Positions 1-64,000 of a stretch of 64,000 nucleotides of DNA are shown here, piece after piece. The stretch lies in the NCBI RefSeq assembly GCF_001753245.1, contig NZ_CP017415.1, positions 2,722,040 to 2,786,039 of the forward strand, in the 5' to 3' direction. The stretch comes from Acidihalobacter yilgarnensis (lineage in GTDB: Bacteria > Pseudomonadota > Gammaproteobacteria > DSM-5130 > Acidihalobacteraceae). The notes under the pieces are model-generated. The model was not told the origin of the DNA, made no database searches, and was given only the letters and a program-made list of their open reading frames with translations. Both the position numbers and the translations under genes were made by a program. Each line of letters opens with the position of its first letter. The first letter of the stretch is position 1.

Positions 1-9
1 GCACCTGAT

Positions 10-1178
10 TCATTCGCCGAAGGCCCGCTGCAACCGTGAAACCGCCTCCGTCAACACCGCCCTCGATGTCGCGAAATTCAAGCGCATGAAACCCTCGCCC
101 CCGGACCGAAATCGCTCCCAGGATTCAGCCCCAGACGCGCGACCTGAACCATCTGTCGGTGCAGCGCAGCATCGTCCAACCCCAACCCGCGGCAATCCAG
201 CCAGGCCAGATAGCCGAATTCAGGCGGGCGATAGCGAATGCCCGGCACCGCCTCGACGAGCGCTTCGCGCAGCCATTGGGCCGTCTCGGCCAGATAAGCG
301 ACCAAATCGCGCAGCCAGGGGTCAGCCTCACGCCAAGCGGCCTCTGCGGCCACCTGCGCAAACAGGTTCGCCTCAGACAATCCGCCAATGCGCAGCGCCT
401 CCTCGAAGCGTTGGCGCAGCGCGATATCCGGGATCACCACGATGGCCAGCTCCAGACCGGCAATATTGAAGCTCTTGCCCGCAGACAGCAATGTGATCAC
501 CCCTGCCTCGGCACCCGGCAGGCTGCCGAAAGGCCGGTGCCGGCTAGATGCGTGATACGCCAGATCGCCATGGACTTCGTCACTAACGACGATCACCCCG
601 TGGCGCCGCGCCAGCGCAAGCAGCCGGCTCAATTCCGCCTGCGTCCACACGCGTCCGACCGGGTTGTGCGGTGAACACAGCAGTAGCATCCGCGCCTGCG
701 GCATCAGCGCCTCAAGCTGCGGCCAGTCGATTTGATAACCCTCGCGGGTCTCCTGTAGCGCACTGATGAGCAAACGTCGGCCATGCGCCTCCACCGCCTT
801 GAGCAAGTGCGGATAGACCGGGGTCATCACAATCACGCCATCGTCCGGGGCGGTCAGTGCCTGCACGGCCGCATACAGCGCCGGTACAACCCCGCGCAGT
901 ACGCCGATATGACCTTCATCCACGTGCCAACCATGCCAGCGCTCATACCAGCCACACACTGCCCGCTTCAGCTCAGCAGTAAAAAAGGGATAACCGTAAA
1001 CCGGGTGGGCAGCGCGGGACTGGATCGCCTGAATGACGCAAGGCGGTGCAGGGAAATCCATGTCCGCCACCCACAGGGGCAGGACATCCATGCCAAACCG
1101 CGCCTTGCGTCCATCCCATTTCAGGGATGCGGTACCCAGCCGTTCGGGCGTAATCGTCGGGTCGAAGCCATTGTGCAT
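10..1178 (-). CDS. patB: PatB/MalY-type pyridoxal-phosphate C-S lyase (cystathionine beta-lyase-like), frameshifted near the 3' end
   Basis: A fold-type I PLP enzyme of the MalY/PatB family, which cleaves the C-S bond of cystathionine or cysteine conjugates in the cytoplasm. Visible landmarks are HNP at about residues 171-173, SDEVH at 199-203 and the PLP lysine in SAGKSFN at about 235. The uninterrupted frame stops at 78 after 366 codons and lacks the usual ending. That ending (GGEGFMRLNFATSR...) is present in the next frame down to position 10. One extra G in the G5 run (C5 at 98-102 on the + strand) would join them. The gene runs off toward the window edge but appears complete once the frame is corrected. 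The start at 1178 is chosen because MHNGFDPTI is typical of the family. Substrate is not determined. Confidence 0.85.
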
Positions 1179-1398
1179 GCCGTCTCCTTCACTACGGACA
1201 GATTGCGGGTGAGTTGCCAGCGCCTCAAGACAGAATATCCGTTAACGCGCTGCGGGGCGGCGACCACGGCGAGCGCACCGACAACCCCCAGAACCGGCAA
1301 GCAAGCAGCATACCATTCGCGGCCGGTGCGGCTGAGCGTGCATGCGTTATGATGCCGTTATGCCCGTATTACGGGGCCATTCACCACGGAATACGTCC

Positions 1399-1578
1399 AT
1401 GCGCAAACGATTCTTCCAGTTTCTACCCCTATGCACCCTATTGCTGCTCCAGGGTTGCAGCTATTCGCACTTGCACTTCAATTCGCCCACAAACGGTGCC
1501 GCACCCACCTGCATCGAGCACATGCGCGGCGCCTGCCCGCTGGGCAGCCACGCCCCGAATGCCAGCCCGTCGAACTGA
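1399..1578 (+). CDS. small putative lipoprotein
   Basis: A 59-residue protein with a basic N-terminus (MRKRFF), a hydrophobic stretch and a lipobox LLQGC around residues 15-19, so it should be a secreted, lipidated envelope protein. The mature part is only about 40 residues and has two more cysteines. No family is recognised. I chose the ATG at 1399 because it places the signal peptide at the N-terminus; an in-frame ATG at 1342 adds 19 residues that do not look like a signal. The GNAT gene begins 8 bases after the stop, so the two are probably co-transcribed. The small size leaves some chance that it is not a real gene. Confidence 0.6.
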   Translation: MRKRFFQFLPLCTLLLLQGCSYSHLHFNSPTNGAAPTCIEHMRGACPLGSHAPNASPSN

Positions 1579-1586
1579 AGCAAGCG

Positions 1587-2106
1587 ATGGCGGCCTGGCA
1601 AATCCGCCCCGTCGAGACACGCGACGAGGCGGCGCTGTGGGAATTGATACGGGGAGTCGCCCGCGCCGGCGATAGTTATACCCTATCCTCCCGACATCAA
1701 ACGCGAACAGGCACGCCGCCTGTGGTATGAGGTACCCGCCGAAACGCACGTCGCGATGGACGGGGACCAGTTGCTCGGCGGTTATTACATCAAGCCCAAT
1801 CAGGATGGGCCGGGTGGACATGTCTGTAACTGCGGTTACCTCGTCGCGCCCGAGGCGCGCGGGCGCGGCGTCGCCCGCGCGCTACACGCCCATTCGCTGG
1901 ACACCGCGCAACGACTGGGCTTCCTCGCCATGCAGTACAACCTGGTGGTATCGAGCAACACGGTCGCGGTCAGGCTGTGGCAGAAACTCGGCTTTGAAAT
2001 CGTCGGCACGTTACCGCGCGCCTTTCGCCATCCCACGCTCGGGCTGGTCGACGCCTATGTGATGTACCGCTGGCTAGGCAATCCGCAGGACGCTCCGATC
2101 CGTTAA
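1587..2106 (+). CDS. GNAT-family N-acetyltransferase, frameshifted near codon 31
   Basis: GCN5-related acetyltransferase that would move an acetyl group from acetyl-CoA to an unknown small amine. The first part, from ATG at 1587, reads MAAWQIRPVETRDEAALW...GDSY. The rest, in another frame, reads YPPDIKREQARRLWYE and continues to the stop at 2106, with the acetyl-CoA loop EARGRGVARAL and the VRLWQKLGF motif. Dropping one base near 1680 (TTATACCC) gives GDSYPYPPD, which matches the family pattern at this point. The shift is not in a G/C run, unlike the other frameshifts of the window. It may be a true mutation, or an error. The final codon overlaps the end of the convergent btaB gene. Confidence 0.75.
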
Positions 2107-2831
2107 ACCTTGCGTCCGACGAACAGGTAGTAAGGCATGCGCAGGCCAGGTAGATAAGGCACCGGCGCACGCCGTTCGTCAATGCGCAACACCTCAAGAC
2201 GGCGCGTCAGATAAGGCAAATGATCCGCGCTCGGGCGCACACCGTCGTGCCCGAACCAGGCTGGCCAGAAGTGTCTCGCCAACGCACCATGGCGGACACG
2301 CCCAGGTGCCGGATGCGGCCGCGAAACGTAGAAATCGACCACGCCGAGCACACCACCCGGTCGCAGCATCTCCAGTGCGTTGTCCACCGCCTCGTACCAG
2401 TCCGGAATCATGGTCAGGGCGTAGGCAAGGTACACCGCGTCCACCGGATGTTCCGGGCGGTAACGGGTGGCATCCGCCTCGCGCACCACCACGTTGTCGT
2501 GCCCAGACCAGCGCCGTTGAGCCTGCGCGAGCAGTGGGGCGCATACGTCCACCAGCTCAGCGCAGGCCAGCGTGTCCACTCGGTCACCTAGATAGGCCAA
2601 GTTGTGCCCGGTACCCGCACCCAGTTCGATCAACCGACCGCCACGAGACGGCAAATGCGTGGCCAGCGCAGCTAGCAAGTCGCCGCGGCCATGCAATAGA
2701 CGTTCACGGAAATCGTCGTAGCGCGTCGCCTGCGGTGCATAGAACCGGTTCAGGCGTTCGGCATGGGTCGCCCCCCCCGGTTGACCGCGCAGCAGCGTCC
2801 ACAACACTCGAGCATCATCGCGCAGATTCAT
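2103..2831 (-). CDS. btaB: BtaB-like N-methyltransferase of betaine-lipid synthesis
   Basis: SAM-dependent class I methyltransferase of 242 residues. The SAM-binding motif I (ELGAGTGHN) is at about residues 69-77. The C-terminal stretch (FWPAWFGHDGV, then DHLPYL and PYLPGLRMPYY) is typical of BtaB. In the known pathway BtaB methylates the homoserine head group made by BtaA three times, giving the phosphorus-free lipid DGTS. The gene lies 3 bases after btaA on the same strand, which strongly supports the assignment. It is probably co-transcribed from the promoter region upstream of btaA. A phospholipid N-methyltransferase of PmtA type is less likely given the partner gene. Confidence 0.87.
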   Translation of the reverse strand: MNLRDDARVLWTLLRGQPGGATHAERLNRFYAPQATRYDDFRERLLHGRGDLLAALATHLPSRGGRLIELGAGTGHNLAYLGDRVDTLACAELVDVCAPLLAQAQRRWSGHDNVVVREADATRYRPEHPVDAVYLAYALTMIPDWYEAVDNALEMLRPGGVLGVVDFYVSRPHPAPGRVRHGALARHFWPAWFGHDGVRPSADHLPYLTRRLEVLRIDERRAPVPYLPGLRMPYYLFVGRKV

Positions 2832-2834
2832 CGG

Positions 2835-4031
2835 TCAGACCGCGTGCTGGGCGATGTGGAAGCCGGCGTAGGTATGCACGCGATCATGCGTCTGCAACTG
2901 CGCCGCCAGCTCGCGCTCGAAGTGGAAACGCTCATGCAACGAACCGATACCGGGGATTCGCAGCGTTTCCAAATAACCCGGTTCGGCATGGGCGCTGCGG
3001 AAGATCAGGCGCGCATCAGGCGTGGCCCGCTCAATGATGGCCTGCCACTCCTCGACCAGGGCCTGCGGGTGATACACGCTCATCCAATCCATATGATCGA
3101 GCAGGACGAAGCGCGACAACTGCTCGTCGGTCTCGTGCAGAAAGCCCGTGACGGTGCTCGTATGCGGCTCGATGCAATCGACCAGGCCGCTCTTGAGCGC
3201 AGCGAAGCCCTCGGGCTTGAGATATTCCGGGCAGCAGGAAGCGGTATAACGACCGCGCAGGTATAGCGACCAGAAGTAATTATCGGTGATCGGCAAGCTG
3301 CAAAAAACGTATTCGACCGCCTCGCGGATGAAACCGGCGATACCGTTGTCGTGGCTACGCACCACCTCCTCTCGCTGCGGATGCGGCACGCCAAGCAGAC
3401 TCATGGTGAAGGGCCGCGACAGCGCCCAATTCATCCCCCGCCCCCAAAGGCGCGGAGCCACGTCGCGGTCGTAATGCGCGCGTTGTTCCTCGATATCGGT
3501 GGCGGCAAGCACGCGGTCGATCGCCGTGCGTAAGCCAGGCCTGAAATTGAGGTAGGCACGAAACCCCCGGGCCACCCAACCCGACAAGCCGAAATAGTAG
3601 AAGCTGCCGCCACGGCGACCGGGCTCGAAGGCGGCGATGTGTCGATCCCAATAGCTGCGCGCGAAGGGCGACAGATCGACGCGCAGGGCATCGTGATACA
3701 CCGCTCGCGCCTCCGCGTGGCGACCATCGCCGAACAAGGCGAAGAAATCGGCGTGCGCCAAACGGCGTATCCCGGCTAACTTGAGTTCGAGCAAGGCGGT
3801 TTGCCGTGGGTTGGCGTCCACCGCATGTATGCGTGCGGGGCCGCACAAGGCGTAATCGAGGACATTGCAACCAGCGCTGGTAATCACCAGCAAGCGGTCG
3901 TCCGGCCCGATGTGCAGGGCACGGCGATCGACTGCCGGGTCTTCCCAGCAGGTGTTGTAGACCAGAGAACGTGAATACAAGGCGTTGAACACACCTTGAT
4001 TGATTCGGTCGGCTAGGCGGGTACGGGTCAC
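2835..4031 (-). CDS. btaA: BtaA-like DUF3419 protein: SAM:diacylglycerol 3-amino-3-carboxypropyl transferase
   Basis: A 398-residue DUF3419 protein. BtaA moves the 3-amino-3-carboxypropyl group of SAM to diacylglycerol, the first step to diacylglyceryl-homoserine and DGTS. Seen here are YNTCWEDPAVDRRAL at about residues 26-40, a SAM-site-like stretch VITSAGCNVLDY at about 49-60 followed by AVDANPRQ, and the C-terminal LLDHMDWM and IFRSAH segments common in this family. It is followed directly by btaB. Upstream there is a candidate Pho box with a -10 element at the expected spacing, fitting induction by phosphate starvation as known for bta genes in alphaproteobacteria. Length is normal for the family. 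Confidence 0.9.
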   Translation of the reverse strand: MTRTRLADRINQGVFNALYSRSLVYNTCWEDPAVDRRALHIGPDDRLLVITSAGCNVLDYALCGPARIHAVDANPRQTALLELKLAGIRRLAHADFFALFGDGRHAEARAVYHDALRVDLSPFARSYWDRHIAAFEPGRRGGSFYYFGLSGWVARGFRAYLNFRPGLRTAIDRVLAATDIEEQRAHYDRDVAPRLWGRGMNWALSRPFTMSLLGVPHPQREEVVRSHDNGIAGFIREAVEYVFCSLPITDNYFWSLYLRGRYTASCCPEYLKPEGFAALKSGLVDCIEPHTSTVTGFLHETDEQLSRFVLLDHMDWMSVYHPQALVEEWQAIIERATPDARLIFRSAHAEPGYLETLRIPGIGSLHERFHFERELAAQLQTHDRVHTYAGFHIAQHAV

Positions 4032-4085
4032 GGCGGCACCTGTTCGCAGTCGGCTGACGTCGCGGGATCACGACACAAGACTGCG

Positions 4086-4119
4086 AGTCTAGAGTCCGCC
4101 TATGACAGCCCCATGACCC
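4086..4119 (-). promoter_or_regulatory. candidate PhoB (Pho) box and -10 element upstream of btaA
   Basis: On the minus strand two 7-bp units, GGGTCAT and CTGTCAT, are separated by 4 bp (4102-4119 on the + strand). The second is a perfect Pho-box unit and the first matches it at 5 of 7. Ten bases further downstream lies TAGACT (4086-4091), a 4/6 match to a sigma70 -10. The same 10-base offset is found at the E. coli phoA promoter. The block sits 55-88 bases before the btaA start. The first unit is also part of an inverted repeat (4111-4139), so a terminator role is an alternative. Confidence 0.5.
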
Positions 4120-4139
4120 CGCCGCCGACAGGGTCATGG
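4111..4139. repeat. 9-bp perfect inverted repeat between btaA and the upstream small gene
   Basis: CCATGACCC and GGGTCATGG are separated by 11 bases. The hairpin lies just past the stop of the 85-residue gene (4147) and before btaA. It has no T run, so it is a weak candidate terminator; it also overlaps one half of the proposed Pho box. Confidence 0.45.
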
Positions 4140-4146
4140 TCCACGC

Positions 4147-4404
4147 TCAATGCCCGTGCTGATGCAGGAATGTCACCTCGCCCAGGTCGCTCACCTCGAT
4201 GATGCGTGGTGCGATGCGACGGCTGGCGCCGTGTTCGAAGACCTCGCTGAGTACCACCCGATACGGCGAATGCCCGTGCTCGCCCTTGAGGATGCCGAAA
4301 TGACGGACGCCGTCGATGTTCAGGGAAACTGCCTCTTCGGCGTTCCACTGCGAAAAGTTATAGGTCACATTGCGGGGATAGGACAATACTTTTTCACCAG
4401 ACAT
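4147..4404 (-). CDS. small conserved-looking hypothetical protein
   Basis: An 85-residue soluble protein without signal peptide or membrane segment. It is rich in aromatic and charged residues and has a His-rich tail (FLHQHGH). No family is recognised. The start is supported by a purine-rich GGAGACGG just before the ATG at 4404. It sits upstream of btaA on the same strand with a 115-base gap that holds an inverted repeat and a Pho-box-like site, so it is probably a separate unit. Codon use looks like that of its neighbours, which supports a real gene. Function unknown. Confidence 0.6.
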   Translation of the reverse strand: MSGEKVLSYPRNVTYNFSQWNAEEAVSLNIDGVRHFGILKGEHGHSPYRVVLSEVFEHGASRRIAPRIIEVSDLGEVTFLHQHGH

Positions 4405-4514
4405 GAGCCGTCTCCTGCGAGTGCATTAGTGTTTGATGATCGACATTCTCGGCATTGGCATCCCATCTGGCAAGCACGGGGACAAGCGCCTGACGCCGGA
4501 GTAGTATTCTGTCC

Positions 4515-5561
4515 ATGACTAGCCTGCGTACCTTCGCGACGCTTGGCAGCCTGTTCATCCTCGGGCTGACCTTCTACCTCATCGAGGGCGTGCTCGTACC
4601 CTTCGTACTGGCTTGGGTATTGGCCTACCTGCTGGTGCCGCTGGTCGACCGCCTGCAGGCACACATGCCCAGATTGTTCGCCATCGTGCTCGCCTTCTTC
4701 ATGGTGTTCGTCGGTATCGCGGTCCTGCTGCTCGGGCTGATCCCTGCGCTGCAGGGGCAGATCAGCCGCTTTTTGGCCACACTGCCTGCCTACGCACATC
4801 ATCTCAATATCACGCTGGACGCCCTGGCGACGCACCTGCATCTGCCCATCACGCCCGGTAGCATCGCAAACAATCTGGAGCAGCAGGTGCGCCACCTCGG
4901 CACGCACCTGCTGGAGGCGCCGACGGCCCTGCTCAATACCGCCACCGGCATGATCCGGGTTGCCGTCCTGATCGCGCTGGTGCCCATCGTCAGCTTTTAT
5001 TTACTGCGCGACTGGCACCACCTCAGCGCGGGTATCGAGTCGTTTCTGAGCGTACCGGCACGCACCAGCCTCAAGGCCTTTCTGCAAAGCAGCGACCGGG
5101 TGCTGCGTCGCTTCATCCATGGTCAGCTACTGGTCATGCTGGCCATCGGTTGCGGCTATTCGCTTGGCTTCGGTCTGGCGGGGATCAACCTGGGGCTGGT
5201 ACTCGGCGTGCTGGCGGGATTGGTCAGTGTCGTGCCCTTTGCCTCGTTCATCCTCGGCGGTCTGCCCGCCCTGCTACTCGCCGTGCTGCAATTCCACGAC
5301 CTGACTCATCCGTTGATAATCCTCGCCACCATCGGGCTGACCGAATTCGTCGGCAATACCATCCTGACGCCGGTGCTTGTCGGACGATTCGTACAGGTTC
5401 ATCCCGCCGTGGTGCTCCTGTCCATCTTCGCCGGTGGGGCCTTATACGGCATTCTTGGCATGCTGCTCGCGTTACCGGTAGCGGCCAGTGTGTCGGCTTA
5501 CTGGGGACGAGGAGGCCCGATTGCCGACGAGACGTTGGAACGCGTCGTCACTGAACCTTGA
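4515..5561 (+). CDS. AI-2E family (PerM/YdgG-type) membrane permease
   Basis: A 348-residue polytopic inner-membrane protein of the AI-2E/UPF0118 family. Two hydrophobic hairpins (about residues 8-40 and 55-85) are followed by a soluble segment rich in short helices, then four or more membrane helices in the C-terminal half (ALVPIVSFYLLRDW, IGCGYSLGFGLAGI, LVSVVPFASFILG, TIGLTEFVGNTILTPVLVG). The PFAS and GNTILTPxLVG motifs are family hallmarks. Members have been linked to autoinducer or ion export, but the substrate here cannot be told. The gene stands alone and divergently from the 85-residue gene, and converges on the YbhB-like gene. Confidence 0.88.
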   Translation: MTSLRTFATLGSLFILGLTFYLIEGVLVPFVLAWVLAYLLVPLVDRLQAHMPRLFAIVLAFFMVFVGIAVLLLGLIPALQGQISRFLATLPAYAHHLNITLDALATHLHLPITPGSIANNLEQQVRHLGTHLLEAPTALLNTATGMIRVAVLIALVPIVSFYLLRDWHHLSAGIESFLSVPARTSLKAFLQSSDRVLRRFIHGQLLVMLAIGCGYSLGFGLAGINLGLVLGVLAGLVSVVPFASFILGGLPALLLAVLQFHDLTHPLIILATIGLTEFVGNTILTPVLVGRFVQVHPAVVLLSIFAGGALYGILGMLLALPVAASVSAYWGRGGPIADETLERVVTEP

Positions 5562-5584
5562 ACGGGGCCACACACGACCGGGCC

Positions 5585-5600
5585 GGTCGGACGACCGACC
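5585..5600. terminator. hairpin between convergent genes, possible terminator
   Basis: GGTCGG and CCGACC are separated by ACGA, just after the AI-2E stop and just before the stop of the convergent ybhB gene. It is GC-rich and without a T run, so only the position supports a terminator role. Confidence 0.35.
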
Positions 5601-5609
5601 CGGGAACCG

Positions 5610-6242
5610 CTAGTCCAGCGAAACCGCCGGATTGAGGCTGTACAAACCCACGATGCGATCTTCGGCCAGCACATGTCCCTCGATCGCGGCGCGTACGTCG
5701 GCGCCCGTGAACACACCCTCGACCGGGCAACGCTCAAGATCCGTGGCATACAGAACGAAGTGATAGTGATGCACGATTTCGTCGTTCCACGGTGGGCAAG
5801 GACCGTCATAACCGAAATACTGGCCGGCCATCTGCGCGTCCTCCGCGAGAAATCCGGTGTAGTCATTGAGCCCTTGACGCGTACCCGACGGGCCATTGGG
5901 CGTACGCTTGCCACCCGGCGTCACCGCCGCGCTGCAGCTGCCAGTGGCAATGCCAGGCAATGAAGGATCGATATCCACCAAGCTCCAGTGGAAAAAATCC
6001 ACCCGAGGCAGCGAAGCCGGTATCGTACGGCCTACCTGATTTACATCGTCGGCACGACTAGGCACATCAGGGTCGTAACACAATAACACCAAGCTCCGCG
6101 TACCCGCCGGCAGGTCATGCCAGGCAAAGTGCGGGTTGCGGTTCGAACCCAGCGCCATACCATCTTGGTCATCAGGGATACCGAAGGCGAATTCAGGCGC
6201 GATGGGCGCCTGATCGACCAGACTGTCACTCACGAGCTTCAT
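5610..6242 (-). CDS. YbhB/YbcL family Raf-kinase-inhibitor-like (PEBP) protein
   Basis: A 210-residue PEBP-fold protein. Family motifs include HFAWHDLPAGTRSLVLLCYDPDVPSRA at about residues 38-64 (the DPD-P anion site), FFHWSLVDID and the GYDGPCPP segment followed by HHYHFVLYATDL. PEBP proteins bind anionic or phosphorylated ligands; the bacterial members have no firmly known role. The ATG overlaps the stop of the upstream RibD-like gene by one base (TAATG on the minus strand), so translation is probably coupled. No signal peptide is visible, so it should be cytoplasmic. Confidence 0.9.
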   Translation of the reverse strand: MKLVSDSLVDQAPIAPEFAFGIPDDQDGMALGSNRNPHFAWHDLPAGTRSLVLLCYDPDVPSRADDVNQVGRTIPASLPRVDFFHWSLVDIDPSLPGIATGSCSAAVTPGGKRTPNGPSGTRQGLNDYTGFLAEDAQMAGQYFGYDGPCPPWNDEIVHHYHFVLYATDLERCPVEGVFTGADVRAAIEGHVLAEDRIVGLYSLNPAVSLD

Positions 6243-7111
6243 TATGGGCCTCCTGCGTAGATTAGGGTCGAAGCATCCGGAGCAAGGGTGCGGTAACAGC
6301 CGAAGAATTGACCACCCGCACCCGGCAGGGCCGGATCGTAATACAGACGGTGCAACCTCAGATCAAGCGGGGGTCCGAGAATCGCCCCCTCGATCAAACT
6401 GGTGAAGGGTCCACCGCCCAACAGGCGGTGAACCTGGGTCAGATACAAGTGGGATAACACCCCGCCGGCAGCCAGTAAATGCAGCATCCGCGCCCCACCG
6501 ACGGCATAGATCGCCAGCAGTCCACGTGCCGCGAGCCTATCGATCGCCATCCTCGCATCCACCTCGTCGTGGCCAGCGGCCAGCACCGTCGCGCCGCGCT
6601 GGCGTAATGCGTCGGCCGGAGGGGATGTCGCTGCCGCCTCGCTGCTGAGTACCAACAAGCGCTCAGGTGGCACGCCGGCGGGGATGGCGAAATCCATCCG
6701 GCGGCTTAACACCACAATCCAAGGCCACGCGGGCAGGCCGCGCGCAGTACGCCAGGCGCGCAGGGCTGCATAGCGTGGATCTGTAAACGCGACAAACAGA
6801 TCCTGCGCATGACCAAGCGCTCTTGCCCGCAGGTGACGCCCGCTGATCATGATGGCGTCTGCCTGTATTGCAAGCTCCTGAAACAACCACCAATCGCGTG
6901 CATTGGCGATAGCCGGCGGGACCCCACCATCGTCGTCCAAGGCAATACGGCCATCCAAGCTGGCCACAAAATTGGCATAGACCAAGGGAGCACGATCCGC
7001 GTCTGCTCGCAGATCGTGCTCAAGGTACAGCCCCGCCAAAGGACGGGGCTCGCCCGGCGGCCAAAGCGGCCGGACGCAGGTTGCGTTCACCGGGGGCTCA
7101 TCCCCCTGCAT
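6242..7111 (-). CDS. RibD C-terminal domain reductase (dihydrofolate-reductase-like fold)
   Basis: A protein of about 289 residues carrying only the reductase half of RibD. The pattern VYANFVASLDGRIAL, followed by a deaminase-free region and ADAIMISGRHLRARAL, is that of NADPH-dependent pyrimidine or pterin reductases. The later AVGGARMLHLLAAG and the C-terminal hydrophobic strand fit the fold. No cytidine-deaminase zinc motif is present, so it is not the bifunctional RibD. I chose the ATG at 7111 because the longer reading from 7192 runs through the end of the next gene. It is coupled to the PEBP gene. The natural substrate is unknown. Confidence 0.82.
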   Translation of the reverse strand: MQGDEPPVNATCVRPLWPPGEPRPLAGLYLEHDLRADADRAPLVYANFVASLDGRIALDDDGGVPPAIANARDWWLFQELAIQADAIMISGRHLRARALGHAQDLFVAFTDPRYAALRAWRTARGLPAWPWIVVLSRRMDFAIPAGVPPERLLVLSSEAAATSPPADALRQRGATVLAAGHDEVDARMAIDRLAARGLLAIYAVGGARMLHLLAAGGVLSHLYLTQVHRLLGGGPFTSLIEGAILGPPLDLRLHRLYYDPALPGAGGQFFGCYRTLAPDASTLIYAGGP

Positions 7112-7130
7112 GCGAGTGCCCCTGCCGGGA

Positions 7131-7712
7131 TTAGCTACCCTGACCGCCGTGCATCTCGGCGAGACGCTTACCGATGGCATTAAGCTCGGCAATCATCGCA
7201 TCGGTCTTCGGGTTGATCTTGCGCATGGCAGCGACGGTATCCTCGCTGAGCTTTTTGCGTGCGGCAGCTACTTTCGGGTCCTTCACGGCCTTGCTTTCCG
7301 CCTTGATCAGTTCAACCTGTGTCTTGCGTGCCTCGGCGATCAGCGACTGACGCTTGGCATTGGCCGTGTTCTTGTCTTCGATCTGCTTGCCCAGCTTGTT
7401 GAGCGCATCGATCTTGGGCTGCGGATCCGAACCCTGGCGCTTCATCGTGGCCACAAGCAAGGTGCGGAAATGCTTTTCCTGCTTCAAAAGATCGGGCGTC
7501 TTCTTCATCGCCTCCTGCTGTGTCTGAGCCAACTCGGCACGCAGTTGCATGAAGCGCTGCTCCATCTGCATCGCCTTATTATTGGCCTCGGCGCTTGGCT
7601 GGGCGGACTGCTGATCAGCCGCCTGGGCGGGGACGCCGAGACAGAGCGTCGCCGCGACGGTGAGGGCGCCGGCCAAGCCGACGAGGGTGCGCTGCTTGCG
7701 ACTGGAACTCAT
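7131..7712 (-). CDS. periplasmic helical protein with signal peptide
   Basis: A 193-residue protein with a clear signal peptide (basic MSSSRKQR, hydrophobic core, cut near VPAQAADQ at about residue 31). The mature part is nearly all charged helix with Gln, Lys and Ala and is likely a coiled coil, reminiscent of Spy/CpxP-like periplasmic chaperones but without a clear LTxxQ motif. It has no cysteine after the signal. It lies beyond the sensor kinase on the same strand with about 100 bases between, so it could be an output of that regulator. Family assignment is uncertain. Confidence 0.72.
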   Translation of the reverse strand: MSSSRKQRTLVGLAGALTVAATLCLGVPAQAADQQSAQPSAEANNKAMQMEQRFMQLRAELAQTQQEAMKKTPDLLKQEKHFRTLLVATMKRQGSDPQPKIDALNKLGKQIEDKNTANAKRQSLIAEARKTQVELIKAESKAVKDPKVAAARKKLSEDTVAAMRKINPKTDAMIAELNAIGKRLAEMHGGQGS

Positions 7713-7820
7713 ACCTGGATCTCCCTGCGGAGGTGTGTGGATGTGGAGCGTCGGCGAATATGCCGAAGCGCGTAGCGCGCCACACTAACAGCCCATACCC
7801 TGTGCCTGTCAAGCATGCGC

Positions 7821-9155
7821 TTATGCATTGGGGAGCGAGACCCCGACCGATGCCCCGCCCATCCGCGAGCGCGTGATCTCGACAGCGCCACCGTAGCTGC
7901 GTGCCAACTCGCAGACCACGGCCAGACCGATGCCCTGACCTTCGATGTGGGTGTCCGCGCGCGCGCCCCGCTCGAGCAGATGATCGACCTCTCCGGGGTC
8001 GAAACCCGGCCCGTCGTCCTCGACCGTCAGCACCAGTCCGTCGGTATCGCGGATCAATCGGACCGCAATCCGCCCACGGGTCCATTTGGCTGCGTTGTCG
8101 AGCAGATTACCCACCAGTTCGAGCAGATCGTTCTCATCGATCCGCCCGCTCAGCCCCTCGGGCACCGAGGTCTCGAAGCGTAGACCGCGATCTCGGTAAG
8201 CACGCTGCAGAGCAGCGATTACTCGCATCACCGACGGCGCCAGGGGCATCGGCGCCATCAAGCCGTGAGCCGCACCGGCACTCGCGCGATTGAGTTGATA
8301 AGCAACGATCTGATCCATGCGACCCACCTGCTCAGCCACACGCCGTTCGCCCGCACCGCTCAGACCATCGCGTGCGCTCAATCCGCGCAACACCGACAAT
8401 GGAGTTTTCAGGCTGTGAGCAAGATCGTCGAGGGCATGACGGTAACGGGTCTGCCGCGACCGCTCGTGCGTCAACAGGGCGTTCAGGCTCGACGCCAAGG
8501 GCGCCAGTTCGGTGGGATAGCGCCCTCCAATATGCTGCACCTCACCGCGTTCTACGCGACCCAACTCGGTGGACAGTGTGCGCAGAGGCGACAAGCCCCA
8601 GCGCAGCACCCCGGCCAGCGAGAACAACAGCAAAATGGCCGCGCCACTCAGCCAAAAGGCCAATGTACGGCGAAATTCGGACAGCTGCGCGACATAAGCC
8701 GTAGCACGCTCCCCGACCACGAAGGTGTAGCGCTGTCCGCCGCTATCCGGTGTCCAACGAACGCCGAAGGCCAGACGAAAGCGGTCCGCACCGCCCCCTT
8801 GCTCACGCATGAAGTGCCACTCTCCGACCGGAGACGATGCCACCGCTACGGGGGACGTCAACAACGAAGGTGAAGCCCAGACCACATGCCCGCGCGCGTC
8901 GGCAATCAGGGCATAGAGACCTGAACCCGGCTGCTGCAGCCGGGGATCACCGAGCTGCGGTAGGGAAACCTGCACCGAACGCGCATCGATATCGGCGGCC
9001 CCGAGCAAGGCGTAGGTCAGGCCTCGCAACTTGGCCTCCTGCGCATGGATGGCCGCTGCGGAGAAGGCGCGATCAAGAGCCAGCCCGGTCAGCACGACGA
9101 AGGCCGCCAGTACGAGGCCAGCCGCCAGTACCAACCGCCCTCTAAGCGAGCGCAT
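7821..9155 (-). CDS. two-component sensor histidine kinase (PhoQ/QseC-like)
   Basis: A 444-residue inner-membrane kinase. Order: membrane helix at about 8-28, periplasmic sensor domain to about 165, second helix at about 168-190, HAMP-like linker, then dimerisation domain with the phospho-acceptor His in LAHSLKTPLSVL at about 250. The ATPase follows, with N box NLLDNAAKW, G1 DDGPGF and G2 GQGIGLAV. All catalytic motifs are intact. The ATG overlaps the stop of the response regulator by 14 bases. The periplasmic domain (VQVSLPQLGDPRLQQPGSGL) is the type found in PhoQ-like kinases of proteobacteria. The signal sensed cannot be told from sequence. Confidence 0.9.
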   Translation of the reverse strand: MRSLRGRLVLAAGLVLAAFVVLTGLALDRAFSAAAIHAQEAKLRGLTYALLGAADIDARSVQVSLPQLGDPRLQQPGSGLYALIADARGHVVWASPSLLTSPVAVASSPVGEWHFMREQGGGADRFRLAFGVRWTPDSGGQRYTFVVGERATAYVAQLSEFRRTLAFWLSGAAILLLFSLAGVLRWGLSPLRTLSTELGRVERGEVQHIGGRYPTELAPLASSLNALLTHERSRQTRYRHALDDLAHSLKTPLSVLRGLSARDGLSGAGERRVAEQVGRMDQIVAYQLNRASAGAAHGLMAPMPLAPSVMRVIAALQRAYRDRGLRFETSVPEGLSGRIDENDLLELVGNLLDNAAKWTRGRIAVRLIRDTDGLVLTVEDDGPGFDPGEVDHLLERGARADTHIEGQGIGLAVVCELARSYGGAVEITRSRMGGASVGVSLPNA

Positions 9156-9837
9156 CGGCTGCGCGGCGAGGCAATGTCAGGCGATAGCCCCGACCACGCA
9201 GGGTCTCGATGGGCTGCAGGTGCTCGTCGGGATCGAGCTTGCGTCGCAGGCGGCGGATGAAAACCTCGATCACGTTGCTGTCACGTTCGTCGTCCTCGGC
9301 ATACAGATGCTCGATCAGCACGCTCTTGGATACGACCTCGCCGGCATGCAGCATGAGATATTCGAGGAGCCGGTATTCGTAGGCGGTCAGCTCCACAAGC
9401 GCACCCTCCAGGGTCACGCGCTGGGTCTGCGGATCGAGCACCACCGGGCCGCAGGCCAGCGTGGCCTGCGCCCACCCGCCGGAGCGGCGCAGCAAGGCGC
9501 GCGCACGGGCGAGCAATTCCTCGGGGTGGAACGGCTTGACGAGATAATCGTCGGCTCCGGCCTCCAGGCCCTCCACCTTGTCCTGCCAGCGCCCGCGCGC
9601 CGTCAGCACCAGCACCGGCACGTCGCGCCCCGCGGCGCGCAGCCCGCGAATCAGCGACAAGCCATCGAGTTCAGGCAAGCCGAGGTCGATGAGTGCAAGG
9701 TCGATCGGATACTCGGTGGCCAGATAAAGTCCCTCGCGACCATCGGCGGCAACGTCCACCACCATGCCCTGCTCGGCGAGGCGGGCGGCAATCTGCTCCC
9801 TCAGGTCCGGGTCGTCCTCGACCAACAATACGCGCAT
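9142..9837 (-). CDS. OmpR/PhoB-family response regulator (PhoP/QseB-like)
   Basis: A 231-residue regulator. Receiver domain with acidic pocket ED-D at residues 7-9, phospho-acceptor D51 in LIDLGLPELDG, T79 in LTARG and K101 in YLVKPF. The C-terminal winged helix (about 130-225) has LTAYEYRLLEYLM, the recognition helix SNVIEVFIRRLRRKL and the wing ETLRGRGYRL. I chose the ATG at 9837 because it opens with MRVLLVEDD; upstream codons do not belong to the family. It is followed by its kinase with a 14-base overlap and preceded 10 bases upstream by a PepSY gene. Confidence 0.93.
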   Translation of the reverse strand: MRVLLVEDDPDLREQIAARLAEQGMVVDVAADGREGLYLATEYPIDLALIDLGLPELDGLSLIRGLRAAGRDVPVLVLTARGRWQDKVEGLEAGADDYLVKPFHPEELLARARALLRRSGGWAQATLACGPVVLDPQTQRVTLEGALVELTAYEYRLLEYLMLHAGEVVSKSVLIEHLYAEDDERDSNVIEVFIRRLRRKLDPDEHLQPIETLRGRGYRLTLPRRAADALA

Positions 9838-9847
9838 GATGGCGGCC

Positions 9848-10138
9848 TCAGCGCAGCACGCGGCCGTCGTGGGCATCGACCAGCACGATGCGGATCTGCC
9901 CACCGACCAACAGGCGGACCCGGTATCGTGCGCCCGGCCCCTCGCCCATGCGGTGGACTGCCAGCACACGCCCCCCCACCGCCGCCCGTGCGGCGGCAGC
10001 CGCGTCGGCCGGTGAAATGAAGCGTTCGGCCAGCAGGCCGATCCCGGCCGGGGTTGGCGGCGCAAACGCCGCGACGGGTGGCCCGGCGTATGCGCCACCG
10101 GAAAACGCGATCAGGACACTGCAAAGCAGACGACGCAT
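9848..10138 (-). CDS. small PepSY-domain periplasmic protein
   Basis: A 96-residue secreted protein. The N-terminus MRRLLCSVLIAFSGGAYAG is a signal peptide. The mature part carries one PepSY-like unit: ISPADAAAAARAAVGGRVLAV, then YRVRLLVGGQIRIVLVDAHDGRVL. PepSY units are thought to inhibit proteases or bind regulators in the cell envelope. It opens the PepSY-regulator-kinase operon, an arrangement seen repeatedly in gamma- and betaproteobacteria. It may modulate the kinase's periplasmic domain; this is inference. Confidence 0.82.
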   Translation of the reverse strand: MRRLLCSVLIAFSGGAYAGPPVAAFAPPTPAGIGLLAERFISPADAAAAARAAVGGRVLAVHRMGEGPGARYRVRLLVGGQIRIVLVDAHDGRVLR

Positions 10139-10186
10139 GCGTGCGGACTCCCTCGGAACATGCGCTCAGTCTAACGGAGATACACC

Positions 10187-10710
10187 TCAATGTACCCGCA
10201 GGAAGCGTCCGGGACGCTCTGACGTACGTGTGGCGTAAATCTGCCCGTGATAGCGATAGGTCACGCGATAACCGCGCACCTGTTCGACCGAACGCATGGC
10301 GCGTACCGACTGGCAAACCGTCACCGGTCGCACCACCGTGGCCCCGCGCTCACCTAGCGAATGACCGATGGCCCCGCCGATGATCGCGCCCGCCACGGTG
10401 GCAACCGGATTGCGGTCTTCGTTACCCAACCGATTTCCGATCAGCCCCCGACGACGCCACCGACCAAAGTCGCGCCCACGGCATCGCCACGCCGTTCACG
10501 GCTGTAGGCCACATGCTCCGTGGTGCAGCGCTGCACCGGCGGACCAAGCACCCGCACCACCCGAATGATCGGCTGTACCCTGAGCACGCGTGCGATACTT
10601 CCGTCGTCGTGACGCCCTTGGTCCCAGCGGCCATCGGCCTGAGCAGCCAGCGGAGCGGCCAGGGCAACCCCAGTCGCGGCGATAACAGCCAGCTTGAATG
10701 CGCGTTTCAT
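10187..10710 (-). CDS. glycine-zipper 2TM (Rick_17kDa_Anti-like) envelope protein, frameshifted
   Basis: The N-terminal frame (10441-10710) has a signal peptide (MKRAFKLAVIAATG...AAQADG) and ends in GATLVGGVVGG then stop. The next frame continues directly with GNEDRNPVATVAGAIIGGAIGHSLG and reaches 10187. One additional G in the G5 run (10445-10449) reads VGGVVGGLIGN and merges both into one 2TM glycine-zipper protein of about 174 residues. Such proteins insert into or span the outer membrane in a loop-like fashion and often accompany envelope-stress genes. A homopolymer sequencing error is the simplest cause of the break. Confidence 0.8.
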
Positions 10711-10786
10711 GTCGCTTTCTCCTATCCATTTGAGGATGACACAGCTAGGCTAAGCGCGGCCGACTGAACCGCGACTGAACACCCGC

Positions 10787-11311
10787 ATGATCGAACGACT
10801 CCCTCATCCAACGCTGGAATACGCCATCGGCAGCCGTGCCGTAGTGGCGACGCTGTGTTCACGCCCGTGCCCGCGCCTAGCCGATTTTCGCGTTGCCGAC
10901 TACGTGGGTGACTACCGGCTATGCAATCCGCGTGGTGGGCAGGATCTCATCGCCGCCTGTGCCCGCGTGTTTTTCGAGGAAAACGCCCCGTTCCTGGCGC
11001 AGATCGACGGCCGCGAACACGGACGCGAGTACAGTCTCGCGCTATTTGCGACCTTTCTGGCGGTCGAATTCAACGCCTTCACCCCGGAGGCCCATTTTCT
11101 GGTGCTCGCGCCGACGCAACCGGCGCAGACCGAGAACGCCCCCTATGCCGGTCTATGGGCCGCGCAACACATGGAAGCACTGCAGGCGGAAGGCGATTCC
11201 GCAACTCTGTTTGACGAGGCCGATGCCCTGATCGAAGCCCTGCGCCAAGCACCACCGACCCCGCCCACACCACCGCCCCGGCGACGCTGGTGGCGGCCCT
11301 TCGGCCGCTAG
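10787..11311 (+). CDS. hypothetical protein
   Basis: A 174-residue soluble protein with no signal peptide or membrane helix. Visible features are an N-terminal FRVADYVGDYRLCN, a central alpha-helical stretch, and a C-terminal tail of prolines followed by arginines and tryptophans (PPTPPTPPP, RRRWWRPFGR). The tail could bind membrane or nucleic acid; this is a guess. No family is recognised. It is divergent from the glycine-zipper gene. A DUF4156 lipoprotein gene follows 72 bases downstream. Confidence 0.65.
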   Translation: MIERLPHPTLEYAIGSRAVVATLCSRPCPRLADFRVADYVGDYRLCNPRGGQDLIAACARVFFEENAPFLAQIDGREHGREYSLALFATFLAVEFNAFTPEAHFLVLAPTQPAQTENAPYAGLWAAQHMEALQAEGDSATLFDEADALIEALRQAPPTPPTPPPRRRWWRPFGR

Positions 11312-11383
11312 ACGCTTCCGTGCCGGTGCGCGTCGCTCTAGAATCGTGGACCACCGAAGCCCCTCACCCGCCAAGGACCACAC

Positions 11384-11707
11384 ATGAAAATCCGCCTGCT
11401 ACTGCTCTCCGCCCTCATCGCCTCTCTGACCGCTGGCTGCACCTGGGTCAAGCTAAGCCCGCAGGGCGAAGAGGCCCGCGTGCTGAAACCCAATCAGGTC
11501 AGCAGCTGCAAACCGATGGGCACAACGACCGTCCAGGTTGCCGCGAGCGTGCTCGGCATACCTCGCCCACAGCGCGATGTCGCACACGACCTGCAGGTCA
11601 TGGCTCGTAATGCTGTGCAAAATGCGGGGGGCGACACCATCGTGCCAGAAGGTCTGCCGGTCGACGGCCGCCAGACCTTCGCCATGTACCGCTGCATCAA
11701 TCCCTAA
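11384..11707 (+). CDS. DUF4156 (YjeI/RcsF-like) lipoprotein
   Basis: A 107-residue lipoprotein. The signal peptide ends in the lipobox LTAGC at residues 15-19. The mature part has the DUF4156 pattern V-L-x-P-N-Q-V-S-S-C-K-P-M-G, followed by LQVMARNAVQNAGGDTIVP and a C-terminal FAMYRC. Two paired cysteines resemble those that form disulfides in RcsF-related folds. The function is not established for this family. It lies 18 bases before the DsbA-family gene, so the two probably form a short operon. Confidence 0.85.
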   Translation: MKIRLLLLSALIASLTAGCTWVKLSPQGEEARVLKPNQVSSCKPMGTTTVQVAASVLGIPRPQRDVAHDLQVMARNAVQNAGGDTIVPEGLPVDGRQTFAMYRCINP

Positions 11708-11725
11708 TCCAAGGGGGCTCGACGC

Positions 11726-12376
11726 ATGTCTGAAAACACCCTGGACGAGCAGGTTGACCGCCCCCTCGTCCAGGTCAGCGTGTTCTTCGACTATATCTGC
11801 CCATTCTGTTACATCGGCAGCGTGCGTCTACTGCGGCTCAACGAGCGCTTCGATCTGCGCGTCAACTGGATGCCGATCGAGATCCATCCCGATACGCCCG
11901 TAGAGGGCCAATCACTCGACGCACTGCCCTACGACACCGCCCAACGCCAAGCCATGAACCACGCACTGGCAGCCCTCGCCGCCGAGGAGGGACTTACCCT
12001 GCCGGCACAGCGACGCATGGCCAATTCGCACGATGCTCTGCGCCTTGCCGAAGCCGCCAAACGATTTGGTCGTGAGGCGTTCTATCGGCTACACCACGCG
12101 CTGTTTCAAGCCTATTTCACGGAGGGCCGAAATCTAGGCGACCTTGAAATACTGCGCACAGTGGCAAGTACATCCGGCCTACCCCAATCGCTGCCGGATG
12201 AGGCACGCAATGATCCCGAAATCACCCGCCATCTCGCACACTACAAGGCGCTAGCCAGCCAATACACGGTCAGCGGCGTGCCCACCTACGCGTTCGGCGA
12301 CCAGCAATTGAACGGGGTACAGCCCCTGGCCACGCTGATCGCAACCGCCGACCGGATGGCCAAGGGAGAGGGCTGA
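11726..12376 (+). CDS. DsbA-family oxidoreductase (FrnE-like), cytoplasmic
   Basis: A 216-residue thioredoxin-fold protein with the active site CPFC at about residues 25-28 in FDYICPFCYIGS, a helical insertion in the middle, and the cis-Pro loop in SGVPTYAFGDQQLNGVQP near the C-terminus. It lacks a signal peptide, so it is not the periplasmic DsbA but the FrnE type, which acts as a cytoplasmic disulfide oxidoreductase or isomerase, often under oxidative stress. Length is typical. 2-hydroxychromene-2-carboxylate isomerase shares the fold but lacks the CxxC pair. Confidence 0.88.
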   Translation: MSENTLDEQVDRPLVQVSVFFDYICPFCYIGSVRLLRLNERFDLRVNWMPIEIHPDTPVEGQSLDALPYDTAQRQAMNHALAALAAEEGLTLPAQRRMANSHDALRLAEAAKRFGREAFYRLHHALFQAYFTEGRNLGDLEILRTVASTSGLPQSLPDEARNDPEITRHLAHYKALASQYTVSGVPTYAFGDQQLNGVQPLATLIATADRMAKGEG

Positions 12377-12561
12377 ATCTGACCATCCGGCAGATCGCGG
12401 CCATCCGCCTCTTTTAGGAGAGCCGCCCCGCTGTTAGAGTACGCCTCCGGTCCCCCATGCCATCGCGTTCGCGGTTGGCAGCGCATACCGCACAAACACC
12501 CGGACGCGTCACGCGACGCCCACCGTGCCCGTCACCGTTTTCACATGAAGAAGTCGACGCG

Positions 12562-13827
12562 ATGCTGAGACTCGTTGCCTCGTTGTTCAATCTGCTATTC
12601 GGGATGTCGGTGCTGCTCACCGGCGTGGGCCTGCTCGGCTCACTGCTCGGCATCCGCGCAGGACTCGCTGGCTTCAGCAGCGAGGTAACCGGCGTGGTGA
12701 TGGCGGCCTACTTCGCTGGCTACATTCTCGGCACCTATGTCTGCCCGCGCATCATTCGTCGCGTCGGACACGTACGCGCCTTCACCATCTTCGCCGCCCT
12801 CGGTTCGACCGTCGCCATTGCCCATGCCTTGTGGGTCAACCCCTGGTTCTGGGGCGCATTGCGCTTCATCAACGGTGCCGGCATGGTCGGGCTGTACATG
12901 ATCATGGAAAGCTGGCTCAACTCCACGGTGACCAACGAGGGGCGCGGGCGACTGTTCTCCGTGTACGTGATGTCCACCCTGCTCGCCATGGGCCTCGGGC
13001 AATTGCTGCTGACGGTCGGTCCGGCACAAAGCTTCGTGCCCTTCGCCTTGGTATCCATGCTGTTTTCGTTGGGACTGATCCCGGTCGCCCTGACCCGCGT
13101 CCCGCAGCCCACACCTATTGAGCACCCGAGCCTACACCTACGCCAGCTCGTCGGCTTTTCCCCGCTCGGCACCGTCGGCACCCTGATCGCGGGCGTCACC
13201 AGCGGCACCTTCTGGGCCCTCGGCGCAGTCTTCGCCCACGGCATTGGCCTGGCGACTGCCCAAATCGGTGCCTTCATGGCGATCAGTATCGTCGGCGGCG
13301 CCTTCCTGCAATGGCCGCTGGGTAAGCTGTCTGACCGCTTCGACCGTCGAACCGTATTGCTGCTTATTTGTATCGGCGGCGCATTGCTAGCCACCGCCAT
13401 CGCGCTGGTCAGCGCACGCAACCTGCCTTTGTTGCTGGCATTGAGCTTCGTCTACGGCGGCTTTTCGTTCACGCTCTACGGTGTCAGCGTGGCGCACATG
13501 AACGACCAGATCCGCGTCGAGGACATGCTCGAAGCTTCCAGTGGCCTGCTGATGCTTTATGGCATCGGCGCAGTGATCGGGCCGGTTCTCGGTGGTGTAC
13601 TGATGTCGCGGTTCGGCAGCGATAGCCTGCCGCTATACCTCGCCTCGGCCTTCACACTGCTGACCCTGTTCGGCCTCTACCGCCGCCGCGTGAGCGATGC
13701 ACCTCCGCTGGAGGAGCAGGGCGATTTCGTGCCACTGGTTCGCACCTCGCAGGCTGCCATCGAACTCTCGCATCCCGAGGCAAGCGCCGCCGAGGTCGAA
13801 CCCATCGACAACCAGCACGCAGCCTGA
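12562..13827 (+). CDS. MFS transporter, YcaD-like
   Basis: A 421-residue major facilitator protein with 12 predicted membrane helices. The helix 2-3 loop shows YICPRIIRRVGHVRAF-like basic residues, and the central loop has the repeated signature GKLSDRFDRRTVLL. A charged hydrophilic tail of about 45 residues follows the last helix. I chose the ATG at 12562 because the preceding codons of the longer reading are arginine-rich and do not resemble a membrane protein. Similar to YcaD-type exporters; the substrate cannot be inferred. It converges with the PAP2 gene, 8 bases between stops. Confidence 0.88.
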   Translation: MLRLVASLFNLLFGMSVLLTGVGLLGSLLGIRAGLAGFSSEVTGVVMAAYFAGYILGTYVCPRIIRRVGHVRAFTIFAALGSTVAIAHALWVNPWFWGALRFINGAGMVGLYMIMESWLNSTVTNEGRGRLFSVYVMSTLLAMGLGQLLLTVGPAQSFVPFALVSMLFSLGLIPVALTRVPQPTPIEHPSLHLRQLVGFSPLGTVGTLIAGVTSGTFWALGAVFAHGIGLATAQIGAFMAISIVGGAFLQWPLGKLSDRFDRRTVLLLICIGGALLATAIALVSARNLPLLLALSFVYGGFSFTLYGVSVAHMNDQIRVEDMLEASSGLLMLYGIGAVIGPVLGGVLMSRFGSDSLPLYLASAFTLLTLFGLYRRRVSDAPPLEEQGDFVPLVRTSQAAIELSHPEASAAEVEPIDNQHAA

Positions 13828-13835
13828 GTCCACAC

Positions 13836-14672
13836 TCAATGCGCGGCACGACGGCTCTGGATCCACTCCGCGACCGTCGTCGCCAACAGCGCGACGGCGA
13901 GCAGGGGTAACATCGGCCGTGCCTGCGAATAACCGCCGTCGTAGACGAACAGGGCCAGCGTGCAGCACAGACAAAGACCGGCAAAGACGCGGCGCGGATA
14001 TGCGCGTAATCCGAATCCCCAGTGCCGCGCCCAAACGACGCCAATCCAGGCCGCCAGCCAACCACCGAATGCACCACCCAGCTCGTCCAACGGCCAGTGC
14101 GCACCCACTGCCGAGCGCGACAGGCCGATCAGCACGGCGAATCCCAGGCAGGTGCCGCGCCAGCCGCCGCCGCTGCGCGACAGCGCAAGCACTCCGGCGA
14201 GGGTGAAGATGGTGGTGGTATGGCCGGACGGAAAGGCGTTGGCGAGCAACCGGGGGCCGATCACATGGATCAGCTCCGGCGGCAACACAGCCGCTGGGCG
14301 CGGATGGTGTAACAGCGGCTTGAGCACGTCCACCCACAGCGTCGCCGGCAGCACGGCCAGAAATGCAGCCCAAACAATCTCCGGGTGGTGCCGGCACCAG
14401 GGCAGCAACAGCGCAAAGGCCACCACCGTGTCCCCATAGACCGTCACATTGGCCCATAGTACGTCGCCGGTTGCGGTGGGCAGGCCGTTGAGCCATTCAA
14501 AGACCGCCTCGTCCGCGCCCAGAACCACGACCAGCGCCGCCAGCAGCAAGGCGATCAGCGGCGGCGCCCAGCCCCACGGGCCGGCAGGTGAAACAGAACG
14601 CACGAGGGCGGTATCGAGGCGGATTGGATTCAAACGCGTATCCGTCACAGGGGTAAGCGGCAATTCCAACAA
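13836..14672 (-). CDS. PAP2-superfamily membrane phosphatase
   Basis: A 278-residue integral membrane protein with the three PAP2 phosphatase motifs in order: KPLLHHPRP (KX6RP), PSGHTTT and SRSAVGAHWPLDELGG (SRX5HX3D). Residues needed for catalysis (K, R, H, H, D) are all present. It could dephosphorylate undecaprenyl pyrophosphate, phosphatidate or lipid A. The divergent neighbour is a GT39-type glycosyltransferase of lipid-linked substrates, so an undecaprenyl-phosphate or lipid A role is plausible, but unproven. Confidence 0.88.
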   Translation of the reverse strand: MLELPLTPVTDTRLNPIRLDTALVRSVSPAGPWGWAPPLIALLLAALVVVLGADEAVFEWLNGLPTATGDVLWANVTVYGDTVVAFALLLPWCRHHPEIVWAAFLAVLPATLWVDVLKPLLHHPRPAAVLPPELIHVIGPRLLANAFPSGHTTTIFTLAGVLALSRSGGGWRGTCLGFAVLIGLSRSAVGAHWPLDELGGAFGGWLAAWIGVVWARHWGFGLRAYPRRVFAGLCLCCTLALFVYDGGYSQARPMLPLLAVALLATTVAEWIQSRRAAH

Positions 14673-14738
14673 TCCGCCACGGCTTTGGCAAGGTCAACCT
14701 TGCGGTGCGCCATTCCCGGCATGCCTTTGGTAAAGTGA

Positions 14739-14753
14739 TGCCCCTTCGGGGCA
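14739..14753 (+). repeat. short GC hairpin upstream of the GT39-type gene
   Basis: TGCCCC and GGGGCA flank a TTC loop, 28 bases before the ATG at 14782. It lies in the divergent promoter region of the PAP2 and glycosyltransferase genes. It may be part of the 5' leader; no regulatory function can be assigned. Confidence 0.35.
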
Positions 14754-14781
14754 ACCCCCGCCGCAACCGCCAGGAATCGCC

Positions 14782-16251
14782 GTGTCGCGACATTCCCCCA
14801 ATTTGAATGCCACTCAGGCCACCGCGCTATTGCTTGGTCTGGTTACGCTACTGCACATCATTGCCGGCGCCCGCGTGGGCCTCACAGGCGATGCTGCCCA
14901 CTACGCCGTCTACGGCGCACGGCTCGCCTGGAGCTACTTCGACCACCCGCCGATGATCGGCTGGCTGCAGGCCACCATCGAACCATTCTCGACCGACAAT
15001 CTGGCGCTGCGCCTGTGGCCGATTGCGCTGGGCACGGCCAGCGGCGCGGCCCTATACCGCCTCGCCCGCCAGCTCTATCCGGAGCGTAGTCCCTGGCTCG
15101 GTTTCGTTGCCGTGGCGGTCATGCAATCAGCGATCATCCTGTCACTGATGGGCATATCCATGCTGCCCGATGACCCTTTGCTACTGTTTTTCCTGCTCGC
15201 CGCCGGTGCCCTGCATCGAGCGTTGATCGAAGACCGGCCACGCGCATGGCTGTGGGTAGGACTGTGGTTCGGGCTGGCTGCGCTATCCAAGTACACCGCT
15301 GTTGCGCTGGTATTCAGCGCCGTCTGGTTGATGATCTCCGAACGGCGCTGGGCGCAACTGCGTACACCCTGGCCCTGGCTCGGCATTCTGATCGCACTGA
15401 TCGCGATCCTCCCGGTGCTTGGCTGGAATGCCACCCACGACTGGGTATCCTTCCGCTACCAAATCCTGCACGTCAGCGACCCGGAACGGCACTGGCTGCT
15501 GGCCAATTTCGTGAAATCGCAGCTCATCCAGATTTTTTCATACTCCCCTGGCATTTATGTATTCGGCCTGATCGCGCTGATCCATGCCGTGCGCCGACGT
15601 CACGACCCACGCAATCGCCTGCTCCTCGCCATGGTCGTGCCGGTCTTCGTCATCATCGACGGCGCCTCCGGCACCAACGTCTCGCTGCCGCACTGGCCCG
15701 CAGTCGGTTGGGCGGTACTGAGCATCGGCATCGCCACCTGGCTGAGCGATCACCGGACTTCCCGCTGGCTTCAAGCCGGCGTGGTGTTTTCTGGCCTGTA
15801 TTCCGTGCTGCTGATCGGCGTGCTGCTCAGTGAGCTGATTCACCCCTGGATCCCGTTCAAGGCCAACGCCTACCCCCTCGCCGACCTCTACGGCTGGCGC
15901 CGTGCTGCCGATCACGCCGAAATCTTGCGCGCGGCGATGGCGGAAACACCGGGGCCACGTCCCTTGCTCTACGCCGGCAACTGGTCCTATGCCAGCCACA
16001 TCGCCTGGTATGCCTACCCGCAACCCGTACAGATCACCGACCACAAGATGCACCAGATGACGCTTTGGTACGGCAATGCCGCCGCCGGCGGGCGCGGTAT
16101 CCTGGTGATCCCCCAGCAGTTCCACGGCCGCATCCCGACCTGGACCGCGAAGTTCGACCGCTGCACGCCCGCCGGTAATCTCCTGATCCCTCTGGAGCGC
16201 AAGATAGCAACCACCTACTATTTCTACCGCTGCGAGGGCTACCATGGATAG
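14782..16251 (+). CDS. ArnT-like family 39 glycosyltransferase, membrane bound
   Basis: A 489-residue polytopic membrane protein with about 11 hydrophobic segments. The N-terminal pattern GDAAHYAVYGARL, then YFDHPPMIGW at about residues 50-60 is the GT-C catalytic loop of the GT39/ArnT family, where the Asp is catalytic. The C-terminal soluble domain ends in YYFYRCEGYHG. Family members transfer a sugar from a polyprenyl-phosphate donor to lipid A, proteins or glycans. The acceptor is unknown here. The stop overlaps the start of amgK by 8 bases, linking it to cell-envelope sugar metabolism. Confidence 0.86.
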   Translation: MSRHSPNLNATQATALLLGLVTLLHIIAGARVGLTGDAAHYAVYGARLAWSYFDHPPMIGWLQATIEPFSTDNLALRLWPIALGTASGAALYRLARQLYPERSPWLGFVAVAVMQSAIILSLMGISMLPDDPLLLFFLLAAGALHRALIEDRPRAWLWVGLWFGLAALSKYTAVALVFSAVWLMISERRWAQLRTPWPWLGILIALIAILPVLGWNATHDWVSFRYQILHVSDPERHWLLANFVKSQLIQIFSYSPGIYVFGLIALIHAVRRRHDPRNRLLLAMVVPVFVIIDGASGTNVSLPHWPAVGWAVLSIGIATWLSDHRTSRWLQAGVVFSGLYSVLLIGVLLSELIHPWIPFKANAYPLADLYGWRRAADHAEILRAAMAETPGPRPLLYAGNWSYASHIAWYAYPQPVQITDHKMHQMTLWYGNAAAGGRGILVIPQQFHGRIPTWTAKFDRCTPAGNLLIPLERKIATTYYFYRCEGYHG

Positions 16252-17263
16252 GCCCGCCGAAGACCCGCGCCGGGGGGCGCTCGCCCACTGGCTCGCCGGC
16301 ATCGCCACGGGCACGCGCAACCTGCGTCCCGCCTCTGGCGACGCCAGTTTCCGGCGCTACTTCCGCTTGGATACTGACGCCGGTCCGCGCATTGCCATGG
16401 ACGCGCCGCCAGCACAAGAACCGCTCGCGCCCTTTCTCGATATCTCCGTCCGCCTCGCCGCTGCGAATGTACGTGTACCGAAGATTTATGCCGCCGACCC
16501 CGCGCTTGGTTTTGCCTTACTCGACGACTTAGGCGACGTCCACTACCTCGACGTGCTCGACACGCACAGCGCCGATGTGCTCTACGGTGACGCGCTGGAT
16601 ACCCTCATCCGCATCCAATCCGCGCCCACCGATGGCCTGCCCGACTACGACCGCTCGCTGCTCGCACGCGAGATGGGGCTGTTCCCGGACTGGCTGCTCG
16701 ACCGCCACCTTGGGCTTACGCTCAACCGCGAACAGCGCGCGCGTCTGGACGCCGTGTGCGAGACACTGATCGCCAACGCGCTGACGCAGCCGCAGGTCTT
16801 CGTACACCGCGACTATCACGCACGCAACCTGATGCGCATCGCCGATGGCAATCCCGGCGTACTCGATTACCAGGATGCCGTGTGCGGCCCCATCACCTAC
16901 GACCTCGCATCCCTGCTGCGCGACGCCTATGTCACCTGGCCAGAAGTACGCGTCCATCGCTGGGCACTGAGCTACCGCGACCGCGCAGTGGCTGCAAAAA
17001 TCTGCGGGCCAGTGGACGACGCCCGCTTCCTGCGCTGGTTCGACCTCATGGGTCTGCAGCGCCAGCTCAAGGTACTGGGCATCTTCGCGCGGTTGTGCCA
17101 TCGCGATGGCAAACCGGGCTATCTCGGCGACCTGCCCCGCGTGCTCGCCTACGTCGAAACAGTCGCCCCGCGACACGCCGAAAGCATGCCGTTGGCCACG
17201 CTGATCGAAGACCTCGCATTGCGCACCCGTCTGGAGGAGGCCCGACAAACATGCGCGCCATGA
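16244..17263 (+). CDS. amgK: anomeric N-acetylmuramate/N-acetylglucosamine kinase
   Basis: A 339-residue phosphotransferase of the aminoglycoside-kinase-like fold. The catalytic loop is FVHRDYHARNLMRI at about residues 185-198 and the metal-binding VLDYQDAVCGP follows at about 205-215. In the MurNAc salvage route AmgK phosphorylates MurNAc on C1, bypassing the de novo pathway that fosfomycin blocks. The next gene, murU, overlaps it by 13 bases, which makes the assignment strong. Its ATG overlaps the end of the glycosyltransferase gene. In Pseudomonas the pair lies next to lptD; here lptD is about 16 kb away. Confidence 0.9.
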   Translation: MDRPAEDPRRGALAHWLAGIATGTRNLRPASGDASFRRYFRLDTDAGPRIAMDAPPAQEPLAPFLDISVRLAAANVRVPKIYAADPALGFALLDDLGDVHYLDVLDTHSADVLYGDALDTLIRIQSAPTDGLPDYDRSLLAREMGLFPDWLLDRHLGLTLNREQRARLDAVCETLIANALTQPQVFVHRDYHARNLMRIADGNPGVLDYQDAVCGPITYDLASLLRDAYVTWPEVRVHRWALSYRDRAVAAKICGPVDDARFLRWFDLMGLQRQLKVLGIFARLCHRDGKPGYLGDLPRVLAYVETVAPRHAESMPLATLIEDLALRTRLEEARQTCAP

Positions 17264-17952
17264 TCCTGGCCGCCGGGCGCGGTGAGCGCATGCGCCCGCT
17301 CACCGACACATGCCCCAAGCCCCTGCTGCGCGCCGGCGGCACACCGCTGATCGAACATCAGCTGCACCGACTCGCCGCCGCGGGCTACCGCAACATCGTG
17401 ATCAATCTCGCCTACCGTGGTCACATGATCCGCGCCGCTCTGGGAGATGGCGCACAACTAGGTCTGCACCTGCACTACAGTGACGAGGGCGATCGCGCAT
17501 TGGAGACCGGTGGCGGCATTCGTCATGCCCTGCCTCTGCTCGGCAAAGATCCATTTCTGGTGGTCAACAGCGATATCTGGTGCGATCACCCGCTTTTGCC
17601 GCCGGATATCGGCGATGATCTAGCGCATCTGGTAATGGTCGACAATCCGCCGCAACACCCGAGCGGCGACTTCCACCTGCACAACGGCCGCATCGACGAT
17701 GCCGACGGCCCACGGCTAACCTTCTCGGGTATCGGCTACTACCGTCCTGAATTGTTCGCCGAAACTCCTGACGGCGCCTTCCCGCTTGCCCCGCTGCTGC
17801 GCACCGCAATGGTGGCGAAACGCATCGGCGGCGAACACCACCACGGCACGTGGTTCGATGTCGGCACGCCCGAGCGACTCAACGACCTCGACACCCGTCT
17901 ACGAACCGGTAACATCCACGACCACCGTTCCCCCAGCAATCATCGGAGCTGA
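17251..17952 (+). CDS. murU: N-acetylmuramate alpha-1-phosphate uridylyltransferase
   Basis: A 233-residue nucleotidyltransferase. The N-terminus MRAMILAAGRGERMRPLTD is the UTP-binding loop (G-x-G-x-R), followed by CPKPLLRAGG with the key Lys, and VVNSDIWCD at about 102-110 provides the metal-binding Asp. MurU converts MurNAc-1-phosphate to UDP-MurNAc, completing peptidoglycan recycling with AmgK. The ATG at 17251 lies inside the amgK end. Only 4 bases separate its stop from the next hypothetical gene, so that gene may share the operon. Confidence 0.9.
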   Translation: MRAMILAAGRGERMRPLTDTCPKPLLRAGGTPLIEHQLHRLAAAGYRNIVINLAYRGHMIRAALGDGAQLGLHLHYSDEGDRALETGGGIRHALPLLGKDPFLVVNSDIWCDHPLLPPDIGDDLAHLVMVDNPPQHPSGDFHLHNGRIDDADGPRLTFSGIGYYRPELFAETPDGAFPLAPLLRTAMVAKRIGGEHHHGTWFDVGTPERLNDLDTRLRTGNIHDHRSPSNHRS

Positions 17953-17956
17953 GCCC

Positions 17957-18412
17957 ATGTCCTTCGACCCGGCGCGCGTCAGCGCCTCGTTCGCATTCGA
18001 TCCCGACACCTTCGCGGGACTGCGCCGCGATTGGTTGACCTTGCTCGACTTAAGTGTCTTCGGCGAAGTGAAGTCCAGCAAGATCGGTGCGATCGACCGG
18101 TTGCGACGGCGCCTACTGGAAATCGGCGAGGGCCTGCGCTCGCTGACCAACGACCGACGCTGGATCCCACAGCCACGCGAACAGATCAAGGGCGCCATGG
18201 GTGCCAGTCTGAAGCTGCGCGACACGTTGCTCGGCCTCGAACGTGCGGCGCAGGTCGTGGATGGCGGTAACGACTTCCCCCACTTCGAGCATGCATTGCT
18301 GGATTTCCGCCAACGCCTACTGCAACTGATCGAGCACCACGAGGCCTTGTGGACAACGTTGTTAGAAGAGCAATACGACGAGGCCGCGAATCAGGACGAT
18401 GAGGACGACTAA
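17957..18412 (+). CDS. hypothetical protein
   Basis: A 151-residue soluble, highly charged protein, predicted to be mostly helical (VKSSKIGAIDRLRRRLLEIGEGL and the acidic tail EEQYDEAANQDDEDD). No motif is recognised. It starts 4 bases after the murU stop, at an ATG with GAGC upstream. The close spacing to murU suggests co-transcription and translational coupling, but not a defined function. It has no cysteine and no membrane segment. Confidence 0.6.
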   Translation: MSFDPARVSASFAFDPDTFAGLRRDWLTLLDLSVFGEVKSSKIGAIDRLRRRLLEIGEGLRSLTNDRRWIPQPREQIKGAMGASLKLRDTLLGLERAAQVVDGGNDFPHFEHALLDFRQRLLQLIEHHEALWTTLLEEQYDEAANQDDEDD

Positions 18413-18554
18413 TCGCCGCGCGTCGGCGAATTGACGCCGTACGTCGTGAAATGGCGACAGTTGCCGTCACCGATATGGCGCCCGCATGATGGAAGCCGAC
18501 GGCCTGCAATTGCGCAGGCCTCGCTGACAATCGTCACCTCATGGAGGCTCCACA

Positions 18555-19259
18555 ATGCAACAACGTCCGATGACACATACCCTGGCCACCTGGCGCCGGA
18601 TTGCCCTCGGTGCAGGTCTGGTCCTCCCTTTGTCGGCCTTCGCCACCCCCGGATACTGGACCGACAGCGCCGGGCAGCTGGTGCATACCGGCAACGGCGA
18701 TTGCGTGCGTACCGGCACCTGGAAGCTACCCGACGCCAACAGCAGCTGCGACGCCGATCTGATGCCCAAACCGGCACCGATGCCGGCCGCCATGCCAACA
18801 CCCGCACCCGCGCCCATGGCCCCGCCTGCACCCAAAATCATCACGCTCAACGAACAGGCCAATGGCAAGTCGCACCTGGGCTTCAACAAGTACAAGGTCA
18901 CCCCAAGCGAAGGCCTCCTGCTCGACGCGCAGTTCAAGACCATCGATCCGAACACCGTGCAGTCCGTAGTCGTCACCGGCTACACCGACCGTATCGGGCG
19001 CAAGGCCTACAACATGAAGTTGTCGGAAAAGCGCGCTCAGTCGGTAGCGGGCTACATTGAGCAGCATTACCAGATCCCAGCGGAAAAAATGACTGTGCTC
19101 GGTAAGGGACCGGCCGATCCCGTGGCCACCTGCACGGGCGTCAAAGGACGCGCCGCGTTGATCAAGTGCCTGGCGCCGAACCGTCGCGTGACGGTGGCGA
19201 TTAATTGGGCCCATCAGGTTGTGCAGCACCCTGGGACCGAGATGCCCGCGCCGCAGTAA
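18555..19259 (+). CDS. OmpA-family outer-membrane/periplasmic protein
   Basis: A 234-residue protein with a signal peptide at residues 1-30 (cut near AFA-TPG), a short cysteine-containing region, a Pro/Ala-rich linker at about 71-93 and an OmpA C-terminal peptidoglycan-binding domain from about 95 to the end. The peptidoglycan-contact residues are D145 (TGYTDRIG) and R160 (LSEKRAQSV). There is no OmpA beta-barrel. It should tether the envelope to the cell wall. It is monocistronic and followed by a strong hairpin shared with the convergent ydcF gene. Confidence 0.88.
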   Translation: MQQRPMTHTLATWRRIALGAGLVLPLSAFATPGYWTDSAGQLVHTGNGDCVRTGTWKLPDANSSCDADLMPKPAPMPAAMPTPAPAPMAPPAPKIITLNEQANGKSHLGFNKYKVTPSEGLLLDAQFKTIDPNTVQSVVVTGYTDRIGRKAYNMKLSEKRAQSVAGYIEQHYQIPAEKMTVLGKGPADPVATCTGVKGRAALIKCLAPNRRVTVAINWAHQVVQHPGTEMPAPQ

Positions 19260-19274
19260 TCCCCTCATCCGACC

Positions 19275-19303
19275 GGGGGCTATGCCGCTTAGCGGCAGCC
19301 CCC
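19275..19303. terminator. strong hairpin between convergent genes
   Basis: GGGGGC-TA-TGCCGC pairs with GCGGCA-GCCCCC around the loop TTA, with a two-base bulge. It lies 15 bases past the OmpA-like stop and 15 bases before the end of ydcF. The stem is stable but no T run follows, so the terminator call is by position and stability. Confidence 0.55.
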
Positions 19304-19317
19304 CCACCTTCTCCGGC

Positions 19318-20088
19318 CTACCCGCCTGCGCGCCACGCGCGCAGGCGATACCACCATAATCCCACCACCTCATGCGCGATCTCGGCCATCATGGTGACTG
19401 CCCGTGTCTGTGGGACCCAGCCCAGCGCGCCGCGCTGAGCCCAGCTGCGATTGATGAATCCCACCGGCGCCGGAACCGGCGACATGCCGGCCTGACGGAA
19501 GGCCCAGAGCGCCCGCGGCATGTGCCAGGCCTGAGTCACCAGCAGAATGTGTCTGATACCTAGCGGGAGGAGTATGTGCGCACTCTCATGTGCATTACCC
19601 CAGGTGCTGCGGCTGCGCGTGTCTTCCCAGCGTGCCTGCAGCCCGAATTCGTCGGACAGCACACGTGCCATGAGCTGCGCCTCACTGTCATGCTCGCCAA
19701 ACCAGTCTCGGCCGCCGCTCACGAGGACCGGTAATCCACCTCGCCGCGCCAGATAGGCCGCATAGCGCACCCGTTGCAACGTCAACAAGGTAACGGCATC
19801 GCCATTGCCATAGGCCGGCGCTGGGCGGCTGCCACCGCCGATCACCACGATGGCCTGTACGTCCTTGGGTATCGTACGCAATGGCGGGTTGTGCGACTCC
19901 CAGAGACTGGCCAAGGGATATACCACTGCCGGGATGCTACCGGCATAGGCCAGACCGAAGCCGACGACGGCGAGTGTCCCGCCGATACGGCGACGTTGCA
20001 GGAGCAAAAGCAGCAGACCCAGCCCGAGCAGCAGCAGAGGACCCGCAGGCGGGAGGAAAAGCAGTTCCAATAAGGTTCTAGACCACAT
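19318..20088 (-). CDS. YdcF/ElyC-family (DUF218) membrane protein
   Basis: About 256 residues with two N-terminal membrane helices (LLFLPPAGPLLLLGLGLLLL and a second to about 60), then the DUF218 domain: VQAIVVIGGGSRPAP, LTLQRVRYAAYLARRGGLPVLVSGGR, DTRSRSTWGNAHES and ILLVTQAWHMPRALWAFRQAG. In E. coli ElyC affects peptidoglycan precursor handling at low temperature. The ATG at 20088 has GGAG six bases upstream; a GTG at 20106 is a weaker option. It overlaps the end of the upstream GGDEF-EAL gene by 11 bases, so the two are coupled. Confidence 0.83.
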   Translation of the reverse strand: MWSRTLLELLFLPPAGPLLLLGLGLLLLLLQRRRIGGTLAVVGFGLAYAGSIPAVVYPLASLWESHNPPLRTIPKDVQAIVVIGGGSRPAPAYGNGDAVTLLTLQRVRYAAYLARRGGLPVLVSGGRDWFGEHDSEAQLMARVLSDEFGLQARWEDTRSRSTWGNAHESAHILLPLGIRHILLVTQAWHMPRALWAFRQAGMSPVPAPVGFINRSWAQRGALGWVPQTRAVTMMAEIAHEVVGLWWYRLRAWRAGG

Positions 20089-22534
20089 CCGGATCTCCAT
20101 CGGCACGCGCTGGTTGCAGCCACGCGGTCAATTCCCGCGCCCGCATCGGGCGGGCAATGAGATAGCCCTGCAACGCCGGGCAACCGTTGTCGCGCAGGCA
20201 TTGTCGTTGTGCCAGATTCTCCACCCCTTCGGCGATCACATCGATGCCCAGCTCTCGACCAAGCTGCAACACTGTCCTGACCGCCGCCAAGCTGCGCGGG
20301 TCGTCCGGCAGGCGTTGCACGAAGCTCTTGTCGATCTTGAGCGCATCAACGCTGGCCCGACTCAGGTAATGCAGGCGCGCATAGCCACGGCCCCAGTCGT
20401 CCAAAATCAAACGGTGCCCGGCCCCGCGCAGCTGCGACAGGACCTGTTGCTGTGCCGGCGAATCGTCGATCAGCACGTTCTCCAAAATCTCGAACGACAA
20501 CCACTCTCGATGCCGTAGACCACTACGTTCGATGGCCGCGGCCACTCGCGCCGGGTAGGTCTGGTCCGAACATTGCGCCACCGACAGATTCACGGCAACG
20601 CGACGTGCATCCAGCCCTGCCACTTCCCATTCGCGGAGCTGGCGCAACACGGCGTCGAGTACCCAGTTGTCCATCAGGCGAACCATACCGACCGCCTCGG
20701 CAGTCGGCACGAACTGATCCGCACTGAGCAGACCCAGCTCCGGATGGCGCCAACGGATCAGCGCCTCCGTGCCTAGCAATCGCCCGTCCTCGCTGCTCAC
20801 CACCGGCTGATAATGCATTTCGAGCTGATCTTCGACGCCTAGCGCATCGCGCAGATCGCGCTCCATCCCGAGCTGTTGCTCAGCGTGTTCGCGCATCCAG
20901 CCTTCGAAGACCACACAGCGATTGCGCCCGTCGGTCTTGGCATGGCGCAGGGCCCGGTCGACATTCTGTCGCAACACCTCAATCCGCTCGCCGTCGTCCG
21001 GAAACAAGGTAACGGCTACGCTCGCGGTCACGTGTATCTCGCACCCATCCACGTGATAAGACGGCGCCCCGAGCACCTCGACCAGCCGCGCACCCAACCG
21101 GACTGCCGATTCACGATCGGCATCGCGCGCGATCACCGCGAACTCATCGCCGCCAAGACGAGCCGCCAGTTCATCGCGACGAACGATCCGCTGAATACGC
21201 TCCGCCACCGCTTGCAGAATGCGGTCGCCCACGCTGTGACCCTGGGCATCGTTGATGCGCTTGAAGTGGTCGATATCGATAAAAAGCAGTGCAATACGGG
21301 TCTTCTGCAGTAGCAAACCGGCCAGATAATCGTCGACGCGGTGGCGATTCGCGAGGCCGGTCAGAGCGTCATGGTAGGCCAGATGGCGCACCTGCCGTTC
21401 AAGTTCGCGCTGTTCGCCCACATCCTGAAACACGGCCACGTAGTGGATCTTCCCGGACGCATCGCCATCGACCCTCGCGACCGAACCGGCCAGCGGGCAC
21501 AGGCTGTCATCATCGCGATGCAGCAAGGTCTCCCCGCGCCAACGTCTCTGCTTGAGCAAGGCCTGCGTCATCGCGCGCGCCGTCGAGCGCCGACGCCCCC
21601 ACGGCAGCAACGTATAGGCGCGACGGCCCTCTAAATCCTGCTGCGGCACCCCCGAAATTCGGGCGAACGCCGGATTCGAAGAAACGATCCGCCAGTGCTC
21701 GTCGAGAATCACAATCGCCTCGGCAGAACTGTCGACCGCACGTGTATTGAGCTCAAGTCGCAAATCACGACCCACATTTTCGGCGGCGTAGGCAATGTCA
21801 TGGCTGATTTCTGCGAACAGATCATGGAAATGCGGATCGTCGAGATATTTCGACGGCAGTAATACCGTCAGGATCGCCATACCTCGCTCGGACGGGTGCA
21901 ATGGAAATGCTGCCAAGCTAACCTCGGAGGCATTCGCATCGGGGGCATTCACAAGCGTCGAAGTAGCCGGTAAATTTTCGACACCAACCCGCTGGGCCAG
22001 CTCGAAAAACACGCCATGCGTGACCCGCTCGCCGGGTTCATACGCCACATTCGTGTCGAAACCCGCCACGGCCCGCACCTGCAACCCACGAGTACCCGAT
22101 TGCCAAACACCGATCCAGGCACTATTGATCGGAGTTTGTGCGACCAGTAGAACACAGGCTTCGCGCCACAGCGTCTCCAGGTCCGGACGACGGGCAATCA
22201 GTTGATTGACTGCACCGCTTGCCCGGTAATACTGCGTCATGCGCCGCAACGCGAGTTCCGTGGCATTCGCCCGTTCCGAGGCTGCGCGCGTGCGCGCGGC
22301 CTCGGAACGGGCGCGCACCCCTAGGCGGATAAAGAAATAGAGCAGCGGCAAGCCCACCAGCGTGGTCGTGATCGCGGTGGTAATGAAGACTGCGGCGGGC
22401 ACATACCCCGTCAGTATCCAGAAGACCCAGGGCGCGATGATTTCCGCGCCGATCAGTGCAGCGGCAAGCCCGAATGCCAGCAGCCAGCTGCCGGGTAGGC
22501 TGCGAGGCGTCGCGCTCGGTGAGGTCTCTGGCAT
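20078..22534 (-). CDS. membrane-bound GAF-PAS-GGDEF-EAL cyclic-di-GMP protein
   Basis: About 818 residues from an ATG at 22534 with AAGGTGAG upstream. Two membrane helices (about 16-70), a GAF domain (about 110-250), a PAS domain (about 266-378), a diguanylate cyclase domain (385-543) with intact GGDEF at 461-465, and an EAL domain (558-808) with TEALIRW and NLSVAQ. The inhibitory I-site is RRDE instead of RxxD. The EAL loop 6 is DDWGRGYARL instead of DDFGxGYSSL. Hence cyclase activity looks possible; phosphodiesterase activity is less sure. It follows lipA, and its stop overlaps ydcF. It likely adjusts cyclic-di-GMP in response to a redox or ligand signal. Confidence 0.9.
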   Translation of the reverse strand: MPETSPSATPRSLPGSWLLAFGLAAALIGAEIIAPWVFWILTGYVPAAVFITTAITTTLVGLPLLYFFIRLGVRARSEAARTRAASERANATELALRRMTQYYRASGAVNQLIARRPDLETLWREACVLLVAQTPINSAWIGVWQSGTRGLQVRAVAGFDTNVAYEPGERVTHGVFFELAQRVGVENLPATSTLVNAPDANASEVSLAAFPLHPSERGMAILTVLLPSKYLDDPHFHDLFAEISHDIAYAAENVGRDLRLELNTRAVDSSAEAIVILDEHWRIVSSNPAFARISGVPQQDLEGRRAYTLLPWGRRRSTARAMTQALLKQRRWRGETLLHRDDDSLCPLAGSVARVDGDASGKIHYVAVFQDVGEQRELERQVRHLAYHDALTGLANRHRVDDYLAGLLLQKTRIALLFIDIDHFKRINDAQGHSVGDRILQAVAERIQRIVRRDELAARLGGDEFAVIARDADRESAVRLGARLVEVLGAPSYHVDGCEIHVTASVAVTLFPDDGERIEVLRQNVDRALRHAKTDGRNRCVVFEGWMREHAEQQLGMERDLRDALGVEDQLEMHYQPVVSSEDGRLLGTEALIRWRHPELGLLSADQFVPTAEAVGMVRLMDNWVLDAVLRQLREWEVAGLDARRVAVNLSVAQCSDQTYPARVAAAIERSGLRHREWLSFEILENVLIDDSPAQQQVLSQLRGAGHRLILDDWGRGYARLHYLSRASVDALKIDKSFVQRLPDDPRSLAAVRTVLQLGRELGIDVIAEGVENLAQRQCLRDNGCPALQGYLIARPMRARELTAWLQPARADGDPDVV

Positions 22535-22601
22535 CGTGCGGCTCACCTTGTCGATCGACTCGCCGGCCGAACGCATGGACCCACACGGGGGAAAGACATA
22601 C

Positions 22602-23558
22602 TCAGAGCACGCCGCTCGCCTGTTGATCGGCATGATAGGAAGATCGGACCAGCGGACCACTCGCCACGTGCGAGAAACCCATAGCCTCGCCCACGGTACG
22701 CAAATAGTCGAATTCGGCGGGTGGAACGAAACGGCTAACCGGCAGATGGTGCCGCGAGGGTTGCAGATACTGGCCTAGGGTGAGCATGTCGACCCGATGC
22801 GCGCGCAGATCGCGCATCACCGATTCCACCTCGTCCAGGGTCTCGCCCAGACCGAGCATCAACCCAGACTTGGTGAGCACCTCCGGGTGCGAAGCCTTGA
22901 AGCGGTCAAGCAGGGTCAGAGACCACTGGTAATCCGCCCCCGGCCGAGCCTGCCGGTACAGACGCGGCACGGTCTCCAAGTTGTGATTGAACACGTCGGG
23001 CGGCGCCGTCGACAATGCCGTCAGCGCGGGTTCCAAACGTCCGCGAAAGTCGGGCACCAGCACCTCGACCCGCAGCAGCGGGTTGAGTGCGCGTGCGCGC
23101 GAGACGCATTCGGCGAAGTGACCGGCGCCGCCATCGCGCAGGTCATCGCGGTCCACCGAGGTGATCACGACATAGCGAAGCCCCATCTCTCGAATGGTTT
23201 TCGCCAAATGTTCCGGCTCTTCCGTATCCAGGGGGTTCGGACGCCCGTGAGCCACATCGCAAAACGGGCAACGGCGCGTACAGATGTCGCCCATGATCAT
23301 GAACGTGGCGGTACCATGCTCGAAGCATTCGCCGAGATTCGGGCAGGAGGCTTCCTCGCACACGGTATGCAACGCATTTTCGCGCAGCACCCGCTTGAGG
23401 CGTTCCACGCGAGGGCCGCCCGGCACCTTGACCCGAATCCAATCCGGCTTTCGCGCCGGGCGCTCCGTGGGCGCGATTTTGATCGGAATACGCGCCATTT
23501 TTTCGGCACCACGCTGTTTATGGCCGCGTTGCGGCCCCCCCTTGGCGATCTCGCTCAT
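22602..23558 (-). CDS. lipA: lipoyl synthase
   Basis: A 318-residue radical-SAM enzyme inserting two sulfur atoms into protein-bound octanoate. The auxiliary cluster motif C-x4-C-x5-C ([12 protein letters not shown], about residues 68-79) and the radical-SAM motif CTRRCPFCD (CX3CX2C, about 94-102) are both intact. The C-terminal RSSYHAD carries the sulfur-donor cluster ligand serine (RSSYHA). It starts inside the end of lipB by 4 bases, so the lipB-lipA pair is translationally coupled and acts in sequence. Length is normal. Confidence 0.96.
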
Positions 23559-24208
23559 GCCCTGTCGGTCCCATCGTCGGTGTTAACTAAGGCCGCAGTG
23601 TACCCCAGACGATGCGCCAGCCGCTCGCCCAACGCCTGCCCTGCAGCCCACACGTCCAACGCGATGCCGCAGTCGGCAAGACTCACCACCTCAAGCCCGC
23701 GATAACCACAGGGATTGATGCGGGCAAAGGGTGAGGCATCGAGATCGACGTTGAGGGCAAGCCCGTGGTAGCTGCAGCCACGGCGCACCCGTAGACCCAG
23801 GGCCGCGATCTTACGCCCGTCGACATACACGCCGGGCGCATCGCGACGACCCACCGCCGCGATGCCATGATCGGCAAGCAGATCAATCACGGACCACTCC
23901 AGATGCTCCACCAGTGCACGTACACCGATGCGTAGGCGACGCAGGTCGATCAGCGTGTAGATCACCACTTGCCCAGGTCCGTGATAGGTCACCTGCCCGC
24001 CGCGATCACTTTGCACCACGGGGATGTCACCGGCATCGAGCACATGCTCGATGCGACCGACCTGCCCCAGGGTGAACACTGGCGGATGTTCCACGATCCA
24101 GAATTCGTCGGCAGTCTGCTCGTTGCGGGCGTCGGTATAATCCTGCATGGCCTGCCAGACGGCGCAATAATCGCGCCGCCCCATGTAATGCATGCTCAGC
24201 TGAGGCAT
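23555..24208 (-). CDS. lipB: octanoyl-[acyl-carrier-protein]:protein N-octanoyltransferase
   Basis: A 217-residue transferase moving octanoate from ACP to lipoyl domains. The catalytic lysine is in [12 protein letters not shown] at about residues 134-145, and the catalytic cysteine is in [10 protein letters not shown] at about 169-178. The [12 protein letters not shown] motif at about 72-83 is the substrate pocket. It sits between ybeD (3 bases away) and lipA, the usual gammaproteobacterial order ybeD-lipB-lipA. Confidence 0.96.
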
Positions 24209-24211
24209 GCG

Positions 24212-24493
24212 CTAGAGCGCCATCGTGACCAGTTCGCAGGCGGTGAGGGCCCGGTAAATGGCATCAAGCTGTGCACGGTCGGTCGCCTCAATGGTCACGG
24301 TCATACTCAGATAGCGCCCACCGCTGCTGAGATTCTCGCGCACGGCTGTCTCGTCGATCTCCGCCACATGCTCACGAATCAGCGCCAGCACACGCACGCG
24401 GAATTCGGGCAGCGCGGGCCCGAAGACCTTGATCGGGAAGCTGCATGGAAACTCGAAGGGCGTTTCGTCGGCACCCGGCTCTTGCGTACTCAT
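24212..24493 (-). CDS. ybeD: YbeD-like (DUF493) regulatory protein
   Basis: A 93-residue protein with the DUF493 core: FPCSFPIKVFGPALPEF, SSGGRYLSMTVTIEATDRAQLDAIYRAL. The family has an ACT-like fold and probably binds a small ligand; it always sits next to lipB. I chose ATG at 24493 because the N-terminus MSTQEPG fits and because, with the corrected dat frame, its start would overlap the dat stop as ATGA. The upstream codons of the longer reading come from dat. Confidence 0.9.
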   Translation of the reverse strand: MSTQEPGADETPFEFPCSFPIKVFGPALPEFRVRVLALIREHVAEIDETAVRENLSSGGRYLSMTVTIEATDRAQLDAIYRALTACELVTMAL

Positions 24494-25358
24494 GCGCAAT
24501 CCCCCCCGTCCGCAGTTCCGCCTTGCAGGCCTGATACCAATCAGCCATCCGCCGCCAGATCGGGCCGGGCCGACCGGCGCCGACCAGCTCGCCATCCAGC
24601 CGCGTCACCGCCATGACCTCGCGCGTCGAACTGGTCAGCCATATCTCGTCTGCCGTCCGCAGCGCCTGTTCGGACACCGGGCGCTCGGCCCAAGGCAAGC
24701 CATGACGCTCGGCCAGCGAAAGCACGAGATCCCGGGTCACGCCCGGCAGTAGCATCGCACTTTTGGGCGGTGTCACGAGCACACCGTCGGTCACGATGAA
24801 CAGACTGCTCGCGCTGCCCTCCAGCACCTCACCATCGCGTACCAAAATCGCTTCGTCATCACCGGCATCCAGCGCCGCCTGCCGCAACAGCACGTTGGGT
24901 AGCAGCGTGATCGCCTTGATGTCGCAGCGCGCCCAGCGCGTATCCGCCATCACCCGCGCCGAGGCACCCGCCTCAACCCGCACCGGGTCCGGTGCATGCA
25001 GCGGACTGGCCATGGCGAACACCGTGGGTTTGACCTCCGCTACCGGAAAGGCATGATCGCGCTTGATATCGGCACCCCGAGTTACTTGCAGATAGATACC
25101 GTGATCGCCGGCGCCGGCCTCATCCACCAACGTCTGCAACAAATCGCGCCAAGCCGCACGGTCGCACGGGTTGGCAATACGCACTGCCGCCAAACTCGCA
25201 TCCAGGCGATCGAGGTGTGCCATCAACCGAAACAGATGACCGCCATAGGCGGGGATCACCTCATACACACCATCGCCGAACAGGAATCCCCGGTCCATGA
25301 CCGAGACACAAGCCTGCTCAATCGGGAGGAAGCGACCATTGAGATAGACGAGACTCAC
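24490..25358 (-). CDS. dat: D-amino-acid aminotransferase (class IV), with a suspected C-terminal frameshift
   Basis: A PLP enzyme converting D-alanine and 2-oxoglutarate to pyruvate and D-glutamate. The pattern MDRGFLFGDGVYEV (about residues 21-34) and CDIKAITLLPNVL (about 143-155, containing the PLP lysine) are that of class IV Dat proteins. As given, the frame runs on to 24372 and adds about 40 unrelated residues across ybeD. One additional G in the G7 run (24501-24507) makes it end at 24490 with residues GGDCA and produces an ATGA overlap with ybeD. The D-glutamate/D-alanine role fits the surrounding cell-wall genes. Confidence 0.88.
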
Positions 25359-25370
25359 GCGGCCTCCCGG

Positions 25371-26579
25371 TTATTTGTGGGCGAACCACTTGAGCACGGT
25401 GTCGCGTACGCGCTGCCACAGATTGCCGCGCGGATCGGCCTCCAGTGCCACCAGCGGCACCTGGGTCACAAGCTTGCCGGCCAAGCTGACCTTGACCTCG
25501 CCAACGGCCTGCCCCTGGCTGATCGGCGCCTGCAACGACGGGTTGAGCGTCATTTCCGCCTTAAGGTTGTGATAGTGGCCCGAGGGTACCGTCACATAGA
25601 GGTCCTGCATCAGGCCAAGCTTGACGTGCTCGTGCGCACCGCCCCAGACCCGAGCCGAGTCAAGCGCCTGACCGGCGCTGTAGAGTTTATGGGTTGAAAA
25701 GAAACGGAAGCCGTAGTTGAGCAGCGCCTCGGAGACACGTGCGAGATTGATATAGTTCTGCTCACTAGAAGCCTTGGGCAGATTCACGCCCATCACCACC
25801 GCGATCAGGCGAGTACCGTTGCGTACCGCCGAAGAGGTCAGGATGTAGCCAGCCTCACTGGTATAGCCAGTCTTGAGTCCGTCCACACTGGGGTCGCGCC
25901 AGAGCAACTTGTTGTAGTTGTACTGCTTGATGTTGTTCCAGGTGAAGGATTTCTCGGAAAAGTAGTGATAGTACTCGGGGAACTGGCTGATGATCGCACG
26001 CGACAACTTGGCCAGATCCATCGCCGAGGTATAGAGATCCGGTTCTGGCAGCCCATTGACGTCGGAATAGTGGGTGTTGTTAAGACCCAGCTGCTTGGCG
26101 TAGGCATTCATCAGCGACACGAAGGCGCCGGTGGTCCCGGCTACGCCCTGTGCCAACGCCACCGCGGCGTCGTTGCCGGAAGGAATCAGCAAGCCCTGCA
26201 ACAGCTCCTTGACGCTCACCGAGGAACCCGGATTCAGGAACATGCGCGAACCGCCCTGACGCCAGGCTTCGTCACTGACATGGAATTTGGTGTCGAGATG
26301 AATGCGTCCCGCCTTGAGGTCCTGAAATACCACATAGGCGGTCATCAATTTGGTGGTGCTGGCTGGCGCGCGACGTTCATCGGGGTTCTTCTCCGCCAGA
26401 ATCTGTCCGGTCTGATAATCCATCAACACATAAGATTTCGCGCCAATCGGCGACATCGGCGGTACCGGTACGGGCAGCGATGGCACCGATGGGCTGGGCC
26501 CGGCTGACGGCGCAGCGAGGCTCAGACCGGAGAACAGGCTGGCGAGAATGAAGACCAATGAGCGAAGCACTAGACGCAT
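25371..26579 (-). CDS. dacA: D-alanyl-D-alanine carboxypeptidase (PBP5/6 type)
   Basis: A 402-residue penicillin-binding protein that trims the terminal D-Ala from peptidoglycan stem peptides. Signal peptide MRLVLRSLVFILASLFSGLSLA (cut near LAA). Active-site serine and lysine in ASTTKLM, SGN in LIPSGNDAA, and KTG in GLKTGYTSEAGY. The C-terminal PBP5-type beta domain and an amphipathic end helix (DTVLKWFAHK) for membrane attachment are present. The ATG at 26579 gives a proper signal peptide. It is separated from rlpA by about 100 bases and so may have its own promoter. Confidence 0.95.
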   Translation of the reverse strand: MRLVLRSLVFILASLFSGLSLAAPSAGPSPSVPSLPVPVPPMSPIGAKSYVLMDYQTGQILAEKNPDERRAPASTTKLMTAYVVFQDLKAGRIHLDTKFHVSDEAWRQGGSRMFLNPGSSVSVKELLQGLLIPSGNDAAVALAQGVAGTTGAFVSLMNAYAKQLGLNNTHYSDVNGLPEPDLYTSAMDLAKLSRAIISQFPEYYHYFSEKSFTWNNIKQYNYNKLLWRDPSVDGLKTGYTSEAGYILTSSAVRNGTRLIAVVMGVNLPKASSEQNYINLARVSEALLNYGFRFFSTHKLYSAGQALDSARVWGGAHEHVKLGLMQDLYVTVPSGHYHNLKAEMTLNPSLQAPISQGQAVGEVKVSLAGKLVTQVPLVALEADPRGNLWQRVRDTVLKWFAHK

Positions 26580-26676
26580 ATCAAGAGACCTTGGGCGAAT
26601 GAACGAGGGAGGATGCATATCGGGGCCTGCGATTCTAACCCCGGCACCGCGATTACGAAACGCCGGCGCGTAAACT

Positions 26677-27438
26677 TCACTCCACGCCAACCTGGAAATG
26701 TTGGATGCCCAGCACGCTCATCCGTTGAGCGACGGCATCGGCAGCCGCCACGTCGGCAAGCGGGCCGAGGCGCACGAAATACAAGGTCTGGTTCGGCCCG
26801 ACTTGACCGGATTGGATGATCATCGGCCCCAAACCACGCAGCGCCAGTTTGGCCTGATAGCGTTTGGCGTTGGACAGATTGCCAAAGGCACCCACCTGAA
26901 TATAGATATGCGGCGTCGGTCCTCCATGCGCGGCATCGAGCGGGGGCGGCGGGTCGGCAGCAGGGTTGTGGGGATTGATTGCCTGCACCTCGACCAGCGC
27001 GGTGCCCGGGCCGATCATGCCAAGTCGGCTGGCGGCCGTGTAGGAAAGATCGATGATGCGGTTGGCGACGAAGGGGCCGCGGTCGTTGATCTCGACCGTC
27101 ACCTTTTTACCATTCTCTAGATTAGTAACCCGCACCCAGGTGCCAAGCGGCAGTACCTTGCTGGCGGCGGTCATCCCGTACATATTGTAGGGCACACCGC
27201 TGGCGGTGAGCTTGCCGTGAAAATTGGGGCCATACCACGAGGCGATGCCGCGCCGCGAATAGTCATGCGCGGTGGGCAGAACGTAATAGCGCTTGCCAAA
27301 CACCACATACGACTGACCACCGCCGGAGGGCGCCGGAGATCCGGAGCGGCTGGGTGGCGGCAGGCTGGCGCAGGCGGACAACAACAACGCCAGCGCGGCC
27401 ACCGCCACGATACGCAGCGGCCCGACGCGCAGTTTCAT
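26677..27438 (-). CDS. rlpA: RlpA-like septal-ring lytic transglycosylase lipoprotein
   Basis: A 253-residue lipoprotein (LLLSACA lipobox at about residues 18-24). The double-psi beta-barrel domain has GIASWYGPNFHGKLTASG and VRVTNLENGKKVTVEINDRGPF, which contains the catalytic-type residues of RlpA. A SPOR domain follows (YIQVGAFGNLSNAKRYQAKL), binding denuded glycan strands at the division site. The ATG overlaps the mltB stop by 4 bases, so it belongs to the mrdA-rodA-mltB-rlpA operon. Confidence 0.94.
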   Translation of the reverse strand: MKLRVGPLRIVAVAALALLLSACASLPPPSRSGSPAPSGGGQSYVVFGKRYYVLPTAHDYSRRGIASWYGPNFHGKLTASGVPYNMYGMTAASKVLPLGTWVRVTNLENGKKVTVEINDRGPFVANRIIDLSYTAASRLGMIGPGTALVEVQAINPHNPAADPPPPLDAAHGGPTPHIYIQVGAFGNLSNAKRYQAKLALRGLGPMIIQSGQVGPNQTLYFVRLGPLADVAAADAVAQRMSVLGIQHFQVGVE

Positions 27439-28493
27439 GGCGCGTGCTTGTCGGCGACCTCCGCCGCCCTCGCCTGCTGCTGGTAGGCGCTCTGAATCGC
27501 CTCGCTAAGCTGGTAAACCGCCATCGCGTACAAGGCACTGATGTTGTAACGCGTAATCACGTAGAAATTCTGCCCCGTGACCCAGAACTCAGGGTCATGA
27601 GCGGTTTCCAGACGTACCCAGGCATACAAGTTCTTGCTGGCCAGTGGTTTGTCCAGCCTGACGCCAGCCGCATGCAGTGCTGTAGGCATCAGGCTGGGCT
27701 TGAGGCCACTCGACAGAGCCTCGACACCACGACCGTCGATCCGTGCTCGCTCGGCAACGAAGCCACCCGCCTGCCAACCATGCCGGGCGAGATAATTGGC
27801 AATACTGCCGATGGCATCGACCGGATCGTTCCACAGATCACGCTGACCATTGCCGTCGAAATCCACTGCGTAGTGCCGATAGCTGCCGGGCATAAATTGC
27901 CCCTGCCCCATTGCGCCAGCATAGGAACCCTTGGGTTGCAGCGGATCGATGCCCTCGTCGCGCGCGAGTAGTAGAAACTGCGCCAACTGACGGCGGAAGA
28001 AATCCGCCCGCGGCGGGTAGTCGAAACCCAGTGTGGCCAGGGTATCGAGCACCGGGAACCCTCCCATCCGGCGACCGTAAAAACTTTCCACACCGATGAT
28101 CGCGGTAACCACCTGTGGCGGCACGCCATAGGTTTTTTGCGCCCGCTCAAGTGCCGCATGGTGCTGTCGCCAAAAGGTCACGCCCTCACGAATCCGCTGT
28201 TGCGTGAGGAAAATCCGGCGATATTTGTACCAGGGCAGAGATTCTGCGGGCCGCTTCATTGCCGCGATTACCGCCGGTTGGGGCTCAACCTTGTCGAACA
28301 GATGCTCCAGATAAGCCCTGTCGAACTTGTCTTGCGTGACCATCTTCTGGATGAATGCCTGAACCTGCGGACGTTGCGCGAAGCCGCTATCGGCAGCCCA
28401 GGCAGCGGGCAGGCAACAGGTCATCAGGGTAAACAGCGCGGCTAGCCAGTGGCCGGAGCGCCGGTGGACCGGGGCGGGAATCGAACGGTTCAA
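27435..28493 (-). CDS. mltB: membrane-bound lytic murein transglycosylase B
   Basis: A 352-residue periplasmic lytic transglycosylase. A signal-like N-terminus is present, but the lipobox cysteine is not clear (MTCCLPAAWA), so membrane anchoring is uncertain. The catalytic Glu is in TAIIGVESFYGRR at about residues 124-136. Later motifs are GAMGQGQFMPGSY and IGSIANYLARHGW. It cleaves the beta-1,4 bond in peptidoglycan, giving anhydro-MurNAc, which feeds recycling (see amgK-murU). It overlaps rodA by 4 bases. Confidence 0.94.
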   Translation of the reverse strand: MNRSIPAPVHRRSGHWLAALFTLMTCCLPAAWAADSGFAQRPQVQAFIQKMVTQDKFDRAYLEHLFDKVEPQPAVIAAMKRPAESLPWYKYRRIFLTQQRIREGVTFWRQHHAALERAQKTYGVPPQVVTAIIGVESFYGRRMGGFPVLDTLATLGFDYPPRADFFRRQLAQFLLLARDEGIDPLQPKGSYAGAMGQGQFMPGSYRHYAVDFDGNGQRDLWNDPVDAIGSIANYLARHGWQAGGFVAERARIDGRGVEALSSGLKPSLMPTALHAAGVRLDKPLASKNLYAWVRLETAHDPEFWVTGQNFYVITRYNISALYAMAVYQLSEAIQSAYQQQARAAEVADKHAP

Positions 28494-29587
28494 TGGGCCA
28501 CCAATCTGCGATGAGAATGTATACCCATGAGCATACCGAAAGCGGCCAGGATGGTCACCATCGAGGTCCCCCCGTAGCTCACCAGCGGCAGCGGCACCCC
28601 CACCACCGGCAATAGACCGATCACCATGCCCACATTCACGAACACGTAGACCGAGAACATCATGCTCATGCTACCGGCAACCAGTCTGGCGTAGGTATCC
28701 TGGGCACGCAGGGCGATATCCAAACCACGCAGCACGATAAAGACATAAAGGGCCAGCAGGACCAGCACACCGATCAGGCCGAACTCCTCGCCGAACACCG
28801 AGAAGATGAAATCCGTGGAACGCTCTGGCAGGAAATCAAGCTGTGCCTGCGTGCCGTTGAGCCAGCCCTTGCCGTAGACACCGCCCGAACCCACCGCGAT
28901 CATCGACTGAATGATGTGATAGCCCGCGCCGAGAGGATCGCGCTCCGGATCGAGAAAGGTCAGTACGCGATCACGTTGATAGCCATGCATGAAATGCCAG
29001 ATGACCGGCAGCGAGGCCAGACCCAGCAGTGCGAAAGCCGCCATGGTGCGATAGCGCAAGCCGGCGAAGAAGATCACGAACGCGCCGACCATGCCCACGA
29101 GCAGTGCCGTACCGAGATCCGGCTCCTTGGCGATCAGCAGCACCGGCAGCAATACGATCACGCCTGCGGTCGCCAACTGACCGGCACTCGGCGGCAACGA
29201 TCGTTCGGCAAAGAACCAGGCCAGCATCATGGGCACGGCCAGTTTCATGACCTCCGAGGGCTGGAAGCGCATGAAGCCCAAGTCCAGCCAGCGCCGTGCC
29301 CCCATGCCGACCTGCCCTACGAGCAGCACGGAAACCAGCAACACGAGACCGCCGAGGTAAATCCAGGGCGCCCACTGGCGCAGACGCTCCACTGGGATCT
29401 GTGCCACCAGGAACATCACCAGCAAGGCGATCAGCAGGCGAGTCGCCTGCCGAGTCACCATGCCTGTGTTTTCACCGCTGGCGCTGTAGAGAATGAACAA
29501 TCCCGTGCCGATCAGCGCCAGCAGCGCCAGCAGCAGCACCGGATCGAAGTGCAGACGCCGCAACCAGTGTGAGACGCCTGTATCCAT
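28490..29587 (-). CDS. rodA: rod-shape-determining SEDS glycosyltransferase RodA
   Basis: A polytopic (10-helix) membrane protein that polymerises glycan strands for cell elongation, working with PBP2. Family motifs: FILYSASGENTG, QPSEVMKLAVP, LLIAKEPDLGTALLV, and the catalytic-site region WLNGTQAQLDFLPERSTDFIFSVFGEEFGL. I prefer the ATG at 29587 with GAGG upstream. A GTG at 29602 overlapping the mrdA stop as GTGA is an alternative and would indicate coupled translation. It is the natural partner of the preceding mrdA. Confidence 0.95.
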   Translation of the reverse strand: MDTGVSHWLRRLHFDPVLLLALLALIGTGLFILYSASGENTGMVTRQATRLLIALLVMFLVAQIPVERLRQWAPWIYLGGLVLLVSVLLVGQVGMGARRWLDLGFMRFQPSEVMKLAVPMMLAWFFAERSLPPSAGQLATAGVIVLLPVLLIAKEPDLGTALLVGMVGAFVIFFAGLRYRTMAAFALLGLASLPVIWHFMHGYQRDRVLTFLDPERDPLGAGYHIIQSMIAVGSGGVYGKGWLNGTQAQLDFLPERSTDFIFSVFGEEFGLIGVLVLLALYVFIVLRGLDIALRAQDTYARLVAGSMSMMFSVYVFVNVGMVIGLLPVVGVPLPLVSYGGTSMVTILAAFGMLMGIHSHRRLVAH

Positions 29588-29598
29588 ACCCTGATGCC

Positions 29599-31563
29599 TC
29601 ACGAAGCGCCCCCCGACGGCACGGACGTCACCCGGTCCACCGGCTCGGTGTGTTGCAGGTCGAGCTGCGACGGCAGATCAGACTTGAGTACCAGCTGCCC
29701 CCCACGCGTCTCGGTATTGTGTTGCAGGTAATACTCGATCATGCGTCGCGCGACGGGTGCCGCACTGACGTCGCCGCCGCCGCCATGCTCGACGACCACG
29801 GCAACAGCAATCAACGGATGGTCCGCCGGCGCGAAAGCGATGAACAGACCGTTGTCGCGCAGGCGATAGGGAATCGCACCCTCGCGGGCGTTGTCTGAAT
29901 GGATATGGGAAGTCACCTGAGCGGTGCCTGTTTTGCCTGCGACGACGTACTCGAAACCACGGAACTGACGATAGGCGGTACCGTCCGGACGCTGCGTGAC
30001 ATTGCGCATGCCGGTGAGCACCGCGCGCCAGTACGCCGCATCCTTGAGGCGAATCGGCGACTCGGCCTCAGGCAAACGCGTCTGTATGTCGCGCGTCACC
30101 GGATCGCGTACCGCGCGCAACAGACGGGGTCGAAAACGCTCGCCATGCATGGCCAGTGCCGCCGTGGCATCGGCGAGCTGCAACGGCGTCGTCAACACGA
30201 AACCCTGGCCGATGCCGGCCACCACGGTATTGCCGGGATACCAGACCGTGTTCTTGGCGCGCCGCTTCCAGGCCGGCGTCGGCAACAGACCGCCCATTTC
30301 GCCGCTGGTATCGATCCCCGTCTCCCTGCCGAGCCCAAAGCGCGACAGAAAATCGTGCATGCGATCGATGCCAAGACCAAAGGCCAGACGGTAGAAGTAG
30401 ACGTCGACCGACTGGGTGATGGCCTTGGACACATCGGTCATACCATGACCGTAGCGGTTCCAGTCCCTGTATTTGCGCTGGGCCGGATCACCCGGAATCT
30501 GCCAGTAAGGGCCGCAGTAGATACGTTCGTCTACCGTGACCACGCCATCATTCAGGCCGGCCAAGGCCATGAAGGGCTTGATCGTCGAGCCAGGCGGATA
30601 TTGTCCGGCGAGTGCGCGGTTGAACAGGGGACGCCAAGGATTGTTACGCAACGACTCATAACGCTTGCGCGAAATGCCGTCGACGAACCAGTTCGGGTCG
30701 TAGCTGGGCGCACTCACCAGCGCCAGTACGTCGCCATTGCGCGGATCGATTGCCACCGCAGCGCCCTCGCGCCCCGCCAGCGCTTGTTCGGCAACCGACT
30801 GCAACCCGGCGTCCAGGCTCAGAATCAGATCGTCGCCGGGTATCGGCGGCTGATGCGACAACACCCTAATCTGACGCCCTTTGGCATTGACCTCGACTTG
30901 ATCGTAGCCCACACGACCATGCAGACGCGCCTGATAATGGGCCTCGATACCCGTCTTGCCGTAATGCGAGGTGCCTTCGTAATTCGCCGCATCGACCTGT
31001 TGCAACTCGCCGACATCAAGACGACTGACGTAGCCGACGGCATCCACCATCGCCCCACCGAACGGGTAATAACGCCGCAACCGGGCCTTGATGTCCACTC
31101 CAGGGAAGCGATAGCGCTGCACCGCGAAGCGGGCCACCTCCTCCTGACTGAGATCGAAGCGCAGCGGTACGGTCTGGAACGGCCACTTCTGGCGCATTGC
31201 CTGCCGAAAACGCCTGATGTCATCAGGTGTGAGGGCGACGACCGACTTGAGCGCGTCCAGGGTCCGATCCATGTTCGGCACCTGCTCCGGGGTCACGTCG
31301 AGGCTGTAGGAGGGGACGTTTTCCGCCAGCAGCACCCCGTGGCGATCGTAGATCAGACCGCGCGGCGGCGGGATCGCCACGATGTGCACCCGATTGTCAT
31401 GCGACAAGGTGGCATAGTGCTCATGATCGATCACCTGCAGATAGATCAGGCGGGCGGTCATGGCCCCGTAGAGGCCAATCACCGCCAATCCCATCACCAC
31501 AGCGCGCCAGGCGAACTGACGTCGCTCCTGGCGCGGGTCCCTCAGGGACTGTCTACGCGACAC
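29599..31563 (-). CDS. mrdA: penicillin-binding protein 2 (elongasome transpeptidase)
   Basis: A 654-residue class B PBP. One N-terminal helix (about 20-43), the non-catalytic dimerisation domain, and a transpeptidase domain with SxxK in PGSTIKPF at about residue 327, SxN-type SVD in ITQSVDVYFY, and KTG in VAGKTGTAQV. It crosslinks new peptidoglycan together with RodA. It is the first gene of the mrdA-rodA-mltB-rlpA operon, with ppa 29 bases upstream. The mreBCD genes, common upstream of it, are not next to it here. Confidence 0.95.
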   Translation of the reverse strand: MSRRQSLRDPRQERRQFAWRAVVMGLAVIGLYGAMTARLIYLQVIDHEHYATLSHDNRVHIVAIPPPRGLIYDRHGVLLAENVPSYSLDVTPEQVPNMDRTLDALKSVVALTPDDIRRFRQAMRQKWPFQTVPLRFDLSQEEVARFAVQRYRFPGVDIKARLRRYYPFGGAMVDAVGYVSRLDVGELQQVDAANYEGTSHYGKTGIEAHYQARLHGRVGYDQVEVNAKGRQIRVLSHQPPIPGDDLILSLDAGLQSVAEQALAGREGAAVAIDPRNGDVLALVSAPSYDPNWFVDGISRKRYESLRNNPWRPLFNRALAGQYPPGSTIKPFMALAGLNDGVVTVDERIYCGPYWQIPGDPAQRKYRDWNRYGHGMTDVSKAITQSVDVYFYRLAFGLGIDRMHDFLSRFGLGRETGIDTSGEMGGLLPTPAWKRRAKNTVWYPGNTVVAGIGQGFVLTTPLQLADATAALAMHGERFRPRLLRAVRDPVTRDIQTRLPEAESPIRLKDAAYWRAVLTGMRNVTQRPDGTAYRQFRGFEYVVAGKTGTAQVTSHIHSDNAREGAIPYRLRDNGLFIAFAPADHPLIAVAVVVEHGGGGDVSAAPVARRMIEYYLQHNTETRGGQLVLKSDLPSQLDLQHTEPVDRVTSVPSGGAS

Positions 31564-31592
31564 CGCACTCCGCCCCTCGGCTCATGACCGAC

Positions 31593-32120
31593 TCAACCCT
31601 TGGCGCGCGCAGCGCTGGCCAGGATCTCGGCACGCGCAGCCTCCAGCCCTTGGATACCGTCAACCTTGACCCACTTACCGACCTCCAGCGCCTTGTACTG
31701 TTCGAAGAAATGCTGAATCTGGCCGAGTAGAAACTCGGGCAGGTCCGCAGGCGACTGGATGTGGGCATAGCCGGGATACAGCTTGTTGACCGGCACCGCG
31801 ATGATCTTCGCATCCGGACCTTTCTCGTCGGTCATTTGCAGCATGCCGACGGGGCGGCAGCGGATCACGCTGCTGGCATAGAGCGGGATCGGCGTGACCA
31901 CGAGCACATCCACCGGATCGCCGTCCTCAGACAAGGTGTGCGGAATGAAGCCATAGTTGCAGGGGTAGACCATCGAGGTCCCCATGAAGCGGTCGACCAT
32001 CAAGGCGCCGCTGTCTTTATCAATTTCGTATTTGACCGGCGGAGCAAGGGCCGGGATTTCGATGACCACATTGAAGTCGTCGGGCAGGGCTTCACCGGCC
32101 GGCAAATTGGCGAGATTCAT
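31593..32120 (-). CDS. ppa: inorganic pyrophosphatase
   Basis: A 175-residue family I pyrophosphatase. The metal-binding residues are visible in [32 protein letters not shown] (with D-x-D-P-x-D) and [13 protein letters not shown]. It hydrolyses pyrophosphate and drives biosynthesis. I chose the ATG at 32120 because MNLANLPAG is the typical start; the longer reading includes non-coding sequence. Divergent to adk, sharing a roughly 210-base intergenic region. Confidence 0.95.
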
Positions 32121-32328
32121 GTTTGTCCTCAAGGCGTAGTAATGGATGGTTTGCCATTCGGGGGGGGGTCGCAGAGCGCACGAGAGTGCCCATCGTTCCC
32201 CCCGGAACACGCTATCGCGCATGGCGCCGCCCATTATACCTGCCAGGCGCCTTGCTTGCGTGGTCACCGGCCAGCCGGTATAAGTGGCGCCCACCATTCA
32301 CCATTTATACGGCAGAGGTTCGTGCGCC

Positions 32329-32997
32329 ATGAGGATCGTACTCTTGGGAGCGCCCGGTTCGGGCAAGGGCACACAGGGCCAGAAATTGGTCGAGCGCTAT
32401 GGCATTCCGCAGGTTTCCACGGGTGACCTGCTACGCGCCGCGGTCGGCGAAGGCAGTGCGCTCGGACGCGAGGCCAAGGGCTTTATGGACGCCGGACAAC
32501 TGGTGCCGGACAGCGTTGTTCTCGGGATGATCCGCGAGCGCCTGGCCCGCCCGGACGCTGCGCAGGGCTACATTCTCGACGGCTTCCCGCGCAATCTCGC
32601 CCAGGCCGAAGCGCTTGACGAGATGCTGACCGAGACCGGTCAGCCGCTGGATCTCGCCCTCCTCATCGACGTCGACATCACCAGCCTCAAGCAGCGCCTG
32701 CTCGGGCGCCTCACCTGCAGCGACTGCAGCACGGTGTTCAACACCTATACCTCGCCCCCCCGTCGCCCCGGCATCTGCGATCAGTGCGGCGGTACACTGA
32801 TTCATCGTGCCGACGACAACGAAGCAACCATCGACAAACGCCTCGGCGTCTACGAAGCACAAACCAAGCCACTGATCGAGTATTACGCTGGAGACAACCG
32901 CCTGCGGCGGATCGCCGGCATTGGCGACATCGACACCATTTTCGCCGCCATCACCGCCGATATCGACGCCAGGCTGTCGCAGCAGACGGCGCGCTAA
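32329..32997 (+). CDS. adk: adenylate kinase with a Cys4 lid
   Basis: A 222-residue kinase converting AMP and ATP to two ADP. P-loop GAPGSGKGTQG (residues 7-17), AMP site STGDLLR and LDGFPRN, and lid LGRLTCSDCSTVFN...GICDQCGG. The two CxxC pairs in the lid should bind zinc. E. coli Adk uses a hydrogen-bonded lid at the same place, so this is the metal-type lid, more often seen in Gram-positive bacteria. The ATG at 32329 gives the canonical MRIVLLGAPG. Confidence 0.95.
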   Translation: MRIVLLGAPGSGKGTQGQKLVERYGIPQVSTGDLLRAAVGEGSALGREAKGFMDAGQLVPDSVVLGMIRERLARPDAAQGYILDGFPRNLAQAEALDEMLTETGQPLDLALLIDVDITSLKQRLLGRLTCSDCSTVFNTYTSPPRRPGICDQCGGTLIHRADDNEATIDKRLGVYEAQTKPLIEYYAGDNRLRRIAGIGDIDTIFAAITADIDARLSQQTAR

Positions 32998-33041
32998 GCG
33001 GTGCGGCAGCTTTGCGACGGCGGGCTGCCCGCAACGCGCCG

Positions 33042-35231
33042 ATGCGACTGAGGCCACTCGCCGGCATCGCGCTGGCGATGGCGATGTTGCACGCCGCCGG
33101 CGCTTGGGCAGCCGGCGGCGAGATCGGCGAATGGGCCCTCTGCCCCCTGGAACCCCGCATACCCGTGCCACGGTACGGCGACGACCTGGTCCACGTCCTC
33201 GCCGACCGCGCCTTGCTCGACCCGCACGGCGTCTCCCGGCTGGAAGGCCGCGTGCAACTGACCCGTGGCGACCAGACCCTGCTGTCCAACGCGCTCAACT
33301 TCAACAATGACACCCAGCTTGCCGTCTCGCCGGGACCACTGACACTGGAAACACCGGACATGAAGGTCGCAGGCGGTCATGGCCACTACGATTTCGGACA
33401 CCAAACCGGCACCATCGATCTCGCCCGCTATCACCTCTATCCCGCGCACGCCCGCGGCGAAGCGGCGAGCATCCACCGGCTCGGCCCTGCCCGGACCGCA
33501 CTCAGCCAGGCGACCTACAGCACCTGCCCCATCGGCCATCGCGCCTGGCAGTTGTCCGCAAGCGAAGTGCACCTCAACCAAGCCGCCGGGGTAGGCACCG
33601 CGCGCGACGTACTGATCCGCTTCAAGGGCGTACCCATTCTCTACACCCCTTATCTCAGCTTTCCGTTGAGCAATCACCGCAAATCCGGATTGCTGCCACC
33701 GGTCATCGGGCAGACTACGAACGCGGGCTTCCAGTACCAGCAGCCGATTTACTGGAATATCGCGCCGCAAGCAGACGCCACATTCACACCGGAAATTTTC
33801 AGCACGCGCGGCTTCGGCCTCGGTACCCAGCTGCGCTATCTCGGCACACGCAGCCGCAGCGAACTGAACACCAACTACCTGCCTTACGATCGTCTGTTCG
33901 GCGGCTCGCGCTATCTATTTTCGTTCCGTCAGCAGGCCAGTCCGGCGCAGAACTTATCGACCTACATAGACTACAGCCGCGTTTCCGACCCCAATTACTT
34001 CAACGATCTGGGCACCACCCTGCGGAACGTGGACACCACTTTTCTCGGTCAGGGTGCGGGGATGAGCTATTACGGCGACCGCTGGTCGCTGTCGACCATC
34101 GCCCAGCAATACCAGGTGCTGGACCCTGCGCTGCCGGCCAACGCGGCCCCCTATGCGATCCTGCCGCAGATCGACTTCAACGCCCATCTGCCGACACCCG
34201 CCGACGGACTGCAGATCAGCCTACGCTCGCAATGGTCCCGCTTCGTCCGCCCGGGCAGCGTAATCGGCAACCGCCTGGACTTGATGCCCACCGCCCGCCT
34301 GCCGCTAAGCGGCGCGGCCTGGTTTCTCACGCCGACCATGTCCTACCGCTACACGGCGTACCGGCTGCAGAATCAAATTCCCGGCGAACCCGCAAACCCC
34401 ACCCGCAGCCTGCCCATCGCAAGTCTCGACGGCGGTCTGTATTTCGAACGCACTGCCGGCGCGCATACCCTGCAGATCCTTGAGCCCCGGCTCTTCTATC
34501 TCTATGTGCCCTACCAGAATCAACAGGCCCTGCCGATCTTCGATACGACCTCGTTCCCGTTGTCCTTCAGCCAGATGTTCACGGACAATCGCTTCGTCGG
34601 CGCCGACCGCGTGAGCAACGCCAACCAGCTCACAGCGGCCGTGACCACGCGCTTTATCAATACCGACACCGGCAACGAACTGATGAGCGCGAGCATCGGC
34701 CAGATCTTCTATTTCCAGCCCCGGCTGGTTACCCTGCCGGGGCAACCCGTCGATACCGCCCAGCGCTCGGACTACGTCAGCCAGATCAACGTGGCCATCG
34801 CCCGAAACTGGTGGGCCAATGCCGGCATCAACCTGAACCCGACAACACACACCGTGGATACCGCCACCTTCAATGCGCAATACCGGCTGTCGCAGGACCA
34901 ATTGATCAACCTAGGCTATCAGTACTATCGCAATCAGTATGACCAGGCGAGCCTTTCGTTCGCCTGGCCGCTTACCCGCCACTGGCAGTTGGCGACGAGC
35001 CTGAGCTACTCGCCACAGGACAAGCGTATGCTGCAGGCCTTTGCAGGCGTCCAATACGACACTTGCTGCTGGGCGCTGCGATTGCTCGCACAGCGCTACC
35101 TCACGACCCTCAACGGCAGTTACAATGAGGGCATCTCTTTCGAACTCGTCCTCAAGGGGCTGGGTAATCTCGGCACCCCGATCGGCACCTATCTACAACG
35201 GACCATTCCCGACTATGTACCTCCTGCCTAA
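33042..35231 (+). CDS. lptD: LPS-assembly protein LptD
   Basis: A 729-residue outer-membrane beta-barrel protein inserting LPS in the outer leaflet with LptE. Signal peptide to about residue 23 (GAWAAGG), OstA/LptA-like N-terminal domain (about 45-180: ADRALLDPHGVSRLEGRVQL) and barrel to the end. Conserved cysteines are visible: one in ALCPLEP, one in STCPIGH, and the C-terminal pair in DTCCWALRL, matching the nonconsecutive disulfides that mature LptD. surA overlaps its last 17 bases, as expected because SurA helps fold it. Confidence 0.94.
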   Translation: MRLRPLAGIALAMAMLHAAGAWAAGGEIGEWALCPLEPRIPVPRYGDDLVHVLADRALLDPHGVSRLEGRVQLTRGDQTLLSNALNFNNDTQLAVSPGPLTLETPDMKVAGGHGHYDFGHQTGTIDLARYHLYPAHARGEAASIHRLGPARTALSQATYSTCPIGHRAWQLSASEVHLNQAAGVGTARDVLIRFKGVPILYTPYLSFPLSNHRKSGLLPPVIGQTTNAGFQYQQPIYWNIAPQADATFTPEIFSTRGFGLGTQLRYLGTRSRSELNTNYLPYDRLFGGSRYLFSFRQQASPAQNLSTYIDYSRVSDPNYFNDLGTTLRNVDTTFLGQGAGMSYYGDRWSLSTIAQQYQVLDPALPANAAPYAILPQIDFNAHLPTPADGLQISLRSQWSRFVRPGSVIGNRLDLMPTARLPLSGAAWFLTPTMSYRYTAYRLQNQIPGEPANPTRSLPIASLDGGLYFERTAGAHTLQILEPRLFYLYVPYQNQQALPIFDTTSFPLSFSQMFTDNRFVGADRVSNANQLTAAVTTRFINTDTGNELMSASIGQIFYFQPRLVTLPGQPVDTAQRSDYVSQINVAIARNWWANAGINLNPTTHTVDTATFNAQYRLSQDQLINLGYQYYRNQYDQASLSFAWPLTRHWQLATSLSYSPQDKRMLQAFAGVQYDTCCWALRLLAQRYLTTLNGSYNEGISFELVLKGLGNLGTPIGTYLQRTIPDYVPPA

Positions 35232-36579
35232 ACACCTTTCGCGCGCCATCGCGGCATCGTTCGCCCTGACCCTCGCGCTGGTTACCCTGTCACCGGCCCG
35301 AGCCGCCGACACTGCGGCCCCGCCGCCGCAGCTCATTGACCGCATCGTCGCCGTGGTCAACGAGGGGGTCATCACGCAGCGCCAGCTCGATGAAAAAACC
35401 GCCGAAGTGGCGCAGCAGCTGCAAAGCTCGGGTAACACACTACCCAGCCACAAGGTCCTCGAACAACAGGTGCTCAAGCGCATGATCATCGACGAGCTAC
35501 AGCTCGAGACGGCCAAGCGAATGGGCATCAAGATCGACGACATGACCCTCAATGACACCCTCAACACCATCGCCGCCAACAACCAGATGTCGCTTGACGA
35601 TCTGCGCAAGCGCGTAATCGCCAGCGGCCAGCCCTGGAAGCACTTCGTCAGAAACATCCGCGACCGGCTGACCATGCAGAAGCTGGAACAACGCGAGGTT
35701 GGCGACCGCGTGCATATCACCCACCAGGAAGTACGCGACTTCCTGGCCCAACACGCCAACCAACTCGATCCCGGCGTCGAGTATCACCTCGCGCAAATCC
35801 TCATTCCGATCCCCGGTGCAGCAGCCCCCAAACAGATCGAAGCCGCACTGAACAAGGCCGAAGACATCCGCAAACAGACCGAACAGGGCACGCCGTTCAG
35901 CAAGCTGGCGATTGCAGATTCGGCGGGACAAAACGCCCTCAAGGGTGGTGATCTCGGCTGGATGACCACCGACCAGATGCCAACCTATTTCGTGCGTACG
36001 GTCAACGTACTCAAGACCGGCGAGGTCAGTCAGCCGATCCGCAGCCCCAGTGGCTATCACCTGGTCAAGCTCCTGGGACTACGTGGCGGCAAGCAGATCA
36101 AGACCACCGAGTACAAGGTCAAACAGATACTGATCACCCCGAACGCCTTGCTCAGCAATACCCAGGCCAAGGCCAAGATCGAACGACTGCGCAATGAAAT
36201 CCTGCATGGCGCCAGCTTCGCCAAGCTCGCTCAGGCCAACTCCATGGACCCCGGCAGCGCGGCCAATGGCGGCGACCTCGGCTGGCTCAATCCGGCGCAG
36301 CTCGTGCCACAATTCAGCAAGGTCATGGAGTCGCTGCCGCTGAACACGCTCAGCCAACCCTTTCACTCGCCGTTCGGCTGGCACCTGATCGAGGTCACCG
36401 GCAAACGCGCCGTCGACAGCACCGAGAAGATGCTGCACGCCCAGGCCCAGAACATCCTATACCAGCGCAAGCGCGCGGAAGCATTGAACATTTGGTTGCG
36501 CCGGCTGCGCGACGAAGCCTATGTGGACATCCGTCTCGACCAGGGCAGCGCAACCGCCAAGACAGGCGCGGCGTCCTGA
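35215..36579 (+). CDS. surA: periplasmic peptidyl-prolyl isomerase and chaperone SurA
   Basis: A 454-residue periplasmic chaperone for outer-membrane proteins. Signal peptide to about residue 31 (LSPARAADT), SurA N domain ([21 protein letters not shown]), and two parvulin domains starting near [14 protein letters not shown] and [13 protein letters not shown], each with GGDLGWM/GGDLGWL motifs. The ATG at 35215 lies within the last codons of lptD, which implies translational coupling. It is followed 4 bases later by pdxA. Confidence 0.95.
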
Positions 36580-36583
36580 GCGC

Positions 36584-37573
36584 GTGAGTACCACAACACT
36601 CGCGATCACCCCCGGAGAGCCAGCCGGGATCGGCCCCGATCTGATCGTCCAGCTCGCCAGCACCCGGCCTACGGACGACTGGGTCGTCGTCGCCGACCCA
36701 GCGCTGCTCGCGCGGCGCGCCAAATGCCTCGGTCTGGCGCTGGATCTGCAGCTCGTCGAACCAGGGCCCATACCCAGCGCACAGCCCGGCGCGCTGCGCG
36801 TGTTGCCGATCCCGCTAGGGCATCCTGAAGTACCCGGACGACTCGACACGGGCAATGCCGAATACGTCCTCGAAACACTGCGGCGCGCAACCGACGGCTG
36901 CCAGCGCGGCGAGTTTGCCGCGCTGGTCACCGGACCCGTGCACAAGGGCGTGATCAACGACGCGGGCGTACCCTTCAGCGGTCATACCGAGTTCCTCGCC
37001 GAGCGCTGCGGCGGCGTACACCCGGTCATGCTGCTCGCCGCCGGGCAATTGCGGGTCGCACTGGCCACCACGCACCTGCCGCTCGCCGAAGTCAGCGGCG
37101 CGATCACCGCCGAACGACTGACACGCGTGCTGCGTATCCTCGATCACGACCTGCGCGCGCGCTTCGGGCTCGCAAACCCGCGCATCCTGGTCTGCGGGCT
37201 CAATCCGCATGCCGGCGAAGGCGGTCACCTCGGGCGCGAGGAAATCGAAATCATCGCCCCGACCCTTGAGACCCTGCGTGGCGAGGGCCTGAATCTCGTC
37301 GGACCGTTGCCTGCCGACACCGTGTTCACCCCTCGACACCTCGAACATGCCGATGCCGTGCTTGCCATGTACCACGATCAAGGCCTGCCCGTGCTCAAAT
37401 ACGTCGGTTTTGGCCAGGCAGTGAATATCACCCTCGGCCTCCCCATCGTGCGCACCTCCGTGGATCACGGCACCGCGCTCGATCTCGCCGGCAGCGGCCG
37501 CGCCGAAACCGGCAGTCTGGCGGCCGCCATTGACCTTGCGGCCTTGCTGGGCAGACGCGCCGCGACAACATGA
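36584..37573 (+). CDS. pdxA: 4-hydroxythreonine-4-phosphate dehydrogenase
   Basis: A 329-residue NAD-dependent enzyme of de novo pyridoxal-phosphate synthesis. Motifs: [13 protein letters not shown] at the N-terminus, [23 protein letters not shown] (metal and substrate site), [17 protein letters not shown], and [26 protein letters not shown]. The start is a GTG at 36584, 4 bases after the surA stop; no ATG fits the conserved N-terminus. Its stop overlaps the start of rsmA by 4 bases. Confidence 0.94.
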
Positions 37574-38366
37574 GCCACGTCCCGCGCAAGCGTTTCGGTC
37601 AGAACTTCCTGCACGATCAGCAGGTCATCGCGCGTATCGCCGCGGCCATCGCCCCCCTGCCCGATGACGTCCTGATCGAGATTGGCCCCGGTGAAGGCGC
37701 GCTGACGGCCGCGCTGCTTGCACGCATCGATCACCTCGACGCAGTCGAACTCGACCGTGACCTGCTCCCCAAGCTCCGCCGCCGCTTCGGCGAACGACTC
37801 ACCTTGCACGCGGCCGATGCCCTGCGTTTCGATTTCGCCGCCATTGCGCCCCCCAAGGCCTGCGTGTTGTCGGCAACCTGCCCTACAATATTTCCACACC
37901 ACTGATCTTCCACCTGATCGATGCCCTCCCGCAGGTGCGCGATATGACCTTCCTGCTCCAGCGCGAGGTCGTACAACGGCTGGCCGCCGCCCCCGGCAGC
38001 AAGTCTTACGGACGACTGTCGGTGATGGTGCAATACCGCTGCCGTGCCGAGGCCCTATTCGAGGTTGGCCCTGGCGCCTTCACGCCACCGCCCAAGGTCG
38101 ATTCCGCATTGGTGCGACTGACGCCCTGGCCCGCACCGCCGCACCCAGCACGCGATGAGCGCCTGTTTGCGCGCCTGGTTGAGCAAGCCTTCTCGCAGCG
38201 GCGCAAGACTCTCGGACGAGGGCTGCGCGGCACGCTGGAGGCCGACGACTTCGTACGCGCGGACATCGATCCCGTGCGGCGCGCCGAAACCCTGTCGGTG
38301 GCTGAATTCGCACGCCTGGCCAACGAAATCCGAACTCGCCTCGATACGCAGGGTCAAAATCCATAA
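37570..38366 (+). CDS. rsmA: 16S rRNA dimethyladenosine transferase, frameshifted in this sequence
   Basis: A protein of about 265 residues that dimethylates two adenines in helix 45 of 16S rRNA. The first frame has [11 protein letters not shown] and [14 protein letters not shown] (SAM site), then ends at 37905 in unrelated residues. The motif [13 protein letters not shown] appears in another frame around 37873-37900, which then continues to the normal C-terminus at 38366. One more C in the C6 run at 37849-37854 gives ...[15 protein letters not shown]. The gene is nearly universal, so I take this as a sequencing error rather than a pseudogene. Its ATG overlaps the pdxA stop. Confidence 0.9.
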
Positions 38367-38461
38367 CACGCCCCGTGGCGCGGCGAATACCCTGCGATCG
38401 ACGACCGGGATTGGCCGGCGGACTGCTAGACTTGCAGCAACCACCTATCAGGGAGGCACGC

Positions 38462-39589
38462 ATGTCGAATCCCACCCCGTTACACACCCTCACCGAGCAG
38501 GGCCAAAGCATCTGGCTCGATTACATCCGCCGCGACCTCATGAGTTCCGGCGAGCTCCAGCGCATGGTGACTCAGGAGGGATTGCGCGGCATGACCTCCA
38601 ACCCCGCCATCTTCGATAAGGCCATTTCCGAGGGCAACCTTTACGATGAAGCCTTGCTCGACGCATATCGCCGCGACCCCAAACAATCATCACAGGAAAT
38701 ATTTTTCAAACTGGCGATAGAGGACATCTGCGCTGCGGCCGATCAATTCACCGAGGTTTATCGAAGCAGCGCGGGCCGCGATGGCTTCGTCAGCCTGGAA
38801 GTCTCCCCCGAGCTAGCCCACGACACCGACGCCACTGTCAACGAAGCGCTCGCCCTGCATGACAAGGTCAACCGCGCCAACCTGATGATCAAGGTGCCTG
38901 CCACGCAAGCCGGCTTGCAGGCCATCCGCCACCTTACCGAGGCGGGTATCAGCATCAACGTTACCCTGCTGTTCGCCGTGGCGCGCTATGTCGAAGTCGT
39001 CGAAGCCTATCTTGGCGGCCTGGAGGCGCGCCTGGACCGCGGCCTGCCGCTGGATGGCATCAGCTCCGTCGCGAGTTTTTTCGTCAGTCGTGTGGACAGC
39101 CTGCTGGATGCCCGCCTCGCGGCCCATCCGAACCCGGAAGCGCACGCGCTGCTCGGGCGCTGCGCCATTGCCAACGCACAACTCGCCTACGCACACTTCA
39201 CGCAGATCATCGATAGTCCGCGCTGGCAGCGCCTCGCCAAGGCAGGCGCACACCCCCAGCGTCTGCTGTGGGCCAGCACCAGCACCAAGAATCCGGATTA
39301 TCCACCGCTGCTCTATGTAGACGAACTGATCGGTGCGCACACCGTCAATACGTTGCCGCCCGCCACTTACCAGACACTGCTGAAACGCGGCTCCATACCC
39401 GCTGCCACCCTGCCTGGCGATATCGACGCGGCGAAGGCCTGTATCGCAAGCCTTACCACATTCGGCATCGACCTTGATGAAGCCACCGATCAACTCGAAC
39501 GAGAAGGTGTTGCCTCCTTTACCGAGGCCTTCCACCACCTGCTTGGAGGCATCGCGACGCAGCTCGACCGCATCAAGGTTAAGGCATGA
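38462..39589 (+). CDS. tal: transaldolase (long, mycobacterial-type)
   Basis: A 375-residue TIM-barrel enzyme of the pentose phosphate pathway. Motifs: SIWLDYIRRDLMSSG, GMTSNPAIFDKAI, FVSLEVSPELA, NLMIKVPATQAG (containing the Schiff-base lysine), INVTLLFAVARY and LLWASTSTKNPDYPPLLYVDELIG. This is the TIGR00876 type, longer than E. coli TalB. The ATG at 38462 follows GGGAGG. It starts a tal-pgl-glk sugar block placed inside the usual surA-to-apaH cluster. Confidence 0.92.
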   Translation: MSNPTPLHTLTEQGQSIWLDYIRRDLMSSGELQRMVTQEGLRGMTSNPAIFDKAISEGNLYDEALLDAYRRDPKQSSQEIFFKLAIEDICAAADQFTEVYRSSAGRDGFVSLEVSPELAHDTDATVNEALALHDKVNRANLMIKVPATQAGLQAIRHLTEAGISINVTLLFAVARYVEVVEAYLGGLEARLDRGLPLDGISSVASFFVSRVDSLLDARLAAHPNPEAHALLGRCAIANAQLAYAHFTQIIDSPRWQRLAKAGAHPQRLLWASTSTKNPDYPPLLYVDELIGAHTVNTLPPATYQTLLKRGSIPAATLPGDIDAAKACIASLTTFGIDLDEATDQLEREGVASFTEAFHHLLGGIATQLDRIKVKA

Positions 39590-40316
39590 AGTCCGGCACG
39601 CCCTGCCACACGCTGGCCAATGCCGACCACCTCTATGCTGCGGTGGCCGAACGGATACTCGCACTTGCGGATGCCGCCATCGCGGCACGTGGTTGCTTTC
39701 ATCTCGCGCTCGCCGGCGGCAACACCCCGCGCCGGCTATACGAGCGCCTCGCCGAGCATGAGAATGTCGAGTGGAACCGCTGGGAAATCTGGTTCGGCGA
39801 TGAGCGCTGCGTCCCCCCGACCACGCGGACAGCAATTACCGCATGGCCTGCGAGACCCTGCTTGCGCGCGTGGCGATCCCGGCCAGTCAGATTCACCCGA
39901 TGATCACCGGCACCGACTTCACCCCCGAACGCGTAGCCGCCGACTACGCCGACGCCCTGACCGCTCACCTGCCGCTGCACGCGGGATGGCCGATACTCGA
40001 TGCCGTACTCCTCGGCCTCGGTCCCGACGGCCATACCGCCTCGCTGTTCCCCGGCACGCCCATCCTCGACGTACTCGACACCCCGGTTGCCGCTGTGCGC
40101 GTACCGCGACTGGGCGCTTGGCGCATTTCGCTGACACTGCCGGTACTCGAACACGCCCGTCACCTGCTGTTCGTGGTCGAGGGTGCCGGCAAGAGCGATA
40201 TGCTGGCACGCCTGGCGCGCGGCCCCGCCGCTGACGAAGCGCCGCTGCCGGCCGAACGTGTCTCCGGCCCGAATGCCGAGTGGTATCTCGATGCCGCTGC
40301 ACGAGGTAGCGCATGA
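39586..40316 (+). CDS. pgl: 6-phosphogluconolactonase, frameshifted in this sequence
   Basis: A protein of about 243 residues hydrolysing 6-phosphogluconolactone in the oxidative pentose phosphate path. The first frame has FHLALAGGNTPRRLYERL and WEIWFGDERCVPP, then leaves the family pattern. The second frame carries YRMACETLL, ILDAVLLGLGPDGHTASLFPG and the C-terminus at 40316. One extra C in the C6 run at 39813-39818 gives CVPPDHADSNYRM, which matches the family. The ATG overlaps the tal stop, and its stop overlaps the glk start. Confidence 0.9.
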
Positions 40317-41323
40317 CGCTGCTGGCCGGCGATATTGGCGGCACCAAAACCTTCCTGGTGCTCGCGCGCACCGGCGATCATGGCATCGAACGCCTGCATG
40401 AGGCCCGCTATCCCAGCGCGACTTATAGCGATCTTGCATCCATGGTGTCCGACTTCCTCGCCACCGCCCCCGACGGCCCGCACGCGATAATGGGCGCCTG
40501 TTTCGCCCTGGCCGGACCGATCCAGGACCAGCATGATCGCCAGCAAGCGCAACTCACCAACCTGCCCTGGCGGCTCGACAGCGAAGATCTCCAGCACGCA
40601 CTCGATATCCCTCAGATCCGCCTGATCAACGACTTTGCCGCCATCGGCCATGCCCTGGCGACACTGCCACCTAAGGCCCTCGCCACGCTCCAGGCCGGCC
40701 AACCGGACCCCACCGCGCCCAGCCTGGTGGTCGGCGCGGGCACCGGGCTCGGCGTGTGTACCTTCTGCCCCGGCGATAACGGCCCGCCACGCTTGCTTCC
40801 GGCCGAAGCCGGGCACTCGAACTTCGCCCCGGCGAACCTACGCCAGTTGCGCTTGGCCGAATATGTTCTCGCCCACGAGGGGCGCTGCACGCGCGAATAT
40901 CTATGCTCGGGTGATGGGCTGCGGCGCGCCTACGCATTCGTCTGCGACGAGGCCGGTCTGGCGCCAGGTGCCGCGCTGGCAGCCCGCGATCCAGCCGCCG
41001 TCGTCGCCCAGGCCGCGCTGGCCGGCAGCGATCCGCAGGCCGTCGATGCCCTGAGCCTGTTCGTCGAGATCTACGCCGGACAAGCCGCCGACCTCGCACT
41101 CGCCGTGCTGCCCTTCGGCGGGGTTTACCTCGCCGGTGGCATCGCACCCAAGATCCTATCGCGGCTACGTGAACCCGACGTCATCGCCGCCTTCACTGAT
41201 CGCCCACCGATGCAAGCGCTGCTGGAGGCCATGCCGCTACAGGTCATTCTCGACGAACACGCCGGTCTGGCCGGCGCACTCGAATGCGCGCGCCGGCTGG
41301 CCGAAACCCGCGTGAACAGTTAA
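40313..41323 (+). CDS. glk: glucokinase
   Basis: A 336-residue ROK-independent (Glk type) kinase phosphorylating glucose with ATP. The ATP loop GDIGGTKTFLVLA is at the N-terminus, followed by CFALAGPI, QIRLINDFAAIGHAL with the catalytic Asp, VVGAGTGLGVCT and GGIAPKIL near the end. Coupled to pgl by a 4-base overlap. With tal and pgl it supports glucose entry into the pentose phosphate route; zwf and gnd are not in the window. Confidence 0.94.
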   Translation: MTLLAGDIGGTKTFLVLARTGDHGIERLHEARYPSATYSDLASMVSDFLATAPDGPHAIMGACFALAGPIQDQHDRQQAQLTNLPWRLDSEDLQHALDIPQIRLINDFAAIGHALATLPPKALATLQAGQPDPTAPSLVVGAGTGLGVCTFCPGDNGPPRLLPAEAGHSNFAPANLRQLRLAEYVLAHEGRCTREYLCSGDGLRRAYAFVCDEAGLAPGAALAARDPAAVVAQAALAGSDPQAVDALSLFVEIYAGQAADLALAVLPFGGVYLAGGIAPKILSRLREPDVIAAFTDRPPMQALLEAMPLQVILDEHAGLAGALECARRLAETRVNS

Positions 41324-41356
41324 GACCGATGCGCCCCGCACAGGTATAATGGCCGC

Positions 41357-41740
41357 ATGACTACGACTCCCGATTACGCCATCCAAGTGGATGTTGAAAC
41401 CGAATACCTATCCGGCGAGTCCGACCCATCCGGTAGCCGTTACGTATTTGCCTATACCATCACCATCCAGAATCGCGGTGCCCACCCCGCGCGCCTGCTT
41501 TCGCGCCATTGGCTGATCACCGATGCGGACGGCGCCGTGCAGGAAGTCCGCGGCCCCGGTGTAGTAGGAGAACATCCCCACCTGCGCCCCGGCGAGGCCT
41601 TCCGCTACACCAGCGGCACCCAGCTGCCGACCGCGGTCGGCAGTATGCAGGGCAGCTATCAGATGATCGCAGACGACGGCACACGCTTCGACGCGGAAAT
41701 CAAACCCTTCGTCCTCGCCGCGCCGCGCACCCTACACTGA
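41357..41740 (+). CDS. apaG: ApaG (Co2+/Mg2+ efflux-associated) protein
   Basis: A 127-residue protein of the ApaG family. The pattern [69 protein letters not shown] is diagnostic. It has a fibronectin-III-like fold and binds nucleotides in related proteins; the precise role is unclear, with links to cobalt resistance. Its usual partner apaH follows after a methyltransferase gene. Confidence 0.95.
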
Positions 41741-41745
41741 CCGGC

Positions 41746-42348
41746 ATGTCACTGCGCGGCGCCTATACCCTCTGGGCACCGATCTACGACGTCTTGCTGG
41801 CGCGGGGCACGCACGCGCTGCGTGCGCATAGCCTCGTGCGCCTCGGCGCTGAGCGCGAACGCGACATCTCCCTGCTCGGTATCGGCACCGGCCTCGATCT
41901 GCCTCACCTCCCACCGGGTAACCGCTATCTCGGTGTCGACCTCACGCCGGCCATGCTGGCGCGCGCGCGTCAGCGGGCGAAACAGCTAAACCTGCCCATC
42001 ACGCTGCAGGTCGGAGACGTGCAACATCTCGATCTGTCAGATGCCAGTTTCGACACGGTCGTGATGCACCTCATCCTCGCCGTGGTGCCTGACCCGGTCG
42101 CCTGCCTGCGCGAGGCCGCGCGTATTGCCCGCCCCGGCGCGCATCTGCTGATCCTCGACAAGTTTCTAAGACCCGGTCACCCTGCGCCATTGCGTCGGCT
42201 TATCAACCCACTGATGCGCCGGCTGGCCACGCGCACCGACGTGGTGTTCGAAAACATCCTCGCCGACACGCCGAACCTGCGCATGCTCGAAGATCGCCCG
42301 GTCGCCGCTGGCGGCTGGTTCCGCGAGATCACGCTGGAGCGTACCTAA
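41746..42348 (+). CDS. class I SAM-dependent methyltransferase
   Basis: A 200-residue methyltransferase of the UbiE/Coq5-like methyltransferase superfamily. Motif I is degraded but readable as SLLGIGTGLDLPHLP (about residues 39-53), then LGVDLTPAMLARARQRA, VGDVQHLDLSDASFDTVVMHLILAV. It lies 5 bases after apaG and runs into apaH with 2 bases between stop and start. Substrate unknown; the position suggests a housekeeping small-molecule or quinone-like role, but this is weak. Confidence 0.82.
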   Translation: MSLRGAYTLWAPIYDVLLARGTHALRAHSLVRLGAERERDISLLGIGTGLDLPHLPPGNRYLGVDLTPAMLARARQRAKQLNLPITLQVGDVQHLDLSDASFDTVVMHLILAVVPDPVACLREAARIARPGAHLLILDKFLRPGHPAPLRRLINPLMRRLATRTDVVFENILADTPNLRMLEDRPVAAGGWFREITLERT

Positions 42349-42350
42349 CC

Positions 42351-43190
42351 TTGGCCGTGTATGCCGTCGGCGACCTCCAGGGCTGTCTGGACCCGCTCGA
42401 ACGCCTGCTCGAAAAATTGCGATTCGACCCGGCCACCGACCGGGTATGGCTGGTTGGCGACCTGGTTAACCGCGGGCCGCAGTCGCTCGAAACCCTGCGC
42501 TTCGTACGCATGCTGGGCATAGCCGCCGTGTGCGTACTCGGCAATCACGACCTGCATCTCCTCGCGGTTGCCGAAAACGGCGATGGACTGCATCGAGGAG
42601 ACACCCTGCAACCGGTCCTCGACGCGCCGGACGCCGCCGAGCTGCTGGACTGGTTACGTCGGCGCCCACTGCTGCACCACGACGCAACGCTCGGCTGGAC
42701 GATGGTCCATGCCGGACTGCCGCCCGAGTGGGATATTCCACACGCACTCGACTATGCCGCTGAAATCGAGGCCGAACTGCGCACCTCTCCCGCGGCACTC
42801 TTCGCAAACATGTACGGCGACCTGCCCGACCGCTGGTCCGAAGATCTCGCTGGCATGGCACGTCGGCGCTTCATCCTCAACGCCCTCACCCGCATGCGCT
42901 ATGTCGATGCCGCCGGCCGGCTCGATCATCGCTGCAAGGACGCTCCCGACGATGCGCCCACCGGGCTGACGCCCTGGTTCCGAGTTCCCGCGCGCCGTAG
43001 TGCCGATGCGCGTATCGTCTTTGGCCATTGGTCCACACTCGGCCTCATCAACGAGCCAGAGCTCCTCGCCCTCGATACTGGTTGTGTCTGGGGTGGCGCA
43101 CTCAGCGCGGTACGCCTAGATCACCCGCAACGCCCGATCACCGCCGTCGTGTGTCCACAGGCCCGCCAGCCGCGCGGCCAACGCATCTGA
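42351..43190 (+). CDS. apaH: diadenosine tetraphosphatase (symmetrical)
   Basis: A 279-residue metallophosphoesterase hydrolysing Ap4A to two ADP. Motifs GDLQGC (about 7-12), GDLVNRGP (about 36-43), GNHDLH (about 65-70) and HAGLPPEWD supply the metal ligands. The start is a TTG at 42351, right after the methyltransferase stop; GTG at 42357 is the only near alternative. Ap4A signalling links to stress and RNA capping. Convergent with the EamA-type gene, with 166 bases between that hold no recognisable element. Confidence 0.94.
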   Translation: MAVYAVGDLQGCLDPLERLLEKLRFDPATDRVWLVGDLVNRGPQSLETLRFVRMLGIAAVCVLGNHDLHLLAVAENGDGLHRGDTLQPVLDAPDAAELLDWLRRRPLLHHDATLGWTMVHAGLPPEWDIPHALDYAAEIEAELRTSPAALFANMYGDLPDRWSEDLAGMARRRFILNALTRMRYVDAAGRLDHRCKDAPDDAPTGLTPWFRVPARRSADARIVFGHWSTLGLINEPELLALDTGCVWGGALSAVRLDHPQRPITAVVCPQARQPRGQRI

Positions 43191-43356
43191 CGTGCCGGCA
43201 AGGACGCCATTAACCCCAGGCTAATTACTGGCAGCGCCACCGCGTCCCGCTCCAACGTCAGCTCACGGCTAAACGGCACTCGTCATACCAGCGTCTTCGC
43301 CGGCCAACAGAGCCATTCCCAGACCGATCAAGCCCAGTCAGAATCAATGTACGGCT

Positions 43357-44280
43357 TTATTGGCGCGCGACCGGAACCACCACCGGTGTCTCGCGCCGCC
43401 GCCAAATCTCGCCATAGGCCGAATACCCGAGATAAAGCGCAAGGCTGCCGACCACGATGACACCCCCCATCAGCATCCCGCTTGTCGGCCTTTCCCCCGT
43501 ACCTAACCAAACCCAGAGCGGGCCGAGTACAGTCTCCATGAGCATCACGAGGCTCACGTTCGCAGTCAACGTATGACGTGAGGCCAATGAAAGCGAGAAA
43601 AACGATACGGGTAAGATCACGATACCCGTAATCGCAATAAACCCTATATTTCCTTGCAGCGCTGCGGCCGGCCCAATGATGAACAGCGCGGCAACGCCCG
43701 ACAGAAGCGCCCCCACGCCGACCGTCAACAAGATAGGTGCCTCGGGATTCCGACGAATCGAAACAAAGGTGAGCGCAAGACTTATCGCGACACCCAGACC
43801 CGAGACGGCTCCAAGCAACACGCTACCCGCGCCGCCCACAGCGCTTGGGCCTCCGCCGAAAACAGCAATGCCAATGCCTGTAATCACCGCAACAATGGCA
43901 AGCCAAGTCGACCAGTGAACGCCATCGCCCAGCAGTAAAAAACCGAAGACCGCAGAGAATACCGGCACCGAAGCGACGCCAAACAACACGACCGAGACCG
44001 GCGCCATGGCGACCCCAAGACTGAACAGCGAGGTACTGACGAACTGGCACAACACCACAGCCAACCCCTCACCTGAAAAAAATCCGCGGATATCGGCCTT
44101 CCGGGTACGATGAGAAACAACCATCCAGGCGGCGACGAAAACACCTCCCATCAACAGGCCCCGCCAAACCAACATCTGCGCACCGCTCATCTCCGACCAC
44201 CGCATAAACAGCGTGTCAGGCGTAATGGTAAGAGCCCCAAAGAGCGCGAGTACCAACCCGAACATCGGATGACGTGTCAT
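43357..44280 (-). CDS. EamA/DMT-family transporter
   Basis: A 307-residue protein with ten predicted membrane helices in two EamA repeats (about 1-140 and 150-290). The N-terminal GLVLALFGALTITPDTLFMRW and the PVFSAVFGFLLLGDGVHWSTWLAI segment are typical for the family. It ends with a basic tail. Substrate unknown; family members export amino acids or metabolites. It stands alone between apaH and the tRNA genes. Confidence 0.88.
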   Translation of the reverse strand: MTRHPMFGLVLALFGALTITPDTLFMRWSEMSGAQMLVWRGLLMGGVFVAAWMVVSHRTRKADIRGFFSGEGLAVVLCQFVSTSLFSLGVAMAPVSVVLFGVASVPVFSAVFGFLLLGDGVHWSTWLAIVAVITGIGIAVFGGGPSAVGGAGSVLLGAVSGLGVAISLALTFVSIRRNPEAPILLTVGVGALLSGVAALFIIGPAAALQGNIGFIAITGIVILPVSFFSLSLASRHTLTANVSLVMLMETVLGPLWVWLGTGERPTSGMLMGGVIVVGSLALYLGYSAYGEIWRRRETPVVVPVARQ

Positions 44281-44540
44281 GGGAATCCGTGCGAAAAAGA
44301 GAGGCTTATATCCACCCTAAAGCATCGAGGAAAATCAGAACCCCACCCCGTAGACCGAGCGAGGGGAGGCGTTATGTCTCCGTTGTTTTTGATTCGGCGA
44401 TGCTGCGAGGTCACTTCACGTGATGTACAAATGGACGCGCAATCCGCGCATGCCGTTTGAGCGCTTTTTGAACACGACCCAGTCGCACACGTTGAGGGAC
44501 AACGCCGGCAACGCTACGATTGCCCTACGCTAGAAACACA
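44281..44540. other. intergenic region upstream of the EamA gene
   Basis: About 260 bases with no convincing ORF. It lies between the start of the EamA gene and the tRNA-Arg terminator and should contain the EamA promoter. I see no clear conserved promoter pair, repeat or RNA structure in it. Confidence 0.5.
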
Positions 44541-44569
44541 AAAGGCCCACCCTATTCAGGTAAGCCTTT
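44541..44569 (-). terminator. rho-independent terminator after tRNA-Arg
   Basis: On the minus strand AAAGGC pairs with GCCTTT, with partial pairing of the inner bases around TGAATA, and the RNA then reads TTTTGTGTTT. It ends 8 bases downstream of the tRNA-Arg CCA end. It probably closes the csrA-tRNA transcript. Confidence 0.75.
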
Positions 44570-44577
44570 GAAAATAA

Positions 44578-44654
44578 TGGCGCGCCCGGAGAGATTCGAA
44601 CTCCCGACCACCTGGTTCGTAGCCAGGTACTCTATCCAGCTGAGCTACGGGCGC
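44578..44654 (-). tRNA. tRNA-Arg (anticodon ACG)
   Basis: A 77-base cloverleaf. The acceptor GCGCCCG pairs with CGGGCGC, the D arm has GCTCAGCTGGATAGAGT, the anticodon loop CTACGAA is in stem CCTGG/CCAGG, and the T loop is GTTCGAATC. The CCA end is encoded. The anticodon is ACG (A34, likely edited to inosine by TadA). It lies after tRNA-Ser with 69 bases between, as in many gammaproteobacteria. Confidence 0.97.
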
Positions 44655-44723
44655 GTGAAGGTGGCGAATTATGGTGAAGCTTTGATTCGCCGTCAAGCCG
44701 AAGCCGTGTTTCCAATATGCAGA

Positions 44724-44816
44724 TGGCGGAGAGAGAGGGATTCGAACCCTCGATGGAGCTTTTGACCCCATACTCCCTTAGCAGGGGAGCGCCTTCAGCC
44801 TCTCGGCCATCTCTCC
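44724..44816 (-). tRNA. tRNA-Ser (anticodon GCT)
   Basis: A 93-base class II tRNA. Acceptor GGAGAGA pairs with TCTCTCC, the anticodon loop CTGCTAA is in the stem CTCCC/GGGAG, there is a long variable arm, and the T arm is GGTTCGAATCC. The CCA end is encoded. Located downstream of csrA on the same strand, the order csrA-tRNA-Ser-tRNA-Arg common in gammaproteobacteria. Confidence 0.97.
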
Positions 44817-44916
44817 GTATACCGCAAATCCCTCACACCCAGGAGCGAGAGAGGGCGTAAGGATACCCGCCGGAACCCGATAGGTAAAGCTGCAAACTGC
44901 TTTACGCCCGGCGTGC

Positions 44917-45120
44917 TCACTCATTCCCCGATCCACCGCCGGCATCGTCGGGCTGAACCTCTCCATGAATGCGCTGGTAAACCTCTTCCCGATGCACGCT
45001 GACATCCTTAGGCGCCTTGATGCCCAAACGCACCTGGTTGCCTTTGACCCCAAGCACGGTCACCTCTATGGCGTCACCGATCACCAGTGTTTCGCCCACC
45101 CGACGCGTCAATATCAGCAT
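44917..45120 (-). CDS. csrA: carbon storage regulator CsrA
   Basis: A 67-residue RNA-binding regulator. The N-terminus [20 protein letters not shown] and [18 protein letters not shown] are diagnostic; the RNA-contact residues L4/R6-R7 and V42/R44-type positions are kept. It represses translation by binding GGA motifs, linking motility, biofilm and carbon storage. The C-terminal tail ([13 protein letters not shown]) is short and acidic. Placed between lysC and the tRNA genes as in E. coli and Pseudomonas. Confidence 0.97.
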
Positions 45121-45309
45121 CTCAGCCTCCTGCTCCTATCATCCGGGGATATCCGGACATACACCCGCCGACGGGACGATCTGCCGGCACGTGGAACGTG
45201 ACGCACTGACAGCCGAGGGCGAAGTGCTCCGCGTCAACCTGTCGAGTCGTTCGTTCCAGCCATGCCGGAGGGCATCGTCTTCACATCGATGCGGCCCGGA
45301 CTGCCTGGG

Positions 45310-46557
45310 TTAGGCATTCGGGAGGTCAGTACGTTCCTCAGGAAGCTGCGCCAGATTGAAGGCATCGTGCAAGGCGCGAACGGCCAGCTCCAAATACTTC
45401 TCCTGAACGACCACCGAAATCTTGATCTCCGAGGTGGAGATCATCAGGATATTGACGCCCTCTTGACCCAGCACGCCGAACATCTTGCTGGCAATGCCAG
45501 CATGCGAACGCATGCCAACGCCGACCAGCGAAATCTTGGCGATCCGGGTATTGCCGACCACCTCGCGTGCATCCATGTCCTTGACGACCTCGTGCAAACG
45601 CTCCATGGCACGATCATAGTCGTTACGGTGGACAGTGAAGGTGAAGTCGGTCAAACCTTCTGCACTGACGTTCTGCACGATCATATCGACTTCGATATTC
45701 AGCTCGGCAATGGCGCCCAGGATGCGATAAGCGATACCAGGCTCGTCAGACACGCCGGTGATCGTGAGCTGGGCTTCGTCGCGGCTGAAGGCAATGCCGG
45801 AGATCAGGGCATCTTCCATGGTGTTGTCCTCGAAGGTAATCAGGGTGCCGGGGCCGTCCTTGAAGCTGGAAAGCACGCGCAGCGGCACGTTGTACTTGCC
45901 GGCGAATTCGACCGAACGGATCTGCAGGACCTTGGAACCCAGGCTCGCCATTTCCAGCATCTCCTCGAAGGTGATGCGGTCGAGGCGGCGTGCGTCGTTG
46001 ACCACCCGCGGATCGGTCGTGTAGACGCCGTCGACGTCGGTGTAGATCTGGCACTCCTCGGCCTTGAGAGCGGCAGCGAGGGCGACAGCGGTGGTATCCG
46101 AGCCGCCACGGCCAAGGGTGGTGATGTGCCCCTCGGCGTCGACCCCCTGGAAGCCGGCAACGACCACCACGCGACCGGCCTCCAGATCGGCGCGCACGCG
46201 CGTCTGATCAATATCGAGAATGCGAGCCTTGTTGTAGGCGCTGTCGGTGAGGATTCGCACCTGCGCCCCGGTATACGAACGCGTGGGGCAACCGCGCTGG
46301 GTCAACGCCATGCTCAAGAGCGCAATGGTCACCTGTTCGCCAGTCGCGAGCAGGACATCAAGCTCGCGGCCACGTGCCTTGGGGTCGATCGCATGGGCGA
46401 GATCGATCAGCCGATTGGTCTCGCCCGACATCGCGGAGACGACGACGACGACCTGATGGCCATCCGCGACGAAGCGCTTGATCTTGTCGGCCACGGCCTC
46501 GATGCGCTCCGGCGTTCCCACCGAGGTGCCACCATATTTCTGAACAATAAGTGCCAT
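45310..46557 (-). CDS. lysC: aspartate kinase
   Basis: A 415-residue kinase of the lysine/threonine/methionine and diaminopimelate pathways. The kinase part has VQKYGGTSVGTPERI, VVSAMSGETN, and FQGVDAEGHITTLGRGGSDTTAVALA. Two ACT domains (about 265-410) sense end products, with ITGVSDEPGIAYRIL and SLVGVGMRSHAGIASKMFG. A short internal start for a beta-type regulatory subunit is possible, but not evident. It sits between csrA and alaS; 189 bases separate it from csrA. Confidence 0.95.
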   Translation of the reverse strand: MALIVQKYGGTSVGTPERIEAVADKIKRFVADGHQVVVVVSAMSGETNRLIDLAHAIDPKARGRELDVLLATGEQVTIALLSMALTQRGCPTRSYTGAQVRILTDSAYNKARILDIDQTRVRADLEAGRVVVVAGFQGVDAEGHITTLGRGGSDTTAVALAAALKAEECQIYTDVDGVYTTDPRVVNDARRLDRITFEEMLEMASLGSKVLQIRSVEFAGKYNVPLRVLSSFKDGPGTLITFEDNTMEDALISGIAFSRDEAQLTITGVSDEPGIAYRILGAIAELNIEVDMIVQNVSAEGLTDFTFTVHRNDYDRAMERLHEVVKDMDAREVVGNTRIAKISLVGVGMRSHAGIASKMFGVLGQEGVNILMISTSEIKISVVVQEKYLELAVRALHDAFNLAQLPEERTDLPNA

Positions 46558-46603
46558 AAAGATTCCGAACCGGCGCCGTTTGGTCGGCGCATTTCAGGGA
46601 TTG

Positions 46604-49240
46604 TCAGGAAGTGACGGGCTTAAGCTGCGATTCGACCCAGGCAGGTACCGACGCGAGAGCCTGATCGAGCTGCGACGGGTCGTTGCCGCCCGCCTGTGCC
46701 ATATCTGGGCGGCCACCGCCCTTGCCGCCGACTTGCCCGGCAACGCTGTTGACCAGATCGCCTGCGCGGATACGAGCGGTTTCGCCCTGGGTCACACCGG
46801 CTACCAAGGTGATTTTATCTCCCTCGCCGACGGCGGCGAGCACGATCGCGGCGTGACCTAGTTGATCCTTGAGGCGGTCCAACGTCTCGCGCAGCTCCTT
46901 GGTGTCCATGCCATCGAGACGCGCCGCCAACACTGAGATGCCGTCAATGTTCCGTGCCTGGCCGGCAAGATCCGCGCCCGCTTGCGAGGCGAGGCTGCGC
47001 CTAGCCTCGTCGAGGGACTTCTCCAATGTACGTTGACGCTCGATGAGCTGACGCAGTTTATCGTCGACGCCCTCGCGCCCGGTCTTGAGCAGGGTTGCGA
47101 TCTGATCCAGGCGTGCATCAAGGGCGTCAAGATGGCGCAACGCAACCTCGCCGGTGATGGCCTCGATACGCCGGATGCCTGCGGCCACACCGCTCTCGGA
47201 GACAATTTTGAACACGCCGATGTCACCGACCCGGCGCACGTGGGTGCCACCACAGAGCTCCGTCGAAAAACCAATGCGCAGGACACGTACGCGATCGCCG
47301 TATTTTTCACCGAATAGGGCCTTGGCCCCCGTCTTACGTGCCTCATCCAAGGCCATGACCTCGGCGCTGGCGTCGCGATTCTCGCGAATCTGGGCGTTGA
47401 CCAGGCGCTCCACTTCGCGCAGTTCCTCTGCGCTGACGGGTGCGAAGTGGGCAAAATCGAAGCGTAGTCGCTCTGGCGTGACCAGCGAGCCTTTCTGCTC
47501 GACATGGTCGCCGAGGATGCGACGAAGGGCCTCGTGCATCAGATGGGTCGCCGAGTGATTAAGTATGATTGCCTGCCGACGCGCGGCATCGACACGGGCT
47601 TCAAGCTGATCGCCAACGCGCAGCTCGCCGTTGCACAGGCGGCCCACATGCAGATGCGCGGCACCGAGCTTACGCGTGTCGTCGACCTCGAAGACGACAC
47701 CGGCCGCCCGCAGCGCGCCGCTGTCGCCCACCTGGCCACCCGATTCGGCGTAGAAAGGGGAGTTATCAAGCACAACACCACCAGCTTCGCCAGCGGCCAG
47801 ACGCTCGACCGGCTCGCCCTCGCGCAGTAGCGCGACCACCCGCCCCTGATCCTCGACACGCTCGTAGCCACTAAATTCCGTTTTGGCATCGATCTTCGCG
47901 GTTTTGCTGTAATCGACATCAAAGCGGCTGGCATCGCGCGATTGCGCGCGCTGTGCGGCCATCGCCTTCTCGAAGCCCGCCATATCAAGCGAGAAACTCT
48001 GCTCGCGAGCAATATCGGCGGTCAAGTCGACGGGAAATCCGTAAGTGTCGTAGAGGCGGAAGATCAACTCGCCGGAGAGTGTGCCACCGTCGAGATCGAC
48101 GACCGCGTCCTCCAGAAGCCTCAGGCCCTTCTCCAGGGTCTCGGCGAAGCGTTCTTCCTCCTGCGCGAGGACCTGCTCGATGCGGTTCTGCGCCGCGGCG
48201 AGTTCCGGATAGGCTTCGCCCATCTCGTCGACCAGCGGCGCGACCAGACGATGGAAAAAGGGATCGCGCAATCCTAGACGGTGGCCATGACGCGCCGCCC
48301 GACGAATGATCCGGCGCAGCACGTAGCCACGCCCCTCGTTGGCGGGCAGCACACCATCGGCGATCAGGAAGCTGCACGAGCGTATATGATCGGCGATCAC
48401 GCGTAGCGAGGGATTATCCAACGCCTCCAGACCAGCGAGGTCGGCGACCGCCTGCATCAGATGACGGAACAGGTCGATCTCGTAGTTGCTATGCACCCCC
48501 TGAATAACCGCCGCCAGCCGCTCAAGGCCCATGCCGGTGTCGACCGAGGGCTTGGGCAGCGGTGTCATCACGCCTTCGCGATCGCGGTCGTACTGCATGA
48601 ACACGAGATTCCATATCTCGATATAGCGGTCGCCGTCCTCCTCAGGGGAACCCGGGGGACCGCCGGCCACTTCTGGGCCGTGATCGTAGAAAATTTCGGT
48701 ACACGGGCCGCAGGGACCGGTATCGCCCATGGTCCAGAAGTTGTCGCTCTCGTAGGGACGGCCACCGGGCTTGTCGCCGATGCGCGTGAAGCGTTTCGGA
48801 TCGACGCCAATTTCCTTGAGCCAGATATCGGCCGCCTCGCCGTCACTCTCGTAGACGGTGACCCAAAGTTTTTCGGGCGGCAGGCCAAGATCGACGGTCA
48901 GGAATTCCCAGGCGTAGCGGATGGCCTCGCGCTTAAAATAATCGCCAAAGCTGAAGTTGCCGAGCATCTCGAAGAAGGTGTGATGGCGCGCGGTATAGCC
49001 CACGTTCTCAAGATCGTTGTGCTTGCCGCCGGCACGCACGCAGCGCTGCGCGGTGGTCGCCCGCCTGTAGGGCCGATCGTCCTGGCCCAGGAACACGTCC
49101 TTGAACTGCACCATGCCCGCATTGGTGAACAGTAACGTCGGATCATTACCGGGTACCAGCGAACTGGAAGGCACGGCCTGGTGTTTCCGCTGGATGAAGA
49201 AGTCCAGAAATCGCCTGCGCAGCTCAGCACTCGTAATCAT
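46604..49240 (-). CDS. alaS: alanyl-tRNA synthetase
   Basis: An 878-residue class II synthetase. Catalytic domain with [33 protein letters not shown] (truncated here to its landmarks FLDFF and [11 protein letters not shown]) and [17 protein letters not shown]. The editing domain holds the zinc motifs [12 protein letters not shown] (HxxxH) and [11 protein letters not shown] (CxxxH). A C-terminal DHHA1 domain ends in [13 protein letters not shown] chose the ATG at 49240 ([10 protein letters not shown]); the longer frame contains recX sequence. It lies 20 bases after recX. Confidence 0.96.
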
Positions 49241-49260
49241 GTCGGTCCATTTATGGTTTG

Positions 49261-49740
49261 TTAGACGGCATCCCCGTCGCCCTCGTCGTCGAGGACGGTC
49301 GCCAGGGTGTCCGCATCGAATCCGCGTTGTTGCATGTGTCGCCAACGTCGCGCGCGTTCGCGATAATCCGTCGGCGGGCCACTGAAGTGCCGCTGGTAAT
49401 AACGCCCGGCCAATTCGCGCCATGGCTCCCCGCAGCCATCCAGCACCTCACGTACCACGGGCTCCAATGCCCCGCGCTGGCGCAGCTCTGCCAGAATCCT
49501 CAAGGGACCGTAGCCGCGCTCGGCACGGCTGCGCACATAGGACGCGACATAACGCGCCTCGCTGAGCAAGCCCTGCTCCGCCAAGACATCCAGCACGGGC
49601 GCGACCTCGCTGGCGCCGTAGCCGCGCTGCGCCAGCTTCCTCATCAGTTCCGCCCGGCCATGCTCGCGCCGGGCCAATAACCCGAGCGCAAGCTCCCGCA
49701 CGGACGCTTTAGGCGTCGGCTTCCTGCTCGGCTGGCGCAT
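49261..49740 (-). CDS. recX: RecX regulatory protein
   Basis: A 159-residue RecA modulator with three tandem three-helix repeats: [46 protein letters not shown] and [17 protein letters not shown]. RecX limits RecA filaments. The ATG at 49740 overlaps the recA end by about 30 bases and leaves a complete N-terminus, so the genes are translationally coupled. The longer reading from 49857 enters recA sequence. Confidence 0.9.
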
Positions 49741-50749
49741 TCGCGGCCTCGCCGCCCCGCTTGGGCAACAGACGATCACGTAGCGCGCGATCGATTTCAT
49801 CAGCCATCGCAGGGTGCTCCTTGAGGAAGGTACGCACGTTGTCCTTGCCCTGACCAATCCGTTCGCCGTTGTAGCTATACCAGGCGCCAGATTTATCGAC
49901 CAATCCCTGCTGCACGCCCATCTCGATCAGCTCGCCCTCGCGCGACACGCCCTCGCCGTAGAGAATCTCGAATTCGGCCTGACGAAAAGGCGGCGCGATC
50001 TTGTTCTTGACCACCTTCACGCGCGTCTCGTTGCCCACTACCTCATCACCCCGCTTGATCGAGCCGATGCGACGGATGTCCAGACGCACCGAGGCATAAA
50101 ATTTCAGTGCATTACCGCCGGTCGTGGTCTCCGGGCTACCGAACATGACCCCGATCTTCATGCGGATCTGGTTGATGAAAATCACCAGGGTATTGGAGCG
50201 TTTGATATTGGCGGTGAGCTTGCGCAATGCCTGCGACATCAATCGGGCCTGTAGGCCAACGTGCGAATCGCCCATCTCACCTTCGATTTCAGCCTTCGGG
50301 GTCAAGGCGGCAACCGAGTCGACCACCACAAGATCAACCGCACCAGAGCGCACCAGCATATCGGCGATCTCAAGCGCCTGCTCGCCGGTATCGGGCTGCG
50401 ACACCAGCAGATCGTCGACCTTGACACCCAGCTTCTCGGCATAGCTGGGATCAAGCGCATGCTCGGCGTCGATGAAGGCGCAGGTGCCCCCCACGCGCTG
50501 GCATTCGGCGATGGTCTCCAAGGTCAGCGTGGTCTTACCCGAGGATTCCGGCCCGTAGATCTCGACCACACGGCCGCGCGGCAAGCCACCCACACCCAAT
50601 GCGACGTCCAGGGCGAGCGAACCGGTCGATATCACCGCGATATCACGCGACGCGGGACTGTCACCCATGCGCATGACCGAGCCCTTGCCGAACTGCTTTT
50701 CGATCTGACCAAGTGCCGCCGCGAGGGCCTTTTTACGATTTTCGTCCAC
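49709..50749 (-). CDS. recA: recombinase RecA
   Basis: A 346-residue strand-exchange protein. Walker [10 protein letters not shown] at about residues 63-71, Walker [10 protein letters not shown], loop L1 GEMGDSHVG and loop L2 [22 protein letters not shown]-terminal acidic tail EQEADA. I chose the GTG at 50749 because GGAGAGG lies 7 bases upstream; an in-frame ATG at 50782 would extend it by 11 atypical residues. Recx follows and overlaps it. No clear LexA box was found upstream. Confidence 0.95.
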
Positions 50750-50799
50750 CTTGAAGCCTCTCCCCGCCGGCCGGACCGGCAACTGTCCGAAAGGGCGCG

Positions 50800-50827
50800 A
50801 TTATCCCACAGATAACCCCGCCGACAA
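50800..50827 (-). promoter_or_regulatory. candidate recA promoter
   Basis: TTGTCG and GATAAT are spaced by 16 bases on the minus strand, and the -10 is preceded by TGG (extended -10). It lies 51 bases upstream of the GTG start, inside the end of thpR. No CTGT-N8-ACAG palindrome is seen near it. Confidence 0.5.
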
Positions 50828-51364
50828 AGGCGCGTCTACATCCGATGGGTAACGGGCCAGCACCTCGTAGCACACACCTTCGGCTGTTTGTCGGGAAGCC
50901 ATCAGGACAAAATCGGACGCCACCCATTCGATTGGCATCATATGCACGCCCTCAGGCTCAGCACGCGCGCCACGCGATAACGTCACATGCGCCCGGAAGG
51001 GGCGACGCTCAGGCTCGAACCCACAGGGCGAAAGCGCGGAGGCAAGGCGCGAAACCAGCGCCCGTAAATCCGCCAGAGAGCGATTCGGGCCAAGCCACCA
51101 AACGCGACCGCGCCGAAAGCCACCCAGTCGACTCAAGCGAATGTTCAAGGGCGACATCGGCACCGTCGCCGCCCGCGCATGCAGGCAGGCGAGCCGTGCG
51201 GCATCGCTATCACCGACGAAAGCCAACGTCAGATGCAAATTGGTCGGCATCACCGGACACCCTGCCTCGGGTGGGAGCGCGCTCGCCACAGCGCCCAACG
51301 CCGCCCGCGCGGCGCCGTCTGGCAACAACGCGAAAAATGCGCGCGCCGAATCAGTTTTCGACAC
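50801..51364 (-). CDS. thpR: RNA 2',3'-cyclic phosphodiesterase (LigT/ThpR)
   Basis: A 187-residue 2H phosphoesterase. The two HxT motifs are NLHLTLAFVG at about residues 40-49 and AHVTLSRG at about 123-130. The family hydrolyses 2',3'-cyclic phosphate at RNA ends and can ligate tRNA halves in vitro. I chose the GTG at 51364 (VSKTDSARAFFALL); upstream sequence belongs to the overlapping cinA-type gene. The overlap of 14 bases indicates a pncC-thpR-recA run as in other gammaproteobacteria. Confidence 0.83.
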   Translation of the reverse strand: MSKTDSARAFFALLPDGAARAALGAVASALPPEAGCPVMPTNLHLTLAFVGDSDAARLACLHARAATVPMSPLNIRLSRLGGFRRGRVWWLGPNRSLADLRALVSRLASALSPCGFEPERRPFRAHVTLSRGARAEPEGVHMMPIEWVASDFVLMASRQTAEGVCYEVLARYPSDVDAPLSAGLSVG

Positions 51365-51839
51365 GAGTGAGTAATCCGCGCAGGGCGCAGTCGACGGCCG
51401 CACGTCTGATTGCGTCACGATCTCCGCGAAAAAAACCGGATTCAGCCTCGATTGTGCCGTCAACCAGCGCATACCCGAACCAAACTGTGCCGACCGGTTT
51501 CTCCGGACTCCCGCCACCTGGGCCAGCAATACCACTGACCGCGACAGCGATATCACCGCCGCCGCGCACCAACGCACCGACCGCCATCTCACGCACGCAG
51601 CTGGCGCTCACCGCGCCAGCGGTCTCGAATACCCTTTCAGATACGCCCAATAATTTGTGTTTGGCATCGTTACTGTAGGTGACATACCCGATCTCGAACC
51701 AAGCCGAGCTACCGGCAATGTCGGTGATCCGCTTGGCGATCCACCCCCCGGTGCAAGACTCCGCCGTGACCAGCTTCATTCCCCGAGTCGCCAGCACGCG
51801 CCCCAGGCGCTCGGCCAGCGCCATCCCATCGCCACTCAT
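51351..51839 (-). CDS. pncC: nicotinamide-nucleotide amidohydrolase (CinA C-terminal type)
   Basis: A 162-residue protein equal to the C-terminal domain of CinA. Motifs: KLVTAESCTGGWIAKRITDIAGSSAWF at the N-terminus, GYVTYSNDAKHKLLGV, and VSGIAGPGGGSPEKPVGTVWFG. It converts nicotinamide mononucleotide to nicotinate mononucleotide in NAD recycling. I chose the ATG at 51839 with GGGAGG 5 bases upstream. It heads the pncC-thpR-recA-recX-alaS group. Confidence 0.92.
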   Translation of the reverse strand: MSGDGMALAERLGRVLATRGMKLVTAESCTGGWIAKRITDIAGSSAWFEIGYVTYSNDAKHKLLGVSERVFETAGAVSASCVREMAVGALVRGGGDIAVAVSGIAGPGGGSPEKPVGTVWFGYALVDGTIEAESGFFRGDRDAIRRAAVDCALRGLLTRVEN

Positions 51840-51939
51840 CACCACCTCCCATGAACCCGCGACCGCCGGCACGGTCAGACTATTAGGAATACACTGTAAC
51901 CCTTCAATCACTTATGACCCCAGCATTGCGGAGTTTGCG

Positions 51940-52770
51940 ATGCCAAGTCAGATCGAAATCCAAACAAGCGCAACCAGCCGCTGGCGCCTCGAAGATATTG
52001 CCTTCGACGCCATCGACCCCACGCACATTGCCGACCAGGAATTCTATTTCAACCTACTGGTGTCGGCTTCCTTCGTGGAAATCACCACGGAGCTTTACAC
52101 CCGCAATCTGATCGAATATTTCGACGGCGACGAATCGCTACAGCGCTGGCTTCAGGACGAGTGGCTGCCGGAGGAGATGCAGCACGGACGGGCCTTGCGC
52201 CGCTACATCGCCGCGGTTTGGCCAACGTTTGACTGGCACGACGCCTATCGGAATTTCTATGCCGATTATGAACGCTTCTGCAAAACCGAGCTGCTCGGGC
52301 CAACCCGAGGATTGGAGATGGCGGCCCGATGCCTCGTCGAAACAGGCACCTCCTCGCTATACACGATGTTGTATCGCGCCAGCCCGGAACCCGTGCTTCG
52401 CGACCTGGCATGCCGCATCCGCACCGACGAAACCTATCATTACCAGCACTTCCACGAAGCCTTCCTACGCTACCGCGCCGTCGAGCACACACCTCGCCGC
52501 GCCGTCTTCATGGCGCTTCTGGGGCGAATCAGGGAAATCGACAGCGAAGATGCCTATTTCGCCTTCAAGCACGCCTACCACGCACGCCATGGACGCTTCG
52601 ACGAAGGCGCCTACCGACAATTCAATCTTCAGGCACGACGGCTCGCGCGCACGCACTACCCCTACCGTATGGCGGTCCACATGGGACTCAAGCCCCTGGC
52701 TCTATCGGACACTGCCCGGCGCCTGACCGAGCCGCTCGTCCGCTTGGCTGCAAGACATCTACTGAGTTGA
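51940..52770 (+). CDS. ferritin-like di-iron protein of unknown substrate
   Basis: A 276-residue all-helical protein. Candidate iron ligands are in EEMQHGRALRRY (EExxH, about residues 78-82), CLVETGTSS, and DETYHYQHFHEAF (about 170-182, ExxH). The arrangement is that of ferritin-like oxidases or hydroxylases, such as acyl-ACP desaturase relatives. The lead helix is preceded by a normal start with GGAG six bases upstream of the ATG. No known substrate. It lies between pncC (divergent) and the toxin-antitoxin pair. It could protect against oxidative stress, but there is no direct evidence. Confidence 0.72.
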   Translation: MPSQIEIQTSATSRWRLEDIAFDAIDPTHIADQEFYFNLLVSASFVEITTELYTRNLIEYFDGDESLQRWLQDEWLPEEMQHGRALRRYIAAVWPTFDWHDAYRNFYADYERFCKTELLGPTRGLEMAARCLVETGTSSLYTMLYRASPEPVLRDLACRIRTDETYHYQHFHEAFLRYRAVEHTPRRAVFMALLGRIREIDSEDAYFAFKHAYHARHGRFDEGAYRQFNLQARRLARTHYPYRMAVHMGLKPLALSDTARRLTEPLVRLAARHLLS

Positions 52771-52881
52771 AGCCCCCATACGGACTGAATGCTCGCCGAG
52801 GAAATCCCGGCACATTCGCTTGGTGCATTTGCTACAATTAGTCAAAATATCGCGCAAATGCTCCATGCACACGGAGTCCCC

Positions 52882-53250
52882 ATGAACCAGCAACAACGCC
52901 ATGCCGAGGAAAAATCTGTGCTTGCCAAGGCGCTCTTCAATGCGGCCGGCAGCTTGGGGATCAAAATCGGCGAACTGGCCTTTATCCTCGGATGCGACCG
53001 CTCCACGCTACAGCGCCACCGGCGCAACGGTAGCCTAGACCCGGCCAGCAAGAGCGGGGAATTATCTCTGCTGCTGATTCGCGTTTACCGCGATCTGTAC
53101 GCGCTCATGGGCGGCAATAGAGTCCACATGCAACATTGGCTGAACACCGAAAACCGACACCTGCATGCCATGCCCCGACAGATGTTGACGCGGGTCGAGG
53201 GCTTGACCGCCGTGCTGGCCTATCTGGATGCAATGCGAGGCAAGACCTGA
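52882..53250 (+). CDS. MbcA/ParS/Xre-type antitoxin (DUF2384)
   Basis: A 122-residue antitoxin. An N-terminal HTH-like region (IGELAFILGCDRSTLQRHRRNG, about 35-57) is followed by the DUF2384 toxin-binding part (LSLLLIRVYRDLYALMGGN, MQHWLNTENRHLHAMPRQMLTRVEGLTAVLAYLDAMRG). I chose the ATG at 52882 with GGAG six bases before. A TACAAT element at 52833-52838 is a possible -10. The toxin follows with 2 bases between stop and start. It probably autoregulates. Confidence 0.87.
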   Translation: MNQQQRHAEEKSVLAKALFNAAGSLGIKIGELAFILGCDRSTLQRHRRNGSLDPASKSGELSLLLIRVYRDLYALMGGNRVHMQHWLNTENRHLHAMPRQMLTRVEGLTAVLAYLDAMRGKT

Positions 53251-53252
53251 AC

Positions 53253-53999
53253 GTGGATATCTGGGAGGCCTGTCACGGCGCACACCATATCGGGGCACTG
53301 CAAATCTCCGTCTACCGTGTCGTCGAATCCCAGGCGCGCGCCGCCACCCTGGATCTCGTCGACACCCTGGCCGAGCAGGCCCTGCTCGAAGAACTGATCG
53401 AGCAAACCAAGCCGGCACTGCCGCCCACCGTCATGCGCCTACCCTATCTATTGCAAAGCCCCTTCCGCTACCCACCGTTACGCCACGGCTCGCGCTTCGG
53501 CGGCCGCGAGGTTGGCGGCATGTTCTACGCCAGCCTGAACATAAACACCGCGCTAGCCGAAACGGCGTATTATCGATTCGTGTTCCTCACCGGCATGAGC
53601 TCGCCACCCGCGGGTGGGGTCAACACGGATCTGAGCAGCTTCCGAGTAGGCATACGCGCAACGCACGCCGTCTGTCTGGACATTCCACCCTTCGATGTCT
53701 ATGTGGACGCCATCTCATCCAGATCGACCTACACCACCGCCCAGCATCTTGGAGACGCCATGCGCCGCGAAGGCGTTGAAGTGGCCCGCTATATTTCTGC
53801 GCGCGATCCCAAACATGGGCGCAATCTCGTGGTCTTCAGTCCCGGTGTATTCAGCGGCGCCCCACGCGACCTGCGCAGTTGGCGTTGCACCACGACCGTC
53901 GATCGCGTCGTGTTCGTCGCAGCACACCACGATGAGGGTCTTCAGTTCGAGCGCGAGATCTTCGAAGTGGACGGACATCTCCCCGCACCTGCTCCCTGA
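53253..53999 (+). CDS. RES-domain toxin (ParT/MbcT-like NAD+-targeting family)
   Basis: A 248-residue RES-domain protein. Core motifs VYRVVE, FRYPP then GSRFGG, MFYASLN and TALAETAYYRF provide the Arg, Tyr and Glu of the family active site. Known RES toxins degrade NAD+ (phosphorolysis in MbcT) or modify a PRPP synthetase (ParT). I chose the GTG start at 53253, right after the antitoxin stop. The N-terminal 20 residues and the C-terminal HVFVAAHHDEGL part are as in others. It is paired with the preceding antitoxin. Confidence 0.87.
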   Translation: MDIWEACHGAHHIGALQISVYRVVESQARAATLDLVDTLAEQALLEELIEQTKPALPPTVMRLPYLLQSPFRYPPLRHGSRFGGREVGGMFYASLNINTALAETAYYRFVFLTGMSSPPAGGVNTDLSSFRVGIRATHAVCLDIPPFDVYVDAISSRSTYTTAQHLGDAMRREGVEVARYISARDPKHGRNLVVFSPGVFSGAPRDLRSWRCTTTVDRVVFVAAHHDEGLQFEREIFEVDGHLPAPAP

Positions 54000-54357
54000 A
54001 GCCTATTCGAACGACTACCATGGCGCGCACGCAGGCGCGGCCACAGCTCGCCGCCCGACATCACGTCACACCATATTGTCGCACCTGCAAGCGAATCCGC
54101 GTGCATGGCGGCACGATCAAACAGAACGGGGCAGTCATTGAACAAGGCCAGCAAGCAAACCGCCAACACCAACAGACCCGAACACACGCCGATGATGCAG
54201 CAGTACCTGTTTAATGCACTGCAGGCATTTGATTAGGCTTACTTTTTATATACTTGCTGTCTAATAATAACTGGCTGATCTGCCAGCGCGAACCCCGCAT
54301 TAATGCTGAGCCTTACCGAGAGTATTAGACAGGCTAGAGGCCTGCTTAGGGGGCTGG
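54000..54357. other. non-coding or decayed stretch with an inverted repeat
   Basis: 358 bases without a convincing gene. Two 60-80-residue readings (+ from 54020 and - from 54187) have no support. From about 54240 the DNA turns AT-rich and holds a 10-bp inverted repeat, CTGTCTAATA at 54257-54266 and TATTAGACAG at 54323-54332. The repeat could be the end of a lost mobile element or a recombination site. Confidence 0.4.
54257..54332. repeat. 10-bp inverted repeat in AT-rich DNA
   Basis: CTGTCTAATA and TATTAGACAG, separated by 56 bases, lie next to the broken end of the permease gene. No transposase is adjacent, so its nature is open. Confidence 0.4.
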
Positions 54358-55053
54358 TTAGGAATGGGATACGGCGTGGAGAAATCGCAGCCACACTTGT
54401 AAAAGCAGGCCTACCAACGAGAGTACCCCCTGCGAGCCATAGGGCGCGAAACCCTGCACCGAGCCGTTACCGGCATGGAAGGAAAACAACAGCAATGCGA
54501 GGATCGTGATCGCCGGCACCGCCAGCTTCCACCACATCAGCGTGGTATTGATGCGCAGCAGCCAGCGGATGCCGAAGCTATTGAGCAACACGAAACCGCC
54601 CAGCATCGCCGCCGCCACGAAGAAGCCCATGGTCGTGAGCACACCGGTGTGCGGCGCCACCAGACCGTGCAGATAGTTATTGGCGTAACTGAGCACCGCC
54701 ATCACCTCGACCGGCGGTACCGAGACATAGCCCAGAAACACCACCCAACTCATGACCATGGCCATGAGATTGCCGTGGCTGAGCTTGGGAAAGGCCACCA
54801 CCGCGCCGGCGCGCGGAAAAGCGGTCGCCGACTCGGCGTAGACAAAGGCCAGCAGCAGGATCGCGAACCCACCGATCACCCAGGACAGCAGGCTTGCAGG
54901 ACCGGCAACCTTGGCCGCGTTGAGCGGGCCGAACAACCAGCCAGAACCGATCATGCCGCCCAGACTGGCGAACAACAGACTCAGCATGCCTGCCTCACGG
55001 CGTAGCTTGCCGGCACTGGCGCTCACGCGTATTGCATCGTGTGTCACGACCAT
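54358..55053 (-). pseudogene. APC-superfamily amino-acid permease, 3' truncated
   Basis: 231 codons with the N-terminal half of an APC permease: LFASLGGMIGSGWLFGPLNAAKVAGPASLLSWVIGG (consensus GxxIGSGWLF), ESATAFPRAGAVV, and five or six membrane helices. Normal length is about 450-550. The family match ends around FAPYGSQGV (about 54430), then about 22 unrelated residues lead to a stop. The start at 55053 is well supported by GGAGG. The lost 3' end borders the AT-rich 54.24-54.43 kb stretch, so a deletion or insertion event is likely. Probably non-functional. Confidence 0.78.
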
Positions 55054-55715
55054 ATCTCTTTCCTCCGCAATAAAGGTTCAGGTCGCCACGCGCGCGCGTG
55101 GCGACCGCCCCCCCCTATTGCCTTCCATTCGCGATAATCAGTAGCAATACCCATACCGTTTGATCGGTCGGATAAGGCCTGATGCGTCAGGGCAATCGCC
55201 CCATGCCGGGACGTGGGCAGACCCCATTGGGGGACGTCGCCTCATACCGCGACCTCGGCCGACCCTTACCTCTTCGGCACCGGTCATTCGATGGAGACAC
55301 GACAGACGACGGATCCAGAATGACGGATTGCTTGAATCAAGCTTTCAGCTTGGCCGTAGTGCGCAAAGTAAAATTCTGTAGAATTTTGGTGCGGTAGATT
55401 TTGTTTGAAAAACAAGAAATTGAAAGAAGTGTGTACGAAACCTACTGTGGCAGCACAGCCGCAGTAGGTACACCGGTGATCCGTTCGGTTGCTGGAAGCT
55501 TCTATATGGTAATCGTGCTCAGACTCCTGAACGGCCAGTTGGCGGAGATTGCCTAGATCTAACAAATCCATGTTGTCATCTCGTTCTGTTTACCTCTTAA
55601 GTCTCTTTGACCTGAGACTCGCATGCATTTCTGACGTGATCCTAATAGCAAGTTTGAGTTATCACCCGAAACACCCATTGATCTGCTACTCATCCAGGGA
55701 GTGTCTGTGTTGAAT
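55054..55715. other. AT-rich intergenic region with a transposase remnant
   Basis: About 660 bases between the permease gene and the ArsR promoter. The part up to about 55400 has no gene that I can support. The stretch 55418-55571 holds a probable ISL3 transposase fragment, listed separately. No CRISPR or tRNA is seen. Confidence 0.5.
55418..55571 (-). pseudogene. probable ISL3-family transposase N-terminal fragment
   Basis: About 50 residues read MDLLDLGNLRQLAVQESEHDY, then a C-x2-C zinc pair (CTYCGCAATVGF). This looks like the N-terminal zinc-binding part of ISL3-family transposases. The later codons of the frame (to 55284) do not continue the family and contain no catalytic region. The element is thus a small relic. 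Its start lies next to the ArsR upstream region. The identification rests on pattern recall only. Confidence 0.45.
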
Positions 55716-55744
55716 TTGACACAATCGGATTCATGGATTATGTT
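55716..55744 (+). promoter_or_regulatory. sigma70-type promoter of the ArsR-rhodanese locus
   Basis: A perfect -35 TTGACA (55716-55721) and the -10 TATGTT (55739-55744) are 17 bases apart. The ATG of the regulator is 29 bases downstream of the -10. This is the best-looking promoter in the accessory region. Confidence 0.8.
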
Positions 55745-55746
55745 CT

Positions 55747-55764
55747 AACACTCCTTGGAGTGTT
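55747..55764 (+). promoter_or_regulatory. ArsR-type palindromic operator
   Basis: A perfect inverted repeat AACACTCC-TT-GGAGTGTT lies just after the -10 and just before the start codon. A further half site GGAGTGT is at about 55698-55704. It is well placed to block transcription and probably holds the ribosome-binding site (GGAG). It is the likely binding site of the ArsR domain encoded by the next gene. Confidence 0.7.
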
Positions 55765-55772
55765 TACCTCAT

Positions 55773-56036
55773 ATGACTGAACGTGAAATCAAAGATTTGC
55801 TCTACACACAGGTGGCCCGCATTGGCAAGGCGGTTGCCAGCCCCAAGCGTCTGGAACTAATCGAACTGCTTGCCCAGGCGGAGAAATCCGTCGATCAACT
55901 GGCGGCCGAGGCGGGGATTTCTATCAAGCTGGCCAGCGCGCACCTCAAGGAACTACGCCAGGCCCGTTTGGTCGAGACACGGCGGGAAGGCAAGCATGCG
56001 TATTTCGCGGTCATTCGGCCACTGATTTCACGCTGA
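55773..56036 (+). pseudogene. ArsR domain of an ArsR-rhodanese regulator, interrupted by IS21
   Basis: The first 75 codons encode an ArsR/SmtB winged helix: VASPKRLELIELLAQAEKSVDQLAAEAGISIKLASAHLKELRQARLVETRREGKH in outline (recognition helix at IKLASAHLKELR). It then runs into the IS21 end after GKHAYF and stops at 56036. The remainder (YRLADRSV and the rhodanese) is at 58623-59082. There is no cysteine in the ArsR part, so sensing would rely on the rhodanese domain. The truncated protein lacks the last dimerisation helix and may bind DNA poorly. Confidence 0.85.
55989..55996 (+). repeat. left 8-bp target-site duplication of the IS21 element
   Basis: GGCAAGCA immediately precedes the element; an identical copy follows it at 58615-58622. 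It encodes GKH of the host gene. Confidence 0.93.
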
Positions 56037-56117
56037 TTCGGCCACCCATTTCACGCGCATTCGGCCACCCGTTTCACGGCCATTCGGCCACCCGTTTCAC
56101 GGCCATTCGGCCACCCC
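56013..56117 (+). repeat. tandem 23-bp terminal repeats of the IS21 left end
   Basis: Five copies of ATTCGGCCAC spaced 23 bases apart. Each is followed by a GTTTCACG-like segment except the last. The right end has two inverted copies (GTGGCCGAAT at about 58567-58599). They are probably IstA binding sites. There is no spacer variation, so this is not a CRISPR array. Confidence 0.85.
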
Positions 56118-56185
56118 GTGGGCAGGGGGTGACGCAGGACATCATCCACTAGGATCGACCCTTTTAACGGAGCGAAGGGGTCGAG

Positions 56186-57718
56186 ATGGAGCGATTGTCC
56201 ATGCGCAAGATTCGAGAAGTTTTACGACTGCGGTTCGAAGCGCAGTTGCCCGCCCGCCAGGTCGCCGAGAGCGTGCGCATCGCCCGCAGCAGCGTGGCCG
56301 AGTACGAGCGACGCTTTGCTGTCTCGGGTTTGAACTGGCCGCTGCCGGCGGGCTTGAGCGATACCGAGATCGAGCGTCGTCTGTTCCCGCCCGCGTCGGC
56401 GGTACCGGCCGCTACGCGCCCACTACCGGACTGGCCGGTGGTGCATCAGGAACTGCGCCGTCCCGGCGTCACTCTGATGCTGCTGTGGGAAGAGTACCGG
56501 GCGGCTTACCGCGACGGCTTCGCCTATACGTGGTTCTGTACCCACTACCGCCGTTGGGCCGGCAAGCTCGATCGGGTGATGCGCCAGACCCATCGTGCCG
56601 GCGAGAAGCTGTTCGTCGACTATGCCGGCCAGACGGTCGAGATCATCGACCAACACACCGGTGAGGTGCGTACCGCGCAGGTCTTCATCGCGGTGCTCGG
56701 GGCCTCCAACTACACCTACGCCGAGGCGACCTGGACACAGACGCTACCCGACTGGATCGGTGCGCATGTGCGGGCCTTTGAGTTCCTCGGCGGGGTGAGC
56801 GAGGTCGTCGTCCCGGATAACCTGCGTAGCGGCGTCAGCAAGGCGTGCCGTTATGAGCCGGACCTCAACCCCAGCTATGCGGAACTGGCCGAGCACTATG
56901 GCGTGGCGGTCGTCCCCGCACGCGTGCGCAAGCCGCGCGACAAGGCCAAGGTCGAGAACGCCGTGCTGGTGGTCGAGCGCTGGATCCTCGCCGCCTTGCG
57001 TCATCGCACCTTCTTCACGTTGAAGGAACTCAATGCCGCGATCGCGACCCTGCTGGAGCGGCTCAACAACCGCCCGTTCAAGAAGCTGCCCGGCACACGC
57101 CGTGAGGCCTTCGAACAGATCGATCAGCCCGCCCTGCGGGTGTTGCCCGCCACGCCCTATGTGTTCGCCACCTGGAAAAAGGTCCGGGTACACATCGACT
57201 ACCACGTCGAGGTCGACGGCCATTACTACTCAGTGCCGTACGCCCTGGTCAGGCAACAGCTCGATGCCCGGCTGACCGCCCATACCCTGGAGTGCTTCCA
57301 CAAGGGCCAGCGCGTCGCCAGCCATGTACGCTCCCCGGCCAAGGGCCGTCACACCACGATCACCGCGCACATGCCCAAGGCCCACCGTGAGTATGCCGAA
57401 TGGACGCCGCAGCGACTGGTGCGCTGGGCCGAGAAAAGCGGTCCGGCCACCGCCGGGGTGATCAGCCAGGTCCTGTCCCGGCCGCATCCCCAGCAAGGCT
57501 TCCGCTCTTGCTTAGGGATCATGCGCCTGGGTGAACGCTTCGGTCAGGATCGCCTCGAAGCCGCCTGCCAACGCGCCCTGCTGCTCGGCGCCTGTCGCTA
57601 CAAGAGCCTCGAATCGATCCTCAAGCGCGGTCTCGATCGCCAGCCTCTGCCCGAACAACAGGCACTGTCCTTACCCGAGGCGCACGACCATCTGCGTGGC
57701 CCCGGCTACTACCACTGA
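56186..57718 (+). CDS. istA: IS21-family transposase IstA
   Basis: A 510-residue transposase. An N-terminal HTH (IREVLRLRFEAQLPARQVAESVRIARSSVAEYERR in outline, with ARQVAESVRI as recognition part) is followed by the DDE catalytic core: FVDYAGQTVEI, VVPDNLRSGVSKA, and KAKVENAVLVVERWI. The C-terminal part is a beta-barrel (WKKVRVHIDYHVEVDGHYYSVP). All three acidic residues are present. It works with the ATPase IstB, encoded 31 bases downstream. Confidence 0.95.
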   Translation: MERLSMRKIREVLRLRFEAQLPARQVAESVRIARSSVAEYERRFAVSGLNWPLPAGLSDTEIERRLFPPASAVPAATRPLPDWPVVHQELRRPGVTLMLLWEEYRAAYRDGFAYTWFCTHYRRWAGKLDRVMRQTHRAGEKLFVDYAGQTVEIIDQHTGEVRTAQVFIAVLGASNYTYAEATWTQTLPDWIGAHVRAFEFLGGVSEVVVPDNLRSGVSKACRYEPDLNPSYAELAEHYGVAVVPARVRKPRDKAKVENAVLVVERWILAALRHRTFFTLKELNAAIATLLERLNNRPFKKLPGTRREAFEQIDQPALRVLPATPYVFATWKKVRVHIDYHVEVDGHYYSVPYALVRQQLDARLTAHTLECFHKGQRVASHVRSPAKGRHTTITAHMPKAHREYAEWTPQRLVRWAEKSGPATAGVISQVLSRPHPQQGFRSCLGIMRLGERFGQDRLEAACQRALLLGACRYKSLESILKRGLDRQPLPEQQALSLPEAHDHLRGPGYYH

Positions 57719-57749
57719 TCCTTCACCCATCCAACAAGGGACACACACC

Positions 57750-58508
57750 ATGTTGCACCATCCCACCCTGGACAAGCTCCAGCAACTGCGCCTGACCGGC
57801 ATGCACAAGGCGCTGCGTGACCAACTCGCCTTGCCCGAGATCGAAGACCTGAGCTTCGAGGAACGCCTCGGCCTACTCGCCGACCGCGAACTGACCGAGC
57901 GTGAGGATCGCCGTCTACAGACGCGGTTGCGCCAGGCCAAGCTCAAACAAAACGCCTGCCTGGAGGACATCGACTACCGCACCCGGCGTGGCCTCGACAA
58001 AGGCCTGATCACCCAACTGGCCACCGGCCAATGGATCCGTGAGGGTCTCAATCTGCTGCTCCTGGGTCCCACCGGCGTGGGCAAGACCTGGATCGCCTGT
58101 GCACTCGCCCAGCAGGCCTGTCGGCAGGGTTTTACCACTCGCTACCTGCGGGCCCCCAGGCTGTTCGAGGATCTGCAACTCGCCCACGCCGATGGGCGCT
58201 TCCCCAAGCTCATGGCCAGCCTCGCCAAAACCGACTTGATCGTGCTCGACGACTGGGGCCTCGGCCCGCTGGACGCCACCGCACGGCGTGATCTGCTGGA
58301 ACTGCTCGACGACCGCCACGGCCAGCGCGCCACGCTCGTGACCAGCCAGTTACCGGTCGAGCACTGGCACGAGATCATCGGCGATCCCACCCTAGCCGAT
58401 GCCATCCTCGACCGCCTCGTGCACAACGGCTATCGAATCACCCTCAAGGGCGAATCAATGCGCAAACGGCGAGCCAGGAACTTGACCGTCTCCACCGACT
58501 CCGAGTAA
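57750..58508 (+). CDS. istB: IS21-family helper ATPase IstB
   Basis: A 252-residue DnaA/DnaC-like AAA+ ATPase. Walker A LGPTGVGKTWIA at about residues 106-117, and Walker B LIVLDDWGLG at about 165-174. N-terminal helical part LDKLQQLRLTGMHKALRDQ binds IstA or DNA. It assists target capture and strand transfer. The ATG at 57750 is preceded by AAGGGA. Both genes look complete, so the element may still be mobile. Confidence 0.95.
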   Translation: MLHHPTLDKLQQLRLTGMHKALRDQLALPEIEDLSFEERLGLLADRELTEREDRRLQTRLRQAKLKQNACLEDIDYRTRRGLDKGLITQLATGQWIREGLNLLLLGPTGVGKTWIACALAQQACRQGFTTRYLRAPRLFEDLQLAHADGRFPKLMASLAKTDLIVLDDWGLGPLDATARRDLLELLDDRHGQRATLVTSQLPVEHWHEIIGDPTLADAILDRLVHNGYRITLKGESMRKRRARNLTVSTDSE

Positions 58509-58578
58509 CAATGCAAACCCTGCGTCGCTTCGCTCCGACTGCCCCGGCCGAATCACCGTGAAACAGGTGGCCGAATAA

Positions 58579-59082
58579 ATGCGAAACAGGTGGCCGAATC
58601 ACGCGAAATACGCAGGCAAGCACGTGTTTTATCGCCTCGCTGATCGTAGTGTGGCGGATTTCTGGGTGAGTGTCCGATCACTGGCCGAGGCGCATTTGCT
58701 TGAACTGAAGGATGCACTCGCCAGGATGTCGGAAGAGACGGCAAAACTGACCCCAATCAACCGTACGCAGATGCTTGAACTAGCCAAGCGGGGCGAGGTT
58801 GTCGTACTGGACGTGCGTCCCGAGACGGAATTCGCTGCAGGTCACCTACCGTACGCGCTCTCCATACCACTTGCCCAGGTACGCAAACGCCTGGCGGAAC
58901 TGCCGCAAGACATACCCATCGTGGCGTATTGTCGCGGGCCATTCTGCGTGATGGCCAAAGAGGCCGTGACCTTATTGAGCCGGGAAGGTTATCGGGCCAC
59001 GCGCCTTGAAGATGGCGTAGCGGAGTGGCGGGCGCAAGGTCTGCCGGTCGAGGCAAGGCTGTGCCCTGCGTTCGGTGACTAA
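58579..59082 (+). pseudogene. rhodanese part of the ArsR-rhodanese regulator, downstream of IS21
   Basis: The frame continues the split regulator from 58623 (GKHVFYRLADRSV), with the last ArsR helix and a rhodanese domain at EVVVLDVRPETEFAAGHLPYAL and the active loop VAYCRGPFCVMAKEA. The active site has two cysteines (CRGPFC), typical of ArsR-rhodanese fusions. An ATG at 58579 inside the IS gives a 167-residue chimeric reading (MRNRWPNHAKY...), which may allow production of the rhodanese part. Deleting the IS and one repeat rejoins the parts into one 227-residue ORF. Confidence 0.85.
58615..58622 (+). repeat. right 8-bp target-site duplication of the IS21 element
   Basis: GGCAAGCA, identical to 55989-55996, directly after the CGCA end of the element. 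Confidence 0.93.
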
Positions 59083-59155
59083 TGCAGGCAAACAAACACT
59101 TGACAGCCATCAAGGATGACTGACCGCAAATCTATCTCATTGAGGAGGATAGACC

Positions 59156-59911
59156 ATGTTTTTCAGACAACTGCCCACAAAGGATGCCACTCTGTCCTAC
59201 CTGTTCGGCTGCGGTTCCTGCCATGTGGCCGTGGCCGTCGATCCCGTGCGGGGAGACGAAGACTGGTTCATCGAGGAAGCCCGTAAGCAGGATGTTCGCA
59301 TCACGCATGTCATCGACACGCATATTCACGCCGACCATTACTCCGGCGGCCGCTCATTGGCCGAACGTAGCGGCGGCCTTTATTGCCTGCATGAGTCGGA
59401 CAAAGGCAATGTTCAATTCGATTTCGAGGCGCTAGCGGATAAACAACGCATTGAGGTGGGCAACGTCGCCATTGACGTGATGCACACGCCCGGACATACC
59501 CCGGATTCGGTATGCCTTCTGGTCACCGACAAGCGCCGCGGCGATCAACCCTGGTTCGTGTTGACCGGAGACACGCTGTTCGTGGGCGCAGTGGGTCGCC
59601 CCGATCTCGCGGACAGAGAGGTTGAAATGGCCGACCAACTATGGGACAGCCTACGTGAAAAATTGCTGGATCTGCCCGATGAAACGGAAATCTATGCAGG
59701 ACATGTGGCAGGCAGCGTGTGCGGTGCGGGCATCTCAGGTAAACCGGTCTCGACCATCGGATTCGAAAAACGCTGGAATCCCATGCTGAGCATGCCCCGC
59801 GAAGCGTTTGTCGAAGCCTTGACCCTGGAAATTCCGCAGCGTCCCGCCGAAATGGATCGCATGGTCGAGGCCAATCTTGGACTCAAACCAGCTCCTTCCG
59901 TTGTAGTTTAA
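59156..59911 (+). CDS. ETHE1-type MBL-fold metallo-hydrolase (putative persulfide dioxygenase)
   Basis: A 251-residue metallo-beta-lactamase-fold protein. Metal ligands in DTHIHADHYSGG (HxHxDH, about residues 57-62), PGHTPDSV (about 112) and GDTLFVGAVGRPDL (about 141) match the ETHE1 persulfide dioxygenase group, including the GRxD step typical of it. These enzymes oxidise glutathione persulfide to sulfite. The ATG follows GAGGAGG. It lies 73 bases after the ArsR-rhodanese gene, its probable regulator, and 9 bases before an MFS gene. A glyoxalase II role is possible but less likely. Confidence 0.86.
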   Translation: MFFRQLPTKDATLSYLFGCGSCHVAVAVDPVRGDEDWFIEEARKQDVRITHVIDTHIHADHYSGGRSLAERSGGLYCLHESDKGNVQFDFEALADKQRIEVGNVAIDVMHTPGHTPDSVCLLVTDKRRGDQPWFVLTGDTLFVGAVGRPDLADREVEMADQLWDSLREKLLDLPDETEIYAGHVAGSVCGAGISGKPVSTIGFEKRWNPMLSMPREAFVEALTLEIPQRPAEMDRMVEANLGLKPAPSVVV

Positions 59912-59920
59912 GGCATTGCG

Positions 59921-61249
59921 ATGAATTTCGATCCCACCGTGAGTCAAGACGAAGCCCACCAGCGCGGTATCCGTCTCAATGTCTGGCAATTTTTCATGCA
60001 GACTCTGCAAGTGGTGTTCGTCGGTCTGACCTTGGGCACTGAGCGAACCGTGCTGCCGGCATTGTCTGCCGATTTCGGCGTGTCCAAAGGGGCCTTTCTG
60101 TGGCTGGCCTCCTTCGTCATCGCATTCGGTTTCGTCAAGGGGCTCGTGAACTTCGCCGCTGGCACCATGGCCGATCGCATCGGACGCAAACGGGTGCTGC
60201 TGCTCGGTTGGCTGGCGGCCTTACCGATCCCTTTCCTGTTGCTGTACGCACAGAGCTGGGGCTGGGTCGTCATCGCGAACGTATTCCTCGGCATCAGTCA
60301 GGGACTGGCCTGGTCGGTCACCGTGATCAGCATGGTGGATCTGGCACGTACCGAACAACGAGGTCTGGCGGTGGGGATCAATGAGTTCGGTGGCTATGCC
60401 GCCATGGGCGTAGCCGGGCTGACGACGGGAGTCCTGGCGACCGCTTACGGTCCGCGAGTCGCACTGTTCGGGTTTTCGCTGGGAGTGATTCTGCTCGCCG
60501 CGTTGACTACCCTCTGGTTTGTGCGCGAGACGCTAGGTTTCGCCCATGCCGAGAGCCGCGCCCACCGCGAAGGACGCCATGACGGCCCAAAGGCGCGCAT
60601 TCCACAAACCCGTTCCGAGCAACCCGGCGCCTGGGAGATATTCCTACTGGTGTCATTCCGTCACCCCACTCTGCGCGCGCTCAGTCAGGCCGGCGTGATC
60701 AATAAAGTGGCCGATACGCTGGTATGGATTCTTTTTCCGATTTATCTACATCAGCGCGGTCTCGGACTGATCGGCATCGGCTGGATCACCGGTGTTTATG
60801 CGGCGGTGTGGGGTATCTCACAGCTGTGGAGCGGCCCGCTGTCCGACCGTATTGGCCGCAAGTGGCTGATCGCTTCCGGATTATGGCTCTTGGCACTGGG
60901 CATCCTGGGCGTGTTGCTGCTGCAAGGACTCACCCTCTGGCTAGCGGCCGCAGCTCTCATGGGAACCGGCATGGCGATGCTGTATCCCAACATCATCGCC
61001 GCGGTTAACGACATCTCCGATCCGCACTGGCGAGGTGCTTCGTTGGGCGCGTATCGCTACTGGCGCGACACTGGCTACGCCATCGGCGGCCTGCTGCTGG
61101 GCTGGGTGGCCCAGGCCAGCCACCACGTTGTGCCGGCGTTCTGGACCACAATCGCATTGCTGCTGATATCGGGCGCCTGGGTCGCTTTTGGCAGTGAGGA
61201 AACGCACCCGCGGATCAATCCAGCGCCAACACCGAACGATGTGTTGTAA
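59921..61249 (+). CDS. MFS transporter linked to the persulfide locus
   Basis: A 442-residue major facilitator protein with 12 helices. The loop 2-3 signature GTMADRIGRKRVLLLG (about residues 82-97) and the second-half repeat SGPLSDRIGRKWLIASG are intact. The N-terminal hydrophilic stretch (about 30 residues) precedes helix 1. It starts 9 bases after the MBL gene and so is in the same operon. Export or import of a sulfur compound, or sulfite, is plausible by context only. Confidence 0.86.
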   Translation: MNFDPTVSQDEAHQRGIRLNVWQFFMQTLQVVFVGLTLGTERTVLPALSADFGVSKGAFLWLASFVIAFGFVKGLVNFAAGTMADRIGRKRVLLLGWLAALPIPFLLLYAQSWGWVVIANVFLGISQGLAWSVTVISMVDLARTEQRGLAVGINEFGGYAAMGVAGLTTGVLATAYGPRVALFGFSLGVILLAALTTLWFVRETLGFAHAESRAHREGRHDGPKARIPQTRSEQPGAWEIFLLVSFRHPTLRALSQAGVINKVADTLVWILFPIYLHQRGLGLIGIGWITGVYAAVWGISQLWSGPLSDRIGRKWLIASGLWLLALGILGVLLLQGLTLWLAAAALMGTGMAMLYPNIIAAVNDISDPHWRGASLGAYRYWRDTGYAIGGLLLGWVAQASHHVVPAFWTTIALLLISGAWVAFGSEETHPRINPAPTPNDVL

Positions 61250-61374
61250 AGGATATTCCCGTGGAATCAGAAACGCGCCCTGCCAGGGCTTAGCTGAAAT
61301 GGATAATAACTTTTCGAGCGCTCATCGGCGCCCAGGAAGTAAAGTGCAATCGCCAGTTTTTTACTCGGGGTTAT

Positions 61375-62558
61375 ATGAAAAAAAAGGTCGTCATTGCAGG
61401 CAATGGATTCGCTTCTCTGTTTTTCATCATGTACTTTCTTGCTAGTCCTGCCTTCCCCTTCTTTGCCTGGTTCATTCGGAGAATCCATTCCCGCTACGAC
61501 ATCACCGTGATCGGAAACGGGGTATTCGTATACATCCCGGCAATCCCTGGATTTCTGACTGGAAAGCGGAACAAAGCAGGCATTACGGTCGACATTCGTC
61601 CCTTCCTGCAGCGGAGAAACATTCGTTTTGTCGAAGGCCAGGTGACCGATGTGCGGGATAACGGAAGAACGGTGATCACGGACCGGGGAACGTACACGAA
61701 TGACGCCCTCTTTCTCGGCACGGGTCCGTCTTTCAGGAAAGATGATATCCCAGGAACGGAGGAGCACACCTATTCGCCTTGTTATGGACCCGATGACATG
61801 GAGCGTTTCATGGCTAAGCTTGCGTCGCTAGACGGCGGGATCGTCTATATCGGATTCAAGATCAACAAGACGGACGGTTTTGTCGCCGGACGCACCGGGC
61901 CGATGTATGAGTGCGTCTGCCTTCTGGATTATGCCTTGAGAAAAAGAGGAGTGCGTGATCAGTTCGAGATTCATTTTTTTTCACCCAATCGAAACCCAGG
62001 AGAAAAAGGTGTGCTCACAGACCGGCTCCGAGAGCGGGAGATCATTCTTGACGACGGGTATGCTCCTGTCGAATTCGTCGAGGGGGCATGGTCAATCCGG
62101 ACGGCACTTTCCGCAAAGCTGATTTGGTGCTCTATTCGCCGGAAATGACTGGTCCAAAATTCGCGCAACAGTCCTGCCTTCCCATTTCTGTGGGAGGCCA
62201 CCTTGATGTCGATCGATATGGGCAAGCCAGGGAATTACATAATGTGTTTGCCGCAGGCGATTGCGCCAGTCATGAAGCCCCTCCGCCATGGGTGCCGCAT
62301 CAGGCCCATATGGCACAGCTACGCGCCAAAGCGGCGGCACGAAACATGAAGGCCGTGCTAGCCGGAAAGAGCGCAACCAATCGCTATCGCCACGAACTTT
62401 CGTGCATACTGGATATGGAGAATGACGCGTTATGGATGCACGTCTCTGAAGACGGCAAACCACCATTCTGGAATATTTTTCCTAGACGCTCAAAAATACT
62501 GATTCGCGTTAAAGGGTCGTTCGAGTGGATATTTCTATATTATCTTCGGCATTTATAA
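61375..62558 (+). CDS. SQR/flavocytochrome-c-like FAD oxidoreductase, frameshifted
   Basis: An NAD(P)/FAD-type flavoprotein of about 394 residues. The first frame starts with VVIAGNGFASLF (FAD loop), then ITVIGNGVFVYIPAIPG, ALFLGTGPSF and TGPMYECVCLLDYALRKRG, and breaks off after FVEG at 62080. The second frame resumes with MVNPDGTFRKADLVL and NVFAAGDCASHE (second FAD motif) and ends at 62558. One more G in the G5 run (62082-62086) joins them as VEGGMVNPDG. Cysteines in SPCYGP, YECVC and QQSCLP may be the redox-active ones of a sulfide:quinone reductase. The gene is AT-richer than its surroundings and looks acquired. Its end lies 42 bases before an IS21 relic. Confidence 0.78.
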
Positions 62559-62600
62559 AAACCACTGAAATCTAAAATTTCAACAACCTGCTGTTAAATC

Positions 62601-63051
62601 TGCGTATTTTTCGTTCATTCGCTCACCCGTTTCGCCGCCATCAGGACATCACCGTTCTAGGATCGACTTTTTCAACGGCGCGAGGGGTGCGCAATCGAGC
62701 GATTGTCCATGCGCAAAATCCGAGATGTTTTGCGACGGCAGCTCAAGATGCAGCTATTTGTTCGCGCTGACCATGATACTTAAAGCCGACCGCTGCCTGA
62801 CATTGACCGACACTCCATCAGCCCCGGCGTAGCTCTGCCGTTGCTGTGGGAAGATAGTATCCTGCGACCCCCTGGAGACTCTGCCGATACCGGGTAAGCT
62901 TGATCTGGTTGCGCTAGGCCCATCGCGCCGACAAGCAGTGTTCGTCGACTACGCCGGGTAAACAGCCGAGATCATCGGCCCCTCCTCCCCCATCGATTCC
63001 GTCTCAAGCCGATACCATCCTCGACCGCCTCGTACACGACAGCTATCGTAG
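62601..63051 (+). mobile_element. decayed IS21 relic related to the intact element
   Basis: The left end TGCGTATTTTTCGTTCATTCG matches the left end of the intact element with changes. It is followed by a stretch matching the istA leader and start (AGGATCGACTTTTTCAACGG; GCGATTGTCCATGCGCAAA), then shreds of istA (GTTCGTCGACTACGCCGGGT) and the 3' end of istB (CATCCTCGACCGCCTCGT). Most internal sequence is deleted, and all frames are broken. No right inverted repeat was found. It is a diverged copy, older than the intact one and in the same orientation. Confidence 0.82.
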
Positions 63052-63142
63052 CTGATCTCCGGTCCGCTTGATGCCCCAAGGACCTCAAATAAGGGAGCGT
63101 CTGGCTCATGGCCGCGAGGGTGGCGTGGCGCCACATGCGCAA

Positions 63143-63832
63143 TTACATACCATGCTTGATACCTGCACGTACCAGCCACCAGTTGACCGGATAAGAGGTC
63201 ATGAATCCGATTGTCATCCCGATCTGCATCATGAACCAGAACAACGGATTTGCTGCATCGAGACCTCCTGGGAACCAGGCCATCTGCACCAGTGCCATCC
63301 AACCGAAGAGCCCCACTTCAAAAGCGATGAGCGAGAAGGTGTCGGCCTTGAGTGCCTTGCTGAAGGCTCGCCAGCGGTTAGATTCCCCCATGGCTCGAAT
63401 CGGCAAATATTGAAACAGAATGCCGATTACGTAGGCTAGACTGAAATCGAAGAAGTACGATGTCAGCAATGTGGAGCCGAACAACGTCAGGCCACTCAAA
63501 TAAAGTCCTGTATCAGATACGATGTCACCAAGTGTACAGCCGCTTCCACAATGCGTCGTGGAGATGAAAACACCTTGCCAGAACGGTTTTTCCCCGCTGT
63601 GGTGATGTGTGCCAGCAGCGGCACTTGCCATTTTCGGTACACGTCCGAATTTGAGATAGGCCCACCAACCAAGTGGCCCCATGTAAAGGCCGGTAATCGG
63701 CCATGCGATCTCCATGATCTTCATCTGCTGCCGCCGCCCGTTAACAATGTCCACCACGATAACGATCGCTGATACTAGGCCGAAAGCCAGCGCGATCCAT
63801 GCCAGCCAAACCAAAGTACTTGGTTGTAACAT
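63143..63832 (-). CDS. DUF4396 membrane protein
   Basis: About 229 residues with four or five hydrophobic helices (LVWLAWIALAFGLVSAIVIVVDIV, SGLTLFGSTLLTSYFF, AFEVGLFGWMALVQMAWF, MQIGMTIGFMTSYPVNWWLV). The hallmark THCGSGCTLGDIVSD with two cysteines lies at about residues 94-108, after the short His-rich segment THHHSGE. The function of DUF4396 is unknown; the Cys/His pattern suggests metal contact. I chose the ATG at 63832 with GGGGGAG upstream. It lies past the IS21 relic and is on the opposite strand from the sulfur genes. Confidence 0.8.
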   Translation of the reverse strand: MLQPSTLVWLAWIALAFGLVSAIVIVVDIVNGRRQQMKIMEIAWPITGLYMGPLGWWAYLKFGRVPKMASAAAGTHHHSGEKPFWQGVFISTTHCGSGCTLGDIVSDTGLYLSGLTLFGSTLLTSYFFDFSLAYVIGILFQYLPIRAMGESNRWRAFSKALKADTFSLIAFEVGLFGWMALVQMAWFPGGLDAANPLFWFMMQIGMTIGFMTSYPVNWWLVRAGIKHGM

Positions 63833-64000
63833 CGTCTCCCCCAAAAAATGATGCGTACTGTAGGGCCACACAACACAATCAGCGTATGACCAACGCCAAA
63901 CGTGTGTTCAGGCCATTGTGAATGGCCTCATCATGCCGTTATCTTCTTCTTGCTCGGAGGATACGGCAAAGTCGCGACATATAAGGATACTGGTGTTTGT

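Follow-up and report, generated by a model that had tools for sequence, protein, structure and literature searches.

Knock-out of a local repressor by an IS21 element is a known route to quick adaptation, and by analogy the closest precedent for the locus described here is the IS21 element ISS12 in srpS of Pseudomonas putida S12. Insertion of ISS12 in srpS was reported to make srpABC expression constitutive, the downstream end of the element showed low promoter activity and its upstream end none, and precise excision of ISS12 from srpA occurred at ~1e-7 under selection (PMC5658596). Target duplications are 6 to 7 bp in the tabulated rows of that report (PMC5658596). As ISS12/ISPpu7 is described there, the element studied here resembles it in family (IS21), length (~2.6 kb), end repeats and insertion in a (here putative) repressor gene (PMC5658596), and its DNA was 74.5% identical to a plasmid copy from P. 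putida S12 that is annotated as ISPpu7 (query positions 363-2577). The effect and the clean excision of ISS12 have been measured, whereas the present element was analysed by its sequence.

With respect to the regulator, SqrR, BigR, YgaV and sHdrR, repressors that respond to sulfane sulfur, share their ArsR winged helix with the protein investigated here. The targets of SqrR/BigR-type repressors are sulfur oxidation or detoxification genes, including pdo (PMC12423496), and the ArsR protein senses through two cysteines of its own (PMC9774590, PMC12423496). Such a pair is lacking from the ArsR domain of the present family, in which an invariant pair lies in a fused rhodanese instead. A rhodanese tied to persulfide oxidation is found in Blh and in persulfide dioxygenase-rhodanese fusions (PDB 5ve3), and this rhodanese part is matched here; however, it is fused to an enzyme in those proteins and to a regulator at this locus.

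Within the window (the whole stretch of 64,000 nucleotides that was analysed), an IS21 element interrupts an ArsR-rhodanese gene at codon 75 (Table 1). A simple IS21 insertion with a perfect 8-bp duplication and perfect 13-bp ends had been claimed by the sequence-only reading, and this was borne out, since the same 8 bp stand on both flanks and the inverted ends are identical at 13/13 positions. Inside these ends we observed five 23-bp repeats on the left and two on the right, which share the core ATTCGGCCAC. IstA matched NF033546 with 310 bits (cut-off, 160) and, by its rve domain (DDE integrase core), PF00665 with 39 bits (cut-off, 32.6), while IstB matched NF038214 with 279 bits (cut-off, 200). 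The element thus has what defines an IS21 member: istA with rve, istB, inverted and multiple internal repeats, and duplications of 6 to 8 bp, the family producing duplications of 4 to 8 bp. To judge from its ends, the insertion is a simple transposition. The event is of a known type and a neat instance of it, an IS21 element having split the gene of a likely local repressor.

Table 1. Coordinates of the features at the interrupted regulator locus (positions in the window)
Feature	Position	Strand	Remarks
Predicted native sigma-70-like promoter	55716..55744	+	TTGACA, 17 nt, TATGTT; consensus scan, 10/12 positions
Predicted operator TTCTAACACTCCTTGGAG	55743..55760	+	Consensus TTCTAA-N6-TTAGAA; over predicted -10; intact
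Left half of regulator, 87-aa ORF	55773..56036	+	ArsR winged helix (residues 1-75 of the native protein), then 12 residues from the IS end
Left target duplication GGCAAGCA	55989..55996	+	Direct repeat
IS21-family element	55997..58614	+	2,618 bp; direction of the regulator; from inverted ends, duplication and profile scores
Left 13-bp terminal inverted repeat TGCGTATTTCGCG	55997..56009	+	Followed by five 23-bp repeats up to ~56116
istA transposase	56186..57718	+	510 aa; rve and Mu C-terminal domains
istB helper ATPase	57750..58508	+	252 aa; downstream of istA, same strand
Right half of regulator, 167-aa ORF	58579..59082	+	ATG within IS right end; AGGTGG 8 nt upstream; long helix and rhodanese with CRGPFC
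Right 13-bp terminal inverted repeat CGCGAAATACGCA	58602..58614	+	Preceded by 23-bp repeats from ~58546
Right target duplication GGCAAGCA	58615..58622	+	Direct repeat
Metallo-beta-lactamase-fold protein, probable ETHE1-type persulfide dioxygenase (PDO)	59156..59911	+	PF00753; full-length frame
MFS transporter	59921..61249	+	Full-length frame
Sulfide:quinone-reductase (SQR)-like FAD oxidoreductase	61375..62558	+	Two overlapping frames; family matches below cut-off

Joining position 55996 to 58623 gave the seamless 227-residue ORF that had been announced, a single frame of 684 nt (227 codons and a stop) from the ATG at 55773 to 59082; removal of the IS together with one 8-bp copy thus restores the gene exactly, on paper. 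In all four further genomes searched from this genus and family (G001 to G004), the gene was uninterrupted (87-93% identity). The sequence-only reading had named two observations that would speak against it, namely the same IS at the same site with decayed ends in relatives and the lack of an intact fusion gene; we found the IS at the site in 0/4 of these genomes, undecayed ends in the present copy and an intact gene in all four. Since four relatives have the uninterrupted gene and the same IS lies at four further sites, the split gene is no chance likeness. At least 79 named loci were collected, 77 of them matching over at least 200 residues (L128 and L130, matching in the HTH part only, were left out of the locus set), and 75 of these 77 have an open frame of 180 to 260 residues. 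No second full-length ArsR-rhodanese protein was present among the matches listed for the genome, the others being 28-39% identical; a backup regulator copy was rejected, as these cover one domain each. A plasmid search with the HTH half returned four matches of 72-74%, none bearing on the IS site.

The genome holds at least five copies of the IS, as judged from 40 scored first-look candidates out of 80, and along all 2,618 bp the four further ones are 100% identical. Their duplications measure 7, 6, 7 and 8 bp; because the five sites give 8, 7, 6, 7 and 8, the duplication of this IS is 6 to 8 bp and not constantly 8. Of the other copies, one was found at the 5' end of a YscJ/FliF-family gene, one at an ORF that by eye is GNAT-like, one upstream of another ORF that by eye is also acetyltransferase-like, and one at a site with no more than a 127-codon frame across it. 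A preference for regulator genes was rejected, since the genes at or next to these four copies are unrelated and no common motif is evident in the duplications. In five relatives, no close full-length copy was detected among the 40 first-look candidates scored per genome (36 of 36 in G003). The insertion is thus recent, as had been proposed, because there are five identical copies here and no close full-length copy was found in the five relatives. The IS was probably acquired recently and is probably active, and its five identical copies suggest mobility in the present host. An ancestral or decayed insertion was rejected on account of the identical copies and of relatives with an uninterrupted gene and without a close IS copy. 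A donor search covered 369 genomes of the class, a subset of a larger group, at E <= 1e-200 and with two first-look candidates scored in each; only the genome itself and one 68% match were returned. Of the 52 matching plasmid records, 49 lay at 60-80% and 3 at 80-90%, the 20 matches listed being at 73-75%; no near-identical donor was found among these genomes and records.

Five identical copies are also a classic cause of mis-joins, and one genome per species was compared, as would be relevant to an insertion confined to the sequenced clone or a mis-join at an IS copy. However, the same 8-bp duplication and the halves of one gene on both flanks are unlike a mis-join, and the other four copies likewise have matched duplications, so that we regard such an artefact as practically negligible.

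We then consider what the insertion leaves of the regulator. The ArsR domain of the stub matched PF01022 with 45 bits (cut-off, 22) and NF033788 with 67.5 bits (cut-off, 55), compared to 76.7 bits for the intact homologue L052, which is 87% identical to the regulator; the rhodanese of the right half matched PF00581 with 52 bits. SqrR (6o8o) was among the best 50 fold matches, and L052 matched the BigR model NF040642 weakly (49.8 bits; cut-off, 155). The structure model of L052 has wing strands at 67-72 and 75-80, a helix at 83-114 and rhodanese elements from 122, so that the IS would sit at the tip of the DNA-binding wing, just where its second strand begins. The DNA-binding half loses everything past the first wing strand, including the rhodanese domain and the long C-terminal helix, which is the usual ArsR dimer helix; only residues 83-86 are helical in the stub model, and the split gene is a broken member of the ArsR family.

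The left IS end codes HAYFAV where the native second wing strand reads HVFYRL. In a split but working regulator, the stub would bind the operator by this IS-supplied strand and the right half would act as a separate rhodanese. The stub model retains wing strands at 67-72 and 75-80 (mean pLDDT, 91.9), NF033788 covers stub residues 15-80 above its cut-off, and the IS end provides AGGTGG and an ATG in frame with the rhodanese. However, the alignment behind the model (21 of the 47 homologues below plus the stub, L055 and L076 among the rows named) is biased, as it overlays the IS-coded tail on the natural strand; the stub lacks dimer helix and sensor, and an in-frame start is expected by chance one time in three. 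We thus consider a working split regulator very improbable. It seems similarly far-fetched that the locus was rewired as a whole, with the IS replacing the second wing strand, giving the rhodanese a ribosome-binding site and ATG and placing the transposon under a sulfur promoter. If it were, istA-istB would stand under the former sulfur-responsive promoter, now freed or loosely repressed, and a fused sensor-repressor would have become two separate proteins, a change that exact excision would reverse.

Upstream of the gene, the promoter scan gave 2 sites in the stretch compared to 0.9 +/- 1.3 in shuffles, a number not beyond chance that makes the predicted promoter weak taken alone. By eye, G003 and G004 have a TTGAC(A/G) with a -10-like hexamer at the corresponding position, and none was evident in G001 and G002. 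The palindrome was found mostly 24-30 nt 5' of the start codon in 80 upstream regions (a set without L084 and L091 of the 77, which have no start codon, and without L134, from the same contig as L052). It reached an EM score of 625 versus 68-94 in 12 shuffled sets, and the form TTC-N9-TTRGA occurred in 54/80 upstream regions versus at most 2 in 200 shuffles, both kinds of shuffle ignoring kinship; this form was missing in 26/80, including G023. Within the window the site is the sole such pattern, an equally good one arising in 22/100 shuffles. From its conservation, we infer that the TTCTAA-N6-TTAGAA palindrome is the operator. An operator regulon was rejected, since the sole other genomic TTCYAA-N6-TTRGAR (C1:3418288) lies inside an ORF and is probably a chance match.

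As claimed before, the ArsR-rhodanese regulator stands upstream of probable persulfide dioxygenase and MFS genes; the NCBIfam matches of the PDO were all below cut-off, and its exact function is assigned from context and from the label of the sequence-only reading. The order regulator-PDO-MFS on one strand was conserved in 5/5 relatives (G001 to G004 and G023). Of the 60 named loci that have 4 kb of downstream sequence, 30 show it too (17/77 with less were omitted). Because 21/60 loci have neither PDO nor MFS in reach, the regulator is not invariably tied to these targets.

We propose, with a probability of roughly 55%, that a recent IS21 hit on an autoregulated ArsR-rhodanese repressor has left an unregulated persulfide operon dependent on read-through. 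The intact protein would be a dimeric repressor on TTCTAA-N6-TTAGAA of its own promoter, with the rhodanese sensing sulfane sulfur via its two invariant CRGP[FY]C cysteines. In the 87-residue stub, lacking long helix and sensor, signal-dependent repression would be impossible, and the native promoter would be freed. Since the IS lies between this promoter and the PDO and MFS genes, in the same direction, these genes would depend on read-through across istA-istB. The transposase genes would be transcribed by it as well, and the IS end might contribute through some weak outward activity. The net effect is likely unregulated, sulfur-independent expression; read-through expression of the downstream genes after loss of repression is the most likely reading. 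In the stretch, one terminator-like match was found, within istA, compared to 2.3 in shuffles. The sequence-only reading had suggested that the operon may have become constitutive or dependent on an IS promoter; polar loss would be the opposite outcome. An outward IS promoter was rejected, as the right end gave no match in the scan, which covered the sigma-70-type consensus. The srpS gene is not known to lie upstream in the transcript of the pump. ISS12 would therefore not sever the pump from its promoter, whereas the present IS may so sever the persulfide genes.

Inserts of 2.6 kb are often polar, which counts against read-through. The main rival, possible but on balance unlikely, is accordingly a polar knock-out with decay: severed from its promoter by the IS, the persulfide operon would be in the process of loss. 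The sigma-70-type scan gave no promoter-like site from the IS right end to PDO. The SQR-like gene, in two frames here and uninterrupted in G002, would be a second lesion, and loss may be tolerated, given that the genome has two further PDO-like genes (C1:3512770, 39% identical; C1:2329680, 37% identical). Moreover, the dN/dS of the HTH half (0.24 versus G002, 0.10 versus G001) exceeds the 0 to 0.07 of relatives, on the basis of 2-3 changes. However, both PDO and MFS have retained full-length frames, the rhodanese-half dN/dS versus four relatives (0.19-0.22) lies inside the 0.16-0.36 of relatives inter se among the rows listed, and the SQR-like gene is outside the conserved operon, with a same-place copy in G002 only of five relatives. 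The break in the SQR-like gene fits decay equally, which counts against read-through.

Neutral hitchhiking, in which the regulator is lost and downstream expression barely altered because the genes are driven from a promoter of their own or the operon is of little importance in culture, would agree with the lack of a common theme among the other four IS copies, and IS expansion in the laboratory would give the same picture. We nevertheless find it improbable, since the regulator-PDO gap is short (64-80 nt between matches in G001 to G004) and has no promoter-like site here. Read as loss of repression with read-through, the locus extends the IS21 hits on repressors to a sulfur operon, here of a genus that is under study for bioleaching in saline conditions.

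The repressor role is assigned from the ArsR relatives SqrR and BigR, whose sensing cysteines sit in the ArsR domain, unlike those of the ArsR-rhodanese family. In an alignment of 47 of the 75 usable proteins, the two rhodanese cysteines, 178 and 183 (CRGP[FY]C), were invariant in 47/47, while the ArsR half (residues 1-118) had some cysteine in 19/47 and no column with more than 14/47. A literature search for ArsR and rhodanese, by title, found no description of the family, and we make no claim of its being unpublished. With its invariant CRGP[FY]C and shared operator, this widespread family is a clear candidate sulfane-sulfur sensor, sensing via the fused rhodanese, and it may matter more than the insertion itself.

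We found the ArsR-rhodanese regulator gene to be split by an IS21-family element (see the table), of which istA and istB both scored above the curated IS21 cut-offs in a profile search and both ends contain 23-bp repeats. By profile search, the left half of the regulator is an ArsR winged helix and the right half a rhodanese domain. The simple insertion proposed in the sequence-only reading was borne out by perfect 13-bp ends and by the 8-bp duplication GGCAAGCA on both sides of the element. Moreover, joining the left flank (224 nt) to the right one (460 nt) gave 684 nt, corresponding to 227 codons and a stop, which is the seamless 227-residue frame claimed there. The genome, a single contig of 3,566,941 bases, harbors at least five copies of the element that are identical over all 2,618 bases, and the duplications at five copies measure 8, 7, 6, 7, and 8 bp. 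The gene hit by the L003 copy (PF01514, 230 bits) is possibly a motility gene. Near the persulfide operon, short stretches 79 to 90% identical to the element were also observed, likely the remnant of an older, related element.

Coordinates of the regulator locus and of further element copies (prefix C1, contig; no prefix, window)
Feature	Position	Size	Remarks
Predicted operator	55743-55760		TTCTAACACTCCTTGGAG; starts on last two bases of predicted -10
IS21-family element	55997-58614	2,618 bp	inverted ends 13/13
Right-half ORF	ATG at 58579	167 residues	start inside IS end; AGGTGG 8 nt upstream
Probable persulfide dioxygenase (PDO) gene, ETHE1 type	59156-59911
MFS gene	59921-61249
SQR-like FAD oxidoreductase gene	61375-62558
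Short IS-like stretches	~62642-63048 (C1:2784681-2785087)
Identical copy L002	C1:2710176-2712793		directly upstream of acetyltransferase-like ORF (named by eye)
Identical copy L003	C1:2370556-2373173		about eight codons into YscJ/FliF-family gene, same direction
Identical copy L005	C1:1506427-1509044		within GNAT-like ORF (named by eye)

The regulator gene is in one piece in all four other genus or family genomes searched (G001 to G004; 87 to 93% identity), its frame ending six codons earlier in G003 and G004, and no IS is present at the site. When checked, these genomes showed neither the same IS with decayed ends nor a missing intact fusion gene. A search for the element in these genomes and a further relative, G023, scored 40 candidates per genome (36 in G003) and yielded no close full-length copy: G002 gave eight matches (66%, query 448-2469), G004 fragments, the short ones reaching 89% and the longer ones 64 to 65%, G001 a single match of 33 bases, and G003 and G023 none. 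The claim of a recent event is thus supported by the identical copies, the uninterrupted gene of the relatives, and the lack of a close copy among these five. Neither half of the split gene contains a stop or frameshift. For the rhodanese half, dN/dS against the four relatives was 0.19 to 0.22, compared to 0.16 to 0.36 among the relatives (pairs listed). For the HTH half, values were 0.24 against G002, 0.10 against G001, and 0.05 to 0.07 against G004 and G003, compared to 0 to 0.07 among the relatives (2 to 5 changes, pairs listed); the higher values may mark the onset of relaxed selection or reflect noise.

The consequences for the protein were investigated with a model of the intact, 87% identical homologue L052 (pLDDT 90.3), whose domain arrangement is uncertain given a pTM of 0.54. 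This model places wing strands at residues 67-72 and 75-80, followed by a helix at 83-114 and by rhodanese elements starting at 122. Codon 75, which the IS interrupts behind its second base, encodes the residue that opens the second wing strand; the left half is thereby reduced to an 87-residue ORF whose final 12 residues are encoded by the IS end. The model of this stub (pLDDT 91.9) keeps a two-strand wing, with HAYFAV at 75-80, and lacks the long helix, which normally joins ArsR dimers; the wing is weak evidence, since the alignment lays the IS-coded tail over the natural strand. Because the stub lacks both the dimer helix and the rhodanese domain, signal-dependent repression is very probably lost. 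The right-half ORF retains CRGPFC. Among the matches listed for this genome, none was another copy of the fusion.

A search for palindromic motifs in 80 upstream regions (one from this genome, 75 from named loci, and four from other relatives) converged on TTCTAACGATCGTTAGAA, mostly 24 to 30 nt upstream of the start codon, with a score of 625 versus 68 to 94 in 12 shuffled sets. TTC-N9-TTRGA occurred in 54 of the 80 regions versus at most 2 in 200 shuffles; both sets of shuffles ignore kinship. The G023 site is a variant outside the strict form, and a good site is absent at some of these loci, such as L107, L114, and L123. TTCTAA-N6-TTAGAA, a predicted operator shared within this regulator family (the window site and the set of 75 named loci), is usable for regulon searches in other sulfur oxidizers. 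The promoter (TTGACA-17-TATGTT) is a prediction, since the scan gave 2 sites versus 0.9 ± 1.3 in shuffles. Its overlap with the predicted operator suggests that the regulator may repress its own gene. The IS left both elements untouched.

The PDO and MFS genes follow the regulator on the same strand in all five fetched relatives; among 60 named loci with 4 kb of downstream sequence, 30 have both within that range, 39 have MFS, and 21 have neither. The IS lies between the predicted promoter and these genes, codirectionally. It contains one terminator-like match (inside istA; shuffle mean, 2.3), and a consensus scan detected nothing promoter-like in its right end. Read-through is thus expected: the native promoter, freed from repression, would transcribe istA-istB and, beyond them, the persulfide genes. 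Alternatively, the IS may cut these genes off from the promoter. Such polar loss would fit a second lesion, as the SQR-like gene is in two overlapping frames here and in a single uninterrupted 393-residue frame in G002 (95 to 97% identical); in the other four relatives, no copy was found at the same place within the stretches fetched. The split may be due to a sequencing error if it is not a second lesion in the sulfur locus. Elsewhere, the genome has two more PDO-like genes (39% and 37%).

The insertion has a parallel in Pseudomonas putida S12, where, as described in PMC5658596, the same kind of event, insertion of the IS21 element ISS12 into the repressor gene srpS, made srpABC constitutive. 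Of the two ISS12 promoters, the upstream one showed no activity and the downstream one was weak, and clean excision from srpA occurred at ~1e-7 under selection (PMC5658596). ISS12 is grouped there with ISPpu7 in a table (PMC5658596), and an ISPpu7-annotated copy on a P. putida S12 plasmid is 74.5% identical to our element over query 363-2577. The main text of a paper on Acidihalobacter metal and oxidative stress genes mentions neither IS21 nor rhodanese (PMC7760498). The insertion is a good, recent, ordinary instance of insertional inactivation.

The ArsR-rhodanese family that it brought to light is the more interesting object. A collection scan detected at least 79 loci, including Thiobacillus, Thioalkalivibrio, Thiomonas, Thauera, and many MAGs; among those listed, 77 match over at least 200 residues, whereas the matches of the remaining two are confined to the HTH part. 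Among the structure matches listed, none spans the whole fusion, each covering one domain (3gw2/2kko for HTH; 3nhv and 5ve3 for rhodanese). An alignment of 47 homologues showed a rhodanese loop of CRGPFC in 43 and CRGPYC in 4, with both cysteines invariant (47/47), and no cysteine column of the ArsR half exceeds 14/47. This C-R-G-P-[FY]-C loop (residues 178-183 of L052) differs from the usual rhodanese loop and is a candidate two-cysteine sulfane-sulfur switch.
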